Made by a program: the position numbers and the translations under genes. Shown here piece after piece: positions 1-64,000 of a stretch of DNA of 64,000 nucleotides; position 1 is the first letter of the stretch, and the number at the start of each line of letters is the position of its first letter. Location of the stretch: assembly GCA_030549815.1 (NCBI GenBank), contig JAUQQQ010000001.1, positions 18,524 to 82,523 on the forward strand, written 5' to 3'. The notes beneath the pieces were generated by a model that worked only from the letters and a program-made list of their open reading frames with translations, was not told the DNA's origin and made no database searches. Source of the stretch: a bacterium (lineage in GTDB: Bacteria > DRYD01).

Positions 1-181
1 CCTTGAATTTGTCCTTGTTATAGAAGTAAAGTGTAAAAGAAAATAGAAAACCCAAATAAGTTCCTGTATCTCTGGCACAGACAAAAAACTGATGCCCATC
101 AAAACTCTGAAAACTTCTCTCTGTTATCTGATGGCAAAGAGGAGAAAATAACGTAAAGAAAAAATCATAAATACTTTCCAT
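1..181 (-). CDS. DUF2085 family membrane protein, N-terminal part only
   Basis: Not in the ORF track because it is cut by the window edge. Reading the minus strand from an ATG at 181 gives about 60 residues (MESIYDFFFTLFSPLCHQIT..., then SFDGHQFFVCARDTGTYLGF) running off the left end. The CHQ...RSF...CAR-TG-YLG pattern is the hallmark of DUF2085, small integral membrane proteins of unknown function. Many members have CARCTG; here the second Cys is Asp (CARDTG), which I believe also occurs in the family. No clear Shine-Dalgarno is seen. The function is unknown; the family assignment is fairly sure. Confidence 0.75.
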   Translation of the reverse strand, partial: MESIYDFFFTLFSPLCHQITERSFQSFDGHQFFVCARDTGTYLGFLFSFTLYFYNKDKFK

Positions 182-590
182 CACAAATAATTTTCTATTT
201 TTCCCTTATTCAACCTTTTAAGTAATATACCCTTAGTTGGAAGTTATAACTTTTTGGATTCTTTTGTAGTACATTGTGCCAAATTTGCTACAGTGTAACA
301 TACTTTACATAAACTATCAAACAGTAAGCCAAAAGCAAGGAATTGCCGCTATTTCAAAGCTAAAAATTCTGAATATCCACACGCAAAAACCATTTACAAA
401 AACCCATACACTTACTTATCGTTTTTTCTACCAATCTGGTTTTCTGTTGATAATAACATTTCCAATCGTCTCACTTTATCAAGATTTCCATTATTTTAAT
501 TAAGTATTTTTTTTACAAAAAACCAAGTTTTTTAACATTTTTTACAAAAAAAATGTTTTTTAAAAAAGAAAATTTTTAATAAAGTAAAAC
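182..590. other. about 410-bp intergenic region, no convincing gene
   Basis: This is AT-rich sequence between the divergent DUF2085 and coiled-coil genes. The 75-codon ORF of the track (276..503, +) has no ribosome binding site and its composition does not look like a protein. A short stretch on the minus strand (around 400-470) reads like an amphipathic helix but is interrupted by stops, so a remnant is possible and unproven. The right part holds T/A tracts and two TTTACA boxes that probably belong to the promoter of the next gene. Confidence 0.4.
534..549 (+). promoter_or_regulatory. AACATTTTTTACAAAA motif upstream of the coiled-coil gene
   Basis: The 16-mer AACATTTTTTACAAAA lies about 55 bp before the start at 605, with a second TTTACA at about 512. 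Nearly the same string is found before the NlpC gene (4093) and the sigH gene (50715), and a reduced form before the lytic transglycosylase (about 56652). It may be a -35-like element or a regulator site. The shared motif is seen; its role is inferred. Confidence 0.4.
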
Positions 591-604
591 AGGAGGTGAT
601 GAAG

Positions 605-1249
605 ATGTCAGAAATCAATTCAGTAGGTTCCGGAGCAAGTAACGTATCATCTGCACAAAGTTCCTCAGCAGCACAGTCAAGTAATGTAAATCAAGGTTCT
701 TCAATAAATGAAACCCGAAATGAACAAACACAACAATCAAATAATGATGAAAACTTAAAAGACAAAGACAAAACCGAAAAAGATGAAGAAAAGAAAAAAT
801 TACAAGAAGAAATTGATAAACTTAAAAAGGAAATAGAAGAATTGAAAAAACAATTACAAAATCAACCCAAAGGAAATAGCAACTCTAATTCCCAAAAGCC
901 ACAGCAATCACAACAAGCACAAAATGATCCTAACCAAAACCAAAACGATCCTAATCAGTTGATACTTCAAGATATAGCAGCAGTTTTACAAGCTGCACAA
1001 CAAGGTGGACAAGGACTTCAACAAGCAGTAGGAAAACTAAAACAAGACTACACAATGATTAAATCAATGAATATTCCTCTTAAACCAGAAGTTGATCAAA
1101 TGGCACAACAAGTATTACAACAATTCGGAGGTGGCGCAGGCGTAGGACAAAATCCTGCAGGAATAGCGCAAGGGTTAAATCCAACACAAGCAGTTAATCC
1201 ACTTAACAATACAGCATCTGCCAATATAGGCAGACAAAACTTTATATAA
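605..1249 (+). CDS. Gln/Asn/Ser-rich coiled-coil protein of unknown function
   Basis: I do not recognise this protein. The track starts at GTG 596, but AGGAGGTGAT (591-600) overlaps that codon and lies 8 nt before ATG 605, so MSEINSVGSG... is the better start (214 aa). Residues 1-45 are Ser/Asn/Gln-rich with no Sec signal peptide. Residues about 55-90 are a charged coiled coil (EIDKLKKEIEELKKQL). A Gln/Pro/Asn linker follows, then a helical part (LILQDIAAVLQAAQQGGQG) and a Gly/Asn-rich tail. The gene stands alone, with a strong terminator at its 3' end. The soluble, low-complexity composition suggests a structural, secreted or surface protein, possibly exported by a non-Sec route; that is inference. 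It shares its upstream motif with two cell-wall hydrolase genes and sigH. Confidence 0.7.
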   Translation: MSEINSVGSGASNVSSAQSSSAAQSSNVNQGSSINETRNEQTQQSNNDENLKDKDKTEKDEEKKKLQEEIDKLKKEIEELKKQLQNQPKGNSNSNSQKPQQSQQAQNDPNQNQNDPNQLILQDIAAVLQAAQQGGQGLQQAVGKLKQDYTMIKSMNIPLKPEVDQMAQQVLQQFGGGAGVGQNPAGIAQGLNPTQAVNPLNNTASANIGRQNFI

Positions 1250-1277
1250 AAATTCGATATAGCCACAATATGAAATT

Positions 1278-1306
1278 AAAAGGGGGATTATCTTAATCCC
1301 CCTTTT
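1278..1306. terminator. bidirectional intrinsic terminator
   Basis: AAAAGGGGGATTA-tct-TAATCCCCCTTTT is a perfect 13-bp stem with a 3-nt loop and A/T tracts on both sides. It lies between the rightward coiled-coil gene and the leftward glycosyltransferase and can serve both. Confidence 0.9.
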
Positions 1307-1312
1307 AGTTTT

Positions 1313-2260
1313 CTAAATTCCAATAATCAATTTTTCAATATCCTTTAATTGCGAATATTTTAAAAGAAAAATTTTAGATACATTAGAGAAAGGAGCCCAT
1401 CTCTTAACCCTATAATCAAAACCTTGATCAGGAAAAATGGAAATAACGACAGGGACGTTAAAAAATGAAGCCAAGTGAACAGGACCTGTATCAAAACCAA
1501 CCAACATAAAACTTTCTAAACACAATTCTACATAATCCATTATGTTCTCAATAAAAACTTTCCTTACATTCCCAATATCAATATCCATATATTTCTTTTC
1601 ATAAGGGCCAAATACAACCAAAACATCACCAAATTTTTGCAAATAATTTATCAATGTTTCATAATGCTCCAATTTTGCTCCTAAATCAAAAGATTTATAA
1701 GTCCAATGTAAAACAATTTTTTTTCTCTCTTTATTTTGAAAATCACCAAAAATCCTATAATCATAGAAATTAAAAATTTCATCTTTAAAAACTCTCATCT
1801 TTTCATAAATATCATTATTTACCAACAAAAAAGAATGAAGGATAAAGTTAAAAGTATTCAAAATATCATGCCCTTCAAAAATATTTTCAAAATCAATAAA
1901 AAAATATTTCTGATAAAAAAAATTCTTGCTAAATAAAAATTTATACATTTTCGAGATTAGTTTTGAAGAGTAAGAAGAGATAATTTTGTATTTTGAAGGG
2001 AAATTAATTATTTTTTTGAAATGTTTAAAATTCCTAATCTTCCCCCACGGACCTAAAAAAATAACTAAATCAGTTTCTCTATAAGAATCAATACTTTGTA
2101 AAATCACTTCTCCATTACAGAATAAATTCCCAACAAAATTGGAAAAATTGTTCAAATAATAAATTTTTCCATCAAAAATCGATGATAATATCTTAAGAGT
2201 TGGTATAGTAAAAAGGGTATCTCCTAACCCATCATCACGATAAATTGCTATACTTTTCAT
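1313..2260 (-). CDS. glycosyltransferase family 9 (heptosyltransferase-like)
   Basis: The 315-aa protein starts MKSIAIYRDDGLGDTLFTIP, the usual GT9 N-terminus (nucleotide-sugar glycosyltransferases with a GT-B fold, such as LPS heptosyltransferases I and II). Near residue 255 it has GFDTGPVHLASFFNVPVV, the family donor-site signature. It probably transfers a heptose or related sugar to lipid A-core or another surface glycan on the cytoplasmic face of the inner membrane. It is the last gene of a leftward group beginning with gmd, which supports surface-polysaccharide synthesis. The middle (residues 90-160) is Phe/Tyr/Lys-rich and divergent, so the exact sugar cannot be stated. No clear ribosome binding site is seen. 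Confidence 0.8.
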   Translation of the reverse strand: MKSIAIYRDDGLGDTLFTIPTLKILSSIFDGKIYYLNNFSNFVGNLFCNGEVILQSIDSYRETDLVIFLGPWGKIRNFKHFKKIINFPSKYKIISSYSSKLISKMYKFLFSKNFFYQKYFFIDFENIFEGHDILNTFNFILHSFLLVNNDIYEKMRVFKDEIFNFYDYRIFGDFQNKERKKIVLHWTYKSFDLGAKLEHYETLINYLQKFGDVLVVFGPYEKKYMDIDIGNVRKVFIENIMDYVELCLESFMLVGFDTGPVHLASFFNVPVVISIFPDQGFDYRVKRWAPFSNVSKIFLLKYSQLKDIEKLIIGI

Positions 2261-2334
2261 CGTGTTTGATTTAATAATTTAATAATATTTTCTATAACAT
2301 TTGAAATGTTTTTTTACCTTTTCCTTTATTATCA

Positions 2335-2958
2335 CTATGTTCTTTTAACTCCAAATAAGGCAAACTTATATATCCATATTATGCCAATGATATTCTCAAA
2401 TTTTTTGTTTACTACCAAAGCTAAGAAAACTCCCAAGCATTCAATTAAAATAAGAATAGCATTTTTATAATATCCATATCCATTATAGTGTCCACTATCA
2501 TGGTGGTCTCCAGCATCATGGTAGTCCCCACCATCATGATGGCGCCCCTTTGAGCCACCATCAGAATCTCCGTGCGACCCTTGATGATAAGAATCAACAG
2601 TAATAGCTTGACTTTCTATTCCAGAAGCAACATCAGCAATATTTTTTAATCTACTGAAAATTTCATTTGCTGCTTCCTTCAATTCCACATAATTTTTTTC
2701 CTCAGCAAATGAAATTATTTTATTAGTTTTCTCTTCTATTGTTTTTATATTTTCTCTTAATTCTTGTAAAGCTGTTTCAAGATATTTTTTAGATATCCAA
2801 ATTTCCAAATCCGATTTTTCTATACTTGTTTTTCCTATATTTTGTTTGTTTTTATTTGCCTTCTTTCGATGAGCGAATAGAATAAAGATTGTAATGATTA
2901 TAGCAATAATTGGAGCCCAAATAACTAAAAACTTTGCAATATTTTCACCAATAACCAT
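2335..2958 (-). CDS. membrane protein with His/Gly/Asp-rich segment
   Basis: I do not recognise this 207-aa protein. It has an N-terminal transmembrane helix (about residues 8-28), a basic stretch, a coiled-coil-like part (about 45-115), a low-complexity His/Asp/Gly segment (about 120-160, with HHDGGDYHDAGDHHDSGH), and a C-terminal hydrophobic helix (about 165-185). The His/Asp cluster could bind divalent metal; this is inference. It sits between gmd and the GT9 gene on the same strand, with short gaps (32 and 74 bp), so it is probably in that operon. A comparable His/Asp-rich loop between membrane segments occurs in the NfeD-like protein at 9.4-10.0 kb. Confidence 0.65.
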   Translation of the reverse strand: MVIGENIAKFLVIWAPIIAIIITIFILFAHRKKANKNKQNIGKTSIEKSDLEIWISKKYLETALQELRENIKTIEEKTNKIISFAEEKNYVELKEAANEIFSRLKNIADVASGIESQAITVDSYHQGSHGDSDGGSKGRHHDGGDYHDAGDHHDSGHYNGYGYYKNAILILIECLGVFLALVVNKKFENIIGIIWIYKFALFGVKRT

Positions 2959-2990
2959 TTAAATCACCATCCATTAATTTTTAAAACAAA

Positions 2991-4016
2991 TTACTTTACT
3001 TTTAGCATTTCCAGATCCTTCAATTCTTCTTCAACCATTATCTCTATTAATTTATCGAATTTAGTTTTTGGTTCCCACCCCAATACCTTCTTTGCTTTTG
3101 AGTAATCACCTACTAACAGATCAACTTCAGAGGGTCTGAAAAACTCTGGGTCTGTTTCTACTCTTATAAAACCTTTATTATCAACAGCAACTATTCTATT
3201 ATTTTTTTCTTCCCACTTTATTTCAATTCCCACACATTGGAAAGCTTTTTCGATAAGTTCTTTGACGCTGTGTGTTTCGCCAGTTGCTAAAACAAAATCA
3301 TCAGGGTAATCATGTTGCATCATTAAATACATACCATATACGTATTCAGGGGCATATCCCCAATCCCTTTTAGCCCAAATATTACCAACTTTGAAACTTT
3401 CCAACATACCTTTCTTTACCATACAAACGCTATTAACAACTTTTTTTGTGATAAATTCGATTGATCGTAAAGGAGACTCATGATTAAACAAAATCCCACA
3501 GGTATTGAACATTCCATAAGCTTCTCTGTAATTTACGGTAATCCAGTGAGCAAATAATTTCGAAACACCATATGGACTTCTTGGATAAAAAGGAGTTGTT
3601 TCCTTTTGAGGTATCTCTTGAACTTTACCAAATAATTCAGAAGTAGATGCTTGGTAAAATTTTGAATCCTTAGAAAATAACCTAATTGCTTCCAAAATCC
3701 TTAATACTCCTAAAGCGTTAACATTTGAAGTAAGCAATGGTTGCTTAAATGAAGCATGAACAAAACTCTGAGCAGCCAAATTATAAATCTCATCAAATTT
3801 ATTTTCTTTAATTACTTCAAAAACATTACTTTCTTCCAATAAATCCATGTATATTATTTTAACTTTGTCTTTAATTTTTAATTTTTCCAACCTCCAATAA
3901 GAGGAGTCTGAGCTTCGTCTATCAGCACCATAAACCTCATATCCCATCTCCAACAATAGCTTTGCTAAATAAGCTCCATCCTGGCCTCTTATCCCAGTTA
4001 TCAGCGCTTTTTTCAT
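2991..4016 (-). CDS. gmd: GDP-mannose 4,6-dehydratase
   Basis: The 341-aa short-chain dehydrogenase/reductase converts GDP-D-mannose to GDP-4-keto-6-deoxymannose, the precursor of GDP-fucose, rhamnose or perosamine-type sugars. The NAD(P) loop is GIRGQDGAYLA at residue 8; the active-site part has QASTSELFGK and the YGVSK (YxxxK) motif. Length is normal for the family. ATG 4016 is preceded by GGAGG (TAGGAGGTCGTGT). It is the first gene of the leftward surface-sugar operon with the His-rich membrane protein and GT9. No GDP-fucose synthase is next to it, so the final sugar is unknown. Confidence 0.92.
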   Translation of the reverse strand: MKKALITGIRGQDGAYLAKLLLEMGYEVYGADRRSSDSSYWRLEKLKIKDKVKIIYMDLLEESNVFEVIKENKFDEIYNLAAQSFVHASFKQPLLTSNVNALGVLRILEAIRLFSKDSKFYQASTSELFGKVQEIPQKETTPFYPRSPYGVSKLFAHWITVNYREAYGMFNTCGILFNHESPLRSIEFITKKVVNSVCMVKKGMLESFKVGNIWAKRDWGYAPEYVYGMYLMMQHDYPDDFVLATGETHSVKELIEKAFQCVGIEIKWEEKNNRIVAVDNKGFIRVETDPEFFRPSEVDLLVGDYSKAKKVLGWEPKTKFDKLIEIMVEEELKDLEMLKVK

Positions 4017-4092
4017 ACACGACCTCCTAACTCAAACACTATTTTTGCTCTTCTAATTAATCTATTTTTTTTAAAACATTTAATCCCTTTTT

Positions 4093-4108
4093 TACATTTT
4101 TTACAAAA
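4093..4108 (+). promoter_or_regulatory. TACATTTTTTACAAAA motif upstream of the NlpC gene
   Basis: It differs from the motif at 534 only in its first base, and lies about 75 bp before the start codon at 4181, inside the 164-bp divergent spacer between gmd and the NlpC/P60 gene. Confidence 0.4.
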
Positions 4109-4180
4109 TAATGCTTGATTTTAAAACAAATTCTGTTAGTTAATTAATAGGGGAACACCAAACAAAAAGGGGGGATTAAG

Positions 4181-5071
4181 ATGTTCGGTATAAATTCAAT
4201 CAATTTCAACATGACAAACATAAATACCCTTAACTTTAAATACAACCAAATATCTATTGGATTTAACAACCAAATTAATGATAGCTTAAATTTATCCGGA
4301 TTATCAAATACTAACCCGTTTGTGACAGGATTAATAGGTGGATTAACAGGAGGGTTAATTGGGGGATTACTTGGAGGACTTCTGTCAAATAACCCAATGT
4401 CTTTCGGTTTCCCTCAACAACAAAATAATCAAAACATTAATAACCAATTACTCTTAAGTTTACTAATACTCTTGGTTTCACTAATCTTATCGCAAAATTC
4501 ACAAGGGGGAGGAATACCATTCGGTACACCTTTTGGAAACCAACTCGGATCACCTCTTGGATCACCATTGGGCGCACCATTCGGAGGAATGAATCCTCCA
4601 TACTTTGGTTATCCCAATAGCCCCCTACAAAATAATCCTTTACAAAATAATCCTCTACAAAATAACCCTCAACAAAATAATCCAGCTGATCAATCCATAG
4701 GTGGAGGAAATGGGAACGTAGTTAATTTAGCTTTACAACAAGTTGGAAAACCCTATGTATTTGGAGCAGAGGGTCCAAACGCATTCGACTGCTCTGGTTT
4801 AGTTCAATGGGTATTTAAAAGATGCGGTAAAAATTTACCAAGAACAGCAGAAGAGCAATTCAGAGTAGGCACGCCAGTTCAAAAAAATCAGCTGCAACCG
4901 GGAGATTTGGTATTCTTTGCAAACACTTACAAACCAGGTATATCCCACGTAGGTATATATATAGGAAACGGGAAATTTGTCCATGCAGCAAACAGTAGAG
5001 AAGGAGTAAAAGTTAGTAGTCTATCGGAAAGCTATTACGTGCAACATTATGCTGGCGCCAAAAGAGTATAA
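4181..5071 (+). CDS. NlpC/P60 peptidoglycan endopeptidase with glycine-zipper N-terminal module
   Basis: 296 aa. The C-terminal 110 residues are an NlpC/P60 domain, which cleaves peptide links in peptidoglycan: catalytic Cys in FDCSGLVQW, His in SHVGIYIGNG, third residue in the HAAN region. The N-terminal 170 residues are unusual. MFGINSINFN begins a 45-residue Asn/Ile/Ser-rich stretch; then come a glycine zipper (GLIGGLTGGLIGGLLGGLL), a Gln/Asn linker, a hydrophobic helix (NQLLLSLLILLVSLIL), a PFG/PLG-rich linker and three to four PLQNN repeats. There is no normal Sec signal. The same order of parts occurs in the lytic transglycosylase at 56.7 kb. The start is set by AAGGGGGG just upstream of ATG 4181. 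The 3' end overlaps the convergent YfhO-like gene by 59 bp. Confidence 0.85.
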   Translation: MFGINSINFNMTNINTLNFKYNQISIGFNNQINDSLNLSGLSNTNPFVTGLIGGLTGGLIGGLLGGLLSNNPMSFGFPQQQNNQNINNQLLLSLLILLVSLILSQNSQGGGIPFGTPFGNQLGSPLGSPLGAPFGGMNPPYFGYPNSPLQNNPLQNNPLQNNPQQNNPADQSIGGGNGNVVNLALQQVGKPYVFGAEGPNAFDCSGLVQWVFKRCGKNLPRTAEEQFRVGTPVQKNQLQPGDLVFFANTYKPGISHVGIYIGNGKFVHAANSREGVKVSSLSESYYVQHYAGAKRV

Positions 5072-7868
5072 CCCAAAATACAAACAAATAAAAATAAATA
5101 AAGAAAAAATTCAAGTACAATAAGAAAAGAGGGAAAGGTTGATAAATAAACCTTATTTTACCTTTACCTTTCTCAACAAAAACACCTTTTACAATCCCAT
5201 TAACCTTTATTATAGGTAATTCATGGTTATCCCTAATTGCTTTCCATCCCCTATAATATAAATCATTAAAAACAATCAAACTAAACCCATCAGTTTCATA
5301 AAAAATATCAATATAATTACTACCCCTCTTTTCTATTTTTACCTTCGCTTTCTTTATATCTTTCCCAAAATAAGAAGCTTTTTCAATAAATACAGTAAGA
5401 GGATCATTTTGTAAAGTTAAAAAACTATACTTCACATCTTCAATACTATCAACAAACTTTACAGAAGAAGGAGAAAAAACGATAGGCAAAGCGTAAGGGT
5501 TCTCATAAACTTCACTCCCCATAAAACTACTATCATAAATATAAGCTTTTCTACTCAAACCATTGCCAGGCACAACAAAAGGAAAACTATAAACATCTAT
5601 ATCCTTTATTTCATAAATCCTTGAAAAACTATTAACAGGATAGATATTTATTTGGAGATTAACGAAATCCGCCTGATTTTGGAAATCAATAATAAAAGGA
5701 ACAACAACTTGAACCCATCTACTACTATCAATATAATAATCATTCAAAAAATAATACGATAAGGACTTGTTATTAATATCCTTAACTTCAATACCTAAAC
5801 CATCGGATATATTAAAAACCAACCGCCTATACTTATATAAAAAACTAACTTTATTAACTCTTGCTTTAAAACAAACAAGCAAAGCCTTATTCAAACTTCT
5901 ATTCTTAAAATTTAAAACTATTCTGGAGTCTTGTTTCAAAGTCAAAACATTATTAACAAGTTCAACTTTAATATTTTTAGAGTTATTAAAAATTTCAGAT
6001 AAATCATCAAACCTATATTTATCTATTTCAACATTTCCTTTCCTTAGTGCACCTACATTTACAAACTTTCCATACTTTTCCTTGAATTCCTCATTTATAA
6101 AAATGTATTTGACAGAAAAAGCACTTAATAAGTTATTATTTAGAATAAAAAAGTAATCATTTGGTTGTATAAAACTACCGTTCATCCATATATTAAAAAG
6201 TTTAACAAAATCAAAAGGGATAACAGGTTCGTAATAATTTAACATTCTCTTTCCAACTACCCCTGGAAAAATTAATGGAAAACCAGTAAAATAAGCTATC
6301 CTATAGTTATTGTCGAATTTTTTTATAAAATTGAGGTAGTTAATAATGTTTTCTCTTTTTCCCCACCAACTGGACACATAAGAAGGGCTAATGTTGTAAA
6401 AAAACCAAAAACTCTCAAAAAAGAAAATAACAAATAAAATCGACAAAATTTCAAACCTAAAATCCCTATTAAGCCACCAAAACAAACCAATAACGACAAA
6501 AAATAGAATACCAAATAGTAATGGAAAATACAAATCAGGAGTGTTAATGTTAATCTTTGAAAGATTTTTCCCGACCTCAGGATTTACAAAAAACCAAAAT
6601 GAAAGAAAAAATAACACAAATATAGTAATAATAGAAACTTTAACAAAATTAAAAAATTCTTGCTTTTCTTTCAAGATAAAATGCAAAGAAAAAGGTATGA
6701 AAATAGATTGAACCAAACTTATCTCCATCAAATGTCGTGCCACCACCCTAACCTTGGAATAAAAAGGAAAATCAAAAAGAAGATAATGAAAGATTAAATT
6801 ATACTTGCCCAAGGACAAAATAAATACAACGATACCAGAAAAAGCCAAAACTTTCAATAACCCTTCTATATCCTTTTGTTGAAAAACTTTGACAAAAGCA
6901 AAAATTGTTAAAAATAAGGAAACAGAAGAACTGTAAGCCAAGAATTCAAAAGATATAGTACCAGTCGAAGGTCCGTAATAAGTAGGATTGCTTATACTAC
7001 CACCAAATATGAAAGGTATAACTTGATTAATAAGAGCAAAAATAGGAAAAGATCCCTGATTATAAGTCTCGAAATTTATATAGTTTCTGACCGATATTTT
7101 TGATAACTCCAGAACTTCATAAGCAAACAAAAATATCAATGGAAAACTTAAAATAAGAGAAAAAAATAATACCCACAATAAACGATAATTCAAAAAAATT
7201 CCATAAATAATCAAAAAAATAAAAGAATAAAGAAAAGCTTGAGGATAGCCCGCTAAAAACTGATACCCTAACGATAAAGATAACCCCAAAAAAAACACAA
7301 AATTTTCCCTTATATTAACCAACCAACTTTTATTTCTATCATAATTATCACAAATTATTGAAAAAAACAATAAACTAAGAGGTAAGTAAGGAATAGAATT
7401 TTGCAAAGGAACAAAATCAACATGAGATAAAATAAATGAGCTAAGCCCAAACAAAAAACCAGATAAAACAGCAAAAAATCTTTCTAATCCAATTTTTCTA
7501 TAAATAAACGACGCGAATAAAAAACCAAAAAACTGAGCCATAACAAAATGAATAAAAATACTAAAATTATACGCCCAATAAGGATCAAAAAATCTATATA
7601 ACAAAAGATTAAAAGGGTACAAACCTCCTGCCTGAACTATACCCAAAAAAGGTAATCCCAAAGCCTGATAAGGATACCACAAAGGAAACTCCCCGTTTTT
7701 CAAACAATTACTATAAAATAATCTTAACGGTAAGAATTGGTTATAACTATCCGCAGACCCTATAATATGATCTTTTACAGGTATAAAAAAAACAAAAACT
7801 AAAAAGCAATAAAATATTAAAACATCAAGATTAAATTTCCTTACAAGATAAAATATCCTACCCAACAA
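5013..7868 (-). CDS. YfhO-like multi-spanning membrane protein (GT-C type)
   Basis: 951 aa with about 12 N-terminal hydrophobic helices and a soluble C-terminal half. The early part reads NGEFPLWYPYQALGLPFLG then QAGGLYPFNLLLY, the signature of YfhO/PF09586 bacterial membrane proteins, thought to be polyprenyl-phosphate-dependent glycosyltransferases that decorate surface polymers. The start is a TTG (7868), 2 nt after the stop of the upstream gene. The next in-frame stop upstream is at 7893, and no ATG lies near, so the TTG with translational coupling is the likely choice. Its last 59 bp are antisense to the NlpC gene. The exact substrate is unknown. Confidence 0.75.
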   Translation of the reverse strand: MLGRIFYLVRKFNLDVLIFYCFLVFVFFIPVKDHIIGSADSYNQFLPLRLFYSNCLKNGEFPLWYPYQALGLPFLGIVQAGGLYPFNLLLYRFFDPYWAYNFSIFIHFVMAQFFGFLFASFIYRKIGLERFFAVLSGFLFGLSSFILSHVDFVPLQNSIPYLPLSLLFFSIICDNYDRNKSWLVNIRENFVFFLGLSLSLGYQFLAGYPQAFLYSFIFLIIYGIFLNYRLLWVLFFSLILSFPLIFLFAYEVLELSKISVRNYINFETYNQGSFPIFALINQVIPFIFGGSISNPTYYGPSTGTISFEFLAYSSSVSLFLTIFAFVKVFQQKDIEGLLKVLAFSGIVVFILSLGKYNLIFHYLLFDFPFYSKVRVVARHLMEISLVQSIFIPFSLHFILKEKQEFFNFVKVSIITIFVLFFLSFWFFVNPEVGKNLSKININTPDLYFPLLFGILFFVVIGLFWWLNRDFRFEILSILFVIFFFESFWFFYNISPSYVSSWWGKRENIINYLNFIKKFDNNYRIAYFTGFPLIFPGVVGKRMLNYYEPVIPFDFVKLFNIWMNGSFIQPNDYFFILNNNLLSAFSVKYIFINEEFKEKYGKFVNVGALRKGNVEIDKYRFDDLSEIFNNSKNIKVELVNNVLTLKQDSRIVLNFKNRSLNKALLVCFKARVNKVSFLYKYRRLVFNISDGLGIEVKDINNKSLSYYFLNDYYIDSSRWVQVVVPFIIDFQNQADFVNLQINIYPVNSFSRIYEIKDIDVYSFPFVVPGNGLSRKAYIYDSSFMGSEVYENPYALPIVFSPSSVKFVDSIEDVKYSFLTLQNDPLTVFIEKASYFGKDIKKAKVKIEKRGSNYIDIFYETDGFSLIVFNDLYYRGWKAIRDNHELPIIKVNGIVKGVFVEKGKGKIRFIYQPFPLFLLYLNFFFIYFYLFVFWVILFWRQHNVARNSFPIDY

Positions 7869-7870
7869 CT

Positions 7871-8170
7871 TTATTGAATTTTCTTCAATACACTATCAAC
7901 CTTTTCTTGTATCCTATTACTTTTCCCTTTTCTGCAATCGATTTTCAATAAAACGCTAACTCTATTGTTTTCTTTTTCAACTTCACTTATAGCATTTTTT
8001 ATTACTTGGAATAATTGGTCTATATTTTCACTTTCAATTATTGTTCCCATAGCGGTTAATTGAAATTCTAATCCTGATTTTTGAATAATTTTGAAAGCTT
8101 TTGCTACCTCTTCAGAAACGCTTTCCTTCTTTCCTATTGGAGTAATGCTAACAAAAGCTAAGTAGCTCAT
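7871..8170 (-). CDS. MTH1187/YkoF-type thiamine-binding protein (DUF77)
   Basis: The 99-aa protein has the ferredoxin-like fold of the DUF77/PF01910 family. The start SYLAFVSITPIGK is followed by conserved LTAMGTIIES around residue 40, the usual pattern. Family members bind thiamine or related ligands and form tetramers; the cellular role is not settled. It lies between ispG (46 bp upstream) and the YfhO-like gene (2 bp downstream) on the same strand, so it is probably cotranscribed. IspG and thiamine synthesis both draw on 1-deoxyxylulose 5-phosphate chemistry, but a functional link here is only a guess. Confidence 0.8.
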   Translation of the reverse strand: MSYLAFVSITPIGKKESVSEEVAKAFKIIQKSGLEFQLTAMGTIIESENIDQLFQVIKNAISEVEKENNRVSVLLKIDCRKGKSNRIQEKVDSVLKKIQ

Positions 8171-8216
8171 TCTAAACTACCTCCACTAACATTAACCAAC
8201 CCTCTGAAACACTTAT

Positions 8217-9344
8217 TCAAGGAGTAAGTGCCTCTTTATTAGTTTGTTTTCCTTCTTGGTATTCTTTAACAACTTGTTCTAAAACTTCTTTAAATGCATC
8301 AATAATTTTGTCTTCAGGAGCAACTTTAACCATTTTTCCTTTTCTGTAAATAATACCTTTACCTTTACCACCAACGACTGCTATATCAGCTTTCCTTGCT
8401 TCTCCAGGGCCATTAACAACACATCCCATAACAGCAACCGTAATATTTTCACTCACATTTTCAACTTCCTTCTTTACTTTCTCTACTAAATTAAAAAGAT
8501 CAACTTCTATTCTGCCACATGTTGGACAGCTAATAAGTTCAACACCCCTTTTTTCATATCCCAAAGCTTTCAAAATCTCATAACCAACCTTTATTTCTTC
8601 TTCAACGTCAGAAGTTAAGGAAACTCTGATAGTATCTCCTATTCCATGGTAAAGAAGAGTTCCGATTCCAATTGAGCTTTTAACATATCCACTTAAACCA
8701 CTTCCAGACTCTGTTACCCCTAAATGCAAAGCATAAGGCACTTTTTCAGCTAATAACATATAAGCAGAAATCATATCTTCAACATTACTACTCTTAACGG
8801 ATATTTTTATATCTGTAAATCCCATATTTTCAAGTATTCTTACTTCATCGACTGCAGACTCTACTAAAGCCTCATAAGTTGGATAACCATATTTTTCAAG
8901 ATATTTGGGATGTAAAGATCCACTATTAACGCCTATTCTTATGGGTATTCCTCTACTTTTTGCTGCCTTGATAACCTGCTCCAACTTTTCTTCTCTTGAT
9001 ATATTCCCCTGAGGAGAGTCAAGGATATTACCGGGATTTAATCTTAATGCATCAATTCCTGCATCAATAGCCATAAGAGCCAATCGATAATCAAAGTGTA
9101 TATCTGCAACGAGAGGTAAAGGAGACTTAGTAACAATTTCTTTTAGACACATTGCTGCTTCTTTATCGGGTACAGCTATTCTCATTACTTTTGCACCTGC
9201 TTCTTTAGCTCTATTTAACTGTCTTAGGACTTCTTCAACGTCAGTGGTAGGACACTTGACCATACTTTGAACAACAACAGGATTTCCTGCACCTATCAAA
9301 ACATCTCTTATCTTTACAAGTTTAGAAATCCTTCTTTTTACCAT
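8217..9344 (-). CDS. ispG: 4-hydroxy-3-methylbut-2-en-1-yl diphosphate synthase
   Basis: The 375-aa IspG/GcpE is a [4Fe-4S] enzyme of the MEP isoprenoid pathway that reduces methylerythritol cyclodiphosphate to HMBPP. The N-terminal TIM barrel starts VKIRDVLIGAGNPVVVQSM and contains NPGNI. The C-terminal part has the cluster cysteines in SCPTCGRIEVD and the MGCVVNGPGEA motif. Length is that of the short bacterial form. ATG 9344 follows a good GGAGG. The C-terminus has a short Lys/Gln-rich tail beyond the core. It is in the long leftward housekeeping block. Confidence 0.95.
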   Translation of the reverse strand: MVKRRISKLVKIRDVLIGAGNPVVVQSMVKCPTTDVEEVLRQLNRAKEAGAKVMRIAVPDKEAAMCLKEIVTKSPLPLVADIHFDYRLALMAIDAGIDALRLNPGNILDSPQGNISREEKLEQVIKAAKSRGIPIRIGVNSGSLHPKYLEKYGYPTYEALVESAVDEVRILENMGFTDIKISVKSSNVEDMISAYMLLAEKVPYALHLGVTESGSGLSGYVKSSIGIGTLLYHGIGDTIRVSLTSDVEEEIKVGYEILKALGYEKRGVELISCPTCGRIEVDLFNLVEKVKKEVENVSENITVAVMGCVVNGPGEARKADIAVVGGKGKGIIYRKGKMVKVAPEDKIIDAFKEVLEQVVKEYQEGKQTNKEALTP

Positions 9345-9362
9345 ACACCACTTCCTCCTTAT

Positions 9363-10037
9363 TCAATTTATCTTTTCGACAATAACAAAAGTTCCCATAT
9401 GTTTTTTTATCTTAACTATAGAGCCCGCAGGAATGGGAGTGCCATCCTCACTTTTGGCTAAAAATTGATCAAACTTATCGTCAAACCTGACATTTATTTT
9501 CCCAAATCCATCCGCAGGTATATCGTACAAAACCTCAGCCTCTTTACCCTCAAAATATGATGCACTCTTTACCATACTGTAAGTTTTAAGAAAATTAAAA
9601 AGAAACTTAAGAACATAAATGTAAGTCAGTCCAGAAAGAATAGCAGATATAAAAATAGATGAGAAATCTCTAACTTTCGAAGGTAAAAACGAAAAGAGAT
9701 AAAAAGTAATAATGCCAAAAGCCCCAAAAAGAGCAGTATTAATCAGAAAAGAAGATGGCGATATTATGAAAGTTTTACCAGTTGAAACATCAGCAACATG
9801 AGTATCCACTGCTCCACTATCAGCAACAGAAACATCGTGACCAACAGAAGTATCATGATGAACTAAACTATCCCCTCCCCCTAAATCAATCATACCTATC
9901 AAAACTAAAAGTAATAGTAATCCGGAAGAACCAAGAGCCATTATCAAATACATCCACAGTAAACTTGAGCTACTATTCGTAGAAAAATACGACAACAGTA
10001 TTATAACAACAAGAATTAGAGGAATCAGAAAAATCAT
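9363..10037 (-). CDS. NfeD-like/YqiJ-like membrane protein with OB-fold
   Basis: 224 aa from ATG 10037; AGGGGG precedes it by about 8 nt and overlaps the GTG start used by the track. Two N-terminal helices are followed by an acidic/His loop (residues about 55-90, GHDVSVADSGAVDTHVADVS), two or three more helices, and a C-terminal beta domain (EGKEAEVLYDIPADGFGKI...AGSIVKIKKHMGTFVIVEKI) that resembles the NfeD/YqiJ OB-fold. Such proteins often work with SPFH/flotillin proteins in membrane organisation, but no flotillin gene is in the window. Function here is inferred only from fold. It lies between the PilT-like gene (12 bp gap) and ispG. Confidence 0.65.
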   Translation of the reverse strand: MIFLIPLILVVIILLSYFSTNSSSSLLWMYLIMALGSSGLLLLLVLIGMIDLGGGDSLVHHDTSVGHDVSVADSGAVDTHVADVSTGKTFIISPSSFLINTALFGAFGIITFYLFSFLPSKVRDFSSIFISAILSGLTYIYVLKFLFNFLKTYSMVKSASYFEGKEAEVLYDIPADGFGKINVRFDDKFDQFLAKSEDGTPIPAGSIVKIKKHMGTFVIVEKIN

Positions 10038-10049
10038 AAAAAACACCCC

Positions 10050-11111
10050 CTAATAAGGACTTAGCATTATTCGTTTAAAATCATTAACTCTTGCTACTTT
10101 CATCAAAGCTTCTTCTTCCTTGATAGTCCCTTTCTTAACAAGAGCTTTAAGAGTATACTCTTGGACTCTATACCCTTTCTCTCTTTTTTCAATCATTTTC
10201 AGATAAACCTCATTAATATCACCAGCTGCCAACGGCTTAACAAAATCAGGATCATTAAAATAAAAATCGTAAACGTATTTAACACTATTGTCAGTAGCAA
10301 CAAAAAGATTACCAGAAATAACAACCTCTAAAATCATTGATAAATATCTAAAGACATTTTGCTTTTGTTCTCCCGATATACCAGCAATCTTTTCCAAAAC
10401 AGATATTATACCATCTGCATTCAGAGTAGATATAACAAGTAATCCACTTAGAGCTAAGTCCAAAGCAATCTCTAAATAATCATAATTCACAATTTCTTGT
10501 ATAGCGACAACATCGGGTTTCAATCTTCTTATAACAGACAAAACTTCTCTAACAGATTGATAATCTTTACCAACAACGAATTGATAGATAATGCCTTTTG
10601 ATTTAGAAAATTCCTTTTCTATGAAATCCTCGACAGTAGCAACTATAACAGGTCTGGTTTCAAGGATGTATTCAATAGAAGCGTTAAAAATGGTAGTTTT
10701 TCCGCTTCTCTTCGGTCCCGCTATAATAATCAAACCCTTATTCTTATTCAATGCTTCCATATATTGCTGAGGTAAATCTAAACTACCTATTTTAAGAGAT
10801 TCCACAGTGGAAGGATAAAATATAACAGCTATTTTTCCTCTTTGAGAAAAAACAATACTTCTAAAAGGGAGTCCATTAGAAGTCGTATAATTTCCCAACC
10901 AGTAACCATTTTTCTTAAAGTCCAACCTATCTCTCTCTGTCATGAATATTTTTAGGATTTCTTCAATTTTTTCACGATCAACTTTTTCATCTATTATATT
11001 CTGTGTTCTATTATCTTTGTATTTCAGGAAAGGGGGTTCATCTTCCATCAAAAACAAATTGTCAGCATTTTGCTGAAAAACAAGTGTTAGAAGTTTGTCG
11101 AGTATATTCAT
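10050..11111 (-). CDS. PilT/GspE-type secretion ATPase
   Basis: 353 aa. The N-terminal domain (1-125) resembles the PAS-like N-domain of PilT. The ATPase domain has Walker A AGPKRSGKTT (about residue 132), an acidic box around TVEDFIEKEF, Walker B LKPDVVAIQEI, and SGLLVISTLNAD where PilT proteins usually have GHLVxxTLHT. The histidines of that His box are missing and Walker A has K/R in place of the usual Thr/Ser. It could drive type IV pilus retraction or a related secretion system, but no pilin or assembly genes are nearby. The start ATG 11111 is set by GGGAGG. Confidence 0.75.
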   Translation of the reverse strand: MNILDKLLTLVFQQNADNLFLMEDEPPFLKYKDNRTQNIIDEKVDREKIEEILKIFMTERDRLDFKKNGYWLGNYTTSNGLPFRSIVFSQRGKIAVIFYPSTVESLKIGSLDLPQQYMEALNKNKGLIIIAGPKRSGKTTIFNASIEYILETRPVIVATVEDFIEKEFSKSKGIIYQFVVGKDYQSVREVLSVIRRLKPDVVAIQEIVNYDYLEIALDLALSGLLVISTLNADGIISVLEKIAGISGEQKQNVFRYLSMILEVVISGNLFVATDNSVKYVYDFYFNDPDFVKPLAAGDINEVYLKMIEKREKGYRVQEYTLKALVKKGTIKEEEALMKVARVNDFKRIMLSPY

Positions 11112-11132
11112 ACTTTAATTACCTCCCACACA

Positions 11133-11819
11133 TTACAAAGTTTCCTCTTGCTTTAATGCAACCATTTTATAGAGAATTAACTTAACTTTTTCATTAACCA
11201 TGTAATCTATTGCTTTACCACTTTCCAACCTCTCCCAAATGAGAGAAGAAGAAATTTTAATAATCGGCATATTAAGCAATAAAAATTTTTCTTCTATACC
11301 TTCATAATTATATTCTATCATGTTAAGTAATTCACTGTTATATTCTTTATTCAAACTATAAAGTTCTTTTAGTTTATTTCGCAAGAAATCAAGTAAATTA
11401 CTTTCTATTCCTAAGGTATTAATTACAACAAACTTATCAATCAATTTGTAAATTAGTTCAAAGTTGTGCCAATAGTAAAAAAGGAGGCTATCAAGCCCCA
11501 CGATATAAAAAATCTGATCACTTGGATGAATGTTTCTAAAATGTTCGATAGTATAGAAAGTATAAGAATCTAAGGGATTTTTTATTTCAAAATCAGAAAC
11601 TTTTATTCTGTTTTTATATATCAGATTTTGAATACTTAGTTCGATCATTTTTAATCTTGTTTCTGGCTCAATTACATGTTTCCTTTTTTTATGAACAGGA
11701 TACTTATTAGGTACAACATACAATAAATCGAGATTATGATTTTCTATTGCAAAAATGATGACAATCAAGTGCCCTATATGGATAGGATTAAAAGTACCCG
11801 TGTATACACCAACCTTCAT
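11133..11819 (-). CDS. nadD: nicotinate-nucleotide adenylyltransferase
   Basis: 228-aa NadD, which makes deamido-NAD from nicotinate mononucleotide and ATP. It starts KVGVYTGTFNPIHIGHL with the nucleotidyltransferase (T/H)xGH motif and ends with the ISSSLIWERLESG motif (family ISSTxIR). The middle (residues 150-175) has a short, poorly conserved insertion. It lies 6 bp after eno and 21 bp before the PilT-like gene, in the same leftward block. Confidence 0.9.
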   Translation of the reverse strand: MKVGVYTGTFNPIHIGHLIVIIFAIENHNLDLLYVVPNKYPVHKKRKHVIEPETRLKMIELSIQNLIYKNRIKVSDFEIKNPLDSYTFYTIEHFRNIHPSDQIFYIVGLDSLLFYYWHNFELIYKLIDKFVVINTLGIESNLLDFLRNKLKELYSLNKEYNSELLNMIEYNYEGIEEKFLLLNMPIIKISSSLIWERLESGKAIDYMVNEKVKLILYKMVALKQEETL

Positions 11820-11825
11820 AATGAA

Positions 11826-13130
11826 TTATTTGATAGTTGAACTAGAGGGGATAAATTTATTTAAAACTTTGTCATTAATAAAGGGGATGTTATAAAATTC
11901 TTGTATTCTTCGTAACTCATTGTATTTTGAATTTCTTTCGCTTCGTGCTGGTGCTCCGGTTTTTATACAATATCCCAAATTAGTAGCTATATGTGAAATT
12001 GTGTTATCTTCTGTCTCACCCGATCTATGAGAAATTATAGAAATAAACCCATTGTCCTTTGCTAATAAAATAGCGCGTATAGTTTCAGTTAAAGTCCCTA
12101 TTTGATTTAACTTTATAAGAATAGAGTTAGCCGCTTTCAATTTTATGCCCTTATTTAATCTTTTAAGATTAGTAACAAATAAATCATCCCCAACTATATT
12201 TATTCTTTCTGAATATTTTTGTGTAAAACTTATCCAAGATTCCCAATCTTCCTCAGCAAAAGGATCCTCAATAGAAATTATAGGATATTTACTTATTAAT
12301 TCATCATATATTTTTGAAAGTTCGTTAGAATTGATTAAATTACCCTGATATTTATAAAGTTTTTGTTGATTATCGAACATCGAAGAAGCGGCAACATCAA
12401 GAGCAATAAAAACTTTATCCAAATATCCAGCGTTTTCTATTGCTTTCATTATGTAATCACATGCTTGGAAAGGTGTGGATAGATGAGGAGCAAACCCACC
12501 TTCGTCACCAACAGAAACATTATGTCCATCATTTTTCAAAATTTTCTTTAAATGATTGTATATTTCACTTCCTGCTCTCAAAGCTTCATCAAAGGTGTCA
12601 AAATAAACGGGACAGATCATAAACTCTTGAAAATCAAGATCATTGTCGGCATGAACCCCACCATTAATTATATTCATAAAGGGAACAGGTAAATAATAAT
12701 CCTTGCTACCCGTTAGTAAAGTTAAAAATTTAAAAAATGGTAGATTATAGGAATTAGCAAGTGCTTTAGAAACAGCAACAGAAACACCAAGGATAGCATT
12801 AGCACCTAACCTACCTTTATTTTCAGTTCCATCCAATTCTATCAGCTTATTGTCAAATAGGAATAAATCATCGACAACCGTATTAACAAGATGATCCCTT
12901 ATGTAATTAACAGATTGCATAGCTTTTTTTACACCTTTACCGTGGAATTCTTTATCCTGATCTCTTAATTCTAAGGCTTCGAACTCACCTGTTGATGCTC
13001 CAGAAGGAACAATAAAACTTCCACTATAAAAACTTCCATTTCTTTGGATAAAAGCCCATACCTCGACTGTTGGGTTAGACCTACTATCGAGAACCCAAAA
13101 AGCCTTTAGATCTCTTAGATAAGTCTTCAT
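11826..13130 (-). CDS. eno: enolase
   Basis: 434 aa; interconverts 2-phosphoglycerate and phosphoenolpyruvate in glycolysis and gluconeogenesis. Visible motifs are PSGASTGEFEA, GDEGGFAP, the metal-binding SIEDPFAEEDW, the catalytic Lys region SILIKLNQIGTLTE and SHRSGETEDNTISH. Length is normal. ATG 13130 is preceded by AGGAGGTATGTT. The C-terminus is slightly extended with a Ser/Lys tail. It sits between the sigma factor gene and nadD in the leftward block. Confidence 0.96.
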   Translation of the reverse strand: MKTYLRDLKAFWVLDSRSNPTVEVWAFIQRNGSFYSGSFIVPSGASTGEFEALELRDQDKEFHGKGVKKAMQSVNYIRDHLVNTVVDDLFLFDNKLIELDGTENKGRLGANAILGVSVAVSKALANSYNLPFFKFLTLLTGSKDYYLPVPFMNIINGGVHADNDLDFQEFMICPVYFDTFDEALRAGSEIYNHLKKILKNDGHNVSVGDEGGFAPHLSTPFQACDYIMKAIENAGYLDKVFIALDVAASSMFDNQQKLYKYQGNLINSNELSKIYDELISKYPIISIEDPFAEEDWESWISFTQKYSERINIVGDDLFVTNLKRLNKGIKLKAANSILIKLNQIGTLTETIRAILLAKDNGFISIISHRSGETEDNTISHIATNLGYCIKTGAPARSERNSKYNELRRIQEFYNIPFINDKVLNKFIPSSSTIK

Positions 13131-13147
13131 AACATACCTCCTTCTAA

Positions 13148-14209
13148 TTAAGTTTCCTCAAGATATTTTACATACTTTCTCAATTTATGGTTAGCAGCTT
13201 TCAGTTTTTGTCTTATCCTTTCTTTGGAATATTTCTTACCAAAAACAGAAAAGATAATATCTTTAATTTGGTCCAATGTTTTGGAATTATTATCGAGTAA
13301 TCCGTAGTATTCCAAAACTATTATTTTCTCTTCATCATCCAAGAAAGTCATAACAGTTTTAATTATATCACTTTTGATTTTCTTTTGATTAAAATCAGTT
13401 TCAGGTTCATCATAATATTTATCTTCTACATATTCTTCTACAGTTCTGTTACTATCAGAAAAACGGAAATCTTGCAGAGAAACCTCTGTTCTCAAAGAAA
13501 TAAACCCCATTATCCTTGAGTACTTTTCTTTCAGTTCATCAATTTCCTTCTTATAAAATTTTTTAAATATATCATCTTGTTCAGAAAGTTCAGGGTATTC
13601 TTTTTTTATCTTATTCTTTACTTCATCACCAAAAGTGTATTCAATTAATTCAGAAACAGTTGGTTTCTGGTTATATTTTTGAATATATTGATTATAAGCT
13701 TTAATAAAGCGAGTATATTCAGAGTATATAGATAAAGGGACTTTAACTGTAGTATCATGATAAGAGTTTTTAATTAATGAATGATAGATCCAGTAGGTAG
13801 CGTATGTTGAAAATCGGACATTGTATTTATTCAGATCATACCTATTTATTGCCTCCAAGGAAGCAGCAACACCTTCGGAAATATAATCCCAATACTCACC
13901 CTTAAGATTAAGCATTGTCCTATACATCTTGATTATATATGGAAAAACAAGGGAAACAAGGATAATCTTTGCTTCCATTCTACCCTCTTTAGCATCACTT
14001 ATAATCTTTAACTCTTGTTCTCTGGAAATATTTTTAAAATTTTTATAGTTTTCAAGTAACCAACCAAAATCATTAAAAGACCCTACCTTTATTTTCAAGT
14101 AAAGATTTTCAACATCAGCATCTTTAAAATTTATTCGATTAAAATTTGAGTCACTTTGTTTATTTCCCAATTCTTTTAAGTTTTTCTTGGATTTCTTTGG
14201 CTTTCTCAT
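13148..14209 (-). CDS. divergent sigma-70 family RNA polymerase sigma factor
   Basis: 353 aa. Region 2 is recognisable: SREQELKIISDAKEGRMEAK, then EYWDYISEGVAASLEAINRYDL and VRFSTYATYWIYHSLIKNSY, corresponding to DLIQEG..GL..A...FD and FSTYATWWIRQAI. A region-3-like stretch (KPTVSELIEY) and a C-terminal region 4 with helix-turn-helix (YSKERIRQKLKAANHKLRKYV) follow. The position directly after dnaG matches the classic dnaG-rpoD order, so it may be the primary sigma factor. However, the core motifs are weaker than in RpoD, so an alternative factor is possible. ATG 14209 has AAGGGAG 5 nt before it and overlaps the end of dnaG by 50 bp. Confidence 0.8.
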   Translation of the reverse strand: MRKPKKSKKNLKELGNKQSDSNFNRINFKDADVENLYLKIKVGSFNDFGWLLENYKNFKNISREQELKIISDAKEGRMEAKIILVSLVFPYIIKMYRTMLNLKGEYWDYISEGVAASLEAINRYDLNKYNVRFSTYATYWIYHSLIKNSYHDTTVKVPLSIYSEYTRFIKAYNQYIQKYNQKPTVSELIEYTFGDEVKNKIKKEYPELSEQDDIFKKFYKKEIDELKEKYSRIMGFISLRTEVSLQDFRFSDSNRTVEEYVEDKYYDEPETDFNQKKIKSDIIKTVMTFLDDEEKIIVLEYYGLLDNNSKTLDQIKDIIFSVFGKKYSKERIRQKLKAANHKLRKYVKYLEET

Positions 14210-15830
14210 AATCTCCCTTCACTATCAAATTTTTCAATTCCTCAATCAAGTTTTTTTTACGTAAATTATCTAATAATCTTTGCAAGAAATTTTCTTTTTG
14301 ATCTTCATCCAATTCGAGATTAATTTTAGCGACAATTTTCAGGACCTCACTGAGCTTATTTTCATGCAAAATATAATCACTTGGATAAACACCACTTTTT
14401 ACACACTCTATTAAATATTTATACAAAATCTTACTCAACTCCTTTCCTTCAAACAGAAAACTATCAAAATATTGGTGATTCTTCTTAAAAATGTCAAAAT
14501 TAACAAAAGCAAAGACTAAAATATAAACATCCATACCATACTTTTTAATTATTTCTTCTTCACTATCATTCCTAAAAGTAACCTTTTTTGAAAGCATTTT
14601 CAAAAGATATTTCTTACTAATAAAAGTTTCCGAACAAAATTTGCTGATGTATTCATCTTTAACAACCTTACCCTTTATGGATGAAAGAAAAGGAACAACA
14701 TATTTCTCAAGAATTTTTTGCTTCTCATATACATCAGATTGATTAAGATAAAAAGAAATCATAAAATCCAAATCCGTAATCAGATTATTCATTACGATTT
14801 TTATCTTATCAGGTTCATTAAAATAAACATCATGAGGATCCTTATAATTTTCTATCATTCCAATTTTTACTTTTAAACCATTCGAAACAAGCTGAATCAC
14901 TAAATTAAGCGTAGCAGATAAACCTGATTTATCCGCATCTAACAAAATAATAACTTCATTGGCATACTTTTTTATTATTTCTACTTGTTTATCAGACAAA
15001 GTAGTTCCCATAACGGATACAACGTTTTTATAACCAGATAAATGCATGCTCCAGGCATCAAAATATCCTTCCACAATTATAACAGTAGATGTTGACTTTA
15101 TATAATTTTTGGCAATCTGAATTCCATAAAGAGTACTATTTTTTACTAAACCAATAGTGTTTATATACTTAGGTTCAGAATTATCGATAGACCTTCCCGC
15201 AAAACCAATTATCTTTGAATTAGGTCCAAAAATAGGAATAATGATCCTACCTGCAAGTATATCAACATAATCTCTCCCCTTTCGATAAAGAATACCTGCC
15301 TTCTCCAAAAGCTCAAAATTAATTCCTTTCTTTTGACAGAAAATTTTCAAGTTTTCTACATTCTTCGGAGAATAACCTAACTCATACTTTTCTACAATAT
15401 CCATAGAAATTTTTCTACCAAGCAAATATTCCCTTGCATTAATAGAAATAGAAGATTTCTTTAAAACATTGTGATAAAATTTGCTTAATAAACTGTATAC
15501 TTCATGATTTACAATACTAACATCCTGTCTCTTAATTATTTCATTATTCTCATTAAACTCAATTCCTAACAATTCAGATATGTATTTAAGAGAATCAACG
15601 AAATTACAACTTTCTAATTCCATGATAAAGTTAAAAATATCCCCTCCCCGATTACATCCAAAACAATACCACAAACCCTTTTTTATATCCACAGACAAGG
15701 AAGGCTGAGAGTCAGGATGAAACGGACAAATAGACATATGAGTAGAACCAACTTTTTTTAACCTTAAAAATCTACTAAAAAAATCATAATAATCTATTGC
15801 ATCCTTTATTTTTTTAACCAAATCATTCAT
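14160..15830 (-). CDS. dnaG: DNA primase
   Basis: 556 aa from ATG 15830 (the track uses TTG 15845). The ATG overlaps the upstream stop as ATGAATGA, typical of coupling. The CHC2 zinc finger has CPFHPDSQPSLSVD and YCFGCNRGGD. The central TOPRIM part has VIIVEGYFDAW and ILLDADKSG. The C-terminal helicase-binding part is short and Lys-rich. DnaG makes RNA primers at the replication fork. It lies in an operon with two unknown exported proteins upstream and the sigma factor downstream. Length and motifs are normal. Confidence 0.95.
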   Translation of the reverse strand: MNDLVKKIKDAIDYYDFFSRFLRLKKVGSTHMSICPFHPDSQPSLSVDIKKGLWYCFGCNRGGDIFNFIMELESCNFVDSLKYISELLGIEFNENNEIIKRQDVSIVNHEVYSLLSKFYHNVLKKSSISINAREYLLGRKISMDIVEKYELGYSPKNVENLKIFCQKKGINFELLEKAGILYRKGRDYVDILAGRIIIPIFGPNSKIIGFAGRSIDNSEPKYINTIGLVKNSTLYGIQIAKNYIKSTSTVIIVEGYFDAWSMHLSGYKNVVSVMGTTLSDKQVEIIKKYANEVIILLDADKSGLSATLNLVIQLVSNGLKVKIGMIENYKDPHDVYFNEPDKIKIVMNNLITDLDFMISFYLNQSDVYEKQKILEKYVVPFLSSIKGKVVKDEYISKFCSETFISKKYLLKMLSKKVTFRNDSEEEIIKKYGMDVYILVFAFVNFDIFKKNHQYFDSFLFEGKELSKILYKYLIECVKSGVYPSDYILHENKLSEVLKIVAKINLELDEDQKENFLQRLLDNLRKKNLIEELKNLIVKGDYEKAKEIQEKLKRIGK

Positions 15831-16734
15831 AAATAACAGAGACAATACAAATAGCTGCCTCTTTGTAATCCCTTAAAACATCAAAATCCAATATATTCAA
15901 GTAAATATCTGGATAAACAGAAGTATACTTCATTATCAACAACATACTATAATACCTGTAAAGATCAGGTTTATTAAAAACAAAGTAAGAATATTTTTGA
16001 TAATCTTTTAAAACACCTGTTTTAGCAGTGGAGTAAAGCCCGACAGAAGAAATAACAAAAACAACAGGATAACTTGACCCTAAAAAACTGTTATAAAATT
16101 GTTCATCTTTGTAATCGAGAGAAATCAGCAAACCGATTGAAACAGCAGTCAATATAGGATCAGTAGAAACCTTTGCTACCTCCTTCAACTTATTTACCAT
16201 ATAATTCTTAGCAAATGAAAAAGTTGGATTTTTAATCAAATCAATAATCCATTTATAAGATGAAGGCACATTTTTCAACCATTCTTGAAAGGACGAACCA
16301 ATCGCTTCAGATATTTCTTTACTTACCAATGTATAATAATAAACCGATGCGATGTTACTTATGTATATATCGTTACTCAACTTTGCATTCTTTAAATAAA
16401 ATGGCCTATTTTGTTCATCGATTAAAGCAGCAGATAAATAAAAAGCGTCAGAAGTTAGAAAATTATTTCTTAAAACCTCTACTATTTTCTCTTTTCTTTT
16501 TCTTAATTCTTCTAAACTTTTCAAATCTTTATTACTCAAATCAATATAATCCCTAATAGACATAATGGTGGGTTTCAAATATTCTTTCGAAAGAGAATAA
16601 TCCAACATTCTTAACGTATGCAACCTCATCTCCTGTTTATACTTACTAATTTTATACTGATCTATAAAAATAATAAACAGATAGAGCAAAAGAACTTCCA
16701 AAAATAAAGCACCAACGTAAATAAAAAATCTCAT
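15823..16734 (-). CDS. membrane-anchored protein of unknown function
   Basis: I do not recognise it. It is 303 aa from ATG 16734; a GTG at 16746 that overlaps the stop of the upstream gene is an alternative start. An N-terminal hydrophobic helix (RFFIYVGALFLEVLLLYLFIIF) is followed by a helical domain with repeated Leu/Ala pairs and many Tyr, somewhat like alpha-solenoid (HEAT-like) repeats. It overlaps dnaG by 8 bp and follows the equally unknown exported protein at 16739-18136. The three genes are almost certainly coupled, so the two unknowns may work together in the envelope. Confidence 0.55.
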   Translation of the reverse strand: MRFFIYVGALFLEVLLLYLFIIFIDQYKISKYKQEMRLHTLRMLDYSLSKEYLKPTIMSIRDYIDLSNKDLKSLEELRKRKEKIVEVLRNNFLTSDAFYLSAALIDEQNRPFYLKNAKLSNDIYISNIASVYYYTLVSKEISEAIGSSFQEWLKNVPSSYKWIIDLIKNPTFSFAKNYMVNKLKEVAKVSTDPILTAVSIGLLISLDYKDEQFYNSFLGSSYPVVFVISSVGLYSTAKTGVLKDYQKYSYFVFNKPDLYRYYSMLLIMKYTSVYPDIYLNILDFDVLRDYKEAAICIVSVIYE

Positions 16735-16738
16735 AATT

Positions 16739-18136
16739 TCATTCACTTATAACAACAACAGAATACTTAGGAGTTCTTCTTTTCATCAAAATTAGTTTAT
16801 CCTTATCCTTCTTCAAAACAATAGTCCAATCATTTCTTTTAAGAGAAATTTTATAATCTTTTATATCTTCTAATTTTTTATCTTCTTTAAGAATTAAAAA
16901 GGAAATATCATAAACAGATTTTTGAGTGTATTTCTTATAATTGACAACCTTATTCTTTTCTTTTTTCTTTTCCAATTTATCAAAAATTTCATATTTCTTT
17001 TTATCAAAATCTGGGGAATAAATTAATTTTTCTATCTTATTTTGACTATCAAAAACAGCTACAAAATAACTTTTACTATTTCCAACCGTTTTTTTATAAT
17101 TAGATATAAGAAAATCAGGAGAATTCAATGGAGAATAGAGATAAGAATTAAGGTATCCAATAATATTACTAACATCATTACCTTCTATAATCATATTGCT
17201 AACGTTATAAAATAAATCATAATCTATGTTAAATTCCTTAATTTTTCCTAATTGATTATTATAGTACAAAGCAAAAGATTTATCTTTTAGTTTTTGGACA
17301 AATCCAGGATGCAAAGTAGTATTCTTATCAGCACCTAATAAACCAAGATTCAAACATAATTCTATCTGAGTTTCAAAATCCCATATCTTTGTAGCAATAA
17401 AATTAATAGCGTTTAATTTACTAATATTATTAGGTGAACTTGTTAGGAAAATTCCGTATAAAACTATGGGGTTTTGCATCTTCACAAAATCTTCATTAAT
17501 AGAAAAAATCCTTGCATTATCATAAAGAATTGTACCAATAGCAGGATATAAATTTCCTTCCACTTTTGTTTTAGCAGACAAATATTTATTATAAAAAATA
17601 ACGTAATCGGTTGTATTAATAAGAGCGTTATAATAAGACAAAACTTCAAATAATTTTAGGTTTTCAATTTTGGGCCATGAATAAGAAGTATAGAATGAAT
17701 AAGCAAAAAATGGCAAGAATTCAACACTATCATTAATAACACTTGAATTTTTCATAAAATCAAAAGTATAAGTCTTAAAAACAGCCAAGAAGGTCGGAGT
17801 TTTCTTAAAATACTCATCCCATGTCCTTACTTGCTTATACTTCTCTATTAGTTTTCTTAAACCAACAGGAGCAATAACTATATCAATTTCATTATTTTTT
17901 AAAACATAATCAAAATCTTTAATATTTTCCAAGTTGTAATAATTAACATCAAACAAAGACAAAACATTAGACTGCCTATATTTATCAACATGCTCATTTA
18001 TAATTTTGTTAATCTCAGGATAAGGCAAATAAGAATAAATATTTATTTTTTCTTTAGAAAAAGAAATAGACATAAGTATTATAAAAGTTAGTATAAATAA
18101 GCATATTACCTTTGATAAAAATTTACCATTCTTCAT
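16739..18136 (-). CDS. exported protein, possibly solute-binding-protein-like
   Basis: 465 aa from ATG 18136, with AAGGAGG 8 nt upstream; the track's TTG is one codon earlier. A Sec signal (FLSKVICLFILTFIILMSISFS) is followed by EKINIYSYLPYPEINKIINEHVDKY and a short strand NNEIDIVIAPVGLRKL. This resembles the opening of type 1 extracellular solute-binding proteins, but no ABC transporter genes are next to it and the rest is divergent. The C-terminal 120 residues are Lys-rich and beta-like. The binding-protein fold is an inference of moderate weight; the substrate is unknown. It is coupled to the membrane protein just downstream. Confidence 0.5.
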   Translation of the reverse strand: MKNGKFLSKVICLFILTFIILMSISFSKEKINIYSYLPYPEINKIINEHVDKYRQSNVLSLFDVNYYNLENIKDFDYVLKNNEIDIVIAPVGLRKLIEKYKQVRTWDEYFKKTPTFLAVFKTYTFDFMKNSSVINDSVEFLPFFAYSFYTSYSWPKIENLKLFEVLSYYNALINTTDYVIFYNKYLSAKTKVEGNLYPAIGTILYDNARIFSINEDFVKMQNPIVLYGIFLTSSPNNISKLNAINFIATKIWDFETQIELCLNLGLLGADKNTTLHPGFVQKLKDKSFALYYNNQLGKIKEFNIDYDLFYNVSNMIIEGNDVSNIIGYLNSYLYSPLNSPDFLISNYKKTVGNSKSYFVAVFDSQNKIEKLIYSPDFDKKKYEIFDKLEKKKEKNKVVNYKKYTQKSVYDISFLILKEDKKLEDIKDYKISLKRNDWTIVLKKDKDKLILMKRRTPKYSVVVISE

Positions 18137-18157
18137 CAAAAATACCTCCTTTTCTGA

Positions 18158-18604
18158 CTATTTCAAATCTGAAGGAGAGAACTTTTCTTTGAATATTTCT
18201 CTTAAGAATAGGGTTTTTTTATTGAATTTTTTGTTATAGATTATAATAGGTATATCTTCTACGAATTCCGATATTACTTGCCTACATGCCCCACAAGGAG
18301 TAATAAATTTCTCAACAGGGACATATAGAGCTAGAAACAACCAAACTATTTCATAATCCAAAGGGTTCATTCTCTCAGCAATAGCCCTAAATACAGCATT
18401 TCTTTCAGCACATATACTTAATCCATAAGATGAGTTTTCTACATTGGTCCCACCAATATATACAATCTTATCATTTTTCCTTATAACCAAACAAGCAGAA
18501 ACTTTAAAATTAGAATAAGGGCTATAAGAACTATCATTATAGAATTTTAGAATATTAATTACTTCTTCCTCAAATGGTAAGATTAATTTTTCTATTTCAT
18601 TCAT
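18158..18604 (-). CDS. cdd: cytidine deaminase
   Basis: 148 aa; deaminates cytidine or deoxycytidine to uridine for pyrimidine salvage. Zinc and catalytic motifs are SICAERNAVFRA (Cys-Ala-Glu) and TPCGACRQVISEF (PCxxC). The N-terminus has the substrate motif YSPYSNFKVSACL. It is slightly longer than the usual homotetrameric form (about 130 aa) because of its N- and C-termini. Its ATG overlaps the sucC stop by 4 bp (ATGA), so translation is coupled. Confidence 0.93.
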   Translation of the reverse strand: MNEIEKLILPFEEEVINILKFYNDSSYSPYSNFKVSACLVIRKNDKIVYIGGTNVENSSYGLSICAERNAVFRAIAERMNPLDYEIVWLFLALYVPVEKFITPCGACRQVISEFVEDIPIIIYNKKFNKKTLFLREIFKEKFSPSDLK

Positions 18605-19758
18605 TCTCTGTTCCTCACAAAAGAAACTATCATTTCTGCACCTTTTTCGGCAGATTCTGTTAATTCAAAATTAATTTTTTCTTTTAATTTTTCAAGTATT
18701 CTTTTACCTTCTTCATAATTAGTTCCTTGTAATCTAACAACCAATGGAACATCATATCGTTTTTCTTCATATGCTTCAATAATTCCATTAGCCACTTCAT
18801 CACATCTTGTTATTCCACCAAATATATTGATAAAAAGTCCTTTTACATTTGGGTTTTTGAGAACTAATTGGACACTCTGTTTAACCTTATCAGCTCTTGC
18901 TCCTCCTCCAATATCAAGGAAATTAGCTGCCTTACCACCATAAAGATTAACCAAATCTATTGTGTACATCACTAATCCTGCTCCATTACCGATAATCCCA
19001 ATATTTCCATTAAGCTCAACATAAGCTAACCCTTGCTTTTTTGCTTCTTCTTCCAACACAGATCTCTCTTCATCCTCTTCTAATTCATCATCGATATAAT
19101 AAAAAGCATTATCGTCAGTAATTATTTTAGAATCTAATGCTAAAACCTCATTTTTTGAAATTATCAATGGATTAATTTCAGCTAAAATACAATGATTTTC
19201 TTTATAAAGCTTGTATAGTTTTAAAGCCACTGATTCAATCTTTTTAGCGTGATCCAGGTTTTCATTATAAACACTAAGTATAGCTTCCCTTATTTGGAAA
19301 TCAAAAAGATCAAGTTCATCTAAGTATTTTTTTGATATTTTTTCAGGTTGCTTTTCAGCCACTTCTTCGATATCAACTCCTCCAACAGGAGAGAATATAA
19401 AAACAGTCTTAGAAGATGTTCTATCTATTATAAAACTCATATAGAATTCTTTTTCGATCTCAACATATTGATCTATGAGAATTTTATTAACTTTTACGCC
19501 TTTGATCTCCATGCTAAATATTTGCTTAGTATATTTCATGAATTCTTCATTATTTTTTGCTATTTTAATACCACCTGCTTTACCTCTACCTCCAACTTTA
19601 ACTTGAGCTTTTAAAACAACTGGAAAACTCAGTCCTTGCATTAATTCTTGCAAGTATATATAGTCGTTTTCTTGATCCTTATTAATTACAATTCCTTGAG
19701 TTGTAGGGATCCCATACTTTTGGAACAATTTCTTTCCTTGGTATTCGTATAAATTCAT
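18601..19758 (-). CDS. sucC: succinate-CoA ligase (ADP-forming) beta subunit
   Basis: 385 aa. It has the ATP-grasp domain (NLYEYQGKKLFQKYGIPTTQG at the start, VVLKAQVKVGGRGKAGG) and the CoA-ligase C-terminal domain (GNGAGLVMYTIDLV, FLDIGGGARADKV, NIFGGITRCDEVA). Together with SucD it interconverts succinyl-CoA and succinate with ATP. SucD is not adjacent: the next gene downstream is cdd and upstream is the TPR protein, so the alpha subunit must be elsewhere. A link to the 2-oxoacid:ferredoxin oxidoreductase subunit at 29-31 kb, in a reductive or oxidative TCA segment, is plausible. Confidence 0.93.
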   Translation of the reverse strand: MNLYEYQGKKLFQKYGIPTTQGIVINKDQENDYIYLQELMQGLSFPVVLKAQVKVGGRGKAGGIKIAKNNEEFMKYTKQIFSMEIKGVKVNKILIDQYVEIEKEFYMSFIIDRTSSKTVFIFSPVGGVDIEEVAEKQPEKISKKYLDELDLFDFQIREAILSVYNENLDHAKKIESVALKLYKLYKENHCILAEINPLIISKNEVLALDSKIITDDNAFYYIDDELEEDEERSVLEEEAKKQGLAYVELNGNIGIIGNGAGLVMYTIDLVNLYGGKAANFLDIGGGARADKVKQSVQLVLKNPNVKGLFINIFGGITRCDEVANGIIEAYEEKRYDVPLVVRLQGTNYEEGKRILEKLKEKINFELTESAEKGAEMIVSFVRNRE

Positions 19759-19770
19759 ACAATTCCCCCC

Positions 19771-21141
19771 TTAGTTTTTGATTACTTCCATTATTCTTTC
19801 CTTTAGCTCCGGTTTTATAGGTTTGGATATTTCTTGTCCTGTTTTTTCTTTAAATTTCTTTTTAAATTCTTCTTCTAATTCGATTAAATCTTTCAGTGCT
19901 TTTTTGAATCGATTTTTGTAGTATATATCCTTAGCGTTATTGAATCCTTTCAACAATATTTCTGCACTGGTGTTAAAGTCGGACTCTTGTTCTAAAACAA
20001 TCCATGCTAACCTGACATAAGGCTCATATCTTGAAGGATCAATATTCATTGCCTGATAATAGTATTTCTTAGAATTTTCAAATTGTTTTTGGTATTCATA
20101 GCACATTGCTAAAAATAAATTTGCGTTGAAATCACTTGGTTTTTTATTATAGTAATCAAAAGCCCAATTAATAGCTTTTGCAGTATTTCCATTATCTATA
20201 GCATACGTTATAGCCAAAATGTAATATTTATCATTATTTTTATTTAATTGAAGTGTTTTATCATAATAATTTATTGCCATTTCAACATCCCCAATTCCTT
20301 CATAAAATTGAGCAAGTTTTAAATAATACCTATCATTTTTTTCTTTGTTTAACTTTTCAATCAAATCAATTCCTTCTTTTGATTTTACCCTTGAGTCTTT
20401 ATATGTTAAACCCAATAAGTAATAAGCTTCTAAGTTGTCGTTATTTATATTTAGATATTCTTTTATGATCTTGTTAGCCTGAAGATATTCTCCTAAGAAA
20501 GTAAGTGCTTTTGCATAGAAAAGTTTAGTGATAGGATATTTATCGATATAAGGTTCCATTATCTTTATTATTTTTGCATATCTTTTGTTTTCTAATAAAA
20601 TTTGATTGTATAGTTTTAAAAACTTCTCGTTAATTTTCTTTTGTTTATTTAGAATTTCAAAGGTTTTGTCTAAAAATTCCTCAGATTTTTCAATCTCATT
20701 CTTATCATAGTATAGTTGAGCCAATGTTATTAAAGTATTAGTATTTTCGGGATTATATTTTAAAGATTCGTTCAAGTATATTTCAGTATTGTATATATTG
20801 TTCTTTATATAGTATTCGATATACCCGTAAGTATAGAGTATTTTTGAAAAATTTTGATCTCTTGTTTTTGATTCATTAACATTATCTACAAAGTGTTTTT
20901 TTGCTAATTCTAAGATTTCTTGATAATTCCTTTTTTGATGAGCGTAGATAATAGCTAAAGTGGTATAATAGGATAATCCAATTTTTTCTTTGTTTTGTAT
21001 CAGTAAAGATTTCGCTTCCTCGTACTTCTTACTATCAATAAGATCATTAACTTTATCGATAACATCATTTGAAAAAGAAAAAATAAGTAGAAAAGTAAGA
21101 AAATATATTATTACGAGATTATTTTTAATTTTTTTGCCCAT
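19771..21141 (-). CDS. exported or membrane-anchored TPR protein
   Basis: 456 aa. An N-terminal hydrophobic helix (NLVIIYFLTFLLIFSFS) serves as signal or anchor; then about ten tetratricopeptide-like helical pairs (for example NPENTNTLITLAQLYYDKNE, YYLLGLTYKD, NANLFLAMCYEYQ) and a basic C-terminal coil. TPR proteins act as protein-protein scaffolds; the partner is not known. Its start lies 31 bp inside the end of the Crp-like gene, so the two are coupled. It is 12 bp upstream of sucC. Confidence 0.75.
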   Translation of the reverse strand: MGKKIKNNLVIIYFLTFLLIFSFSNDVIDKVNDLIDSKKYEEAKSLLIQNKEKIGLSYYTTLAIIYAHQKRNYQEILELAKKHFVDNVNESKTRDQNFSKILYTYGYIEYYIKNNIYNTEIYLNESLKYNPENTNTLITLAQLYYDKNEIEKSEEFLDKTFEILNKQKKINEKFLKLYNQILLENKRYAKIIKIMEPYIDKYPITKLFYAKALTFLGEYLQANKIIKEYLNINNDNLEAYYLLGLTYKDSRVKSKEGIDLIEKLNKEKNDRYYLKLAQFYEGIGDVEMAINYYDKTLQLNKNNDKYYILAITYAIDNGNTAKAINWAFDYYNKKPSDFNANLFLAMCYEYQKQFENSKKYYYQAMNIDPSRYEPYVRLAWIVLEQESDFNTSAEILLKGFNNAKDIYYKNRFKKALKDLIELEEEFKKKFKEKTGQEISKPIKPELKERIMEVIKN

Positions 21142-21923
21142 TCTTCCACCTTCTGTTTATTTATTTTCATTTTTTTTCCTTGTCCTATTATGTATCCCAT
21201 CTTTTGTAATTTTTTAAAATTTCTAACTATAACCTCATGTGAATTTCCCGTAATATAGGATATCAATTTCTTATTAGAAAGTAGAAGCTGATCATTGTTT
21301 AATGCTAATACATTCCTTTTTAAATATTGATAGAAAAAATAGAGTAATCTATTAATGCTATCCATTGCTTTATAATTAATTAAATCCAAATAAAGGTACT
21401 TTATCCTCACAAAAAAAGTTTCATTTTTATAGCTTTCCATAATATCCCTTACCTTTTCGTCAAAAGGAATAATCAAAAGGGAAGAGTTTCTGGGAATAAA
21501 TATCTTGGCCTGTTCTAATAAACTAATTAAATTCATACTAATTATTTCCAAAGGGAAAAAAATATCCACAACCGTTTTCTTATAATCATTTTCAACAATC
21601 AGAAATACAAAACCTTCTTTTACAAGACAATAATTATTAGTTAAAAATTTATATTTTTTATCATTTATCTCATTTACTCCAATTTTAACATTACTTCTTA
21701 CATTTTTAATTTTTGACAATTCAGATAATATCATTAAGTTTTTTTTATCAATGTTTCTAAAAAATGGATTTAGGGTAAATAATTTATATAAAAAATCTTT
21801 CTTTATTGAATCTTTGTTTACCGTGTTACTGTTTGGTATGCTATTTTTGTTAGTTAATTGAATTACATTTTTAGTTTCTTTATCTTTTTTTTGATTTGTT
21901 TCATTAGTACTTTTCTTTGGCAT
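21111..21923 (-). CDS. Crp/Fnr-like regulator, divergent
   Basis: 270 aa. A charged 45-residue N-terminal tail precedes a region with the strand pattern of a cyclic-nucleotide-binding barrel (FLTNNYCLVKEGFVFLIVEN...VVDIFFPLEII). A dimer helix follows, then a winged helix-turn-helix (LLLSNKKLISYITGNSHEVIVRNFKKLQKMGYIIGQ) in the position of HTH_Crp. The barrel lacks the usual phosphate-binding cassette, so cAMP binding is doubtful, and no cysteine cluster for an Fnr-type iron-sulfur site is seen. It is the second gene of the leftward block. Its targets are unknown. Confidence 0.6.
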   Translation of the reverse strand: MPKKSTNETNQKKDKETKNVIQLTNKNSIPNSNTVNKDSIKKDFLYKLFTLNPFFRNIDKKNLMILSELSKIKNVRSNVKIGVNEINDKKYKFLTNNYCLVKEGFVFLIVENDYKKTVVDIFFPLEIISMNLISLLEQAKIFIPRNSSLLIIPFDEKVRDIMESYKNETFFVRIKYLYLDLINYKAMDSINRLLYFFYQYLKRNVLALNNDQLLLSNKKLISYITGNSHEVIVRNFKKLQKMGYIIGQGKKMKINKQKVEEWAKKLKIIS

Positions 21924-21937
21924 AATTTTTCTTTACA

Positions 21938-22603
21938 TTATTTTTTTACTAAATTTATATTCAAATTAATTTGTTCTATATATATTTTCTTTGTTAAATT
22001 GAAAATACCTTTACTTTCTAAATCCTCATATAGGATAGCATTAACGTCAACAAATTTCGTATTAGAAAAAAAGTTCTTTTTAATTCTAAAATAGCATTTA
22101 GGCATAACCTTTTGATTTTTAAAATAAATAAAACAATTACTGTTTTGAACTTCAATATCTATCGTATCACGGGTATCTCTCAAATACTTAAATAGGTCTT
22201 TATTTAGAAAGAGAATGTCAAAATTTGAAATGTAATTAAGGAAAATTTTTGCTTGCAAATAAAAGTTTTCTTTTTCTAACTTCATGTTAGCCCATACTCT
22301 ACCTAAAAAAATTTTATATTCTTTTTCACCATAACAAACCTTTATACTTAAAGAATTTCCCAAAAAAGAAGGAAGGTTGGTTTTTATTTCATAAATTCCG
22401 TAAAAATCTTCATCCTGAATATTTCTTTTCTTTATAAGAAAAAAATAAAATACAAAGATAAAAAAGAAAATGAGAAAAATAATAATAAATTCAAATAAAA
22501 CATTACGCACAAAATAATTATTCAATAAAATCTTTTTATTCCCTATAAAGGTAAGTAGGCAAAAATAGAAAATTTTATTGATAGGAAAAATGGAAATAAA
22601 CAT
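21938..22603 (-). CDS. membrane-anchored protein of unknown function
   Basis: No family recognised. 221 aa in the longest form, whose ATG 22603 lies inside the 5' end of the divergent hemA-hemC gene. A GTG start near 22510 (RNVLFEFIIIFLIFFFIF) would avoid the overlap; neither has a clear ribosome binding site. One strong transmembrane helix (EFIIIFLIFFFIFVFYFFLI) is followed by a soluble, mostly beta domain of about 150 residues. It lies directly upstream of the Crp-like gene on the same strand. Confidence 0.5.
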   Translation of the reverse strand: MFISIFPINKIFYFCLLTFIGNKKILLNNYFVRNVLFEFIIIFLIFFFIFVFYFFLIKKRNIQDEDFYGIYEIKTNLPSFLGNSLSIKVCYGEKEYKIFLGRVWANMKLEKENFYLQAKIFLNYISNFDILFLNKDLFKYLRDTRDTIDIEVQNSNCFIYFKNQKVMPKCYFRIKKNFFSNTKFVDVNAILYEDLESKGIFNLTKKIYIEQINLNINLVKK

Positions 22604-24611
22604 CGTAAATATAGAAATAGATAAAGATACTCATATAAGCATAAGAGAAAAATTTTACATAAATTCAGAAAAAATTATTAATCTTCAAAAAGAGTTAAAT
22701 CCAATAATAGAAAAACCATTTTTTTTATCAACATGCAACAGAACATCAATTTATTTTACAACAGATGATACATCCAAAATAGATAAAGTTAAAGAGATAG
22801 TTTTTAGCGATGCAGTATGCAAAATAAGAATAGGTATAGAAGCAATAAAACATTTCCTAAAAGTAATATGCGGATTAGAATCACAAGTGTTCGCAGAAAC
22901 AGATATAGCACACCAAATTAAAGAACATTATAAACAACAAAAGAATTCCATAAACCCCCTAATAGAAGAGTTAATAAATTACGGTTTTTCTGTTCATAAA
23001 GAATTTCACTCCTCCATACTACCAAAAATAAAAAAACAAAAACAAATACTTGCCAAAATAGTATTCGAAAACATAAAAAATTTTCTCCAAAAAAAACCAA
23101 ATGATTTTAACACAAAAACTCCATTAATCCTTATAGGATACGGATTCGTAAATAAAGCAATACATAATGAATTAAAAGAATATTTCGAAAAAGTATGGAT
23201 ATTTTCAGATAACTTTAAAAAAGCCATCCCTAAAAATAAGATAAATAACATTTTAAAAGAAATAAAAGATCCCGTTATAATAATATCAGCAACTAATAGT
23301 CATTCTTTTATTTTGACACAAAAATCTCCAATCCCACCGAACTCCATAATTTTCGATCTATCTGTACCCAGAAGCATTGACCCCAATATAAACCAAACAT
23401 TATTTGACCTCGATAAAATTGCAAACCAACATCCTGAAAATATCAAATTGAATTTAGACGACCAAATAATAATCCATAATTTTTTAAACGAAAAAGTAAA
23501 TGAATTTATTGAAAAAAAATTAGTAAATGAACTAAATCCATTAATAAAAAATTTCTACGAAACACCCTTAAAAATAGCAGAAGAAAAAATAAATCAATAC
23601 TACTCTGAATTAGAAAAAATTTTACAAAAATTCGATGAAAAAGAAATTAAAGAATTACTAAAATATATGTCTCAAAAAATTGTTAATAAATCATTAGAAG
23701 AACCCATAAAAAAAATAAAAGAATTATACATCCAAAATAAAAAGAAAAAGATAATCGTGGGAACCAGAGGATCCAAATTAGCACTCGCACAAACACAAAT
23801 AATACTCGAAATACTTCATTCCTTCTTCCCCGAATTCATCTTCCAAACAAAAATAATAAAAACAAGTGGAGATAAACAAATATACACAACAAATTCATTC
23901 GTAAAAGAATTAGAAGAAGCTCTGATGAAAGAAGAAATAGATTTAGCAATTCACAGCCTCAAAGACCTCCCCTATAAAATAAATGATTATCTTGATATTG
24001 CTGCAATTCCAATAAGAGATGAACCCAATGATGTACTAATAACAAGAGATGGTAAAAGCTTGTACGATCTAAAACCAAATTCAATAATCGGTACATCAAG
24101 CCAAAGAAGAAAAAAACAACTCGAACTACTCAGACCAGATTTGATAATTAAAGAAATAAGAGGAAATTTGGATACAAGAATAAAAAAACTAATAGACAAA
24201 GAATATGACGGCATAATAGTAGCATTGGCAGGAATAAAAAGATTAAACTTAGAAAAATTAGTTAGCCATGTATTTTCAATAGAAGAAATGGTACCTGCCG
24301 TAGGCCAAGGCGCTATAGCTATACAAACACGGAAAAAAAGCTTCCTTACAGAAGCATTAAGAAAAATAGATAATCCTAAATTTCGAGAAGAAATAGAAAT
24401 AGAAAGAGAAATTATGGGAAAACTCGACCTTGGATGCTCATACCCCTTAGGCGCAAACGCACAAAAAAAAGACAATTCAATACAATTAAACTACTTCATT
24501 CATATTAATCAAAACATAATCAAAGAAAAAATAAATGGAAGCAAATCAGAAATCCTTAGAAAAATACAAGAAAATCTATCGCTAATTCAAAAAGAATATC
24601 TACACCAATAA
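22590..24611 (+). CDS. hemA-hemC: glutamyl-tRNA reductase - porphobilinogen deaminase fusion
   Basis: 673 aa from ATG 22590 (AGGAAAA before it; the track's TTG is four codons earlier). Residues 1-375 are HemA: catalytic Cys in STCNRTSIYF, GLESQVFAETDIA, the NADPH loop LILIGYGFVNKAI and the C-terminal helical domain. Residues about 388-673 are HemC: GTRGSKLALAQTQ, HSLKDLP (catalytic Asp), GTSSQRRKKQL, RGNLDTRI, PAVGQGAIAIQTR and LGCSYPLGA, which holds the cysteine for the dipyrromethane cofactor. It therefore catalyses the first and the fourth steps of C5 tetrapyrrole synthesis. Both parts look intact, joined by a Lys-rich linker. The gene stands alone with a terminator-like hairpin after it. 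Heme is needed by the cytochrome bd at 33-35 kb. Confidence 0.93.
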   Translation: MEINIVNIEIDKDTHISIREKFYINSEKIINLQKELNPIIEKPFFLSTCNRTSIYFTTDDTSKIDKVKEIVFSDAVCKIRIGIEAIKHFLKVICGLESQVFAETDIAHQIKEHYKQQKNSINPLIEELINYGFSVHKEFHSSILPKIKKQKQILAKIVFENIKNFLQKKPNDFNTKTPLILIGYGFVNKAIHNELKEYFEKVWIFSDNFKKAIPKNKINNILKEIKDPVIIISATNSHSFILTQKSPIPPNSIIFDLSVPRSIDPNINQTLFDLDKIANQHPENIKLNLDDQIIIHNFLNEKVNEFIEKKLVNELNPLIKNFYETPLKIAEEKINQYYSELEKILQKFDEKEIKELLKYMSQKIVNKSLEEPIKKIKELYIQNKKKKIIVGTRGSKLALAQTQIILEILHSFFPEFIFQTKIIKTSGDKQIYTTNSFVKELEEALMKEEIDLAIHSLKDLPYKINDYLDIAAIPIRDEPNDVLITRDGKSLYDLKPNSIIGTSSQRRKKQLELLRPDLIIKEIRGNLDTRIKKLIDKEYDGIIVALAGIKRLNLEKLVSHVFSIEEMVPAVGQGAIAIQTRKKSFLTEALRKIDNPKFREEIEIEREIMGKLDLGCSYPLGANAQKKDNSIQLNYFIHINQNIIKEKINGSKSEILRKIQENLSLIQKEYLHQ

Positions 24612-24650
24612 AAACATTAATTAATTTTAACTGATTCCATGCAAAATGGT

Positions 24651-24678
24651 AAGGCAGGAAATGTCCGTCCTCCCTTTT
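24651..24678 (+). terminator. terminator-like hairpin after hemA-hemC
   Basis: AAGGcAGGA and TCCTcCCTT pair over 8 bp with one C/C mismatch and an 8-nt loop, followed by TTTTCT. It lies 40 bp after the hemA-hemC stop, before the convergent repeat gene. Confidence 0.45.
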
Positions 24679-24690
24679 CTCCCTCCTTCT

Positions 24691-25665
24691 CTATTCTATT
24701 TTTATTACAAAAACATCATCATTACTACCATTGTAACTATTCCCAGTAATAAAAATATTACCATCGTTATCTATTGCTATTCCATTTCCAACATCATCTC
24801 CATTACCACCAGAGATGTTATTAAGAATAATCTTTCCTCCATTCCCAAAACCCTTATTCCAATTACCATTACTATCCAACTTTATAACATACGAATAAAT
24901 AATATCTCCATTAAGATTCAAACTTTCCAGTATAATAAAAACGTTACCACTACTATCTATTGCTATTCCCTCTCCACTATTATCATACTCTCTTGCGATG
25001 TTATCAAAAATAACTTTTCCTCCTTTTCCAAAATTACTATCTAAGTTACCATTGCTATCCAACTTTACCACAAAAGCATCAAAATTACCAACAATATTAT
25101 AACTACTCCCTGTAACATAAATATTTCCACTATTGTCTATTGTTATTCCATATCCAGAATCATGACCATCACCTCCTGCAATGTTAGAAAGAATAACTTT
25201 TCCATCTCTACCAAAATTATTTACTAATTTACCGTTACTATCTAACTTTACTACAAAAACATCATCATTACTACCATTGTAACTATTCCCAGTAATAAAA
25301 ATATTACCATCGTTATCTATTGCTATTCCATTTCCAACATCATCTCCATTACCACCAGAGATGTTATTAAGAATAATCTTTCCTCCATTCCCAAAACTTC
25401 TATCCAAATTACCATTACTATCCAACTTTATAACATGAACATCCCAGAACTTTCCATTCCAGCTATCTGCTACAATATAAGCATTTCCATTACTGTCCAC
25501 TGTTATTCCAGATCCCAAATTATAATTCCATCCTACAATGTTATCAAGAATAACAGCAGAGTCGTTATCTCCATCACCATCTATGTCCCTATTCAATGGT
25601 ATTCCAAAATTGTTTGATACTTTTCCTACAATACTACTCCCTCCTTTATATCCACTTATTACCAC
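24691..25665 (-). CDS. delta-60-type repeat protein, N-terminus probably damaged
   Basis: 324 aa made almost wholly of about four and a half units of some 60 residues with the pattern GIAIDNDGNIFITGNSYNGS ... FVVKLDSNGNLDxxFGxGGK, the delta-60 / SBBP beta-propeller type common in secreted bacterial proteins. The track start is a GTG inside GGAGGTG with no signal peptide. In the same frame, 40 codons upstream, ATG 25785 begins a signal-like MKRGVNYKICIVKGCITYVL segment that ends in TAG at 25705-25707, followed by 13 open codons leading into the repeats. The gene may therefore be an exported protein broken by a nonsense mutation. Function unknown. Confidence 0.65.
   Translation of the reverse strand: MVISGYKGGSSIVGKVSNNFGIPLNRDIDGDGDNDSAVILDNIVGWNYNLGSGITVDSNGNAYIVADSWNGKFWDVHVIKLDSNGNLDRSFGNGGKIILNNISGGNGDDVGNGIAIDNDGNIFITGNSYNGSNDDVFVVKLDSNGKLVNNFGRDGKVILSNIAGGDGHDSGYGITIDNSGNIYVTGSSYNIVGNFDAFVVKLDSNGNLDSNFGKGGKVIFDNIAREYDNSGEGIAIDSSGNVFIILESLNLNGDIIYSYVIKLDSNGNWNKGFGNGGKIILNNISGGNGDDVGNGIAIDNDGNIFITGNSYNGSNDDVFVIKIE
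24706..24851. repeat. 146-bp direct repeat, copy 1
   Basis: Reads as identical to 25252-25397, offset 546 bp (182 codons). It encodes the same delta-60 unit twice in the repeat protein, which suggests recent duplication or gene conversion inside the gene. Confidence 0.85.
25252..25397. repeat. 146-bp direct repeat, copy 2
   Basis: Second copy of the exact repeat in the delta-60 gene. Other units of this gene are clearly diverged at DNA level, so this pair is young. Confidence 0.85.
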
Positions 25666-25878
25666 CTCCCTCTTTTGAATATTTCTATTACTTCCGTTTT
25701 TCTCCTATATACTTTTTGCCAAAATTAAAACATAGGTAATGCAACCCTTAACAATACATATCTTATAATTCACACCTCTCTTCATTTTTTCTTTTCTATA
25801 CTAATAAAAAGGGAAATATTTGTTGCTAATAAATTTTTTTATAAGAGAGAATAAAAAAAGACAAAGGAGTAAAAATCT

Positions 25879-27543
25879 ATGAAAATAGTTGGTTATGTTT
25901 TAGGAAGCAAACCAAACTCACCCTATGAATTCTATTTCTTAGTTAATAAAGGAATAATTGTTCAGTTAGATGATGTAATATTAGTAAAAAGTCTCTACGA
26001 AAATAAGGAAATAATACACTTTGGGATTGTCAGAGAAATAATAAAATATACAGAAGCAAGCCAATACGCCATAGAAACAGAATTGATAATAGATAAAAAA
26101 ATACCTTATATAAACGTGTCAATAGCAAAAGTTTTTGTGACAAGGATAGAACCTGAAATATACGTCCCTCCCGAACCATCCGCAGAAGTTTATCTATCCG
26201 ATAAAACACATACCGAAATAGCATTATACTTCGATAAAATGGAAAACAAAATACCAATAGGATTTCTAAGAAATGACAGTAATGCCTACTTAAACTTAGA
26301 CTTTGTCGATGGTTCAAATGGAGCACATGTAAACATTAGTGGTATGTCAGGGGTAGCCACAAAAACTTCATTCGCAACCTTCCTCCTATTCTCACTATTC
26401 CAAAAATCTCCCTATTCGAATAACTACAGAGCAATAATTTTTAACGTAAAATCCACCGATCTACTGTATCTTAACTATCCAAATAATTACAAAAACCTAA
26501 AAAATCATACAAAAGAAACAGTAGAAGAAGAATACAAAAAACTCGATTTACAGCCCTCCAATTTTAAAAATGTCAAAATTCTTATCCCTCCCAAAAAAAA
26601 TTCAATAACAAAACAAATGGATGTGTCAGATAGTTTAATTAAAGGTAACCTATACTACTTTACAATAACAGAAATATTCAAGAAAGAATTATTCAAATTC
26701 TTCTTTGTTGATGAAATTCATGACTTCCAAAGCTTAGAAAGAATAATATCCATCGTGGAAAAACATATGCAAAACTTAGCAGAAAAAACAGATACAGAGT
26801 TAGAAAAGCAAGGCATAATAAAAACACCAAACGGATACATAGAAAATTTAGAACAAACATTCGAATACATAAAAGAATACTTAGAAGAAAATTCAAATAG
26901 ATTAAATGAATCAAAATCTACTATAAACGCTTTTTTAAGAAGGTTCAAAAAAATCAAAGATGATTGCAATTTTCTAACAGGAAGAACAGAAGAGCATAAA
27001 ACAGACATAGTAAAATCAATAGAAGACAATCAGTTGACAGTAATAGATGTACATAATTTAAATGAGAAAGCAAAATTATTTGTTGTCTCATCAGTCCTCT
27101 ATCTTATCTACCTTAAAAAGGAAGAAGAAAACGATATAAACAAGTATTTCTTTGTCATTGATGAATTAAATAAGTACGCTCCTGCAAACAATGATACACC
27201 AATAAAAGATGTTGTAGTCGATATAGCAGAAAGAGGAAGGAGTATAGGAATAATACTAATAGGGGCACAGCAAACAGCAAGTCAGATCGATCCTCGAGTT
27301 ATTTCAAACTGTGCCATAAGAGTAATCGGAAGGTCAGATCCTTTTGAATTATCAAAAACTTTTTACTCATTTTTACCAGAAGATCTTAAGAAAAGAGCAA
27401 TAATATTGAAACCTGGGAATATGATAATATCCCAGCCTGATTGTCCTGTACCTTTTGTAATCAAATTCCCCTACCCCTCCTGGGCTACACGAAAAGAAGA
27501 AGTATTGGAAGATAATATGAGTATAAAAAAGATTATTTTCTAA
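25879..27543 (+). CDS. HerA-like (DUF87) ATPase
   Basis: 554 aa. The N-terminal HAS-barrel-like domain (1-120) is followed by an FtsK/HerA-type ATPase. Walker A is GMSGVATKTSFATFLLFSLF, the special form of the bacterial DUF87 branch; Walker B is KYFFVIDELNKYAP; sensor region GAQQTASQIDPRVISNCAIRVIGR. An insert of about 150 residues with a coiled coil lies between Walker A and Walker B. HerA proteins form hexameric DNA translocases that act with NurA in end resection or with Sir2/nuclease partners in defence; neither partner is beside this gene. The start is preceded by AAAGGAG. It is isolated in orientation from its neighbours. Confidence 0.85.
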   Translation: MKIVGYVLGSKPNSPYEFYFLVNKGIIVQLDDVILVKSLYENKEIIHFGIVREIIKYTEASQYAIETELIIDKKIPYINVSIAKVFVTRIEPEIYVPPEPSAEVYLSDKTHTEIALYFDKMENKIPIGFLRNDSNAYLNLDFVDGSNGAHVNISGMSGVATKTSFATFLLFSLFQKSPYSNNYRAIIFNVKSTDLLYLNYPNNYKNLKNHTKETVEEEYKKLDLQPSNFKNVKILIPPKKNSITKQMDVSDSLIKGNLYYFTITEIFKKELFKFFFVDEIHDFQSLERIISIVEKHMQNLAEKTDTELEKQGIIKTPNGYIENLEQTFEYIKEYLEENSNRLNESKSTINAFLRRFKKIKDDCNFLTGRTEEHKTDIVKSIEDNQLTVIDVHNLNEKAKLFVVSSVLYLIYLKKEEENDINKYFFVIDELNKYAPANNDTPIKDVVVDIAERGRSIGIILIGAQQTASQIDPRVISNCAIRVIGRSDPFELSKTFYSFLPEDLKKRAIILKPGNMIISQPDCPVPFVIKFPYPSWATRKEEVLEDNMSIKKIIF

Positions 27544-27592
27544 TTCAAATCAAAATTAGGCAACTTACTACAGAAATTTATTACCCTTCTTA

Positions 27593-27611
27593 AACTTTAC
27601 CCGAAAAAGTT
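27593..27611. terminator. weak hairpin between convergent genes
   Basis: AACTTT-acccgaa-AAAGTT followed by AATTTGTTTT, 50 bp after the HerA-like stop. A short stem, so only a possible terminator. Confidence 0.3.
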
Positions 27612-27619
27612 AATTTGTT

Positions 27620-28204
27620 TTAAATACCTACAATCCCAATAAATATAATAAACATTCCAATAAAGAAAGCAAGGATAGACAAACCTAACCATAAGTATCT
27701 AAAATAAGATCTATGTGTTTTTCCGTCCTCCGTAACAATTTCAATAACTTCGAAATAAGGGAATAAAGCTCTTCTAAAATAACCTTTCATAACAGCATCT
27801 TTTCCTATTAATCCACTTGTTATAAAATAACCGTAAGCAAGATCACCCCATGAAATCCCTGTTCTATAATCAACATAAATAAACCCCGTATCATCCTGCA
27901 ACAACACATCCTCACTTAGTATATATCCTGCCACTCCCCTACCCACAATTTTTCCTCTAATAATTGCAGGAACAGACCTTACCATAGATACCTTTGTTTT
28001 AGATAATAAATCAAAAATCTTGCATTCTTTAAAGCTACCTTTGTAAGTAAAAATCCACTTCATAACACTGCCCACTGAAAATCCCATTAACATAAAACCA
28101 ACGGTTGCAGTTGGAGAAGATAAAAATGCAGAAAACAAAATACCCCCAACAAAAGCAATTAAAGTAAAATTCAACGGAGCATATTGGAAAAATAGATCAA
28201 TCAA
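27620..28204 (-). CDS. membrane protein with OB/GIDE-like domain, in frame with htpX
   Basis: 194 aa. Two N-terminal helices, a soluble domain (RSVPAIIRGKIVGRGVAGYI, SEDVLLQDDTGFIYVDYR) and a C-terminal helix pair. From memory the soluble part resembles a domain fused to the C-terminus of some long M48 peptidases. The track start is TTG with no ribosome binding site. The reading frame is open upstream for 30 codons (LPFSIQVPTYLPKEDDG...) back to the TGA that ends htpX, in the same frame. The natural product may therefore be one 568-residue protein interrupted by a TGA, or this is a separate ORF expressed by coupling. Confidence 0.55.
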   Translation of the reverse strand: MIDLFFQYAPLNFTLIAFVGGILFSAFLSSPTATVGFMLMGFSVGSVMKWIFTYKGSFKECKIFDLLSKTKVSMVRSVPAIIRGKIVGRGVAGYILSEDVLLQDDTGFIYVDYRTGISWGDLAYGYFITSGLIGKDAVMKGYFRRALFPYFEVIEIVTEDGKTHRSYFRYLWLGLSILAFFIGMFIIFIGIVGI

Positions 28205-28294
28205 AAATTCATCCCAAAGGGAACCAGGAACTATATCAACAGATCCATCATCTTCCTTAGGTAAATAAGTAGGAACTTGAATAGAAAAAGGTAA

Positions 28295-29326
28295 TCAAAG
28301 TTCCTTTGCTATTCTTGATAAATTCCTTATTCTTTTAGCAATAAGTGGATGAGTAGAAGATAATTCAAGAATAGAAGCCCACGGATTAAATAAATCCCAC
28401 AACATCACTTTGCCAATTGCATCTATAACTCTATTACCAACATTTTCAACTACTGCTTCTATTGCAGCAACATTAGAATTCAAAACAGCAAGTGATACAT
28501 TCTTAGCTTGCTTGTAATCCATTAAACCCAAAACCCTAAACGGAGATCTGTAAAACTGATTTCCTCCATCCTCTTGCTCACTACTTCTTGCACCGAAATT
28601 AAGTAAACCATAACCAACCTTAACAAGAGCAGTAGCTAACGCATTAGGATTCATCGTCGAATAAGCAGCAAAACTATCAGCATAATACTCCCTTAAACGA
28701 GAAAGATAAAGTATCACGTACTCACTAATAATATAAATAATGTAAGTTACTATAGCAAGAATAACGATAGCACCACCGTTTCTGCGAGAAGAAGATGATC
28801 TCACAAAATGCATTGCTATCCTATATACGTAATAAAGTATTACAGGAATCATAGCAGCAAGAGTCATAAATACAAAATCATAATGGAATATGTGCCCACA
28901 TTCATGAGCAATAACAGCCTTTGCTTCCTCTTCATCCATAATCTCTAACAAACCCCTACTAATAACAATCCTCGCATTAGATGGAAAATTACCATAAGTA
29001 AAAGCAGTAGGTGTCATATCCTCAATAATACCTATCCTTGGAAATTTTACATTCCTTTCACTAAATAACTTCTTTATATACTCAGAAAGATAAGAAGGTA
29101 GTTCATCAACTGTTACAAAATTACATCTATACATAAACCTTAACATTAAATCATAAATAAAAGGAGAAAGGAAAAATTGAAGCATAATAAAACCAATCGT
29201 TATAAGCATCGAAATAGATAAAGCAAATCCTCCTTCCAACCCTGACAAATACAATAAAGTAGAAGAAAGAATAAAGACAACAAAATATAAAATTAACAAA
29301 ATTGAAGATGATAAAAATGCAAACAT
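28295..29326 (-). CDS. htpX: M48 family zinc metalloprotease, HtpX-like
   Basis: 343 aa. Membrane metallopeptidase with the zinc motif HECGHIFHYDF (HExxH) near residue 140, four hydrophobic segments, RLREYYADSFAA (third zinc ligand region) and the C-terminal STHPLIAKRIRNL typical of HtpX. It degrades misfolded membrane proteins. The stop is TGA at 28295, after which the same frame stays open into the next ORF. It lies 24 bp after korA. A serine/arginine-rich insert (RSSSSRRNG) lies between two helices. Confidence 0.88.
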   Translation of the reverse strand: MFAFLSSSILLILYFVVFILSSTLLYLSGLEGGFALSISMLITIGFIMLQFFLSPFIYDLMLRFMYRCNFVTVDELPSYLSEYIKKLFSERNVKFPRIGIIEDMTPTAFTYGNFPSNARIVISRGLLEIMDEEEAKAVIAHECGHIFHYDFVFMTLAAMIPVILYYVYRIAMHFVRSSSSRRNGGAIVILAIVTYIIYIISEYVILYLSRLREYYADSFAAYSTMNPNALATALVKVGYGLLNFGARSSEQEDGGNQFYRSPFRVLGLMDYKQAKNVSLAVLNSNVAAIEAVVENVGNRVIDAIGKVMLWDLFNPWASILELSSTHPLIAKRIRNLSRIAKEL

Positions 29327-29350
29327 TCTTCCTTCACCTCCCTTACTAAA

Positions 29351-31096
29351 TTAAACCTTTGAATATAATTTTTCCTTAATGCTTTGATATAAATCTTCAA
29401 AGAAGAAAGGTTCCCCATCGTATTTATTAATCAATACACTCTTATTTTTGCCACCGAACATATAATACAACCTTCTTAACTGCCCAAAATAATTTTGCTC
29501 AACGAATATAATATTATCCATTCCTTCCAGAGCACCCTCCATCTTTTCTATCGGAAATGGATATAATACAACCGGTTTAACCAATCTAAAACTAACTCCT
29601 TCACTCTTATTTATTTCAACACAAACTTCCTTTACAAAATGATAATTAATACCATAAGCAACAATAGCAACCTTTGGATTACTACCAATATCCTCAAATT
29701 CAAAGAAGTAATCGTTGAAATTAGCCAATTTCCTCATTCTCTTTTCAACCATTTTCTTCCTTATAGAAGAATTTTCAGTAATAAAACCTTTTTCGTTGTG
29801 CTCATTACCAGAAGTTTGAAATTGTAACCCCTTAACCGATGGTATAATCCTATAACTTATCCCATCTTCAGTAAATTGATATCTATACAAACGTTCATTA
29901 GGCTCATAATCTACATATTTACCCCTATCTACTTTTAACTCATCCAATAAACTATCATCTATGTATTTAGTAGTATATACATTTTCACCTAACTGTAGGT
30001 CAGAAAGAATTATAACAGGTAACTGGTATTTTTCAGCAAGGTTAAAAGCTTGGAAAGTATAAACAAACATTTCATATGGATTAGATGGGAAAATAACTAT
30101 TTTTTCAGTATCCCCATGTCCTAAAAATAAGGACATCAAAATATCGCCGTCTTCAGTTTTTGTAGGTAATCCAGTTGAAGGTCCTCCCCTTTGAATATTA
30201 GCAATAACTATAGGAGTTTCAGTCATGTATGCATATCCTATAGCTTCAACCATCAATGAAAATCCGGGTCCAGATGTAGCAGTCATAGCTCTTACACCAG
30301 CCAAAGAAGCACCTATAACCGAGTTAATAGCCGATATTTCATCCTCAGTCTGAACAGCTACACCCCCAAAATTACCAATATTTTTTACCATAAATTCCAG
30401 TATACTGCTTGCAGGAGTAATTGGGTAACCCGCAAAGTACTTGCATCCCGCAGCCAATGCCCCCATCGCTAATCCTTCATTACCACTCATTATCATTCTT
30501 TTAACCCCATCCTTACCTTTAACAACCTTGTAAGGAAGTATAGAATTATCACTTAGGAATTTCTTGGCAAAATTATACCCTTCCAAAAAAGCTCTCTTAT
30601 TCTTTTCAACAATTTCCATAGATTTTTTAGAAAACCTCTTTTCAATTTGATCCATAACATAAGAGTAATCCATTCCATCAAAAAGCGCAATAGAAGCACC
30701 CAAACTAACCATATTCTTTGATATTGCAGTTCCTGTAATATCACGTGCTATTTTCGACAACGGAATCGCCAACTTTATACAATCAACCTTATCCAAATCA
30801 GTAATGCCACTTTGCTCATCAAATATAACTATAGTTGAACTTTTTATCTGCTCCTTTGAAACTAAAATAGCATTTTCATCAAAAGCTATTAAAACATCTA
30901 ATTTTTTGACCCTTGCAAAAACAGGGTTTTCAGAAAACCTCACTTCAAAAGTTGTGTTTCCTCCCTTTATTCTTGACGAATACTTTCTATATGTTGCCAA
31001 TTCAAATCCATTACGAAATACATTCATAGCAAATATATGTCCTGTAGAATCTATACCTTCTCCCTGCTCGCCTGATATCTTCCAAACGTACTGCAT
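29351..31096 (-). CDS. korA: 2-oxoacid:ferredoxin oxidoreductase, fused gamma-alpha subunit
   Basis: 581 aa. Residues 1-180 are the gamma domain (SGEQGEGIDSTGHIFA, YSSRIKGGNTTFEVR). Residues about 190-400 are the alpha/pyrimidine-binding domain (GNEGLAMGALAAGCKYFAGYPITPASSI, TSGPGFSLMVEAIGYA, QRGGPSTGLPTKTEDGD). A transketolase C-like domain ends the protein. It is the common bacterial KorA form, which with a TPP-binding KorB oxidises 2-oxoglutarate (or another 2-oxoacid) to the acyl-CoA, reducing ferredoxin. No KorB follows it: the next gene is htpX. The beta subunit must be elsewhere, or this is an orphan paralog. Confidence 0.9.
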   Translation of the reverse strand: MQYVWKISGEQGEGIDSTGHIFAMNVFRNGFELATYRKYSSRIKGGNTTFEVRFSENPVFARVKKLDVLIAFDENAILVSKEQIKSSTIVIFDEQSGITDLDKVDCIKLAIPLSKIARDITGTAISKNMVSLGASIALFDGMDYSYVMDQIEKRFSKKSMEIVEKNKRAFLEGYNFAKKFLSDNSILPYKVVKGKDGVKRMIMSGNEGLAMGALAAGCKYFAGYPITPASSILEFMVKNIGNFGGVAVQTEDEISAINSVIGASLAGVRAMTATSGPGFSLMVEAIGYAYMTETPIVIANIQRGGPSTGLPTKTEDGDILMSLFLGHGDTEKIVIFPSNPYEMFVYTFQAFNLAEKYQLPVIILSDLQLGENVYTTKYIDDSLLDELKVDRGKYVDYEPNERLYRYQFTEDGISYRIIPSVKGLQFQTSGNEHNEKGFITENSSIRKKMVEKRMRKLANFNDYFFEFEDIGSNPKVAIVAYGINYHFVKEVCVEINKSEGVSFRLVKPVVLYPFPIEKMEGALEGMDNIIFVEQNYFGQLRRLYYMFGGKNKSVLINKYDGEPFFFEDLYQSIKEKLYSKV

Positions 31097-31107
31097 AATA
31101 TCCTCCT

Positions 31108-32532
31108 TTATCCTTTAACTACTCCTATAGGTCTAAGTTTTGCAACAATAGAAGATATTCCTGTTTTTTCAACGATATCGACAATTATAGAAGCATCCTT
31201 ATAAGCCTCAGGAGCTTCTTCAACAACAGTTGCCTTACTTGAAGCCCTTACGTCAATCCCTTGTTCTTTTAACCTTTTTAACAATTGATTATAATCTATT
31301 TCTCTTTTTGCTTGGTTTCTACTCTTTACTCTACCTGCTCCATGACAAGTATGAGAACATGTTAATTCATAGGCTTTTTCAGTACCAATTAAAACAAAAG
31401 AATACCTTCCCATATCTCCTGGTATAAAAATAGGTTGTCCTATAGGTTTATAAATATCAGGTAAATTAGGAGAATTAGGAGGTAAAGCTCTTGTTGCTCC
31501 CTTCCTATGCATCACCAATTTCTTACCCTTGTACTCCTCAATCGTAGCCATATTGTGACTAATATCATATATTAAATCAACTATTACTGATTTACCAAAA
31601 ACTTCCCTGAAAGCCTTTCTAATTTTATAGGTTATAATCTGTCTATTAAGATGAGCAAAATTAGCTGCAGTGTTCATTGCAGTTATGTATCTTTGTCCTT
31701 CATTACTTATAGCAGGCACGCAAGCCAATTGCTTATCTGTAACCTTGATACCATATTTATCCATACTTTTCAACATCAGATTTATGTAATCTGTGGCTAT
31801 TTGATGTCCAAAACCTCTGGATCCACAGTGAATCATTAAAACAATCTGACTTTCTTTTAATCCCATAATTTGAGCAGCTTTTGAGTTGTATATTTTTTCA
31901 ACCACTTGAAGTTCAAGGAAATGATTCCCAGATCCTAAAGTTCCCAATTGTGTTCTTCCTCTTTCAATTGCCTCAGAGCTTACATTATCAACATCTATAA
32001 AATTTTTCACCCCTTTATCTTCAACGAGCTCTATTTCATCTTTAGTTGCCATATCATTTTCAACAGCCCATTTTAAACCTTTCTCTAAAACCTTTTTAAA
32101 CTCATTTTTAGAAAATCTTATATCACTTTCAGAAGATACCCCAGAAGGTACATACTCAAATAACTTATCCAACAACTTCTCTTTTAGAGCATTTTTTAAC
32201 TCATTAAAAAATAAATTAGTTCTCAACAATCTGACTCCACAATTTATATCAAACCCTATTCCCCCTGGCGAAATAACTCCGCCATTATTATAATCTGTGC
32301 AAGCGACAGCACCAATCGGAAACCCATATCCCCAATGAACATCAGGCATAACAAAAACTTTTTCAACACCTTGCAAATTAGTCACATTAACTATCTGCTC
32401 AAAAGATTGATCACTTAAAACACTTTCTATAATTTCATCGTTTGCAAAAACAAGTGCAGGAACCAAAGATACCCCTTCTCTATAAACTTTATAAATGAAG
32501 CTGTCTATTTTTTCTATTTCCTTTACTTTCAT
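31108..32532 (-). CDS. rtcB: RNA-splicing ligase RtcB
   Basis: 474 aa. GTP/Mn-dependent ligase joining 2',3'-cyclic phosphate (or 3'-phosphate) and 5'-OH RNA ends. Motifs include VMPDVHWGYGFPIGAVAC, SPGGIGFDINCGVRLL (metal Cys), GTLGSGNHFLELQ, HCGSRGFGHQIATDY and the guanylylated His in CSHTCHGAGR. No intein. The gene lies 12 bp upstream of korA. The only strong AGGAGG before it is 47 nt from the ATG, with a palindrome between (see leader feature). No archease or RtcA gene is adjacent. Confidence 0.95.
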   Translation of the reverse strand: MKVKEIEKIDSFIYKVYREGVSLVPALVFANDEIIESVLSDQSFEQIVNVTNLQGVEKVFVMPDVHWGYGFPIGAVACTDYNNGGVISPGGIGFDINCGVRLLRTNLFFNELKNALKEKLLDKLFEYVPSGVSSESDIRFSKNEFKKVLEKGLKWAVENDMATKDEIELVEDKGVKNFIDVDNVSSEAIERGRTQLGTLGSGNHFLELQVVEKIYNSKAAQIMGLKESQIVLMIHCGSRGFGHQIATDYINLMLKSMDKYGIKVTDKQLACVPAISNEGQRYITAMNTAANFAHLNRQIITYKIRKAFREVFGKSVIVDLIYDISHNMATIEEYKGKKLVMHRKGATRALPPNSPNLPDIYKPIGQPIFIPGDMGRYSFVLIGTEKAYELTCSHTCHGAGRVKSRNQAKREIDYNQLLKRLKEQGIDVRASSKATVVEEAPEAYKDASIIVDIVEKTGISSIVAKLRPIGVVKG

Positions 32533-32585
32533 TTTATACTTAAGCTATAGCTTACTTAACTAAGTATTTTACTCAATTACCTCCT
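32533..32585 (-). promoter_or_regulatory. unusual rtcB leader with distant Shine-Dalgarno and palindrome
   Basis: On the minus strand AGGAGG (32585-32580) is followed by TAATTGAGTAAAATACTTAGTTAAG, the perfect palindrome TAAGCTATAGCTTA (32554-32541), and AGTATAAA before ATG 32532. There is no other start codon in the rtcB frame after the upstream TAG. Folding of the palindrome could bring the ribosome site nearer the ATG or hide it. Structure seen; control inferred. Confidence 0.4.
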
Positions 32586-32602
32586 AATACATTAATTTTT
32601 TA

Positions 32603-33586
32603 TCAATACATTTGTTCCTTTCCAGAAAATTTTCCTCTAAATACAAAATAACTATAATAGGTATACAATAATACAATAGGAACACCAACAGCTAAAATAA
32701 CAATCATAGCAGTTTGAGTTACAGGAGAAGAAGAATGATTAATTATGTTTATTCCATTTCCATCCAAACCTCTAACAATAAAAGGATATTGTATCAACCC
32801 TACCAAAGCCCAACTTAATAATAAATTCAACGTTGACAACCAAAAATGATAAGCTTTTATGAACATAGCAATACTAACAACAACGATTAAAGAAGCAACA
32901 ACCCAGTAGAAAATAGATAAATCTTTAAACATATGATGTGTCCAAAATACAAATACTACGAAAAGAATTAAGAAAATAGAGTTAGAAAGTTTCATTATGT
33001 TAATCGCTCTGTTATTTATCTCTTCTCCTTCAACCTTTATCAATACATAACCCATAGCATGAGTTATAATTAAAGACATTCCAAGTAATCCAACTAACAG
33101 TGCATATGGTCTAAGTAGAGTGAAAAAATCACCAGTATACCACATTTCCTCATTTAATGGTATTCCCATAATAACATTTCCCAAAGCAACCCCAAACAAT
33201 AAAGAAGGTATTAGATTTCCTATAAAATAGGCATTATTCCAAAAATTCCTTCTCTCCTTATCTTTTAAGTAAAGTTCAATAGAAGCTACAGAAATTATTA
33301 TAGAAACAAGAACGACAAAAAGTGCTAAGAAAAAACCACCAAATATGGTAGCATAAGATTGTGGGAAAGCACCCCACATAATAACTGCAGCTGCAATTAA
33401 CCAAACACCAGCTCCGTCCCAAAATGGAGCAACAGAATTAAGTACTGCCTTCTTTTCTTCCTCACTTTTCGCTAGGAAGGGAAAAACAGCACCAGTTCCC
33501 AAAATCGGACCATATAAGAAAACATACATAAAGAAAGCTACACCTAAAACTATATAAAGCACATGTTGAGTAAATAATCCTTCCAT
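32603..33586 (-). CDS. cydB: cytochrome bd oxidase subunit II
   Basis: 327 aa with eight to nine hydrophobic helices; CydB/AppB family, the partner of CydA in the quinol:O2 oxidoreductase. Motifs include GTGAVFPFLAKSEEEKKAVLNSVAPFWDGAGVWL near the N-terminus (family pattern NSIGPVWDGNEVWL) and FPFIV-like stretches later. It starts 4 bp after the cydA stop, so it is coupled. No CydX-like ORF is visible in the short gap to rtcB. Confidence 0.9.
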   Translation of the reverse strand: MEGLFTQHVLYIVLGVAFFMYVFLYGPILGTGAVFPFLAKSEEEKKAVLNSVAPFWDGAGVWLIAAAVIMWGAFPQSYATIFGGFFLALFVVLVSIIISVASIELYLKDKERRNFWNNAYFIGNLIPSLLFGVALGNVIMGIPLNEEMWYTGDFFTLLRPYALLVGLLGMSLIITHAMGYVLIKVEGEEINNRAINIMKLSNSIFLILFVVFVFWTHHMFKDLSIFYWVVASLIVVVSIAMFIKAYHFWLSTLNLLLSWALVGLIQYPFIVRGLDGNGINIINHSSSPVTQTAMIVILAVGVPIVLLYTYYSYFVFRGKFSGKEQMY

Positions 33587-33590
33587 AAAA

Positions 33591-35006
33591 CTACACCTCC
33601 CCTGCAGGTTGAGCTACTACAGAAGATTCACTATCCTCAGCTTTAAAATCTTTTATTATCTTCATTATTAAGTAATAAGCAACATATGCTAAGAATAAAT
33701 ACAATACTAATAAAACTACGATTGTAAGCAAAACATTGAAAGCATTCAAATTAGGAGCCAAAGCATCCTTTGTTTTCAATACTCCGTATATCACGTAAGG
33801 TTGCCTACCTATTTCTGCAGTATACCATCCCGCAGTATTAGCAACCAAAGGTAACCACCAAGAATGCATAACAGCTTTTAAGAATTTTTGGTTATCATAC
33901 TGCTTTTTCCATATTAAGTATAGCCCTATTAAACCAAGTAATGCAAAGAATGATCCCAAGAATATCATTATTCTAAATGTATAGTAAGTAATAGCAACTG
34001 GTGGATGCTCTTTAACAACGGTTCCATCAGGAAGAGTTTTAACAAATTCTTTTATCCCCTTCATTTCTATATTCAAATCTAAGTGAGGAGGGAAAAATTC
34101 TATGCCGTAAAGGATAGCATTTAAAAAGGGAATATCTATTTCTATGACATTTCTCTGATTTTTTTCGTCAACGATAGCAATAACAGACATTGGGATATTA
34201 GGTCCCCTTTTTGTATCCCACATTGCCTCAAAAGCAGCAATTTTAGCAGGTTGATACCTAAAAGCAACCATTGCTTGTAAGTGACCTGTAAAGAACTGTG
34301 CAAACGCAGAAAAAGCAAAAACTATAAATGAAATCCTTAGAAGTGTTGAAGTAAACTCACCATTATTTTTCTTAGTAAAAACATAATAAGCTCCGATTGC
34401 AGAAGTTAGCAAAGAAGCAGTTATCCAACAAGCTATAGTGGTATGTAACATTCTAACTATAGTAGAAGGATTAAAAACTGCCTTAAACCAATCAACGATT
34501 ATAACTTTGTCAATTTCGCCAGTAGCAGTCCTTATTATTTCATATCCAGCAGGTGTTTGCATCCAACTATTTGTAGCCAAAATAAAGAAAGCTGAAAGGT
34601 GAGTTCCTAAAAATACCATCAAAGAAGAAAACCAATACATAAATTTAGGTATCCTGTTTTGTCCAAAAAGTAATAGACCAATAAAAACTCCTTCTAAGAA
34701 AAATGCAAAAACACCTTCTGCTGTCATCGTTATACCAATCAAATCAGCTGCTATTTTTGAAAATTTTGACCAATACATACCAAAAGAAAAAGATAAGGTA
34801 AAACCTGCAACAACACCAATAACAAATATTACAGCTAAAATTTTAACAAGCAACTTTGATATCTCGTTATAAACCTCCTTCCCCTTTATTAGATATAATG
34901 TTTGAAAAAGTAAAATCAGAAACGAAAGACCGATTGTAATAGGTGGGAATATAAAGTGAAAGGTAGTAGCTAATGCGAAATGTATCCGTGCTAACAATAA
35001 TTCCAT
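33591..35006 (-). CDS. cydA: cytochrome bd oxidase subunit I
   Basis: 471 aa. Begins LLARIHFALATTFHFIFPP, holding the heme b595 ligand His region. Later motifs are TNSWMQTPAGYEI, the short quinol-loop form, and GWYTAEIGRQPYVIYGVL near residue 400 with the conserved GRQPW-like motif (W replaced by Y). It reduces O2 to water with quinol, conferring microaerobic respiration or oxygen scavenging. ATG 35006 follows GGGGGAGG. A TATAAT box lies just upstream. Confidence 0.94.
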   Translation of the reverse strand: MELLLARIHFALATTFHFIFPPITIGLSFLILLFQTLYLIKGKEVYNEISKLLVKILAVIFVIGVVAGFTLSFSFGMYWSKFSKIAADLIGITMTAEGVFAFFLEGVFIGLLLFGQNRIPKFMYWFSSLMVFLGTHLSAFFILATNSWMQTPAGYEIIRTATGEIDKVIIVDWFKAVFNPSTIVRMLHTTIACWITASLLTSAIGAYYVFTKKNNGEFTSTLLRISFIVFAFSAFAQFFTGHLQAMVAFRYQPAKIAAFEAMWDTKRGPNIPMSVIAIVDEKNQRNVIEIDIPFLNAILYGIEFFPPHLDLNIEMKGIKEFVKTLPDGTVVKEHPPVAITYYTFRIMIFLGSFFALLGLIGLYLIWKKQYDNQKFLKAVMHSWWLPLVANTAGWYTAEIGRQPYVIYGVLKTKDALAPNLNAFNVLLTIVVLLVLYLFLAYVAYYLIMKIIKDFKAEDSESSVVAQPAGEV

Positions 35007-35026
35007 ACTTATCCTCCCCCTTTCCT

Positions 35027-35056
35027 ATTATACTATTCAACACAAAATCTAATCAT
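35027..35056 (-). promoter_or_regulatory. probable cydAB promoter
   Basis: Perfect -10 TATAAT on the minus strand (35032-35027), about 20 bp before ATG 35006, with a weak ATGATT or TGATTA at the -35 distance. It leads into a GGGGGAGG ribosome site. Confidence 0.4.
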
Positions 35057-35150
35057 CCCTTGCCAAAATAAACCAAAAAAGGAAACTCTATTTCAATATT
35101 GAACAATCTTAATAGAAATGATTTTTTAAAAAATCAATGAAAATTCCAAA

Positions 35151-35858
35151 ATGTCTATAAATGAAAAAATAAAGAAACTAAGAAACGATTACTTAATAAA
35201 AATAACACTAACATCATTAATAATATCTTTTGTACCATCATGTTCATTGTTTATGCTTCTCTTGATAACTTTATTTTCAAATACAACAAACATAACCATC
35301 ATGTTTATCTTTTGCTTACTTTTATTATTTTCAATCATATTCTTTTTCTTATCATCCGCACTTCTATTAGGAATCTTCATGAATTCAAAATACAATACTT
35401 CAGTAAGAGCCTTAATTATCCAAGAAATCCTAAATAACCTGAATATGCAAAATATTATATACCTACAAAATTTTACCAATTCAGCTTTAGCACATAATTT
35501 TCCCGTAGCCAATATTTTTAAACCCAAAGAAACCCTATCCACTATTTTGCATTTTGGTATAAGACACTCATTTAATACATACTTCGAATTTGTAAAAAAT
35601 AATCTAAAAATAATAGGAACAGAAATAGTATATTACATATCATCAAGAAGCACTCTCAGAAAAGATATTCAAGGAGGGATACTCCTAAAAATTTATCCAC
35701 CTCAAAACATAAACTTACCCACAGAATTCGTTTATAACGACGGACAATCACTATATTTTTATTTCCCTTACAAAGAAAAATGGAATTTCTCCCTAATATC
35801 AGAACCTAATTATCAACCACTCCTACAAGAAATAAATTATATAATTTTATCAATATGA
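35151..35858 (+). CDS. two-helix membrane protein of unknown function
   Basis: No family recognised with confidence; it faintly resembles DUF3137. 235 aa. Two N-terminal transmembrane helices (LIISFVPSCSLFMLLLITLF and MFIFCLLLLFSIIFFFLSSALLLG) are followed by a soluble domain of about 150 residues with SSRSTLRKDIQGGILLKI. It opens the rightward efflux group; its stop overlaps the ATG of the next gene (ATGA), so the small Cys-rich protein is translated with it. Start without a Shine-Dalgarno. Confidence 0.55.
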   Translation: MSINEKIKKLRNDYLIKITLTSLIISFVPSCSLFMLLLITLFSNTTNITIMFIFCLLLLFSIIFFFLSSALLLGIFMNSKYNTSVRALIIQEILNNLNMQNIIYLQNFTNSALAHNFPVANIFKPKETLSTILHFGIRHSFNTYFEFVKNNLKIIGTEIVYYISSRSTLRKDIQGGILLKIYPPQNINLPTEFVYNDGQSLYFYFPYKEKWNFSLISEPNYQPLLQEINYIILSI

Positions 35859-36181
35859 AAAAATTAAAATCAACGATAAAGATAATTCTGTTAATCATTC
35901 TTTTCTTAATATACCATTTTTCCTTTAATCTTATTTATTGTCAATGTCAGAGTGAAATGAATAAATCTTGCTGTTGTAATTCCTGTAAATGCCCTAAATT
36001 AAATCCACAACAAGATAAAGACAACGAAGTTATCAATACAGAAATATCAATCTTTCTTCCCTTAAAATATGCCAAAATAAATGATTTAACAAAAGAAATA
36101 AAAACTATTTTCCTACATTTTCCTCTAAAGCTTTTCTTCCTCATAATCGACTGGATACTAACCGTTAAGATAATTTGTTAA
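35855..36181 (+). CDS. small membrane protein with Cys-rich cluster
   Basis: No known family recognised. 108 aa. N-terminal helix (TIKIILLIILFLIYHFSFNLIY) that may be a signal or anchor, then CQCQSEMNKSCCCNSCKCPK with eight to nine cysteines in 20 residues, a short linker and a hydrophobic C-terminal stretch (PLKLFFLIIDWIL). The cysteine cluster would face the periplasm and is well suited to soft metals such as Cu(I) or Ag(I). It is coupled to the gene before it and 90 bp upstream of the TolC-like pseudogene and cusBA. I infer a metal chaperone or sensor for the exporter. Confidence 0.55.
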   Translation: MKKLKSTIKIILLIILFLIYHFSFNLIYCQCQSEMNKSCCCNSCKCPKLNPQQDKDNEVINTEISIFLPLKYAKINDLTKEIKTIFLHFPLKLFFLIIDWILTVKIIC

Positions 36182-36271
36182 TATCTTCTTTTCCAAAAAA
36201 AATCTAAAAATTCAACTCTTTTTTATTTAAATCCGACTTTACCCAAATTGAATATTCTTAGGAGGGAAAAA

Positions 36272-37483
36272 ATGATCAGGAAAATTGCAATTATCATTCT
36301 AATCATACTTATAGCAACATTTGCTGCACAAAAAGATGATAGTTTCAATGAATTCCAAAATGAAATAAACAAGCTCATTAATTTAGCAACAATATACAAC
36401 CCCGAAATATTAAAATATGACCAAATGCTCAAAGAAAACTATTATCTATCTCAAAGCATCATTTACGAAAAAGAAAAAATGATCTCCATAGGCACCTCAA
36501 TAGATACAAATAACTTTTTACCCAATAAAAAAGAACCTATGTCAGGTCTATCAATAATGTATTCCTTAAAAAAACCAAATAATTTACAAGAATCCTTTAG
36601 AACAGAAATAATCAACCAAAAAATAATAGAAACTCAGAAACTACAAACCTTAAACAATATCGCTAAATCCATTAAAACAAACTTACTAAACATAATAACC
36701 AACAAACAACTAATAAAAAAATTAGAAGAAATTGAAAGATTATACAAAGAAATCTTAGAATTAGCAAAAAACGATTACAAATACTCCAAATCAAAACTAT
36801 CACAAATATATTCCATAATTTCAGAAATCTACAATATACAAACCGAAAAAGTAAAGCTAAACCAAGAAATAATAAATAACAAAATAGAAATCTATAATTT
36901 AATCGGAATACCAACACAAATTGAAATTAACACAGAAAATTTAGAAATTAACCAAAAATATAGAACAGAAAATATTCAACAACCCAGAACTCAAAATTAA
37001 AAATCTACAAATTGAAAAAACCAAATTAGAAATAGAAAAAGAAAAAAAGAAATCCGAAAACCAATTTTCCATTGAATACATGCTCAGACCACAACTACCA
37101 TCCATGATTTACCTACGCTATTCCTTAATTCTACCCAACAAAAATCAACAACAACTATTAATTAACTCAATAAACTGGAAACTCGAAAATTTAAAAACAG
37201 AATACCAACAAAACTACAAAGAACTTTATTACCAACACTTACAAATTCTTAAATAGAATACACCAAAATAGAACTAAATATAACTCAAGAAAATATAAAA
37301 AACGTATTAAAACAAATAGAACAGCTAAAAGTAGAATACCAATATAACAAAACAGAATTAAATGAAATAATTGAAGCAATAAAAGATCTTAAAAATCTTC
37401 AAATAAATGAGTTAAAATATTACCAAAGTATAAACTTAAAACTAATAGAACTAAAATACCTAAACGGCCAAATATTTGAATAA
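36272..37483 (+). pseudogene. TolC-like outer-membrane efflux gene (cusC-type), two frameshifts
   Basis: ATG 36272 with AGGAGGG upstream gives a signal peptide (IAIIILIILIATFAAQ) and the TolC/OEP helical pattern (EINKLINLATIYNPEILKYD). That frame ends at TAA 36998. From about 36969 the next frame continues the same protein (FNNPELKIKNLQIEKTKLEI, then IEYMLRPQLPSMIYLRYSL) to TAG 37254. From about 37253 the original frame resumes (IEYTKIELNITQENIKNVL to ELKYLNGQIFE, TAA 37481). The two shifts compensate, and the total of 1212 nt is a multiple of three. Either a recent pseudogene or two sequence errors. It is the outer-membrane channel of the cusBA exporter that follows. Confidence 0.8.
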
Positions 37484-37498
37484 AGGGGTGATTAAACA

Positions 37499-38692
37499 AT
37501 GATAAAAATTATACTCATTCTTTTGTTGTCAATCACTTTCATCTTCAATTCTTGCAACATAAAAGAAAAACAAACGACAAAAGAAACAGAAAAAACAGGA
37601 ATTCACCATCAAGAGCATGTTATCTATACCTGCCCTATGCACCCACAAATAAAACAAGACAAACCAGGTGATTGCCCCATCTGTGGTATGAAACTTGTCC
37701 CTCAATCCAACACACAAACAACTAACTCAAATATAAACTACATTGAACATGAACACAAACATGGTTTAACAGATACACAAACAAAAACTTCTTCAATAAA
37801 CATAATTGAAGCATCAATAGGAATACCCGAATATATAGTAGATTACAAAATAGTAAAAAACACCTTCCAAACGATAGCATACACTGAAATAAATCAATCA
37901 TTTCTTTACAATCTAACTTTTTTTAATTCCACTTTTATTATAGAAGATACCTTCAATACATTCGAAGGGCAATTTATAAAGAAAAATCAACCGCTATTAA
38001 AAGTAAAGAGCTTTGAAATAGAACAAACCAAAAGAGAATTAATGTTATCCCCAAAATTTTCTGAAATTATAAAACAAAAATTAAATTTTTTAAGGAGTTA
38101 TTCCTTTGGAGTTTTGACATCAGATAATGTAGTTAGAGCACCCTTTGATTGTGTAATAGTAAAGAAATATTTCAACAACGGTTCAACTGTAGAACCTAAC
38201 CAACCTATTTACACATTTTCAAAAGATATTTGGATAGTAGCAGAAGTCCCCATTTCCTACTACAATCAAATTTATCCACAAAGAAAAGTAAAGATAAAAT
38301 TTAATAACGAAGAATATTTTTCATTTATAGAAACAATATTATTTGAAAGCAACAAAGATTCAAGAGTCCTAAGAGTAAAGATTAACTATCCCAAAGAACT
38401 TAATCTAAAATCTATAAACATACCTGTTGAAGTAAAGTTTGAAGACAGTGAAGAAATCCTTGCTGTACCTTATGAAAGCGTCCTGAATTACGGAAATAAA
38501 AAAATTGTCTTTAAAAAAATAGGAGAAAACAAATATAAACCCGTAAGGATAGAAGTTGGAAGAATTTTCTGGGATGAAGACCAAGGTTACTATGAAGTTA
38601 AAAACGGTATAAACAAAGGCGAAATAATAGCAAAAGACGGATACTTCCTTTTAGATAGCGAAACCAGAATAAAAGGATTGGAGGGAAATTAA
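37499..38692 (+). CDS. cusB: CusB-like periplasmic adaptor lipoprotein with heavy-metal-binding domain
   Basis: 397 aa. Lipoprotein signal with lipobox-like FNSCN. Near residue 42 YTCPMHPQIKQDKPGDCPIC begins the heavy-metal-binding domain (YHS-like HMBD) common in CusB proteins; then a His-rich linker (EHEHKHG), a HlyD-type beta-barrel/lipoyl part (RAPFDCVIVKKYFNNGSTV) and the membrane-proximal domain. The helical hairpin is very short. It links CusA to the outer-membrane channel and passes Cu(I)/Ag(I). Ribosome site AGGGGTGA upstream; cusA starts 3 bp after. Confidence 0.88.
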   Translation: MIKIILILLLSITFIFNSCNIKEKQTTKETEKTGIHHQEHVIYTCPMHPQIKQDKPGDCPICGMKLVPQSNTQTTNSNINYIEHEHKHGLTDTQTKTSSINIIEASIGIPEYIVDYKIVKNTFQTIAYTEINQSFLYNLTFFNSTFIIEDTFNTFEGQFIKKNQPLLKVKSFEIEQTKRELMLSPKFSEIIKQKLNFLRSYSFGVLTSDNVVRAPFDCVIVKKYFNNGSTVEPNQPIYTFSKDIWIVAEVPISYYNQIYPQRKVKIKFNNEEYFSFIETILFESNKDSRVLRVKINYPKELNLKSINIPVEVKFEDSEEILAVPYESVLNYGNKKIVFKKIGENKYKPVRIEVGRIFWDEDQGYYEVKNGINKGEIIAKDGYFLLDSETRIKGLEGN

Positions 38693-38694
38693 AT

Positions 38695-41600
38695 ATGGTC
38701 AAATTTCTTACAAAATTCTCAAGCCTTATCATATTCATGAGCTTAATCTTAATAATTTACATAAATCACTACATATTCGTATCTAAAAAAATCAAAATAG
38801 ATGTTATTCCTGATTTATCTGATAAACAAATCATTATATACTGCAAGTTTGAAGGGCAATCACCAAAGGTTATCCAAGACCAACTAACCTACCCACTAAG
38901 CACAGCTTTATTAGGATTACCCGGTGTAAAGTATGTAAGAACTTACACAATGGCAAACTATTCTCTTATTTATGTTATCTTAAAGGAAAATACTGACTTA
39001 TATTGGGCAAGGAGCAGAGTTTTAGAAAAAATTCCGCAAGTAGAACTGCCAGAAGAAGCAAAAGTAGAATTAGGTCCAGATGCAACAGGAGTTGGTTGGG
39101 CATTCCAATACGTCCTAACATCAAATGAACTAAATTTAGCAGAATTAAGAGATCTAAATGATTTCTACATCAAATACAGATTATTAAGCGTTGATGGAGT
39201 TTCCGAAGTAGCGTCCATCGGAGGATTTCAAAAAGAATACAGGATAACAATCGACCCCCTGGAATTGGCTAAATACAAAATTGAACCCTTGCAAATAGCT
39301 GAAATCATAAAAAACAATAACATAGAAGGAAGCGGAAAATATATAGATATATCCTCTTTAACTACTATAATCCAAACAAAAGGATATTTCAAATCCCTAA
39401 AAGATATCGCCTTAATACCAATAAATGAGAATCTAAAACTGAAAGATATCGCATCCATAAATATAGTGCCATCCTTAAGAATGGGAACCACAGATTACAA
39501 TGGACAAGGAAATACAGTCGGAGGAATAGTAATAATCCGACAAAACGCAGATACGTACCAAACTATACAAAAAATAAAACAAGAAATCCAAAGGTTTAAT
39601 CTTCCCAAATCAGTAAATCTCATTCCCGTATACGACCGATCCTTCATAATAGAAGAATCAATAAAAGGATTAATAAAGGATATATCCAAAGAATTGCTTA
39701 TCACCATCATTGTAGTTATCGTTTTCATTCTCGATTTCAAACTATCAATAATAATCTGCTATCTTATAATTTTGGGGGTACTATTAACGATTTTTGTTTT
39801 TAACTCAATCGGTATAACTTCAAACATAATGTCTTTGGGAGGATTAATTTTGTCAGTAGGAGCAATGATAGATGCAGGAATAGTTATAAACGAAAATTAT
39901 CACCGAAAATTAGAAGGATACCAAAAAATTATGAATTCAAACCTCAAAATATATTCAAATTTTCTAACCAATAGATTTATCGATTTACAAAAGATAAAAA
40001 AAATATTCTTAGAGAATACTTTAAGAGAGGTTGGATTTCCGATATTTGTTGCTTTATTAATCGTTGCATTATCTTTTGTTCCGTTTCTCTATTTGAGTGG
40101 ACAAGTTGGAAAACTATTTTATCCATTGGTCATAACTAAAACGATTGCAATGCTAATAGGGTCTATTCTTTCGATACTGTTAGTTATTCCCTTCCTCCAT
40201 CTTTTTGGCATATGGAAAGTAATACCAGAATTGAAAAACCCTATAAATTACCTTTTAGAAAAGACATATAGCATTATTTTTTATCCGTTGATAATTTTTA
40301 GATTTTTGTTAATTATCTTACCAATTATAGGAGGTTATTATTTTTTTAATTTATTGTTTTCTTTAAAAACTGAGTTTTTACCTTACTTAAGGGAGTTTTC
40401 ATTAATGTATATGCCAACAACTATAACAGGAATAACAATAGATGAAGCACAAAGGTTATTAACATACCAAGATAAAGTAATAATGACAGTTCCAGAGGTT
40501 TATAGTGTTTTTGGTAAAGCAGGTAGAGCAGATACAGCAACCGACCCTGCACCATTATCTATGATAGAAACCATCATAACCCTTAAACCATTACATATGT
40601 GGAGAAAAAACCTAACCTATGAAAAACTAATAGAAGAATTAGATAAAAAATTACAAATACCAGGTGTTGTAAACGGATGGACCCAACCAATAAAAGGTAG
40701 AATTGACATGATAACAACAGGAATACGAACACCATTGGGAATAAAAATCATGGGAACAGATTTAAACACGATATATAAAGAATCATTAAAGATCGAGGAA
40801 AAATTGAAAAATTCAAACATTTTTAACACAGTCTTCGCCGAAAGAACCAATATCCAACCATACATAACCATAGAATACGATAGAAATCAACTTCAATTAA
40901 GAAACCTTAACATTTCAGATGTTCAACAATACATTGATTACTTGTTTAACAACAAACCAATCTCTACTTTCATAGATAATGTAAAAAGATACCCTATAAG
41001 TTTGGGAGTATATAACTCAAGAAAATACAACATAGAATCTTTTCCGATCTATGTGAAAAATCAATTTTTCAAACTTTCAGATGTAGCAAGAATAAAATAC
41101 GAGTATTCATTTTCTGAAATAAAAACAGAAAACGGCCTATTCGTAAATTATATATACCTTGTTCCCAAAGCTAATCAAGATATTAACAACATTTTGAAAG
41201 AAACCGATAACATAATAAAAACTAATTTACCAAGCGGCATATCTTATGAATACAGTGGAGAATTCAAATATTGGCAAGAAACGATAAATAACCTTTCTAT
41301 TATAGTTCCACTTGTCTTATTCATCATCGTTTCACTTCTCTTCATTATTTTTGGCAATTTCAAAGATGTTTTTATAGTTCTTTATTTACTACCTTGTGCA
41401 ATGTTAGGTAGTGTATTATTTTTACATTTTTTCAAAGAAAGTTTATCGGTTGCATCGATAGCTGGAATAATTTCGACGATGGGTATAGCCGTAGAAATGT
41501 TAGTTATAATGATGGTTTATATAAAAAATTCTCTAAATACAACAAAAGATTTATATACTGACATATTTAATGGAGCAGTAAAGAGAGTAAGACCAAAAGT

Positions 41601-41805
41601 AATGACAGCCGTAACAATATTTATATCTTTAATACCGATTGTTTATAGCACAGAAATAGGAAGCGAAATATTGACAGCAATCGTTATTCCTATGATAGGA
41701 GGGACGATAACTTCATTCCTGACAGCCTTAATTATCATCCCACCTTTTTACTATTTCCTACTCACAGTTTTTAGTAAAAAACGGAAGAAAATCACGGGTA
41801 TTTAG
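38695..41805 (+). CDS. cusA: CusA-type Cu(I)/Ag(I) RND efflux pump
   Basis: 1036 aa, 12 hydrophobic helices and two large periplasmic loops. Heavy-metal RND signature VGAMIDAGIVINENYHRKLE holds the proton-relay Asp. Methionines of the copper path are recognisable in LMYMPTTITGIT and GRIDMITTGIRTPLGIKI. The Glu of helix 10 (AGIISTMGIAVEMLVIMM) and the Lys in RVRPKVMTAVTIF are kept. It exports monovalent copper or silver from periplasm or cytosol. The 3' end overlaps polX on the other strand by 14 bp. Start with GGAGGGAAATTAAAT upstream. Confidence 0.93.
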   Translation: MVKFLTKFSSLIIFMSLILIIYINHYIFVSKKIKIDVIPDLSDKQIIIYCKFEGQSPKVIQDQLTYPLSTALLGLPGVKYVRTYTMANYSLIYVILKENTDLYWARSRVLEKIPQVELPEEAKVELGPDATGVGWAFQYVLTSNELNLAELRDLNDFYIKYRLLSVDGVSEVASIGGFQKEYRITIDPLELAKYKIEPLQIAEIIKNNNIEGSGKYIDISSLTTIIQTKGYFKSLKDIALIPINENLKLKDIASINIVPSLRMGTTDYNGQGNTVGGIVIIRQNADTYQTIQKIKQEIQRFNLPKSVNLIPVYDRSFIIEESIKGLIKDISKELLITIIVVIVFILDFKLSIIICYLIILGVLLTIFVFNSIGITSNIMSLGGLILSVGAMIDAGIVINENYHRKLEGYQKIMNSNLKIYSNFLTNRFIDLQKIKKIFLENTLREVGFPIFVALLIVALSFVPFLYLSGQVGKLFYPLVITKTIAMLIGSILSILLVIPFLHLFGIWKVIPELKNPINYLLEKTYSIIFYPLIIFRFLLIILPIIGGYYFFNLLFSLKTEFLPYLREFSLMYMPTTITGITIDEAQRLLTYQDKVIMTVPEVYSVFGKAGRADTATDPAPLSMIETIITLKPLHMWRKNLTYEKLIEELDKKLQIPGVVNGWTQPIKGRIDMITTGIRTPLGIKIMGTDLNTIYKESLKIEEKLKNSNIFNTVFAERTNIQPYITIEYDRNQLQLRNLNISDVQQYIDYLFNNKPISTFIDNVKRYPISLGVYNSRKYNIESFPIYVKNQFFKLSDVARIKYEYSFSEIKTENGLFVNYIYLVPKANQDINNILKETDNIIKTNLPSGISYEYSGEFKYWQETINNLSIIVPLVLFIIVSLLFIIFGNFKDVFIVLYLLPCAMLGSVLFLHFFKESLSVASIAGIISTMGIAVEMLVIMMVYIKNSLNTTKDLYTDIFNGAVKRVRPKVMTAVTIFISLIPIVYSTEIGSEILTAIVIPMIGGTITSFLTALIIIPPFYYFLLTVFSKKRKKITGI

Positions 41806-43513
41806 ATAGTATGCTATAAAGGAAAATAGCTAAACTTTTAGTATTGAGGACGTTATTTTTTTTAACGAATGCTTTTCGCGCCCATTTAACTCCCCATTCC
41901 ATGTAATCAAGTTGTTCTAAACTATGAGCATCAGTATTTATTACAATATTTATTTCTCTGTTTTTCAACAACCTATAATCAATAATTAATTGGTAATCAA
42001 TATCCAATCTATCCAAATGAGAGTTTATTTCAATAAACTTTCCTTTGCTATTAGCATAGTCAAATATTTCAAATATTTTTTCATTACTCAAATTAATTGG
42101 ATCTCTTATACCTAAAACTCTGGTAGTAAGGTGGCAAAGAATTAGTCCTTTCTGTTTTTCAAGTGCATTCTTCAGTCTACGAAAATTTAATTCTTCGCTT
42201 AACTTAAAATCAGAATGTATGGAAAGATTAAGGTAATCCAATTTTTTTACCAATTCCATAGCTTGTTGATTTTTATCAGAAAATAAATCTCCATTAGGGT
42301 CTATGTTTTCTTCCACTGCCCAAAATATCCTTAACCCATCTAACTCCCTTAAATTCGCATATTCTTCAGCCCTTTCAAGAAAATAATCTACGTGGTCAGA
42401 GATTCCCACATATTCATACCCCTTTTTCTTACAGTATTTAACTATCTCTTCTAAAGTATTCCTGCCGTCAGAAAAATTAGTATGCACATGCAAATCCCCT
42501 TTAATATCCTCAAAATTTACTAAATCCTGGAAATCATCTTGTTTAGCTATTTCAAAAATATTTGGGTAATCCACAAGTTCAGGAGGGATTGGATTAACAC
42601 CCAAATAATCAAAAAAAGAATCTAAAGAATAAATCTTTAATTCTCTCCATTTGCTTAAAAAACTCTCCAATTCATCATTGGTATGTTTAATAAAGTTATC
42701 AGGAAAATACCTACCATTGAATAAAAAATAAACATAATAAGGCAAATAATCTTCAGATATAACAAATATCAGCGGTACTTTACATAAGTTAGTTTTAAAA
42801 ATAAAAATCTTCTCTTTTTCAATGCTTATCATTCTATCGATTTCAAAACTAACTTCAATGCTTTGTAGAAATTTAACAGGGCAAAAATTGGGCTCTCTAA
42901 CAATGAAGCAAATATTTTCTATTATTCTATCAAACCTAAGAACAGAACCACTTTCTACAAAATTAACTCCCCTACCCCTTAATTCTTTTTTTATGAAACT
43001 GTAAAATCCATAGACTTCATAAAAAAAACCTTTACCGTATTTGAAATTTATCAGAAAATTAGCAATCTGATAAAATTTTTCGAATAACAAATGATAACTA
43101 ATATAATACCCTTCCTTACGAAGTAAATCATGTAATGAAATAAAAAACTCGTGGTTTATGTTTTTCAAGTCGCTTAAAGTAGAAATATCAAAATTAAGTT
43201 TTTCAAAATCAATATCAATTTTAAAACCCAAAATTTCATTCAAAATGTAACTTATAATTTTGCTTTTAAATTTCTTTATGGTTCGAAATTTTTTAAATTC
43301 TTCAAATTTTGATATTAAATTTTTATCCCAGAATTTTTCTGAATAATTTATTTCTTTTTTATCATCCGACCCCAATCTTTCCCATACAAAACTCTTAAGA
43401 AAAGATAACTTTCGTTTATAATACTTAATCTTTCCCAATTCATTTTTTTCAAAAAACGAAACAACAAAGACATAATCTTCAAAACTTTCCAGAAATTTCA
43501 ATAACATATTCAA
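41792..43513 (-). CDS. polX: PolX family protein with PHP phosphoesterase and degenerate polymerase domain
   Basis: 573 aa, the usual PolX length. The C-terminal PHP domain (from about residue 335) has DLHVHTNFSDGRNT, GISDHVDYF, SIHSDFK, LCHLTTRVLG, EINSHLDRLD and NTDAHSLEQL, so the metal-dependent 3'-5' exonuclease site appears complete. The linker before it (PIPPELVDYPNIFEIA) is PolX-like. In the polymerase part the expected GSxRRxxxxxxDIDxL is replaced by ESGSVLRFDRIIENICFIV: the catalytic Asp pair is missing. The protein is probably a repair nuclease, not a polymerase. It overlaps ftsW by 4 bp. Confidence 0.82.
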   Translation of the reverse strand: MNMLLKFLESFEDYVFVVSFFEKNELGKIKYYKRKLSFLKSFVWERLGSDDKKEINYSEKFWDKNLISKFEEFKKFRTIKKFKSKIISYILNEILGFKIDIDFEKLNFDISTLSDLKNINHEFFISLHDLLRKEGYYISYHLLFEKFYQIANFLINFKYGKGFFYEVYGFYSFIKKELRGRGVNFVESGSVLRFDRIIENICFIVREPNFCPVKFLQSIEVSFEIDRMISIEKEKIFIFKTNLCKVPLIFVISEDYLPYYVYFLFNGRYFPDNFIKHTNDELESFLSKWRELKIYSLDSFFDYLGVNPIPPELVDYPNIFEIAKQDDFQDLVNFEDIKGDLHVHTNFSDGRNTLEEIVKYCKKKGYEYVGISDHVDYFLERAEEYANLRELDGLRIFWAVEENIDPNGDLFSDKNQQAMELVKKLDYLNLSIHSDFKLSEELNFRRLKNALEKQKGLILCHLTTRVLGIRDPINLSNEKIFEIFDYANSKGKFIEINSHLDRLDIDYQLIIDYRLLKNREINIVINTDAHSLEQLDYMEWGVKWARKAFVKKNNVLNTKSLAIFLYSILSKYP

Positions 43514-44613
43514 GTTTTGGAGATGATCAACTTTCCTTGTATATCGATTTTCTTCACTTCAGTAGGTTTATTTAGTATATTTACTATTATTCCAAGGGCT
43601 ATCCAATTAACTATCATAGAAGTTCCACCATAACTTATAAAAGGCAAAGTTACACCAGTAGCTGGAAGTAAAGATAAAGTAACAGACATATTAATAATAG
43701 CATTAATAAAAATCAAAAATCCTAATCCAAACAAAACTAATTTATAAAAAACATCATTTATTTTCATGCTTTTATATATGATAACAGAGAAAAAAGCGAA
43801 GAAAATGAAAAGAACGATCAAATTTCCAACTATTCCTAATTCTTCCCCAATAACGGAATATATGAAGTCGGTATGTTTTTCGGGCAGGTAATAATTCTTA
43901 AGGTTTCCATTACCAAAACCAACACCCCATATATACCCTCTTCCATGTGCTATTAAACTTTGTGTTATGTTATAACCATACCCCAGAGGATCCTTCCATG
44001 GATCAATAAAAGCTAATAATCTCTTGATTCTATAGCTTTTGGTAAACAACAATATCCAGAAACCAATAAAAGAAAAAGTAGCAAGCGGAAGGAAATGCCA
44101 TAAAGGAGTTCCCCCAACAAACATTATAACCAAAAATAAAGCAGCAACAACAGAAGCATTACCTAAATCAGGCTCAAGATTTATAAGTAAAGCAAATATA
44201 AGCATTAACAAAAAAGGGGGCACAAATCCTTTTTTAAAATCTTTAACCATATCCATCCTGTTGGAAATAAAATAAGCAGTGTATAAAACAATAGTTAATT
44301 TGGCAAACTCAGAAGGTTGGATATTAAAAGGTCCTATACCAATCCATGCCTTTGAACCATTAACCTCTATCCCCAAAGGCGTTAAAACCAAAACCAAAAG
44401 AAAAATATTAATAACAATAATAGGAATAAGCAATTGCTTTATCTTGTCGATACCTATTTTATTAACCACAAAAAACAAAATAATTCCAACTGTTAAGGAC
44501 AAAAGTTGCTTAAAAACTAACGAAATATCAAAAGAAGCAGAATAAACCATAGCAACACCAAACAAAGATAACACTAAAAATACAAAGAATATCAGCTTAC
44601 TCAAAAAATTCAT
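43510..44613 (-). CDS. ftsW: FtsW/RodA/SpoVE family peptidoglycan glycosyltransferase
   Basis: 367 aa with ten hydrophobic helices. SEDS motifs: GVAMVYSASF near the start, NIQPSEFAKLTIVLYTAYF, DLGNASVVAALFL with the catalytic Asp region, PLGYGYNITQSLIAHGRGYIWGVGFGNGN, LPEKHTDFIYSVIGEELGIVG and LPFISYGGTSMIVNW. The LPEKHTDFIFxVIGEELG form points to FtsW/SpoVE more than RodA. It polymerises lipid II with a class B PBP that is not in this window. Its start is 7 bp after the prs stop, and its stop overlaps the polX ATG. Confidence 0.9.
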   Translation of the reverse strand: MNFLSKLIFFVFLVLSLFGVAMVYSASFDISLVFKQLLSLTVGIILFFVVNKIGIDKIKQLLIPIIVINIFLLVLVLTPLGIEVNGSKAWIGIGPFNIQPSEFAKLTIVLYTAYFISNRMDMVKDFKKGFVPPFLLMLIFALLINLEPDLGNASVVAALFLVIMFVGGTPLWHFLPLATFSFIGFWILLFTKSYRIKRLLAFIDPWKDPLGYGYNITQSLIAHGRGYIWGVGFGNGNLKNYYLPEKHTDFIYSVIGEELGIVGNLIVLFIFFAFFSVIIYKSMKINDVFYKLVLFGLGFLIFINAIINMSVTLSLLPATGVTLPFISYGGTSMIVNWIALGIIVNILNKPTEVKKIDIQGKLIISKT

Positions 44614-44619
44614 ATAAAA

Positions 44620-45606
44620 TTAATCAAACAATTCACTTATTGATTTTTTCAAGTATATTCTTTTTATAACTTCAGATATCAGATTAGAAATTGAAGAGAC
44701 GATTATTTTTTGATTAGTATTTTTAAGGGGGATGGTGTCAGTGACAAACATTTTTTCTATTGGAGATTTATCGAGTAATTCCAATGCGTTGGATGAGAAT
44801 ACTGGATGAACTGCCAATGCATATATTTTATTAGCTCCCATAGCTTTCAATTTTTCGGCAGCTCTAACTAAGGTCTTAGCAGTAGAAACCATATCATCAA
44901 CGATAATCACATTCTTGTTTTCTATTTCACCCACAACCTCCATGGATTCTACTTCTTCTATATCGGGTCTTCTTTTAAACATCACGGCAATAGGTAATCC
45001 CATTTTTTCTGAATACATTCTTGCTCTTATAACACTACCCGCATCAGGAGCAAGAATAACAAAACTATCTTTATCCACTTTCCCAATATATTCCATAAAC
45101 GCATTTACAAGTGCCCTATAAGCATAAAGGTTATCGACGGGTATATCGAAAAATCCTTGTATAGCAGGAGCATGAAGATCAACTGTAACAACCCTATTAG
45201 CTCCCGCGACAGTTATTAAGTTGGCCACTAATTTAGCGGTGATTGGTTCTCTTCCCGATACTTTCTTTTCCTGCTTTGCATATCCAAAATATGGTATAAC
45301 AGCAGTAATACTATTAGCTGATGCTCTCTTAACAGCATCAATTATTATCAACAATTCCATTAAATTATCATTAACAGGTGGACAAGTAGATTGAATAACA
45401 AATACATCCTTCCCTCTAACATTTTCCAAAATTTTAACCCTTACCTCACCATCAGAAAACTTAGAAACTATACTATTAGCTAACGGAATATCAAGAGTAT
45501 CAGAAATTTTCTTTGCCAATTCAAGATTAGAATTACCACTTATAAGAACCAATCTGTTGAAAATATCCTTGTTTTCCTCAATTTCTTCGCTTTGAGGAGT
45601 AATCAT
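44620..45606 (-). CDS. prs: ribose-phosphate pyrophosphokinase
   Basis: 328 aa. Makes PRPP from ribose 5-phosphate and ATP for nucleotide, His, Trp and NAD synthesis. Motifs are SKFSDGEVRVKI, DAVKRASANSITAVIPYFGYAKQEKK, VTVDLHAPAIQGFFDIPVDN and the PRPP loop ENKNVIIVDDMVSTAKTL. The flexible loop is KQEKKVSGREPI rather than the common RQDRKxxxRxPI. ATG 45606 has AAGGAT upstream, directly preceded by a hairpin and a pseudoknot (see leader). It is the first gene of the prs-ftsW-polX run. Confidence 0.95.
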   Translation of the reverse strand: MITPQSEEIEENKDIFNRLVLISGNSNLELAKKISDTLDIPLANSIVSKFSDGEVRVKILENVRGKDVFVIQSTCPPVNDNLMELLIIIDAVKRASANSITAVIPYFGYAKQEKKVSGREPITAKLVANLITVAGANRVVTVDLHAPAIQGFFDIPVDNLYAYRALVNAFMEYIGKVDKDSFVILAPDAGSVIRARMYSEKMGLPIAVMFKRRPDIEEVESMEVVGEIENKNVIIVDDMVSTAKTLVRAAEKLKAMGANKIYALAVHPVFSSNALELLDKSPIEKMFVTDTIPLKNTNQKIIVSSISNLISEVIKRIYLKKSISELFD

Positions 45607-45620
45607 ATTTATCCTTTTTA

Positions 45621-45677
45621 CAAAGCTGATTACTCAGCTTTGGTTAGAGTATTTTTATTCCGCCTCTAACAAGCGGA
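45621..45677 (-). promoter_or_regulatory. structured prs leader: H-type pseudoknot plus GUAA-tetraloop hairpin
   Basis: Minus strand, 5' to 3': stem 1 TCCGC (45677-45673), two-nt loop TT, stem 2 GTTAGAG (45670-45664), stem 1 return GCGGA (45663-45659), nine-nt A-rich loop ATAAAAATA, stem 2 return CTCTAAC (45649-45643). Without a gap follows the perfect 9-bp hairpin CAAAGCTGA-gtaa-TCAGCTTTG (45642-45621) and then TAAAAAGGATAAATATG. The loop lengths (2 nt across a 7-bp stem, 9 A-rich nt across a 5-bp stem) are those of classic H-type pseudoknots. It does not look like the known ykkC-family PRPP riboswitch. A role in controlling prs translation is inferred. Confidence 0.55.
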
Positions 45678-45702
45678 CAATAAAATAACAATTTTTTATT
45701 TT

Positions 45703-47304
45703 TTAGAAATCTATCTTTTCAGATACAGATCTTCCTTGTAAGAAGTAGAGTAAATAATCAGGACCTCCTGCTTTGGCATCAGTACCCGACATGTTAAATC
45801 CACCAAAAGGATGAACACCGACAATAGCACCCGTACATTTCCTGTTAATGTAAAGATTACCGCAATAGAAATCTTTTACAGCTTTATCGATATTATATCG
45901 ATTTTCACTAAAAACTGCACCCGTAAGTCCATATTCAGTTGAATTAGCAATATCTATAGCTTGGTTGAAATCTTCAAATTTCATGACCGCTAAGACAGGT
46001 CCAAATATCTCTTCTTGAGCAATTACATCATTAACTTTTACATCTTCAAAGATAGTAGGTTGGATATAGTATCCTTTATCTTCTAACAATTTGCTACCTC
46101 CAAAAACAAGTTTATTTTGTTTTTTTCCGATTTCAATGTACTCTAATATTTTATCTTGTGCAGCTTTATTTATAACAGGTCCCATAAATTTATTTTCCTT
46201 AGGCAAACCAACTTCAATATTTTTTACCTTTTCTACAAACAAATTCATAAACTTGTCGTATATGTTTTTGTGTAGTAGTAATCTCGAGCAAGCTGAGCAC
46301 TTCTGTCCTTGATACCCATAAGCAGAAACTAAAACGCTATTAACAGCATAATTAAGGAATTCCTCATCTTTAATATCATCAACGATTATTGCGTTTTTCC
46401 CACCCATTTCAGCAATAACTCTTTTTAGATGTTTTTGTCCTGGTCTAACAATAGAAGCTTCTTTGTATATATTTATCCCAACTTCTTTAGATCCTGTAAA
46501 TGCTATCATTCTAACTAAAGGATGTTTAACGAGATAATCCCCTACTACACTTCCTCTTCCAGATAGAAAGTTCAAAACTCCATCGGGCAATCCAGCTTCT
46601 TTCATTATCGAATAGAAGAAATAAGACATAAAGCAAGAGTCATTAGCAGGTTTGAGAATAACAGTGTTACCTGTAACAAGAGCAGCGATAGACATTCCTG
46701 CAGGAATAGCAAGCGGGAAATTCCATGGTGGTATAACTAACACAACACCCAAAGGTAAGTAGTGATAATAATTTTTTTCTCCTGGGAATTTCAGGAGTTT
46801 TGGTTTATTTTCATATAGTTCTATCATTTGTTGAGCATAGTATTCAAGGTAATCAATAGTTTCAGCAACATCAGCATCTGCTTCGGCATAATTTTTACCA
46901 ACTTCTAATATCATCCAAGCAATAGCCTCAAACCTTCTTTGTCTGAGAATGTTTGCAGCTCTGAAGAATATATGTGCCCTTTGATAAACATCCAATTTTG
47001 ACCATGTTTTAAATGCTTCATAAGCTGCATTTACTGCTGATTCTGCTTGTTCTATTGAAGCATCTTGGAAAACTCCAACTACTTGCGAAAAATCACCAGG
47101 ATTGATAGATTTTATCTTATTATTGGAATAATATTCTTTACCACCTATAAATAAAGGATATTCCTTGCCTAAATTTGATTCTGCGAAATCTATTGCATCT
47201 CTTATTTTCTTAACCACATTTGGGTCTGAAAGGTTTAAAAAAGGTTCTGTTTGGTAATCACTTTTATTATACGACAGGTTTTCTTTTCTTATCATTGTTT
47301 GCAT
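45703..47304 (-). CDS. rocA: 1-pyrroline-5-carboxylate dehydrogenase
   Basis: 533 aa from ATG 47304, with AAGGGGGT upstream. The track extends 30 codons further, but that extension looks non-coding. Aldehyde dehydrogenase superfamily, P5CDH branch: ELGKEYPLFIGG-like start, LPLGVVLVIPPWNFPLAIPA, FTGSKEVGINIY, catalytic Glu in VIAEMGGKNAIIVD and catalytic Cys in YGYQGQKCSACSR. It oxidises P5C (glutamate semialdehyde) to glutamate in proline or arginine breakdown. No proline dehydrogenase is adjacent. It is the gene upstream of prs; 97 bp with the pseudoknot lie between. Confidence 0.92.
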   Translation of the reverse strand: MQTMIRKENLSYNKSDYQTEPFLNLSDPNVVKKIRDAIDFAESNLGKEYPLFIGGKEYYSNNKIKSINPGDFSQVVGVFQDASIEQAESAVNAAYEAFKTWSKLDVYQRAHIFFRAANILRQRRFEAIAWMILEVGKNYAEADADVAETIDYLEYYAQQMIELYENKPKLLKFPGEKNYYHYLPLGVVLVIPPWNFPLAIPAGMSIAALVTGNTVILKPANDSCFMSYFFYSIMKEAGLPDGVLNFLSGRGSVVGDYLVKHPLVRMIAFTGSKEVGINIYKEASIVRPGQKHLKRVIAEMGGKNAIIVDDIKDEEFLNYAVNSVLVSAYGYQGQKCSACSRLLLHKNIYDKFMNLFVEKVKNIEVGLPKENKFMGPVINKAAQDKILEYIEIGKKQNKLVFGGSKLLEDKGYYIQPTIFEDVKVNDVIAQEEIFGPVLAVMKFEDFNQAIDIANSTEYGLTGAVFSENRYNIDKAVKDFYCGNLYINRKCTGAIVGVHPFGGFNMSGTDAKAGGPDYLLYFLQGRSVSEKIDF

Positions 47305-47427
47305 AAGAACTACCCCCTTATACGATAACTTACAATAATAAATTTCCATAAAAAAAACCAAATCCTCCTTCAATAAATTTTCGCTTTTTAGCAAGGATAA
47401 AAGTAGATTTGGTAAAATTAATAAAAT

Positions 47428-47955
47428 ATGACAACAATATTGGCAGTCAAAAAAAATAATAAGTTAGTGATAGCAGGAGATGGACAAGTTACTTTTGGTA
47501 ATGCTTATTCGATAAAGAACACTGCCAAAAAGATAAGGAGGATGTATAAAGACAGTGTTTTAAGTGGTTTTGCTGGAAGTGCAGCAGATGGACTTGCTCT
47601 ATACGAGCGACTTGATAAGAAACTTGAAGAATATAACGGTAATCTAAAGAAAGCAGCAATAGAATTAGCAAGGGAATGGAGAACCGATAAAATTTTAAGA
47701 AGATTAGAAGCAATGATTGTTGTTGGAAATAAAGATACTTTATTAATCCTTTCAGGAAATGGTGATATAATAGAACCCGATGATAACATAGCAGCCATTG
47801 GCTCAGGAGGACCATACGCATACGCAGCAGCAAAAGCACTATACGATAACACAACATTAGACCCCTATGATATCGTATTAAAAGCTATGAATATAGCTTC
47901 AAACCTCTGCATCTTCACAAATTCCAACATTACGATAGATTTTATAGAATTCTAA
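47428..47955 (+). CDS. hslV: ATP-dependent protease peptidase subunit HslV
   Basis: 175 aa. The sequence starts MTTILAVKK; the Thr after Met is the N-terminal nucleophile. GDGQVTFGN, KKIRRMYKDSVLSGFAG and AAIGSGGPYAYAAAKAL are all conserved. HslV needs the HslU ATPase to open its chamber; no hslU is next to it. The next gene tatD starts at the base after the stop. The start codon lacks a clear ribosome site (AATTAATAAAATATG). HslU is presumably elsewhere in the genome. Confidence 0.93.
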   Translation: MTTILAVKKNNKLVIAGDGQVTFGNAYSIKNTAKKIRRMYKDSVLSGFAGSAADGLALYERLDKKLEEYNGNLKKAAIELAREWRTDKILRRLEAMIVVGNKDTLLILSGNGDIIEPDDNIAAIGSGGPYAYAAAKALYDNTTLDPYDIVLKAMNIASNLCIFTNSNITIDFIEF

Positions 47956-48720
47956 ATGTATATAGACTTTCATTGCCATTTAGCAGACGAACAATATAGA
48001 GAACAAGAAATCCAAGAGATTATTGATACTTGCCAAAAAGAGAATATCATCATTTGCTCAATGAGCACAGATTTGAACGACTTCAAAAAAAATCTCGAAT
48101 ACACTAAATACAACAATGTTCTAATAGGGTTTGGAATACATCCTTATGAAGCACACAAAATAAATAAAAACTACGAAAAAATAGAAGAAACCTTAAAGAA
48201 ATATAAAGACAAAATTTCATTCTTAGGAGAAGTCGGATTAGATTTTTATAAAATGGAAGAAACAAAAAAAGAACAAATAGAAATATTTGAATATTTTGTG
48301 AACTTATCTTGTGAATATGATCTTCCATTAAGCATTCATACAAGAGGAGCAGAAAGAGAAGTATCAGAAATTTTAACTAAATATCAGAAACAAAAAAAAA
48401 TAAAAGCAATATTTCACTGTTTCACATCTACTGACAAAATCATCGTAAATACAATATTAGAAAATGATTGGTACTTTGAATTTGGTGGAGTAATAACTTT
48501 CAAAAAATCAAATGAATTAAGGAATATTTTAAAATACATCTATGAAGCAAAAGGTAAGATTTTGTGTGAAACGGATAGTCCTTATATAACTCCCGAGCCA
48601 TACCGAGGCCAAAAAAACTACCCTTACTATGTAAAGATAGTTTATGATTTTATAGCAAATTTTCTTAATGACAGGTCATTCATAAAACAACTTCCTATTG
48701 AAATTTATGAAAGATATTAA
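47956..48720 (+). CDS. tatD: TatD family metal-dependent hydrolase
   Basis: 254 aa. TIM-barrel amidohydrolase with metal ligands in YIDFHCHLADE, LGEVGLDFYK, LSIHTRGAE, FHCFTSTD and CETDSPYITPEPYRG. TatD proteins act as 3'-5' DNases or D-tyrosyl-tRNA deacylases. Coupled to hslV with zero spacing. Length is normal. Confidence 0.92.
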   Translation: MYIDFHCHLADEQYREQEIQEIIDTCQKENIIICSMSTDLNDFKKNLEYTKYNNVLIGFGIHPYEAHKINKNYEKIEETLKKYKDKISFLGEVGLDFYKMEETKKEQIEIFEYFVNLSCEYDLPLSIHTRGAEREVSEILTKYQKQKKIKAIFHCFTSTDKIIVNTILENDWYFEFGGVITFKKSNELRNILKYIYEAKGKILCETDSPYITPEPYRGQKNYPYYVKIVYDFIANFLNDRSFIKQLPIEIYERY

Positions 48721-50110
48721 AGTTGATGTAGTGATAATAGGAGGGGGAACAGCAGGAACATTCTGTGCATTACACTTAGTTAGAAAAGGTTTCAAAGTAG
48801 CATTAATCGAAAAAACATCAAAAATAGGGGGAGCTTTAGTAAATAGTCTTGTTTATCCAACAGCAGGGTTCCACACTCTAAGCGGAAAATATATCTATAG
48901 TCCATTAAGTTTTGAATTTATAAAAAGATCGATAGAAAACGGGTTAAGTAAAGGCCATATAAGAGATCCCCTAAATTTTGCCCACACCATAACCCCTATT
49001 AATCCATTATCTTACAAAATCATAGCAAAAGAACTAATGAATAATGACAATTTTCTTTTCCTACCATTTTCCTCCATAAAAAACATAGATCATAAAAATT
49101 TTGATGTCAAATATGTAGATCTGATTTCAAATGGTGAAAGCTACAGGATATTTTCCAATTTTTTCGTAGACGCATCGGGTATTCTAATAACTTCATTCTT
49201 TTTACCAATTGAATATTTTTTTGACTACCAAAATATACAAGCCTTTTCTTTACTATTTAAAGTTTCAAATGTTAACTTCGAAAAATGTATAAAAGACATA
49301 AAGAATAACCCAAATGATTTTTATCATAAAACTGATGTAGAATTAATGGAAAAACAGAATTTTCTGAGTGTATCAGGTTATTTTTCATTAGCAAAGGAAT
49401 TTTTCAACAATTCAGAACTAAAGATAAAAAGAGATAGGTTTTTATTTTTTAGTTTTATGGATAAAGACACGGTATTGGTTAATACAACAAGGTTATTTTT
49501 AGAGGATCTTTTAAAAGATACTCCGAAAGTAGAAAACGATGTAAGACAAAATGAATTAAAAGATGACAAGTTGTTGCTCAATAAAGCAGAAGTAAGAGGG
49601 TATGGTTTATTATTAAAACAAGTTTTTTATATTCATAAAATTATGAAAGAAAACATTGGAGCTTTTAGGGATTCATTTATTTCAGACATAGCTGATATGG
49701 TTGGGATAAGGCAATGGAGGAATGTAAAAGGAGAATTTGTTTTAAGTGTTGATGACGTAGTTAAAGGAGTTTTTTTCGATGATACGATAGCCGTAGGAAC
49801 ATGGCCCATAGATATACACACAGGAAAAGGTATAGTAGAAAAAAATGTTAATGAAGATGGATACGGTATCCCATTTAGGTCCTGCATAAGTAATTTCAAA
49901 AATTTAGTTTTTATAGGTAAAAACATTTCAGCAGACAATTACGCATTCAGTAGCCTAAGAATCCAGGGAACAATGATGATAATGGGAGAAAACATTGGAA
50001 GAATAATAGAATACTGCTTAAAAAGAAAAACTAATTTTATAAATCTCAATTACTCTGAAATTAAAAAAACCGTGGAATTTAAAGTATTAGATACAAGTCC
50101 CGAACTTTAG
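48707..50110 (+). CDS. FAD-dependent oxidoreductase (PF12831 type)
   Basis: 467 aa from ATG 48707, overlapping the end of tatD by 14 bp. Rossmann dinucleotide motif VVIIGGGTAGTFCALHLVRK near residue 8, GxxVxLIEK-type strand, and SRNxxFVDASG-like FFVDASGI about residue 150. The C-terminus has SALRIQGTMMxMGE-like SSLRIQGTMMIMGENIG, as in the FAD_oxidored family often annotated as 'FAD dependent oxidoreductase' or xanthan lyase-like. The substrate is unknown. It is the last gene of the hslV-tatD run and is followed by a pseudogene on the other strand. Confidence 0.8.
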   Translation: MKDIKVDVVIIGGGTAGTFCALHLVRKGFKVALIEKTSKIGGALVNSLVYPTAGFHTLSGKYIYSPLSFEFIKRSIENGLSKGHIRDPLNFAHTITPINPLSYKIIAKELMNNDNFLFLPFSSIKNIDHKNFDVKYVDLISNGESYRIFSNFFVDASGILITSFFLPIEYFFDYQNIQAFSLLFKVSNVNFEKCIKDIKNNPNDFYHKTDVELMEKQNFLSVSGYFSLAKEFFNNSELKIKRDRFLFFSFMDKDTVLVNTTRLFLEDLLKDTPKVENDVRQNELKDDKLLLNKAEVRGYGLLLKQVFYIHKIMKENIGAFRDSFISDIADMVGIRQWRNVKGEFVLSVDDVVKGVFFDDTIAVGTWPIDIHTGKGIVEKNVNEDGYGIPFRSCISNFKNLVFIGKNISADNYAFSSLRIQGTMMIMGENIGRIIEYCLKRKTNFINLNYSEIKKTVEFKVLDTSPEL

Positions 50111-50112
50111 GA

Positions 50113-50640
50113 TCAATATAACCATATCTCTTTTCCATCCGAATTTTTACTTAGTATTGCTTCTACTAATACAGTCATTTTCCATTTTACTGCCACTTTC
50201 TCCCGCAAATTGTTCATTTTTAATACCAATTCGCCTGAATAGTAATCTTCTCTAAAACAAAATTATTACCAGATGATAAATCTTACCAAATTTCAAAACT
50301 ACCGCTTACATTTGGATCCCCAAAGTATAAAATAGAATAAATTCACGAAATCACTAATATTCCTTCCCAAAAATTATTGTCCAATACTCTATTTTCAATC
50401 TGCCTTTATCACTATATCTACAAGAAGTATTATTATCTGTAAAAATAATTTAAATTAATTTCACTTTCATTTTTTTGCATTCCGTTATTATCAATAACTT
50501 TAATTATTTTTTTAATTTGTTGTTTTTGTTGGTAATAAGGTACTTCATATTTTTACATTAAGTTTGTTTGCAAAAGAGTTTTTGTCAAAAAGCTTCAAAA
50601 AAAATTCTATTCTTTAAATAGGATTTAATAAAAACAAAAA
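50113..50640 (-). pseudogene. decayed secreted/structural protein gene, multiple frameshifts and stops
   Basis: This spacer is not empty. On the minus strand, protein-like segments in changing frames follow each other in order: RIEFFLKLFDKNSFANKLNV, EVPYYQQKQQIKKIIKVIDN, CRYSDKGRLKIEYW, IYSILYFGDPNVSGSFEIW, DLSSGNNFVL, EDYYSGELVLKMNNLREKVA and VKWKMTVLVEAILSKNSDGK, ending EIWLY and TGA at 50113. At least three frame changes and three in-frame stops separate them. Composition is that of a beta-rich exported protein; no family recognised. An old gene remnant is the best reading. Confidence 0.6.
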
Positions 50641-50714
50641 ATTAAAAAAGGATTTTTTTTAAATTTATAGAAGTAGTTATTTGAATAGTCCTCAAAAAAA
50701 TAGAAAAATAATTT

Positions 50715-50732
50715 AACATTTTTTTTACAAAT
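50715..50732 (+). promoter_or_regulatory. AACAT8ACAAAT motif upstream of sigH
   Basis: AACATTTTTTTTACAAAT, matching the motifs at 534 and 4093 with two more T. It lies about 75 bp before the sigH start; TATAAA follows about 16 bp downstream of TTTACA, so it may be the -35 of a sigma-70-type promoter. Confidence 0.4.
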
Positions 50733-50804
50733 TCAGATGAAAAATATAAACAAATATAAGGAAAATATAAACAATCGGTTGAAATATGAAAGGGGGATAA
50801 ACAA

Positions 50805-51536
50805 ATGATCACCTTGGAAAGTGGGAAGGAGAATTCTATGAAGAATAGAAAGAACAAAAACCTTAACACAAACTCATCCATATTTGATGAAATAGTGAGT
50901 GAAAATTTTGATGAAACTGATAACCTAAAAAACCTAAAAGATAATGAATTAGTAATGTTAGCAAAAAAAGGAAACAAAAAAGCAATATCAATTTTAATAA
51001 ACAAATATAAAAACTTTGTAAGAGCAAGGTCAAAATTTTACTTTATTATCGGTGCAGATAAAGAAGACATAGTCCAAGAAGGTTTAATTGGCCTATATAA
51101 AGCAATCAGAGATTATAATCCGGATAAAAAAACATCATTTAGAGCATTCGCTGAACTTTGTATAATGAGACAAATAATAACAGCAATAAAAACAGCAACA
51201 AGACAAAAACATACTCCCCTTAATTCATACATATCTCTTAACAAACCTATCTTCGAAGAAAATGGAGAAAGAGTTTTAAGTGATGTCATCGTAAGCACAA
51301 GAAATGTTAATCCTGAAGAAATCTACATAACCCTTGAACTTACAAAAGACATTAAAGAAAAAATGAAAAAATACCTAAGCTCCCTGGAAGCAAAAGTCCT
51401 ATCAGAATACCTACGAGGATTATCATACCACGAAGTAGCAAAAAGCATAGGAAAACACATAAAATCAGTAGATAATGCACTACAAAGAATCAAAAGAAAA
51501 ATCCAACAAACTATTAAAGAATCATACGGAGATTAA
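50805..51536 (+). CDS. sigH: SigH (sigma-H) like RNA polymerase sigma factor
   Basis: 243 aa. Very close to the SigH/Spo0H pattern: NELVMLAKKGNKKAISILIN, KNFVRARSKFYFIIGADKED, IVQEGLIGLYKAIRDYNPDK, FRAFAELCIMRQIITAIKTA, TRQKHTPLNSYISLNKPIF, then region 4 LSSLEAKVLSEYLRGLSYHE and SVDNALQRIKRKIQ. In Bacillus it governs the transition to stationary phase, competence and sporulation; here no sporulation genes are seen. Two starts each have a ribosome site: ATG 50805 after AAAGGGGG and ATG 50838 after GGAAGGAG, so two N-termini are possible. Overlaps rsmG by 62 bp. Shares an upstream motif with cell-wall hydrolase genes. Confidence 0.9.
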   Translation: MITLESGKENSMKNRKNKNLNTNSSIFDEIVSENFDETDNLKNLKDNELVMLAKKGNKKAISILINKYKNFVRARSKFYFIIGADKEDIVQEGLIGLYKAIRDYNPDKKTSFRAFAELCIMRQIITAIKTATRQKHTPLNSYISLNKPIFEENGERVLSDVIVSTRNVNPEEIYITLELTKDIKEKMKKYLSSLEAKVLSEYLRGLSYHEVAKSIGKHIKSVDNALQRIKRKIQQTIKESYGD

Positions 51537-52209
51537 TATATACGAAATTAAAAATATCCAAATACCAAAAGAACTAAATGAAACATATCGCCTTTTCTTT
51601 GAAAAATTAACAGAATTCGAAGGAAGAAAACCGACAAACCAAAATTACTTATCAATAATCGTAGATTCATACATACAAGGATTAATCTTAGAAGAACTTC
51701 TAACAGAAGAACTTCTAAAAGAAGAATTTATAAAACAAGAAAAAGAAAAATCTAAATGGGAAATAATTGACATAGGAACAGGTTTAGGAATACCATCTAT
51801 ACCTATCATTCTTTACTTAAAAAAAACAAAAAAAGAAATTGAATTCTATTTGATGGAACCTAAACAAAAAAAAGTAAAATTCCTGGAAAATATAAAAAAA
51901 GAATTTAATTTGGAATTTGAAATAATAAACAGTGATGAAAAATCATTTTACTCAAAAAATCGAAAAAAGTTTGATGTTGTATTTTGTAGAGCAGTTTTCA
52001 CACCACCTAAAATATTTGATATATTCAAAAAATTCTCCAAAAACCTCTCATTTTGGCAATACTCAAATTCCTACGAAGAAATCTTAAAAAAATACCACAA
52101 TAAAATAAAACAAAATAATTTAGAAATCTATAAAATTTTTAAATATACTTTAATTTCAACACATTTTACAATTGTTTTCAAAAACAAATACCTGCAGGAT
52201 GCGAATTAA
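51475..52209 (+). CDS. rsmG: RsmG-like 16S rRNA (guanine-N7) methyltransferase
   Basis: 244 aa in the longest form. SAM-binding core WEIIDIGTGLGIPSIPIIL, then FYLMEPKQKKVKFLENIKKE, and FDVVFCRAVFTPPKIF, in the order of GidB/RsmG, which methylates G527 of 16S rRNA. The first ATG (51475) lies inside sigH. No later ATG exists before the conserved part, but GGAG at the end of sigH stands 6 nt before an ATA (NIYEIKNIQ), so a rare start near 51538 is conceivable. Divergent C-terminus (SFWQYSNSYEEILKKY in place of the usual GALVVPKG). Assignment fairly safe. Confidence 0.8.
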   Translation: MHYKESKEKSNKLLKNHTEINIYEIKNIQIPKELNETYRLFFEKLTEFEGRKPTNQNYLSIIVDSYIQGLILEELLTEELLKEEFIKQEKEKSKWEIIDIGTGLGIPSIPIILYLKKTKKEIEFYLMEPKQKKVKFLENIKKEFNLEFEIINSDEKSFYSKNRKKFDVVFCRAVFTPPKIFDIFKKFSKNLSFWQYSNSYEEILKKYHNKIKQNNLEIYKIFKYTLISTHFTIVFKNKYLQDAN

Positions 52210-52328
52210 AAATATCAACTTTCAAATACTTATTCCCTTGATTTTATTATTTGCTTTATATCCTGTGCCAACTTGCTCTTCCTTTCATTACCCAATTAGG
52301 GATAAAAAAGTTAAGTAATTGTAAAAAA

Positions 52329-52355
52329 GTTTTCATCGTACCCATGTATTGAAAC
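52329..52355 (+). CRISPR. single orphan CRISPR-type repeat
   Basis: GTTTTCATCGTACCCATGTATTGAAAC (27 nt, quoted in parts: GTTTTCATCGTACC ... ATTGAAAC) closely resembles the 30-nt repeats of many thermophiles (GTTTTxATCGTACCTATGAGGxATTGAAAC type) with a small internal deletion. Only one copy is in the window, with no spacer array. It abuts the stop of the csx1 gene, so it is probably the remnant of an array beside a type III locus. Confidence 0.55.
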
Positions 52356-53716
52356 TATGATATCAAGAATTTAACTATTTTATCTTCATAGTCCTCATTG
52401 ACTTTTATAAATATATTGCTACCTTCTTTTCTCAGTTTTATACTGTTATATTCAAACCCCGCATGAGCAAAAAAATTCCTATCACGAATTTCACCACTAT
52501 TCAATTTATTTAATCCATTTTTTTTCCTATATTTGTTTTCTATTTCAATGTATGTTTCATAATCATTAGTAATAAAATCTATCTTTCCTTTGTCTTCTTT
52601 CCTTATATTATCTAATTCAACATCAGTTCTATTTTTTTCAATTTGAAATTCTCTAAATAGATGATCATTTACTTTCTCAACGTCAGAAATTTTTATTTCA
52701 CTATCGTTTTTAATTCCCATTTTGTCAAGAATTAAACTCAAAATAAAAGCTTTTGATAGGTTCTCAACATGATTGTTAAGAGATAATTCCCTTGTTAAAA
52801 CTATTTTATTATCGCTTTTTGATAGTGAAATAAAATTGAAAAACTCTTCAAAAATTTTTCGGGTTAATTCCATAATACTTTCTGCTTTTGGTAAATAATG
52901 GATAACATGCAAAGGAAGTTTATGGTAAAATGACGCTAAGAATAAAAGTGTTTTTTTGTAAAGTTCTTTTTCACTATTCTCAAATCTATATTTTTTTATC
53001 CCTATAGTTCTCTTCCTTTCATTATCCAAATCTTTAAAAACAATCAAAGATCTTGATAAATCCTTATCATTTACAAAATAAACTCTTGGAATAATAAATG
53101 TTTCCTCAATTATGTTAATATTCAAACAATCAGGGTTTACCCTACCAATGAATGGATCTGAATTAACAACATTAATTTTTATATTCTTGAAAAAAAAGCC
53201 AAAAACATTAAGTATTAACCTTACAATCGTATACATATTTACTGGCATATAATTAATACCATGGGTAATATCTATTATCACTTTAATTTCATGGTCATTT
53301 TTTAAATCATTATCATTTAGTAGCATTTGAGCAAAAAGTTTGGATAATTCATAAAATATATGGTAATAGAAATCAGTACCTTTACCTTGTATTTTCAATT
53401 CCCCATAATCACCTGTTGCAAAAGAAACTATAACCTGCATTTTATTCATTATTTTTTCGAAGTTTAATTCATTTATTATATAATCCCTTATTTTTTCTTC
53501 TACTAAACTCAATAACTGGGAATAATTTTGAACAGAAAGGACTTTATTATTCTCAGCAGCCAAAGAATAAGTAGAAAGAATTATTATTTTATCAAAATTT
53601 TCAGATTCCTCAAGTAAAGGTAAGGCGATTTTGGATTTAAATGTTTTTCCATTGTATTTATATTGAATTTCCTTCCAGCCTGCGGAATTTCCCCAAGTCA
53701 TTACATATATTTTCAT
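52355..53716 (-). CDS. csx1: CRISPR-associated CARF-HEPN ribonuclease, Csx1 family
   Basis: 453 aa from ATG 53716 with GGGAGGTGATG upstream; the track's GTG is three codons earlier. N-terminal CARF domain: MKIYVMTWGNSAGWKEIQY, and the DxTHG signature in IIDITHGINYMPVNMY. The C-terminal helical HEPN domain has the catalytic R-x4-H in GEIRDRNFFAHAGFEY. Csx1 proteins are activated by cyclic tetra-adenylate made by Cas10 and then cut RNA unspecifically. No cas10 or other cas genes lie in the window; an orphan CRISPR repeat and a CARF fragment flank it. Sensor and nuclease motifs look intact. Confidence 0.85.
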   Translation of the reverse strand: MKIYVMTWGNSAGWKEIQYKYNGKTFKSKIALPLLEESENFDKIIILSTYSLAAENNKVLSVQNYSQLLSLVEEKIRDYIINELNFEKIMNKMQVIVSFATGDYGELKIQGKGTDFYYHIFYELSKLFAQMLLNDNDLKNDHEIKVIIDITHGINYMPVNMYTIVRLILNVFGFFFKNIKINVVNSDPFIGRVNPDCLNINIIEETFIIPRVYFVNDKDLSRSLIVFKDLDNERKRTIGIKKYRFENSEKELYKKTLLFLASFYHKLPLHVIHYLPKAESIMELTRKIFEEFFNFISLSKSDNKIVLTRELSLNNHVENLSKAFILSLILDKMGIKNDSEIKISDVEKVNDHLFREFQIEKNRTDVELDNIRKEDKGKIDFITNDYETYIEIENKYRKKNGLNKLNSGEIRDRNFFAHAGFEYNSIKLRKEGSNIFIKVNEDYEDKIVKFLIS

Positions 53717-53754
53717 GTTCATCACCTCCCTTTTTATTCAACATAGATAACATC

Positions 53755-53946
53755 CTATATTTTTATGCTTTTATCATTATTGAAAATACAGCAAAAATAC
53801 CTATCTTTAGCAAGTATGCAGAAAGCACAAGTAGCAAATTTAATTTTCTGACCACTGGTTATATCTATTAAAATCTTGTCATCTATTATTCCTTCTTCTT
53901 TTAATTTTTTATATACATTCTCAATTACTTCTATATTTTGGTCCAT
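53755..53946 (-). CDS. short CARF-like ORF or fragment
   Basis: 63 aa: a helix (NIEVIENVYKKLKEEG), then KILIDITSGQKIKFATCAFC and a strand (RYFCCIFNND). The DITSGxK...A pattern is that of the CARF or Card-type domain (DxTGGTKxMSA) of CRISPR accessory proteins, so this may be a truncated second CARF protein. ATG 53946 lacks a ribosome site. It precedes csx1 by 38 bp on the same strand. A standalone domain or a fragment cannot be told apart here. Confidence 0.5.
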   Translation of the reverse strand: MDQNIEVIENVYKKLKEEGIIDDKILIDITSGQKIKFATCAFCILAKDRYFCCIFNNDKSIKI

Positions 53947-53982
53947 ATCTTAAAAATTAACAATTTTTCATAATAATATAAA

Positions 53983-54016
53983 TTTTAGATTATCTTTAAT
54001 AATTTTTTAGATTATC
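53983..54016. repeat. two 12-bp direct repeats TTTTAGATTATC, 22 bp apart
   Basis: TTTTAGATTATC at 53983-53994 and 54005-54016; the 22-bp period is two helical turns. They lie 37-70 bp upstream of the CARF ORF on its strand, the position of an operator or promoter element. Confidence 0.45.
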
Positions 54017-54067
54017 CTCACTTATATTTCCCACAATAACCAATCCCCATAACAATTTGTGAACTTA

Positions 54068-54087
54068 CCTCTCAATAAATTGAGAGG
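54068..54087. repeat. IS605 right-end hairpin
   Basis: CCTCTCAAT-aa-ATTGAGAGG, a 9-bp palindrome overlapping the tnpB stop codon. In this family the right-end hairpin is recognised by TnpA and also forms the 3' part of the TnpB guide RNA (omega/reRNA) scaffold. Confidence 0.7.
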
Positions 54088-55193
54088 CTTCCTGCTTCAT
54101 TGGTAGATGACTCGTAGACTGGTATCTCTACCATTCCGCCGTCAGAGCTATCTCCACAGGCTTGAGTTCGGACAGTTCCTGTCCTACCACTCTTAAGGTG
54201 AGTGACCCCATATTTTAATAAGTTTATACTTGCATTTATATCTCTGTCATGCTCCGATTTACATTCAGGACATATCCATTCTCTATCACTGAGTGTTAAA
54301 AAATCGTTTTTATATCCACATACATTACAAAGTTTAGATGATGGATAAAACCTATTTACAAATACTGTTTTCCTATCATACCATTGAGCTTTATAGGTTA
54401 GATATCTTACAAACTTACTCCAACCTACATCTGATATTGATTTTGAAAGATGTTTATTTTTGAGAAGACCCTTCACATGCAAATCCTCAAGAATAATGGC
54501 TTGGTTTTCGCTCACTACTCTCTTGGATAGCTTGTGAAGAAAATCTTCTCTCTGATTTGCTACTTTCTCATGATATTTTGCTACTTTTAATCTCTGCTTT
54601 TCAAAATTCTTAGAACCTTTCTGTTTCCTACTTAACTTCCTTTGCTCTCTTACTAATCTTTTCTCTGCTTTCTGTAAGTGTTTTGGATTATTTATTTTCT
54701 CTATATTTCCATCTTCATCTACCATAACAGCAAAATCTTTTACTCCAAAATCTATTGCACATATCTTATCTATAGGTTTCTTAAGTTTAGGCAGGTATAA
54801 AAGTCCCCATTTTTTATCAATTCTCTCTATCTTAAAACCTTGTGGAAGATAAAAGCTACCACCATTCTTTTTCTTTTTAAAAACAGGAAAGTCTGATTTC
54901 TTTTTAAAGAAATTTTTAAAAGCTCTGTCAAGGTTAAAAACCGCTTCCTGTAATGATTGTGAATACACTTCAGCAAGAAATGGATATTCCTTTTTTAAAG
55001 TAGGCAATTGCTTTTTATAGTCATGTACATTCCACTTAATTCCAGATTCTTTGTAACATTCTTTTGCTTTAGCAAGCATATAGTTATAAACAAATCTCAC
55101 ACACCCAACAGCTTTTTTTAGAAATAGTTTTTGTTCATTTGTTGGATACAACCTGAATTTATAAGAGTAATTTGCTTGCCTTTTGTTTCTCAT
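54072..55193 (-). CDS. tnpB: TnpB, RNA-guided nuclease of IS605
   Basis: 373 aa. N-terminal wedge/REC-like part (ANYSYKFRLYPTNEQKLFLK, CVRFVYNYMLAKAKECY). The RuvC catalytic residues are all seen: Asp in CAIDFGVKDFAV, Glu in IILEDLHVKG, Asp in EHDRDINASINLLKYG. Zinc ribbon CNVCGYKNDF ... CPECKSEHDRD. TnpB is the ancestor of Cas12 and cuts DNA at the donor site next to its TAM, guided by RNA from the right end. The C-terminus ends inside the right-end hairpin. Its ATG overlaps the stop of the tnpA remnant. It seems functional. Confidence 0.93.
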   Translation of the reverse strand: MRNKRQANYSYKFRLYPTNEQKLFLKKAVGCVRFVYNYMLAKAKECYKESGIKWNVHDYKKQLPTLKKEYPFLAEVYSQSLQEAVFNLDRAFKNFFKKKSDFPVFKKKKNGGSFYLPQGFKIERIDKKWGLLYLPKLKKPIDKICAIDFGVKDFAVMVDEDGNIEKINNPKHLQKAEKRLVREQRKLSRKQKGSKNFEKQRLKVAKYHEKVANQREDFLHKLSKRVVSENQAIILEDLHVKGLLKNKHLSKSISDVGWSKFVRYLTYKAQWYDRKTVFVNRFYPSSKLCNVCGYKNDFLTLSDREWICPECKSEHDRDINASINLLKYGVTHLKSGRTGTVRTQACGDSSDGGMVEIPVYESSTNEAGSLSIY

Positions 55194-55515
55194 AAACCTT
55201 TCCTTTGATTCTCTATATATTTTTTTATAGCATCTTCAGAAATAGAACTTATAGTTTCTATATAATATTTATGTATTTCACAATTAGGCTTGGCGACACC
55301 TTTGGATAAGCAGATGCAAAGATATGAACATGATCTTGCTCTCCAACTTCTATCTGAGCCACCTCAAAACCTTTATCTTTGGCTATCTCTTGCACAAGCT
55401 CTTTAAGTCGTTTCTCTATATCCTCAGTTAACACAGGTTTCCTATATTTCGTCGAAAACACTATGTGATAATTACAGTTATATACACATGTCCTTGCATG
55501 TTTAAGTTTCTTCAT
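55190..55515 (-). pseudogene. tnpA: tnpA (Y1/HUH transposase) with internal deletion
   Basis: ATG 55515 begins MKKLKHARTCVYNCNYHIVF and keeps the HUH motif DHVHIFASAYPKVSPS, but the frame stops after VKYINII (85 aa). In another frame the sequence at once continues with IETISSISEDAIKKYIENQR and a stop that overlaps the tnpB ATG; this is the normal TnpA C-terminus. About 45 residues between, including the helix with the catalytic Tyr (family YYVSTVG), are gone. The transposase is therefore inactive; mobility would need TnpA in trans. Confidence 0.85.
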
Positions 55516-55593
55516 AATACATATAGTATATTACTTTTCTAAAAATGTCAAGTATTTTTTCTGCATTTAGGCAATACATATGGTTGCTTTCAT

Positions 55594-55613
55594 CTCTCCT
55601 TTAAAAAGGAGAG
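55594..55613. repeat. IS605 left-end hairpin
   Basis: CTCTCCTTT-aa-AAAGGAGAG, a 9-bp palindrome 80 bp before tnpA on the left-end side, in the place of the TnpA-binding hairpin. Confidence 0.65.
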
Positions 55614-55619
55614 GATTCC

Positions 55620-56125
55620 CGCAACTTTATCCTAAAAATTTCTTGTAAATCATACTCTCTTCATAAGCATTCTCTTAACAATTATCTAATTCCTCCAAAA
55701 TCTTATTAAAATTTTCTTTATTTATTACATAAGAAAAATAATCAATCCTTCAAATTTAAATAAATCTGAACTTAGAAATGTGTTCCCAATAAAGTTAGAT
55801 TATATCCTCTATAGAGTCTCCAATTAAAATCCTGAGATTTTTCAATAGTTTTTCTGATATCCCTTGATAATCCTTTCTTTGATCCTTACTCACTTTTTAA
55901 AAAAGGTATTGATTCTAATTAACAAAATATTTTAATGGAAAAGATAGGTTTTTATTTTGGGATTTTGTAATTCCTCTTCTCACTGATATTTATTTCAGAA
56001 AACAAACTTACAAGATTACACGATCCTTCTGAGTTTTGTTTTTTATAATCTACCTTTTCAGCAAAAGCTAATCCAGCAATCAGTATGATTAATATTAGTA
56101 GATTGGGTAGATTTTTAGTATGCTA
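55620..56125 (-). pseudogene. secreted-protein gene remnant with clear signal peptide
   Basis: Minus strand from about 56122: TKNLPNLLILIILIAGLAFA is a textbook Sec signal, followed by EKVDYKKQNSEGSCNLVSLF and SEINISEKRNYKIPK, then TAA at 55952. There is no ATG (an in-frame TAG stands at 56123). In another frame protein-like sequence continues: NLSFPLKYFVN, KVSKDQRKDYQGISEKLLKN and LRILIGDSIEDII, with stops between, and then INKENFNKILEELDNC up to the IS left end. Several frame changes and stops mark it as a decayed gene, possibly cut by the IS605 element. Family unknown. Confidence 0.6.
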
Positions 56126-56706
56126 ATACAAAGAAGTATCCAATATCCATAAGTTAGATAAGTTAGAAATGAATTGAGCATTTCATATTTTTTTGTAAAA
56201 GAGTAGATACAACAAGTATTACTAACGCAACTTAAGAAAAAATTAGGGTTTCTTAAAGAAATCAATAGTATAGCATTATACAATACCAAATTTCAATTTG
56301 AAAAAACAATAAAAACAATGCCTCCACTCAACAGTAAATTTTTTCATTTACATTATGTTATCCATACCACTTTTTACTGTTAATAATGCTCTTAATAAAA
56401 ACATCACTTTTTGGGATTTTTGTTTTTTGATTTCTCTAAGAGCAGGAAAAATTTCCTTCAAAAAATAACCTATCAAATTTTATCCAATAATACCATTAGA
56501 AAAATGCTATTAAACATAATGAAATGTTCAGCACATCTTGTCACTTACCAAGCAGAGATATGCTTAAAGATATCCAAGAAATCGAAAAAATTTGTTTTTT
56601 TACAAATTTTAAAAAAAATTAACAATATTAACAATTTTAGGCTTTAATTTTTTTATTTTTTTTACATATATAAAATGGGTAAAAAAAGAAAAGGAGGAAT
56701 AAGTAT
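56126..56706. other. about 580-bp spacer, no intact gene recognised
   Basis: Very AT-rich. The track ORFs 56095..56289 (-) and 56411..56647 (+) have no ribosome site and no recognisable domain, though a decayed ORF cannot be excluded. The right end (56590-56680) contains TTTTTTTACAAA and TTTTTTTTACATATATAAAAT, probably the promoter of the lytic transglycosylase gene. Confidence 0.4.
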
Positions 56707-57699
56707 ATGTTTGGTATAGGCCAAATATACAACAGCTTCCAATTAAGTCACCTTACTTTGAGTGGTATAAACGTTCCCAATATTTCAATCAGTAGTATTT
56801 CTATAAATGATGTTTTCTCATCAAATAATTTCAGTCCAAATATGTTAAACCAAGTAAATGGTTTTATGATAGGTTCCTTATTAGGTAGTATGTTAGGTGG
56901 TTTAATAGGTAGTCAATTGTCAAGTCCATTTTCCTTAGGAGCCCCTGGCAATATGTTTGCATCCCCATTCGGTAACCCCAATAATCAGCTAATAATGATG
57001 TTATTACAATTACTTTTATCAATATTGATGCAGGGTGGAATAGCAAATCAAACACCATTTGGTGGTATACCTTCAATGCCATTTGGTGGTATGCCTTCAA
57101 TGCCATTTGGTGGTATGCCTTCAATGCCATTTGGTGGTATGCCTTCAATGCCATTCGGTGGTATGCCTTCAATGCCATTCGGTGGTATGCCCTCAATGCC
57201 ATTTGGTGGTATGCCTTCTCCAGGTAACTTCGGAGCAATTCCTCCAAATTTTGGAGGAATACAAAATCCCGGGTTTAGCAATTTCGTCCCCCGCGATAGA
57301 ATAGATCAAATAATACTTCAAGCAGCAAGAAAATATAATCTTGATCCTGCATTAATAAAAGCTGTTATAAAGCAAGAAAGTGGATTTAATCCCAATGCAA
57401 GGTCTCATGCAGGTGCAATGGGATTAATGCAATTGATGCCAGGTACTGCAAGGTCATTAGGAGTTGATAATCCATTCGATCCTGTTCAAAACATAATGGG
57501 TGGTGCAAAGTACTTGAGACAAATGTTGGATATGTTTGGTGGAAGATTAGAGTTAGCTTTAGCAGCATACAATGCAGGCCCAGGAAATGTAAAAAAATAC
57601 GGAGGAATACCACCATTCTCTGAAACCCAAAATTACGTAAGAAAAGTTATGGCATATTACCAACAATACAAAGCTGAAATGAGAACTATGGTAGCTTAA
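56707..57699 (+). CDS. lytic transglycosylase (SLT) with glycine-zipper N-terminal module
   Basis: 330 aa. The C-terminal 130 residues are a soluble lytic transglycosylase domain that cuts glycan strands of peptidoglycan: [20 protein letters not shown], catalytic Glu in [32 protein letters not shown] and [19 protein letters not shown]. The N-terminal 190 residues match the plan of the NlpC protein at 4.2 kb: MFGI start, Asn/Ser/Ile-rich 45 residues, glycine zipper ([20 protein letters not shown]), hydrophobic helix ([17 protein letters not shown]), then a PFG-rich linker, here six GGMPSMPF repeats. No Sec signal peptide. AAAGGAGG upstream of ATG 56707. It stands alone. Confidence 0.88.
57061..57204 (+). 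repeat. six tandem 24-bp repeats inside the SLT gene
   Basis: Unit GGTGGTATGCCTTCAATGCC+ATTT repeated six times (57061-57204) with few silent changes, then a partial seventh. Encodes GG(M/I)PSMPF. Near-identical units suggest that copy number can vary by slippage, changing linker length. Confidence 0.9.
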
Positions 57700-57777
57700 C
57701 AATTACCATCGATTGATTGAGGGTCGCGGTAGGAAAATCCTATTTTAACAAATTAAATGTATAAATAAATATAAAAA

Positions 57778-58101
57778 TCAGTTTTTTCGGTATTTATTTA
57801 TTAAAAATGATAATATAATAAAACAAGCAGATAGTTGGATCAAATTAACAGATGAAGGTAATGGTTTGGCATATGGCTGAAGATTAAATTCAGTTTCAAA
57901 ATAAGCTAAAGCCTCTTCTTCATCATGATGATGCTCATGTTCTGTATAAACAAGATTAACAGAATTATAAAGTGATGTTTTTGACAAAATATTGTAGATC
58001 TTTTTATAAGAAAAAGAAGAAAAAATTAGAATTAAACAAGCAATACCAATAATTAAAAAAAGAATGTCTTTTACTGTTTTATTTTTTATTTTTATTTTCA
58101 T
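57778..58101 (-). CDS. small two-helix membrane protein with His/Glu cluster
   Basis: No family recognised. 107 aa: N-terminal helix (DILFLIIGIACLILIFSSF), a loop with TEHEHHHDEEEALAYFETEF, and a C-terminal helix (LIQLSACFIILSFLI). The HEHHHDEEE run looks metal-binding (inference). Its ATG overlaps the stop of the large S55 gene by 4 bp, so it is translated with it and may be an accessory of that protein. Confidence 0.55.
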   Translation of the reverse strand: MKIKIKNKTVKDILFLIIGIACLILIFSSFSYKKIYNILSKTSLYNSVNLVYTEHEHHHDEEEALAYFETEFNLQPYAKPLPSSVNLIQLSACFIILSFLINKYRKN

Positions 58102-61100
58102 AATATTGGTGTTATTTTATTAGTATTACCTGCTTCATCTTTTAACACTATATTTATAAAAGAATTTCTATCATCCTTTGCTTTTATATTTTCAGGTAAA
58201 TTAATATAATAAAAATATCTATTACCCTCTATTTTTTTAAGGATCATTGGGATTAGCCTATTATTTATTTCTATAAAAACTTCAACAAAAGATTGATCCT
58301 TCGCTATAACTTCCAACATACCGTTTTTATAAGTATATTTCTCCAAAGTTGGTTTTGTATTGTCAATAAATATTTCAAACTCCTGTTCTTGGACAAAGTA
58401 AGAGTTAAAGTTAGAAGGGGAATCATCAACACTTATCTTTAATCTTACTTTCCCATCATCTCTTATTGAAGATAGTGATAGTGATAAATCAGTATTAAAA
58501 TCAGGATTATTAATATCAGTTTTTTTAGTCTCGACTTGCTCTCTTTCCAATAAAACCCAGTTTTCTAAACTGGAAGAAGTTTTTACACCCTTGTAATACT
58601 CTAAACATACATTCAATGTATCCCCATTAGGATCCCAAAGATTAACTTTCAAAGTGTCCTTACTATTATAAACCTTCTTATTTAAATCAACTATAAAAAA
58701 TGGTTTATAGTTTAGTTTTCTAAATAATCCCAAAACTGAATAAATTGTAGTATTAGGATAAAGGATTATTTTATATTGGAAATACCTGTATTTATATTTA
58801 TCTTCTTGTAATTTTCGAGCATCAAACCAATTAGTCCAGCTTTGGTCAACAATAGGGTTATTGCCCATCCTAACAAACACTTTATAACTCCCATCCCCTC
58901 TTACAAATATACTATACAAATATTTTTGTTGTCCAGAATCAAAAACTTTCGATATATAATAACTTTCATCACTATTTTTGTTTTGGACAAAACTAATAAC
59001 AGTAAATGTATTCGAAATATAAGGTATCCCAAAATAATCACCGTAACTAACAAAAGGAATAAACCAATAAACATTAGGAATAGATATAAGTTTTTCCCAG
59101 TTAAGGTTTGGTGTTCTTTGATAAAATTGATTAATTGATCCAAACAATTTGCTTTTATCTATAGAGAAAACAGAAAGCTTATTCCCCTTATAACTAAGAA
59201 ATATTTTCTCATTATTAGAAGATATATCTTCGACATAGCCGTCACTATCAAAACCGTCATATAAAATAGGTCTACTGTATTCTCCACTATTTTTATAATC
59301 AGGAACTATGTAAATATATGGCTTCGGATATGTACCAATAAGTAAATTCCCATCAACTACATTAATAGCAGTAACATTTTCTTGATAAGTTTGAAAATAC
59401 TTTTTCTCTCTATCATTCAACACCAAAACCATACCCCCATAGCATGCCACTAAAATGTTATCTCCATCAATAGACAAATTGGATACATCAATAAAAGGTA
59501 AAATCTCTTCTCTTAGCTTTTGGCCATCTAAAGAGAAAAAAACGATAGACGAAGGATACCTAACATTAGTAGCAACAATGTAATTTTTGTAAAAATCAAC
59601 ATTCTTAAAAACATAATCAGTATCTATTTTTTTCTCAATTTCAAAATTATTAGGATTAATTATGTAAATAGTCCCGTCAAATGTGCTCGCTATTATTTTA
59701 TTATTAGAAAATCTCACATCAGAAAATATATTCTTAAATCTTTTAGTATACTTTATTTTACCATCTCTTTCAAAAACATACATAGATGTATAATTGTCAA
59801 AATCATAGGAAAAACCCAACATTTTTTTGTTATATGATAATATCTTAAAGAAATTCTTTTTAACTTTTGTTTCACTGAGACTAACCGAGGAAGAATATAT
59901 ATTACCCTGGTAATCAACAAAGACATTATTCTGTATTCCATCTATTAAATCATCATAATTTGATAAGATAACAGTGTTGGTTTCTTTATAATCTTTTTCT
60001 TTATTATCATCTGTTTTGAGATTCTCACTTTGTTTATCATCAGAATTTTTTTCATTTTTTTTATTATATTCTTGGAAAATATCATATATTTCTTTCTCTA
60101 TATTTTCTGTTGAACTTCTTCTTAAAATACTTTTTTCAAAATCAATATTTTCATTATTGTTAATAACATAAGAAAATATCGTCTTTTCCTTTTTTTCTCT
60201 TTCTGCTTTAGATATAGAACCATTAACATCTATTTGAAAAACATCATAACCAATCGGTATAAACTTCGTTTTTTCTCTTATTATTATAGGATAATAAGAA
60301 AGATAAATGAAAGGCATATTAAACTGAAGATAGTACTTATATAATTGAGGACTAGTAAGGGGTATAACCTTTCCCTGATAATTTATAGCACCATATAGTT
60401 TAGTAGATATAACAACAGATAAAGAACGTGGGTCAGGACGAGAAAAGAAATTTATAAATGTTAATAACTGATTAAAATCTTTCGGCTTAGTCCAAGATAT
60501 ACCTAAATCCTCAAATATCCTTGGTAAATCATACTCTCCACCAACCCCAAAATAAAGATTTTCATTAGCTGCTTCTGTAGGAAAAACTATATTCACAACC
60601 TCCTTCTCATTCTTTTTATTTATAGGATCAAAATAATTTATACCAAAACTAATATTATTATCCTCTTTGTTAGAAATTGAAATATTATTTATTATACCTA
60701 TATCTTGTGGTTTTATATCAAGAGAAAAATCGATAAAATTCAACTTATTATCAGATGACGGAATAGAAGAAAGAAAATTAAGATACTCATAAACTACAGG
60801 TAATAATTTTTCTATAGGAGTATTTATGGAAGGAATACTTATATCCTGAACCCTACCATTTACAAACCCTAACTTAATCCTAAATTCATAAGGTAAATCC
60901 GATTCAACATAATTACTAATAGCACTATAAAAAGTAATCAAACTTAACAAATAAACTAACTTATCGTTATCAACAACATAACAAGAATAATTCTTCAATT
61001 CCTTAGATGATAAAGAAATACCAATTTTTAAAGGTATCATTTTACTATCCTGTCCTAACTTTCCTAAAATTCCGTAATTACTGTCAAAAACAATTGATCC

Positions 61101-61832
61101 AATTTTTCTGTTAGTCACTACAGCCAACTTAAATGAGTCATCATAACGATTGACTACAGTTATAACATTAGACTTATAAACAGGTGCAGAAATTTTTCCA
61201 ACATTAAAAAAAGCATGCCCAAAAGCTACAAAATATCCATCTTTATCTATTTTTGTAAGCGTCCCTGTCCCAGTTATCTTTATATCTCCATCAACAAGTG
61301 CTACACTTATACTACTCCCTTCCTTTACATCATTACCAGTATTCGAAACATCGTAACTTAATGAAGGTTGAATTGCATTAAATATAAAATTAGAAGAAAA
61401 AGTTTTTTTTAATTCTGTTGAAAATAAATTAACAGCCTTTTGATTAGGAAAATTCAAAACAACCGGTAAATTATTAAAAATCCCCTTCCTTACCTCACTA
61501 TTACTTTTAATACTGTCCATATACTCAATAGGAAGCACAAAAGCGAGAGGCTCCTTCTGGAACGAATAACCCGCAAAAAGAGCACCAATAATCTTTCCAT
61601 TTGATACAAGAGGACTACCACTCATACCCGCAGCAACAGGCAAATCTCTATCCTTAAACTTTATAACATAAACCTTAACAGTAGGAGAATCCTGAATATA
61701 AACAGGCTCAGGAGTTAATAAATCAACATTAATCTTTTCCACTCCCCTACCCAAATCAGTCAATATATAATCCTCAGCAAAAGATACCATGATAATAATA
61801 GCAATAAATACAATTAATCTAATTAAATTCAT
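58098..61832 (-). CDS. exported SpoIVB-type (S55) peptidase domain with beta-propeller, 1244 aa
   Basis: ATG 61832 (AAGGAGAG upstream; the track's start is ten codons earlier) gives a signal (LIRLIVFIAIIIMVSFA). The S55 domain covers about residues 25-320: the nucleophile in AAGMSGSPLVSNGKIIGALF and the His region in GTGTLTKIDKDGYFVAFGHAF, as in SpoIVB. Middle: Asp/Asn-rich linker, then repeated WD/PQQ-like strands (a beta-propeller, about residues 640-930). C-terminus: beta-sandwich modules (NLWDPNGDTLNVCLEYY, IFIDNTKPTLEKYTYKNGML). In Bacillus SpoIVB cleaves SpoIVFA in spore signalling; here no spore genes are seen, so its target is unknown. Begins 8 bp after surE. Confidence 0.8.
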   Translation of the reverse strand: MNLIRLIVFIAIIIMVSFAEDYILTDLGRGVEKINVDLLTPEPVYIQDSPTVKVYVIKFKDRDLPVAAGMSGSPLVSNGKIIGALFAGYSFQKEPLAFVLPIEYMDSIKSNSEVRKGIFNNLPVVLNFPNQKAVNLFSTELKKTFSSNFIFNAIQPSLSYDVSNTGNDVKEGSSISVALVDGDIKITGTGTLTKIDKDGYFVAFGHAFFNVGKISAPVYKSNVITVVNRYDDSFKLAVVTNRKIGSIVFDSNYGILGKLGQDSKMIPLKIGISLSSKELKNYSCYVVDNDKLVYLLSLITFYSAISNYVESDLPYEFRIKLGFVNGRVQDISIPSINTPIEKLLPVVYEYLNFLSSIPSSDNKLNFIDFSLDIKPQDIGIINNISISNKEDNNISFGINYFDPINKKNEKEVVNIVFPTEAANENLYFGVGGEYDLPRIFEDLGISWTKPKDFNQLLTFINFFSRPDPRSLSVVISTKLYGAINYQGKVIPLTSPQLYKYYLQFNMPFIYLSYYPIIIREKTKFIPIGYDVFQIDVNGSISKAEREKKEKTIFSYVINNNENIDFEKSILRRSSTENIEKEIYDIFQEYNKKNEKNSDDKQSENLKTDDNKEKDYKETNTVILSNYDDLIDGIQNNVFVDYQGNIYSSSVSLSETKVKKNFFKILSYNKKMLGFSYDFDNYTSMYVFERDGKIKYTKRFKNIFSDVRFSNNKIIASTFDGTIYIINPNNFEIEKKIDTDYVFKNVDFYKNYIVATNVRYPSSIVFFSLDGQKLREEILPFIDVSNLSIDGDNILVACYGGMVLVLNDREKKYFQTYQENVTAINVVDGNLLIGTYPKPYIYIVPDYKNSGEYSRPILYDGFDSDGYVEDISSNNEKIFLSYKGNKLSVFSIDKSKLFGSINQFYQRTPNLNWEKLISIPNVYWFIPFVSYGDYFGIPYISNTFTVISFVQNKNSDESYYISKVFDSGQQKYLYSIFVRGDGSYKVFVRMGNNPIVDQSWTNWFDARKLQEDKYKYRYFQYKIILYPNTTIYSVLGLFRKLNYKPFFIVDLNKKVYNSKDTLKVNLWDPNGDTLNVCLEYYKGVKTSSSLENWVLLEREQVETKKTDINNPDFNTDLSLSLSSIRDDGKVRLKISVDDSPSNFNSYFVQEQEFEIFIDNTKPTLEKYTYKNGMLEVIAKDQSFVEVFIEINNRLIPMILKKIEGNRYFYYINLPENIKAKDDRNSFINIVLKDEAGNTNKITPIL

Positions 61833-61839
61833 AAATATT

Positions 61840-62769
61840 TTACTCTCCTTTCTTTTTAACACTCAAAAAATAGTTTCCAATCTTATTAAGAGAATTCGCA
61901 AAAGCTATACTTGCAGATTTATTTATTGCTTCCTTAATTTCAATGAAAACTTTCTCAAGATCCTTTTTCTTAAATTTCTTTGAATCTCTACGTAAATTAA
62001 AATCCAATAAAATAGGAGTAATGGATATACAACCATTATAAACCGCCTCAATGTCACTTATTTCTTCTTCACCTTGAACATATCTTTCAATTTTTTCATA
62101 GAAGTTTTCATCAACAGTATAATTATTCCTTTTCCAGTATATCCAGAAATATAAGTTTTGTCGAGGGTCGTGACGAGCCTCTAAATAAGCCAAATGTCTA
62201 AAATCACTCTGATACGTAACCAACGGATTAACATCCTTTTTTAAATCCTTAAAAGGAGGTATATTCACATTCAACAATATATCTCTAAACTTAGGTAAAT
62301 AATTCTTGTAATTCTCAACAAATTCATACATAAAAATACTGGCAAAAGTATAATCAGGATCATCATATTGAAATAGACTAACAGAAATACCAGGAATACC
62401 ATATATATATCCTTCACTAACCGCAGAGAATGTTCCCGAAACCATTAAATCCAACCCCATATTCGCCCCTCGATTAATCCCTGATATAATAAGGTCGATG
62501 TTTTTTTCTAAATATCCATTTGCAATGATTACGCAATCAGCAGGAGAACCAGTGCAACTAAAAATCTCCATCTTTCCATCTTTATATACCTCTTTAATCC
62601 TAACAGGAATTTGATAAGTAATGGAATGTCCACTTACACTTCTTTCTCTATCAGGAGCAACAACAATTAACCTATTGATAAAATTTTCCTCATCTTCTCC
62701 AAATTGATGATAGAGAGAAATTATACCTTCAGAGTTATACCCATCGTCGTTTGTTATTAAAATATTCAT
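61840..62769 (-). CDS. surE: 5'/3'-nucleotidase SurE
   Basis: 309 aa. Starts MNILITNDDGYNSEGI (metal-binding NDDG), then APDRERSVSGHSITY with the conserved Ser, CTGSPADCVIIANG and IISGINRGANMGLDLMVSGT. A phosphatase of nucleoside monophosphates and short polyphosphate. The C-terminal part is longer than in E. coli SurE by about 50 residues and Lys-rich. Its ATG overlaps the stop of the small membrane protein gene; the S55 gene follows after 8 bp. Confidence 0.93.
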   Translation of the reverse strand: MNILITNDDGYNSEGIISLYHQFGEDEENFINRLIVVAPDRERSVSGHSITYQIPVRIKEVYKDGKMEIFSCTGSPADCVIIANGYLEKNIDLIISGINRGANMGLDLMVSGTFSAVSEGYIYGIPGISVSLFQYDDPDYTFASIFMYEFVENYKNYLPKFRDILLNVNIPPFKDLKKDVNPLVTYQSDFRHLAYLEARHDPRQNLYFWIYWKRNNYTVDENFYEKIERYVQGEEEISDIEAVYNGCISITPILLDFNLRRDSKKFKKKDLEKVFIEIKEAINKSASIAFANSLNKIGNYFLSVKKKGE

Positions 62770-63104
62770 AAGTCCTTTAGATCAAAAATTGATTTTCTAC
62801 CTTCTTTTTTTTCTTCCCTTTTTTCAGGAACATCAAATGAAAGAGATATACTTTCTTTAGTAGTAGACTTTGAAGTTTCCTTTATTTTCTTATCTCCTAC
62901 TTCTTTTTTTTCTAAAGTTGGCATAGCTAAATCATCAAAACTTATCTTCTCCTTTTTTACTTGCTTTGATATATTAACTTTAACTTTTTCAGAAAGCAAA
63001 GCATTTAATATAAATAAAATAACAGTAGCTGCACTAAAAGCAATAGACGCAAAAAATAATATTCTTTGAATAGCCAAAACTTGATTCAATTCCATTGATT
63101 CCAT
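62766..63104 (-). CDS. small membrane protein with charged tail
   Basis: Unknown. 112 aa: one helix (IQRILFFASIAFSAATVILFILNALL) and a Lys/Glu/Ser-rich tail with SFDDLAMPTLEKK and SIFDLKDL. Its ATG directly follows the coaD stop (TAAATG), with GGAGGTGG upstream, and its end overlaps surE by 4 bp. Perhaps a membrane scaffold; no better assignment. Confidence 0.6.
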   Translation of the reverse strand: MESMELNQVLAIQRILFFASIAFSAATVILFILNALLSEKVKVNISKQVKKEKISFDDLAMPTLEKKEVGDKKIKETSKSTTKESISLSFDVPEKREEKKEGRKSIFDLKDL

Positions 63105-63620
63105 TTAATCCACCTCCATTTTAAATTTATCCATTCTTTCTAACACATCCTGCAAAATATTGGAAGGAACAAAAGGAGAAATATCTCCACCAAAATACGC
63201 TATTTCCTTAACCAAAGAAGAACTGAGAAAATTATACTCAAATTTAGTCATAAAAAATACAGTCTCTACATCAAACAACTTTGAATTAACTAAATGTTGC
63301 TGAAATTCATACTCAAAATCAGAAATAGCTCTCATACCCTTTACTACAAACCTTATGTTGTTCTGTTTTAGATAATCTACTAACAAACCTTTAAAACTTT
63401 CCACGATTATTTTCTCATTACCTTCAGTAGCTTTCTTTATTAACCTTACCCTTTCATCCAAAGAAAACAAAGGTTTCTTCCTATAATTAAAAAGAACCAG
63501 GACTATTACTTTATCGAACAATTTAAGTGCCCTATTTATAATATCGATATGCCCCAAAGTTATAGGATCAAAACTGCCCGGATATACAGCTATTCTATCC
63601 TGATATGAGAAATCCTTCAT
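63105..63620 (-). CDS. coaD: phosphopantetheine adenylyltransferase
   Basis: 171 aa from ATG 63620 (the track's TTG start adds 15 basic residues). RIAVYPGSFDPITLGHIDII (T/HxGH), VLFNYRKKPLFSLDERVRLI, VKGMRAISDFEYEFQQ and FLSSSLVKEIAYFGGDISPFVP are all CoaD motifs. Fourth step of coenzyme A synthesis. Overlaps the upstream gene by 26 bp on the same strand, so it is coupled to it. Confidence 0.94.
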   Translation of the reverse strand: MKDFSYQDRIAVYPGSFDPITLGHIDIINRALKLFDKVIVLVLFNYRKKPLFSLDERVRLIKKATEGNEKIIVESFKGLLVDYLKQNNIRFVVKGMRAISDFEYEFQQHLVNSKLFDVETVFFMTKFEYNFLSSSLVKEIAYFGGDISPFVPSNILQDVLERMDKFKMEVD

Positions 63621-64000
63621 CCTCAGATGTTGGAGATTTCTTCTGTTCCTCTCTCTTTTCTTCAACTTTTTGTTTATTTTGGGTTGCTTGAGTTTGTTGA
63701 GAAACTTCTAAAAATCTTGCTATTTCTTCTGCTGTTAATTGCCTAACTATTATGATATACTCCATAACTTTTTCATCATTAAGAAAAACCTCAATCGTAT
63801 AATCCCCAAACTCATCAAACTGAATATCTTTGAAATAATTTACCATTAGTTGCGGAATATTTCTTTGTTTTAGTTCAAAATCTTGTTTTCCAGTAGAAAC
63901 CAACTTACTTCCAGATGGTTTTTTTATAACTATTTCTTGGGTAAAACTACCTTCTCCATTACTCCACCCATTAGCAATGTAAAAGGAAACTGGGGCATTT
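63595..64000 (-). CDS. beta-rich protein, N-terminus beyond the window
   Basis: The track begins this at an internal TTG/ATG, but the frame is open to the window edge: NAPVSFYIANGWSNGEGSFT, QEIVIKKPSGSKLVSTGKQD, then a sandwich-like part (FGDYTIEVFLNDEKVMEYII) and a Gln/Lys/Glu-rich tail. It resembles small DUF6941-type proteins (W.NGxG..., FxxxGxYxIEVxLDxE). At least 134 codons are visible. Role unknown; coupled to coaD. Confidence 0.6.
   Translation of the reverse strand, partial: NAPVSFYIANGWSNGEGSFTQEIVIKKPSGSKLVSTGKQDFELKQRNIPQLMVNYFKDIQFDEFGDYTIEVFLNDEKVMEYIIIVRQLTAEEIARFLEVSQQTQATQNKQKVEEKREEQKKSPTSEDEGFLISG

Follow-up and report, generated by a model that had tools for sequence, protein, structure and literature searches.

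Two wall hydrolases with unrelated catalytic domains, encoded on the same strand and 52 kb apart in the 64,000-nucleotide stretch of bacterial DNA analyzed here (the window), begin with homologous N-terminal modules that are lineage specific and restricted to one family in this sample. The module genes have a cis-element in common with a nonhomologous coiled-coil gene, which suggests that module and coiled-coil genes operate as one system from this element. We propose, at a probability of about 0.48, that the module is an uncleaved, lineage-specific membrane anchor that oligomerizes and tethers wall hydrolases. Such enzymes need confinement in place and time, and an interchangeable module on three hydrolase families, accompanied by a stand-alone partner and a promoter element, would be a new organization, found in an uncultured lineage.

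Two unrelated wall hydrolases begin with a homologous module

The first protein (positions 4181..5071, forward strand; 296 aa) belongs to the NlpC/P60 peptidases by its Pfam NLPC_P60 domain (PF00877; residues 189-295, E = 1.1e-32, 112.6 bits against a curated cut-off of 23) and by the motif DCSGLV, read as DCSGLVQW in the sequence. The second (56707..57699, forward strand; 330 aa) is an SLT lytic transglycosylase (PF01464; residues 202-309, E = 2.1e-35, 121.2 bits against a curated cut-off of 21.3). An earlier note on this DNA had described different catalytic domains behind one N-terminal plan with its parts in the same order, and both observations are borne out by Pfam and by the sequence: each N-terminus runs from MFGI through about 45 Asn/Ser/Ile-rich residues, a glycine zipper, a linker, and NQL with a hydrophobic helix into PFG/PLG or QNNPL repeats. 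The MFGI start holds for both window proteins but is not general, as relatives begin MWGI, MINF, or MFNN.

In the NlpC protein the module spans residues 1-106 (4181..4498) and comprises a charge-poor N-terminal tail with a near-invariant single acidic residue, Asp34 (4280..4282), a weakly hydrophobic glycine-zipper helix at residues 46-68 (4316..4384), a linker, and a strongly hydrophobic helix 2 at residues 85-106, NQLLLSLLILLVSLILS (4433..4498). The SLT copy occupies residues 1-110 (56707..57036), with the zipper at 50-71, helix 2 at 91-110, and the acidic residue at Asp35. In module-bearing hydrolases 70-85 residues of Pro/Gly/Gln/Asn repeats lie between helix 2 and the enzyme; in the window this linker is a flexible repeat region in the NlpC copy (4499..4720) and a PFGGMPSM tandem repeat in the SLT copy (57037..57291), and all of these features read on the forward strand.

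Because BLASTP between the two N-termini gave a weak match (E = 5e-4) and composition alone could mislead, we compared profiles against shuffled controls. A profile of three NlpC-type modules and one of three SLT-type modules, drawn from different genomes, matched at a probability of 98.7% with a score of 90 over about 100 columns, and none of 100 controls, whose columns were shuffled within four segments so as to keep plan and composition, reached that score (best 37.7). The earlier note had named the lack of a profile-profile match as the result that would overturn its claim; the match is there, and homology beyond plan and composition is confirmed. Against the NlpC profile, the stand-alone proteins described below scored 67.7 (controls at most 28.5) and a second NlpC type 44.9 (controls at most 31.5).

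A single Asp at position 34-43, some 10-15 residues ahead of the zipper, is present in every module, which is otherwise nearly charge free; the first 100-140 residues of members usually hold at most one Lys or Arg. Hydrophobicity was summed on an unweighted biological scale, without position weighting, so that the sums are meaningful in comparison alone: helix 2 gave -2.2 to -5.3 in the enzyme-borne modules and reached -6.5 to -7.0 in three of the stand-alone proteins. Two Sec signals encoded in the same genome gave -2.1 and -3.6, and a membrane protein gave -5.7. Helix 2 thus matches or exceeds both Sec signals. The zipper sums lie near or above zero (about -0.6 to +2), and the zipper would therefore hardly insert alone and would need partners. 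AlphaFold2 predicted coil followed by helices at 46-68 and 85-106 for the NlpC module, at a low pLDDT of 46 and with two usable alignment rows; confidence for the SLT protein was likewise poor (pLDDT 48).

Signal peptides and start codons

As the earlier note stated, both hydrolases are without a classical Sec signal. By inspection, neither has the positive N-region, near-N-terminal hydrophobic core, and cleavage site or lipobox of a Sec-signal or lipoprotein precursor; Lys and Arg are absent from SLT residues 1-114, the NlpC copy has one Lys, and neither contains Cys. A strong purine-rich Shine-Dalgarno sequence stands ahead of each ATG. Alternative start codons that would yield a signal peptide, the second finding that the earlier note said would overturn its claim, were rejected, since in-frame stops precede the ATG by 10 codons (NlpC) and 8 codons (SLT), so that none can be added upstream. 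The conclusion once drawn from the missing signal, namely a non-Sec route, does not follow, because helix 2 is hydrophobic enough to serve as an ordinary Sec/SRP/YidC membrane signal.

Distribution, fusions, and a stand-alone form

A profile search found the module in all six family genomes (G000-G005, of which G000 is the genome of the window). The earlier note had proposed looking for the module on other wall enzymes in related genomes, and it occurs on NlpC/P60 enzymes (G000, G002, G003, G004, G005), on SLT enzymes (G000, G002, G004, G005), and on a GH24-type lysozyme (one copy, G005). Stand-alone module proteins of about 171-183 aa, with about 28% Gly and alternating F/N/S strands at both ends, are encoded in G000, G001, G002, G004, and G005, by eye next to a threonyl-tRNA-synthetase-like gene in the first genus and to groEL in the other; contig ends in G001 and G003 carry further fragments of the module. 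Three module copies are present in the own genome, read in selected stretches, the third being a stand-alone gene outside the window (C3:173056-173487). A scan of genome contigs returned SLT-domain relatives only. Two carrier genes are interrupted and may be pseudogenes or draft-assembly errors: in the GH24 gene (L035:3700-4682, G005:C1) a TAG codon stands in frame between the parts encoding module and lysozyme, and in the NlpC gene of G002 (L029:10030-10972) a frame change breaks the catalytic domain.

Matches in the order-level relative G006 and in non-family members among 290 genomes were short zipper-only stretches. The supposition that the module is undescribed stands, in that searches of Pfam, NCBIfam, PHROG, and PDB gave no family that includes the N-terminus, neither N-terminus has a Pfam match above cut-off, and the PDB holds no relatives of the module. 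PHROG matches were confined to the catalytic domains, neither the module region nor the stand-alone protein having any, and two scans of viral contigs found no relatives of the module; on these grounds a viral origin was rejected. By these searches the hydrolases do not qualify as members of a phage lysis module (holin/endolysin).

A common twin element upstream of module and coiled-coil genes

The motif TTTTWACAWTTTTWACAAA lies 90-112 bases before the start codon of 14 module genes, and all 14 examined have TTWACA-N3-TTWACA or a close variant. When each gene's own site was left out of the scoring, 13 of the 14 module genes reached an element score of at least 6, compared with 7 of 211 other genes. 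In the window, the twin element stands on the forward strand upstream of the NlpC gene (TTTTTTACATTTTTTACAAA, 4088..4107), of the SLT gene (AAATTAACAATATTAACAAT, 56616..56635), and of a coiled-coil gene starting at 605 (TTTTTAACATTTTTTACAAA, 528..547). These contain the only exact TTWACA-N3-TTWACA sites on either strand of the window (at 4091, 56619, and 532, respectively), three where 0.2 are expected, a number never attained in 100 shuffles. In 208 kb of own-genome sequence there are three further exact copies, whose coordinates place them within ORFs, and a stricter 17-base form has two exact matches in 1.6 Mb, ahead of the NlpC and coiled-coil genes. Matches with one mismatch occur genome-wide at chance (17 in all, against 21 for a reversed control).

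Among module paralogues a common promoter could simply have been inherited; the coiled-coil gene is not homologous to them, and its family therefore provides an independent test. It encodes an S/N-rich coiled-coil protein with neither signal peptide nor transmembrane segment (605..1249, forward strand), a putative member of the set by its twin element, its orthologues, and a relative in G006. Orthologues are 63-70% identical within the family, and those in G001, G002, and G003 also have the element, making four species in all. In G006 (44% GC), the sole exact element in 48 kb precedes a coiled-coil relative (L141) followed in the same protein by an NlpC/P60 domain, which is truncated where the contig stops (24.4 bits; cut-off 23), and this fusion too has neither signal nor transmembrane segment. 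The coiled-coil protein is thus tied to wall enzymes in two ways, by a common promoter element and by gene fusion.

As to the nature of the element, a plain -35/-10 promoter was rejected because inspection by eye of the sequences read showed no -10 box 17 bases past either half-site; a sigma-70 scan found nothing above shuffles, and Rfam gave no match in the window. The element resembles sites of WalR autolysin regulons in being, on the reverse strand, a direct repeat of TGTWAA half-sites upstream of wall-hydrolase genes. In contrast to the 11-base period of the WalR site (in Staphylococcus aureus TGTHH-N6-WGTNDD; PMC10746227), the period here is 9, and a WalR site was rejected for this spacing.

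Elsewhere in the own genome, three one-mismatch twin elements lie within 290 bases (G000:C18:43019-43309), with no ORF of at least 50 aa just downstream. The window also encodes a sigma-70 family factor (50805-51536; cut-off exceeded by region 2 but not by region 4), with a related TTAACA/TTTACA repeat of 11-base spacing upstream of it.

A putative membrane anchor and its alternatives

In the mechanism we favor, helix 2 would insert the module, uncleaved, into the inner membrane, and the glycine zipper would bring modules together into oligomers that also include the own genome's stand-alone protein. Long Pro/Gly-rich linkers would then tether SLT, NlpC/P60, and GH24-type enzymes in the periplasm, close enough to reach the wall, and the twin TTWACA would be a dedicated activator site turning the module genes on jointly with the coiled-coil partner. 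The module may be N-out, its tail possibly translocated by Sec/YidC; by analogy with small phage coat proteins, the lack of charges other than one Asp would permit such translocation and make the tail suited to it. We infer insertion, oligomerization, periplasmic topology, and joint function from these features, and several observations weigh against the anchor. Helix 2 has no positive charges on its flanks, which leaves topology unpredicted and even a cytoplasmic hydrolase conceivable; the structure prediction has a pLDDT of 46 and the module has no solved or profiled relative; and the coiled-coil gene and the G006 fusion, both without signal or transmembrane segment, are unexplained by a pure membrane-anchor model.

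That signal-less fusion is the best hint of a non-Sec route, and the flagellar or type III-like route raised in the earlier note holds to the extent that the lineage encodes an apparatus, although no result ties the module to it. FlhA was detected in 6/6 lineage genomes tested, the order-level relative included, FliF in 5/6, and rod proteins in 6/6; the own genome further encodes FliI clade 2, FlgC, FlgF, FlgG, a FliK-like match below cut-off, and, by eye, an FlhB adjoining FlhA, as well as a signal-less SLT within the rod-gene cluster that is separate from the module-bearing one. The flagellar-type genes are scattered (G000:C6:58000-61800 [L027/L028], C7, C9, C22, and C1; also G001-G004 and G006). 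With positive controls, flagellin was found in 0/7 genomes, and FliD_C gave none above cut-off and one subthreshold match (G001). These mostly incomplete genomes may encode a divergent flagellin or hook protein, one candidate for a short hook being a 271-aa FlgE/F/G-type protein; judged from gene content, the machine is possibly a filament-less flagellar secretion machine. Flagellar genes have been described in Calescamantes genomes of 35% GC (PMC4791363); the GC content of the window is about 30%.

With such an apparatus encoded, with module enzymes lacking a Sec signal, and with a signal-less SLT among the rod genes, the module might instead be an export and assembly domain for a flagellar-type type III apparatus, its N-terminal tail acting as signal and the hydrolases leaving in place of a filament. 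We consider this unlikely. Module genes were not beside flagellar genes in the stretches read, the order-level relative has the apparatus yet only a weak zipper match to the module, and the flagellar (rod) operons have only weak versions of the cis-element. Moreover, type III-secreted membrane proteins are moderately hydrophobic (PMC6110835), a level that helix 2 exceeds, and the Sec route can serve known flagellar SLT enzymes (PMC8517470); a type III signal in the tail was supported by no test here. Somewhat less probable still is a fuller version, in which a filament-less basal body and export gate would be repurposed to deliver coregulated signal-less hydrolases (NlpC/P60, SLT, and GH24) and coiled-coil partners, the charge-free zipper module combining export signal with docking and oligomerization domain. 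Were the filament-less route true, flagellar export would have turned to wall-enzyme delivery, which would bear on the role of filament-less machines.

Two further readings take the glycine-rich segments as their starting point. Zipper helices could form a pore that passes the hydrolases at a programmed lysis or fusion step, resembling in effect signal-anchor-release endolysins or holin/endolysin pairs; glycine-zipper segments and the missing signal peptide would fit, as would the joining of several wall-cutting activities to one module and the existence of a membrane-type partner that stands alone, but the genes sit among housekeeping genes and are kept in 6/6 genomes, and the empty PHROG and viral-contig searches also speak against this improbable scheme. 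A slightly smaller chance goes to self-assembling Gly/Phe-rich proteins of a gel- or fiber-like envelope or matrix, with the hydrolases as minor subunits, as the glycine content and alternating strands of the stand-alone form and the strong Shine-Dalgarno sequences might indicate; helix 2 is very hydrophobic for such a role.

Comparison with known systems

The membrane-anchor reading has its closest parallels in membrane- or signal-anchored wall hydrolases such as those with MltG-type anchors and the SAR endolysins, in which, as here, a hydrophobic segment at the N-terminus precedes the domain that cuts peptidoglycan. Unlike these, the module has no positively charged N-region, and one anchor is common to three unrelated catalytic families and a stand-alone copy. 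Pfam glycine-zipper families (PF13488 Gly-zipper_Omp, PF05433 Rick_17kDa_Anti, and PF13441 YMGG) have a similar GxxxG-type hydrophobic segment, but the module gave subthreshold local matches (E = 0.018-0.12) that do not place it in them, their models have no conserved Asp, second helix, or enzyme fusions, and no Cys-bearing signal peptide stands at the N-terminus of the module. Flagellar rod-associated muramidases (the FlgJ C-domain; flagellar SLT, PMC8517470) likewise combine wall enzymes with a flagellar-type export machine; in contrast to FlgJ, the module has no FlgJ-type rod-binding domain, and module genes lie outside the rod cluster.

Neighboring observations

The family also conserves a protein of some 780 aa (L112:14101-16452 in G004; L143, G000:C7:39230-41341; and relatives) that has a helical region, MGLPG repeats, glycine zippers, and N/F/S-rich ends, with no Sec signal or family match, and is vaguely translocator- or tape-measure-like. 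A zinc carboxypeptidase (L112:4673-5893; Peptidase_M14, E = 6e-72) begins with an EF-hand-like part, apparently lacks a signal peptide, and is perhaps another signal-less exported enzyme of the lineage. In the own genome, by eye, two LAGLIDADG homing endonuclease-like ORFs lie in an rRNA-like stretch (G000:C3:164600-166000, L026), possibly marking rRNA introns. Just upstream of the SLT gene region, the window has by eye a TnpB-like and TnpA-like pair of the IS200/IS605 type (54072-55515). In two relatives (L034, G002:C28; L116, G003:C138), a module gene or fragment stands beside what is, by eye, a type III CRISPR-like gene set, and a similar CARF-like ORF in the window (52355-53725) lies 3 kb from the SLT gene.

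Follow-up and report, generated by a model that had tools for sequence, protein, structure and literature searches.

A dispersed family of H-type pseudoknots in front of prs and other housekeeping genes: a candidate translation-initiation element

The pseudoknot in front of prs in the stretch of 64,000 nucleotides analyzed here (the window) is a real structure but does not represent a prs riboswitch. It belongs to a dispersed RNA family, present in six genomes (G000-G005) from two genera of one bacterial family, with about 30 copies in the genome of the window and about 16-36 in each relative, all of which are lower bounds because the copies come from pattern and model searches. The element measures around 40 nt and consists of an H-type pseudoknot with an optional flush hairpin. 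It takes the place of a strong Shine-Dalgarno sequence (SD) at core genes, keeps a set distance to the AUG and combines a constant face with a free second stem, a combination that is best read as that of a translation-initiation element. On these sequence features, the copy in front of prs probably substitutes for an SD, recruiting the 30S subunit and positioning the AUG. No description of such an element was found in the literature, which was covered incompletely.

The 96 bases between the stop codon of the P5C dehydrogenase gene and the start of prs hold the pseudoknot, the flush hairpin and a weak SD. Pseudoknot and hairpin lie on the minus strand (45677-45621), where both were confirmed as a preliminary description of the window had drawn them. 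In the direction of transcription, the locus comprises:

45703-47394, minus strand: aldehyde dehydrogenase family gene (P5C dehydrogenase), upstream and co-directional
45673-45676, minus strand: 5' strand of P1, CCGC, invariant in the family (U45677 was added in the preliminary description)
45664-45670, minus strand: 5' strand of P2, GUUAGAG, partner of 45643-45649
45660-45663, minus strand: 3' strand of P1, GCGG, invariant in the family
45650-45659, minus strand: L3, AAUAAAAAUA, with the near-invariant family core nAUAnAA
45643-45649, minus strand: 3' strand of P2, CUCUAAC
45621-45642, minus strand: optional flush hairpin, 9 bp, perfect, GUAA loop, beginning 0 nt from P2 like the majority of hairpins in the family
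45607-45620, minus strand: 14-nt spacer UAAAAAGGAUAAAU from the last structured base to the AUG, with the weak SD AAGGA; SD-less copies are spaced alike
44620-45606, minus strand: prs, ribose-phosphate pyrophosphokinase, downstream gene, AUG at 45606

P1 was first described as UCCGC/GCGGA (45677-45673 / 45663-45659), and L3 reads AUAAAAAUA when this outer pair is counted as stem. L1 is UU, and base 45664 may instead pair with U45672 to form the inner P1 pair. The hairpin reads CAAAGCUGA-GUAA-UCAGCUUUG; its GNRA character holds at prs but does not extend to the other copies, whose loops are not generally GNRA. Even with the pseudoknot left out of folding, the leader exceeds shuffled sequences in stability (z of -4.2). 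No transcription terminator was found at the leader on either strand.

Feedback control of prs had been proposed for this structure, with PRPP, a nucleotide or a proline-related metabolite as the effector. Small H-type pseudoknots do act as aptamers in the preQ1-I and SAM-II riboswitches. Nonetheless, the order of P5C dehydrogenase and prs is kept in three relatives of the same genus (G001-G003; prs 75-87% identical), in which both knot stems are absent from the prs leader, the very finding that the preliminary description had named as speaking against its proposal. The intergenic gap of these relatives spans only around 30 nt and carries a strong SD, a run such as AGGGGG. Moreover, each genome has the same knot before some 30 genes of unrelated function, among them alaS, rpsD, ssb and tig. 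Riboswitches are characterized by conserved aptamer nucleotides together with genes of a single metabolic pathway; conserved nucleotides do occur here, in P1 and L3, but they precede housekeeping genes that are unrelated to each other. The covariance models of Rfam 15 (including preQ1, SAM-II, ykkC/PRPP and the ribosomal protein leaders) match neither the window nor 20 loci carrying other copies of the knot, and the best sub-threshold score (18.7 bits, where the gathering score is 50) is not meaningful. A known Rfam class is thus ruled out at the gathering threshold. A prs-specific riboswitch is likewise ruled out, by the stem-less orthologs and the many other host genes, and retains only a vanishing probability in our judgement. 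The more general claim, a functional cis-acting H-type pseudoknot ahead of a ribosome binding site, is judged to be right, which illustrates that a structure that is not conserved at its own locus can nonetheless be a real functional element.

Weak matches to the leader within the genome of the window represent the same fold with other stem sequences, located before acpP, rplL and another gene. In the same genome, the pattern CCGCN(6-16)GCGG occurs at 29 sites, compared to 5 for the reversed control; two of these sites lie in 23S rRNA, which leaves 27 copies of the element. A covariance model built on P1 and L3 only, leaving out P2, yields 32 hits for the genome of the window, 16, 29 and 28 hits in genomes of the same genus, and 36 and 21 hits in the sister genus, while no hits are obtained in the sole genome of a sister family (G006). 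When 386 genomes were scanned with a strict version of the pattern, each of the six family genomes had 6-14 hits and G006 had none, with nine single sites in the remaining genomes; the nearest relatives outside the order share only the domain with the genome of the window. Pattern matches in viral contigs remain at chance level. Model hits in one further genome (G070) were rejected as family members, as they lie inside genes and lack P2. Chance inverted repeats are ruled out by the genome-wide recurrence and by a permutation test on P2 given below. Because the same architecture recurs genome-wide with different stem sequences, the prs structure is far beyond chance, and the existence of a dispersed RNA family is certain.

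Separately, the 23S rRNA gene of genome G000 is interrupted (locus L315, contig C3, 1007-7092). Its Rfam LSU match is split into two parts (4984-7092 and 1007-3530), and four ORFs inside the gene (1506-2093, 2379-2993, 3654-4136 and 4528-4989) were named by eye as LAGLIDADG homing endonuclease-like. Together, the split match and these ORFs suggest several introns in this gene.

Conservation differs sharply between the parts of the element. The CCGC/GCGG stem is invariant in all 146 copies examined (those in related genomes not being independent of each other), and the A-rich loop L3 is near-invariant (nAUAnAAAU), with A2, U3, A4, A6 and A7 almost fixed. Next to the four invariant pairs of P1, the inner fifth pair covaries (134 of 146 copies, compared to 108 with permuted partners; maximum 118), whereas the outer U-A pair is not supported (77 compared to 67; maximum 84). 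In P2, on the other hand, the loop and the downstream segment of the same copy are paired in 139 of 146 cases, while partners permuted among copies pair in 57 on average and 70 at most, and the loop sequences comprise 137 distinct variants among the 146 copies. The negative control consisted of 85 sites that match the pattern by chance, almost all of them viral; 9 of these are paired where 8.1 are expected, so no excess is seen. With two stems, a P1 loop that pairs downstream of P1, and covariation, the fold is an H-type pseudoknot. The expected covariation is therefore found across dispersed copies, in P2, but not across prs orthologs. The invariance of P1 and L3 next to a free P2 suggests that the P1:L3 surface may be the recognized face, with any P2 serving to hold it in place. 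In the sister genus (G004 and G005; e.g., L289, L300, L301, L304 and L305), many copies have an enlarged loop of around 10-50 nt between P2 and P1, sometimes with a hairpin of its own, and retain P1, L3 and the P2 pairing.

These data also bear on a neutral mobile repeat, a MITE-like cassette that would lie before genes by accident. Near-identical pseudoknot and hairpin cassettes in G004 and the difference in gene occupancy between the genera are what such a repeat would produce, but P2 differs in almost every copy and is still paired, 145 of 146 copies are oriented alike relative to the start codon, and several loci are conserved in orthologs, with the rpsD copy kept in all six genomes and its P2 changed yet paired. 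Covariation and orientation have largely refuted this explanation, which we regard as very improbable. As to the G004 cassettes themselves (L306 and L309-L314), they combine the pseudoknot with a 12-bp hairpin (CAAAAGTGTATA...TATACACTTTTG) before unrelated genes, and some end in short inverted repeats (CCTAATA/TATTAGG), which suggests a recent duplicative spread of the element.

An ORF starts around 25-63 nt (5-95% range) downstream of P1 in 145 of 146 copies. The upstream ORF is co-directional in 128 of 144 copies, and its stop codon precedes the element by a median of 4.5 nt. Three spacing classes, defined post hoc after the data were seen and based on predicted start codons, can be distinguished. 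In type A, P2 ends around 10-15 nt before the AUG, and the spacer is A-rich and lacks an SD. In type B, P2 ends 16-23 nt before the AUG; in genus g1, to which the window belongs, an SD lies in between, while type B copies of the sister genus mostly lack an SD too. Type C, which includes the prs copy, carries the hairpin, in nearly all cases flush after P2, with its end mostly 12-17 nt before the AUG. The last structured base of copies with a weak or no SD is thus mostly around 10-17 nt before the AUG, i.e., their fold ends about where the upstream edge of the SD helix would be. The genes concerned encode ribosomal proteins S4, L5, L7/L12 and L31 (rpsD, rplE, rplL and rpmE), trigger factor (tig), ribosome recycling factor, alanyl-tRNA synthetase (alaS), single-strand binding protein SSB (ssb), acyl carrier protein (acpP), malate dehydrogenase, pyruvate phosphate dikinase and branched-chain aminotransferase, among others, and the set of knot-bearing genes differs between the genera. 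The mostly intercistronic position right after the upstream stop codon, together with the stable structure and optional hairpin, would also fit a role in mRNA processing or stability. In that case, a structure between operon genes that resists or recruits nucleases would determine where the downstream mRNA begins and how long it lasts. Such a role would leave the narrow AUG spacing, the exchange with a strong SD and the constant sequence of P1 and L3 unexplained, and appears improbable.

The exchange with the SD lends indirect support to the idea that translation depends on the knot. The 3' end of the 16S rRNA carries a normal, intact anti-SD. In the genome of the window, none of the 22 type A and C copies is accompanied by an SD of -8 kcal/mol or lower, while 67% of the 43 knot-less genes whose gap measures 10 nt or more reach this value (one-sided p = 9e-5). 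Type A copies show a similar contrast in the relatives, and type C copies a weaker one. The comparison of single genes across relatives is the clearest in this respect: the SDs of knot-bearing alaS (+2.0 kcal/mol), rplE (-2.8), ssb (-4.8), ppdK (-3.3), tig (-4.9) and prs (-5.6, as duplex with the anti-SD) are weak or lacking by choice, since these six genes were picked from types A and C, but the strong SDs of their orthologs were not so chosen. All 24 usable knot-less orthologs in G001-G006 have an SD between -10.2 and -17.0 kcal/mol (with the start of tig in G004 taken as GTG, SD -13.2). Knot and strong SD are thus mutually exclusive at the same gene between relatives. Since the downstream genes are housekeeping genes, a constitutive loss of their translation is unlikely. 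SD substitution is not universal, as one class in genus g1 combines the knot with a good SD. A further copy before a kbl-like gene (L147, genome G000) has P1 and L3, lacks the P2 pairing and is followed by a strong SD (AAAGGGGG); it is possibly a decaying element that returns to SD-driven initiation.

The main rival is a global regulatory site, at which an RNA-binding protein or a small signal molecule on the P1/L3 face would turn on or off the translation of a large housekeeping regulon. P1 and L3 are conserved in sequence beyond what pairing requires, as in a binding site, the element overlaps the initiation region and the member genes are growth-related. Yet, repressors and riboswitches normally act on an existing SD. 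Most members here have no strong SD, although knot-less orthologs do, and membership shifts between genera, unlike in a fixed regulon. We consider such a site unlikely, although a regulated activator protein that recruits ribosomes would merge with the initiation-element reading, so that the two partly overlap.

The structure before prs is one copy of a cis-acting mRNA element situated mostly between operon genes, directly before the start codon. If the element does serve initiation, its constant P1:L3 face would dock at the mRNA exit site on the platform of the 30S subunit, in the place otherwise taken by the SD/anti-SD helix, either directly or via a lineage-specific protein. Once docked, the folded element would recruit the 30S subunit and position the AUG, replacing the SD in SD-less copies and adding to recruitment in copies with an SD between knot and AUG. 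Ribosomal protein S1 is the usual binder of pseudoknots. However, no multi-domain S1 was found in G000-G005 (MAGs, 71-90% complete), of which the only strong S1 domain is located in PNPase and three carry one further weak single-domain hit each. This removes the obvious model, S1 docking, which was rejected as the mechanism. The knot-less genome of the sister family (G006) does have a four-domain S1 protein; the pattern of knot versus S1 is a single correlation among incomplete MAGs. Whether a family apparently lacking S1 has evolved a compact pseudoknot as a genome-wide, IRES-like alternative to the SD, interchangeable with it at dozens of core genes, is in our view evenly balanced. Known bacterial start signals comprise the SD, leaderless starts, A/U-rich S1-assisted starts and individually regulated structured leaders. 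If true, a short, recognizable and modular RNA fold used in place of the SD by many essential genes would add a further mode of start-site selection, pose the concrete question of what it contacts on an S1-less ribosome, and offer a portable part for synthetic biology.

Several known systems resemble the element in part. The ykkC-type PRPP riboswitch, considered because of prs, has another architecture, gives no covariance-model match and is not paralleled here by any restriction to prs, in agreement with the lack of likeness already noted by eye. The preQ1-I and SAM-II riboswitches are likewise small H-type pseudoknots that lie near the ribosome binding site and have an A-rich L3, but the element does not match their models, occurs before many unrelated genes and does not sequester an SD in its fold. 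S1 binds H-type pseudoknots (PMC7708055) and mediates the activity of the IGR IRES in E. coli (PMC9458429). The S1-dependent pseudoknots (rpsO leader, tisB standby site, S1 SELEX; PMC7708055) are likewise of the H-type and bring S1 and the 30S subunit to the mRNA start; they differ in sequence and spacing rules, and the host genomes here are without a detected multi-domain S1. The nearest experimental precedent is the repZ/repA activator pseudoknot of IncI-alpha, IncB and IncL-M plasmids (Asano & Mizobuchi 1998, as summarized in PMC8383071), which lies upstream of the ribosome binding site, just as 145 of the 146 copies of the element lie right before an initiation site. The plasmid pseudoknot serves one regulated gene under antisense RNA control, no sign of which was seen at the copies of the element. 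The element described here is chromosomal, occurs in about 30 copies per genome and precedes unrelated genes that mostly lack a strong SD.
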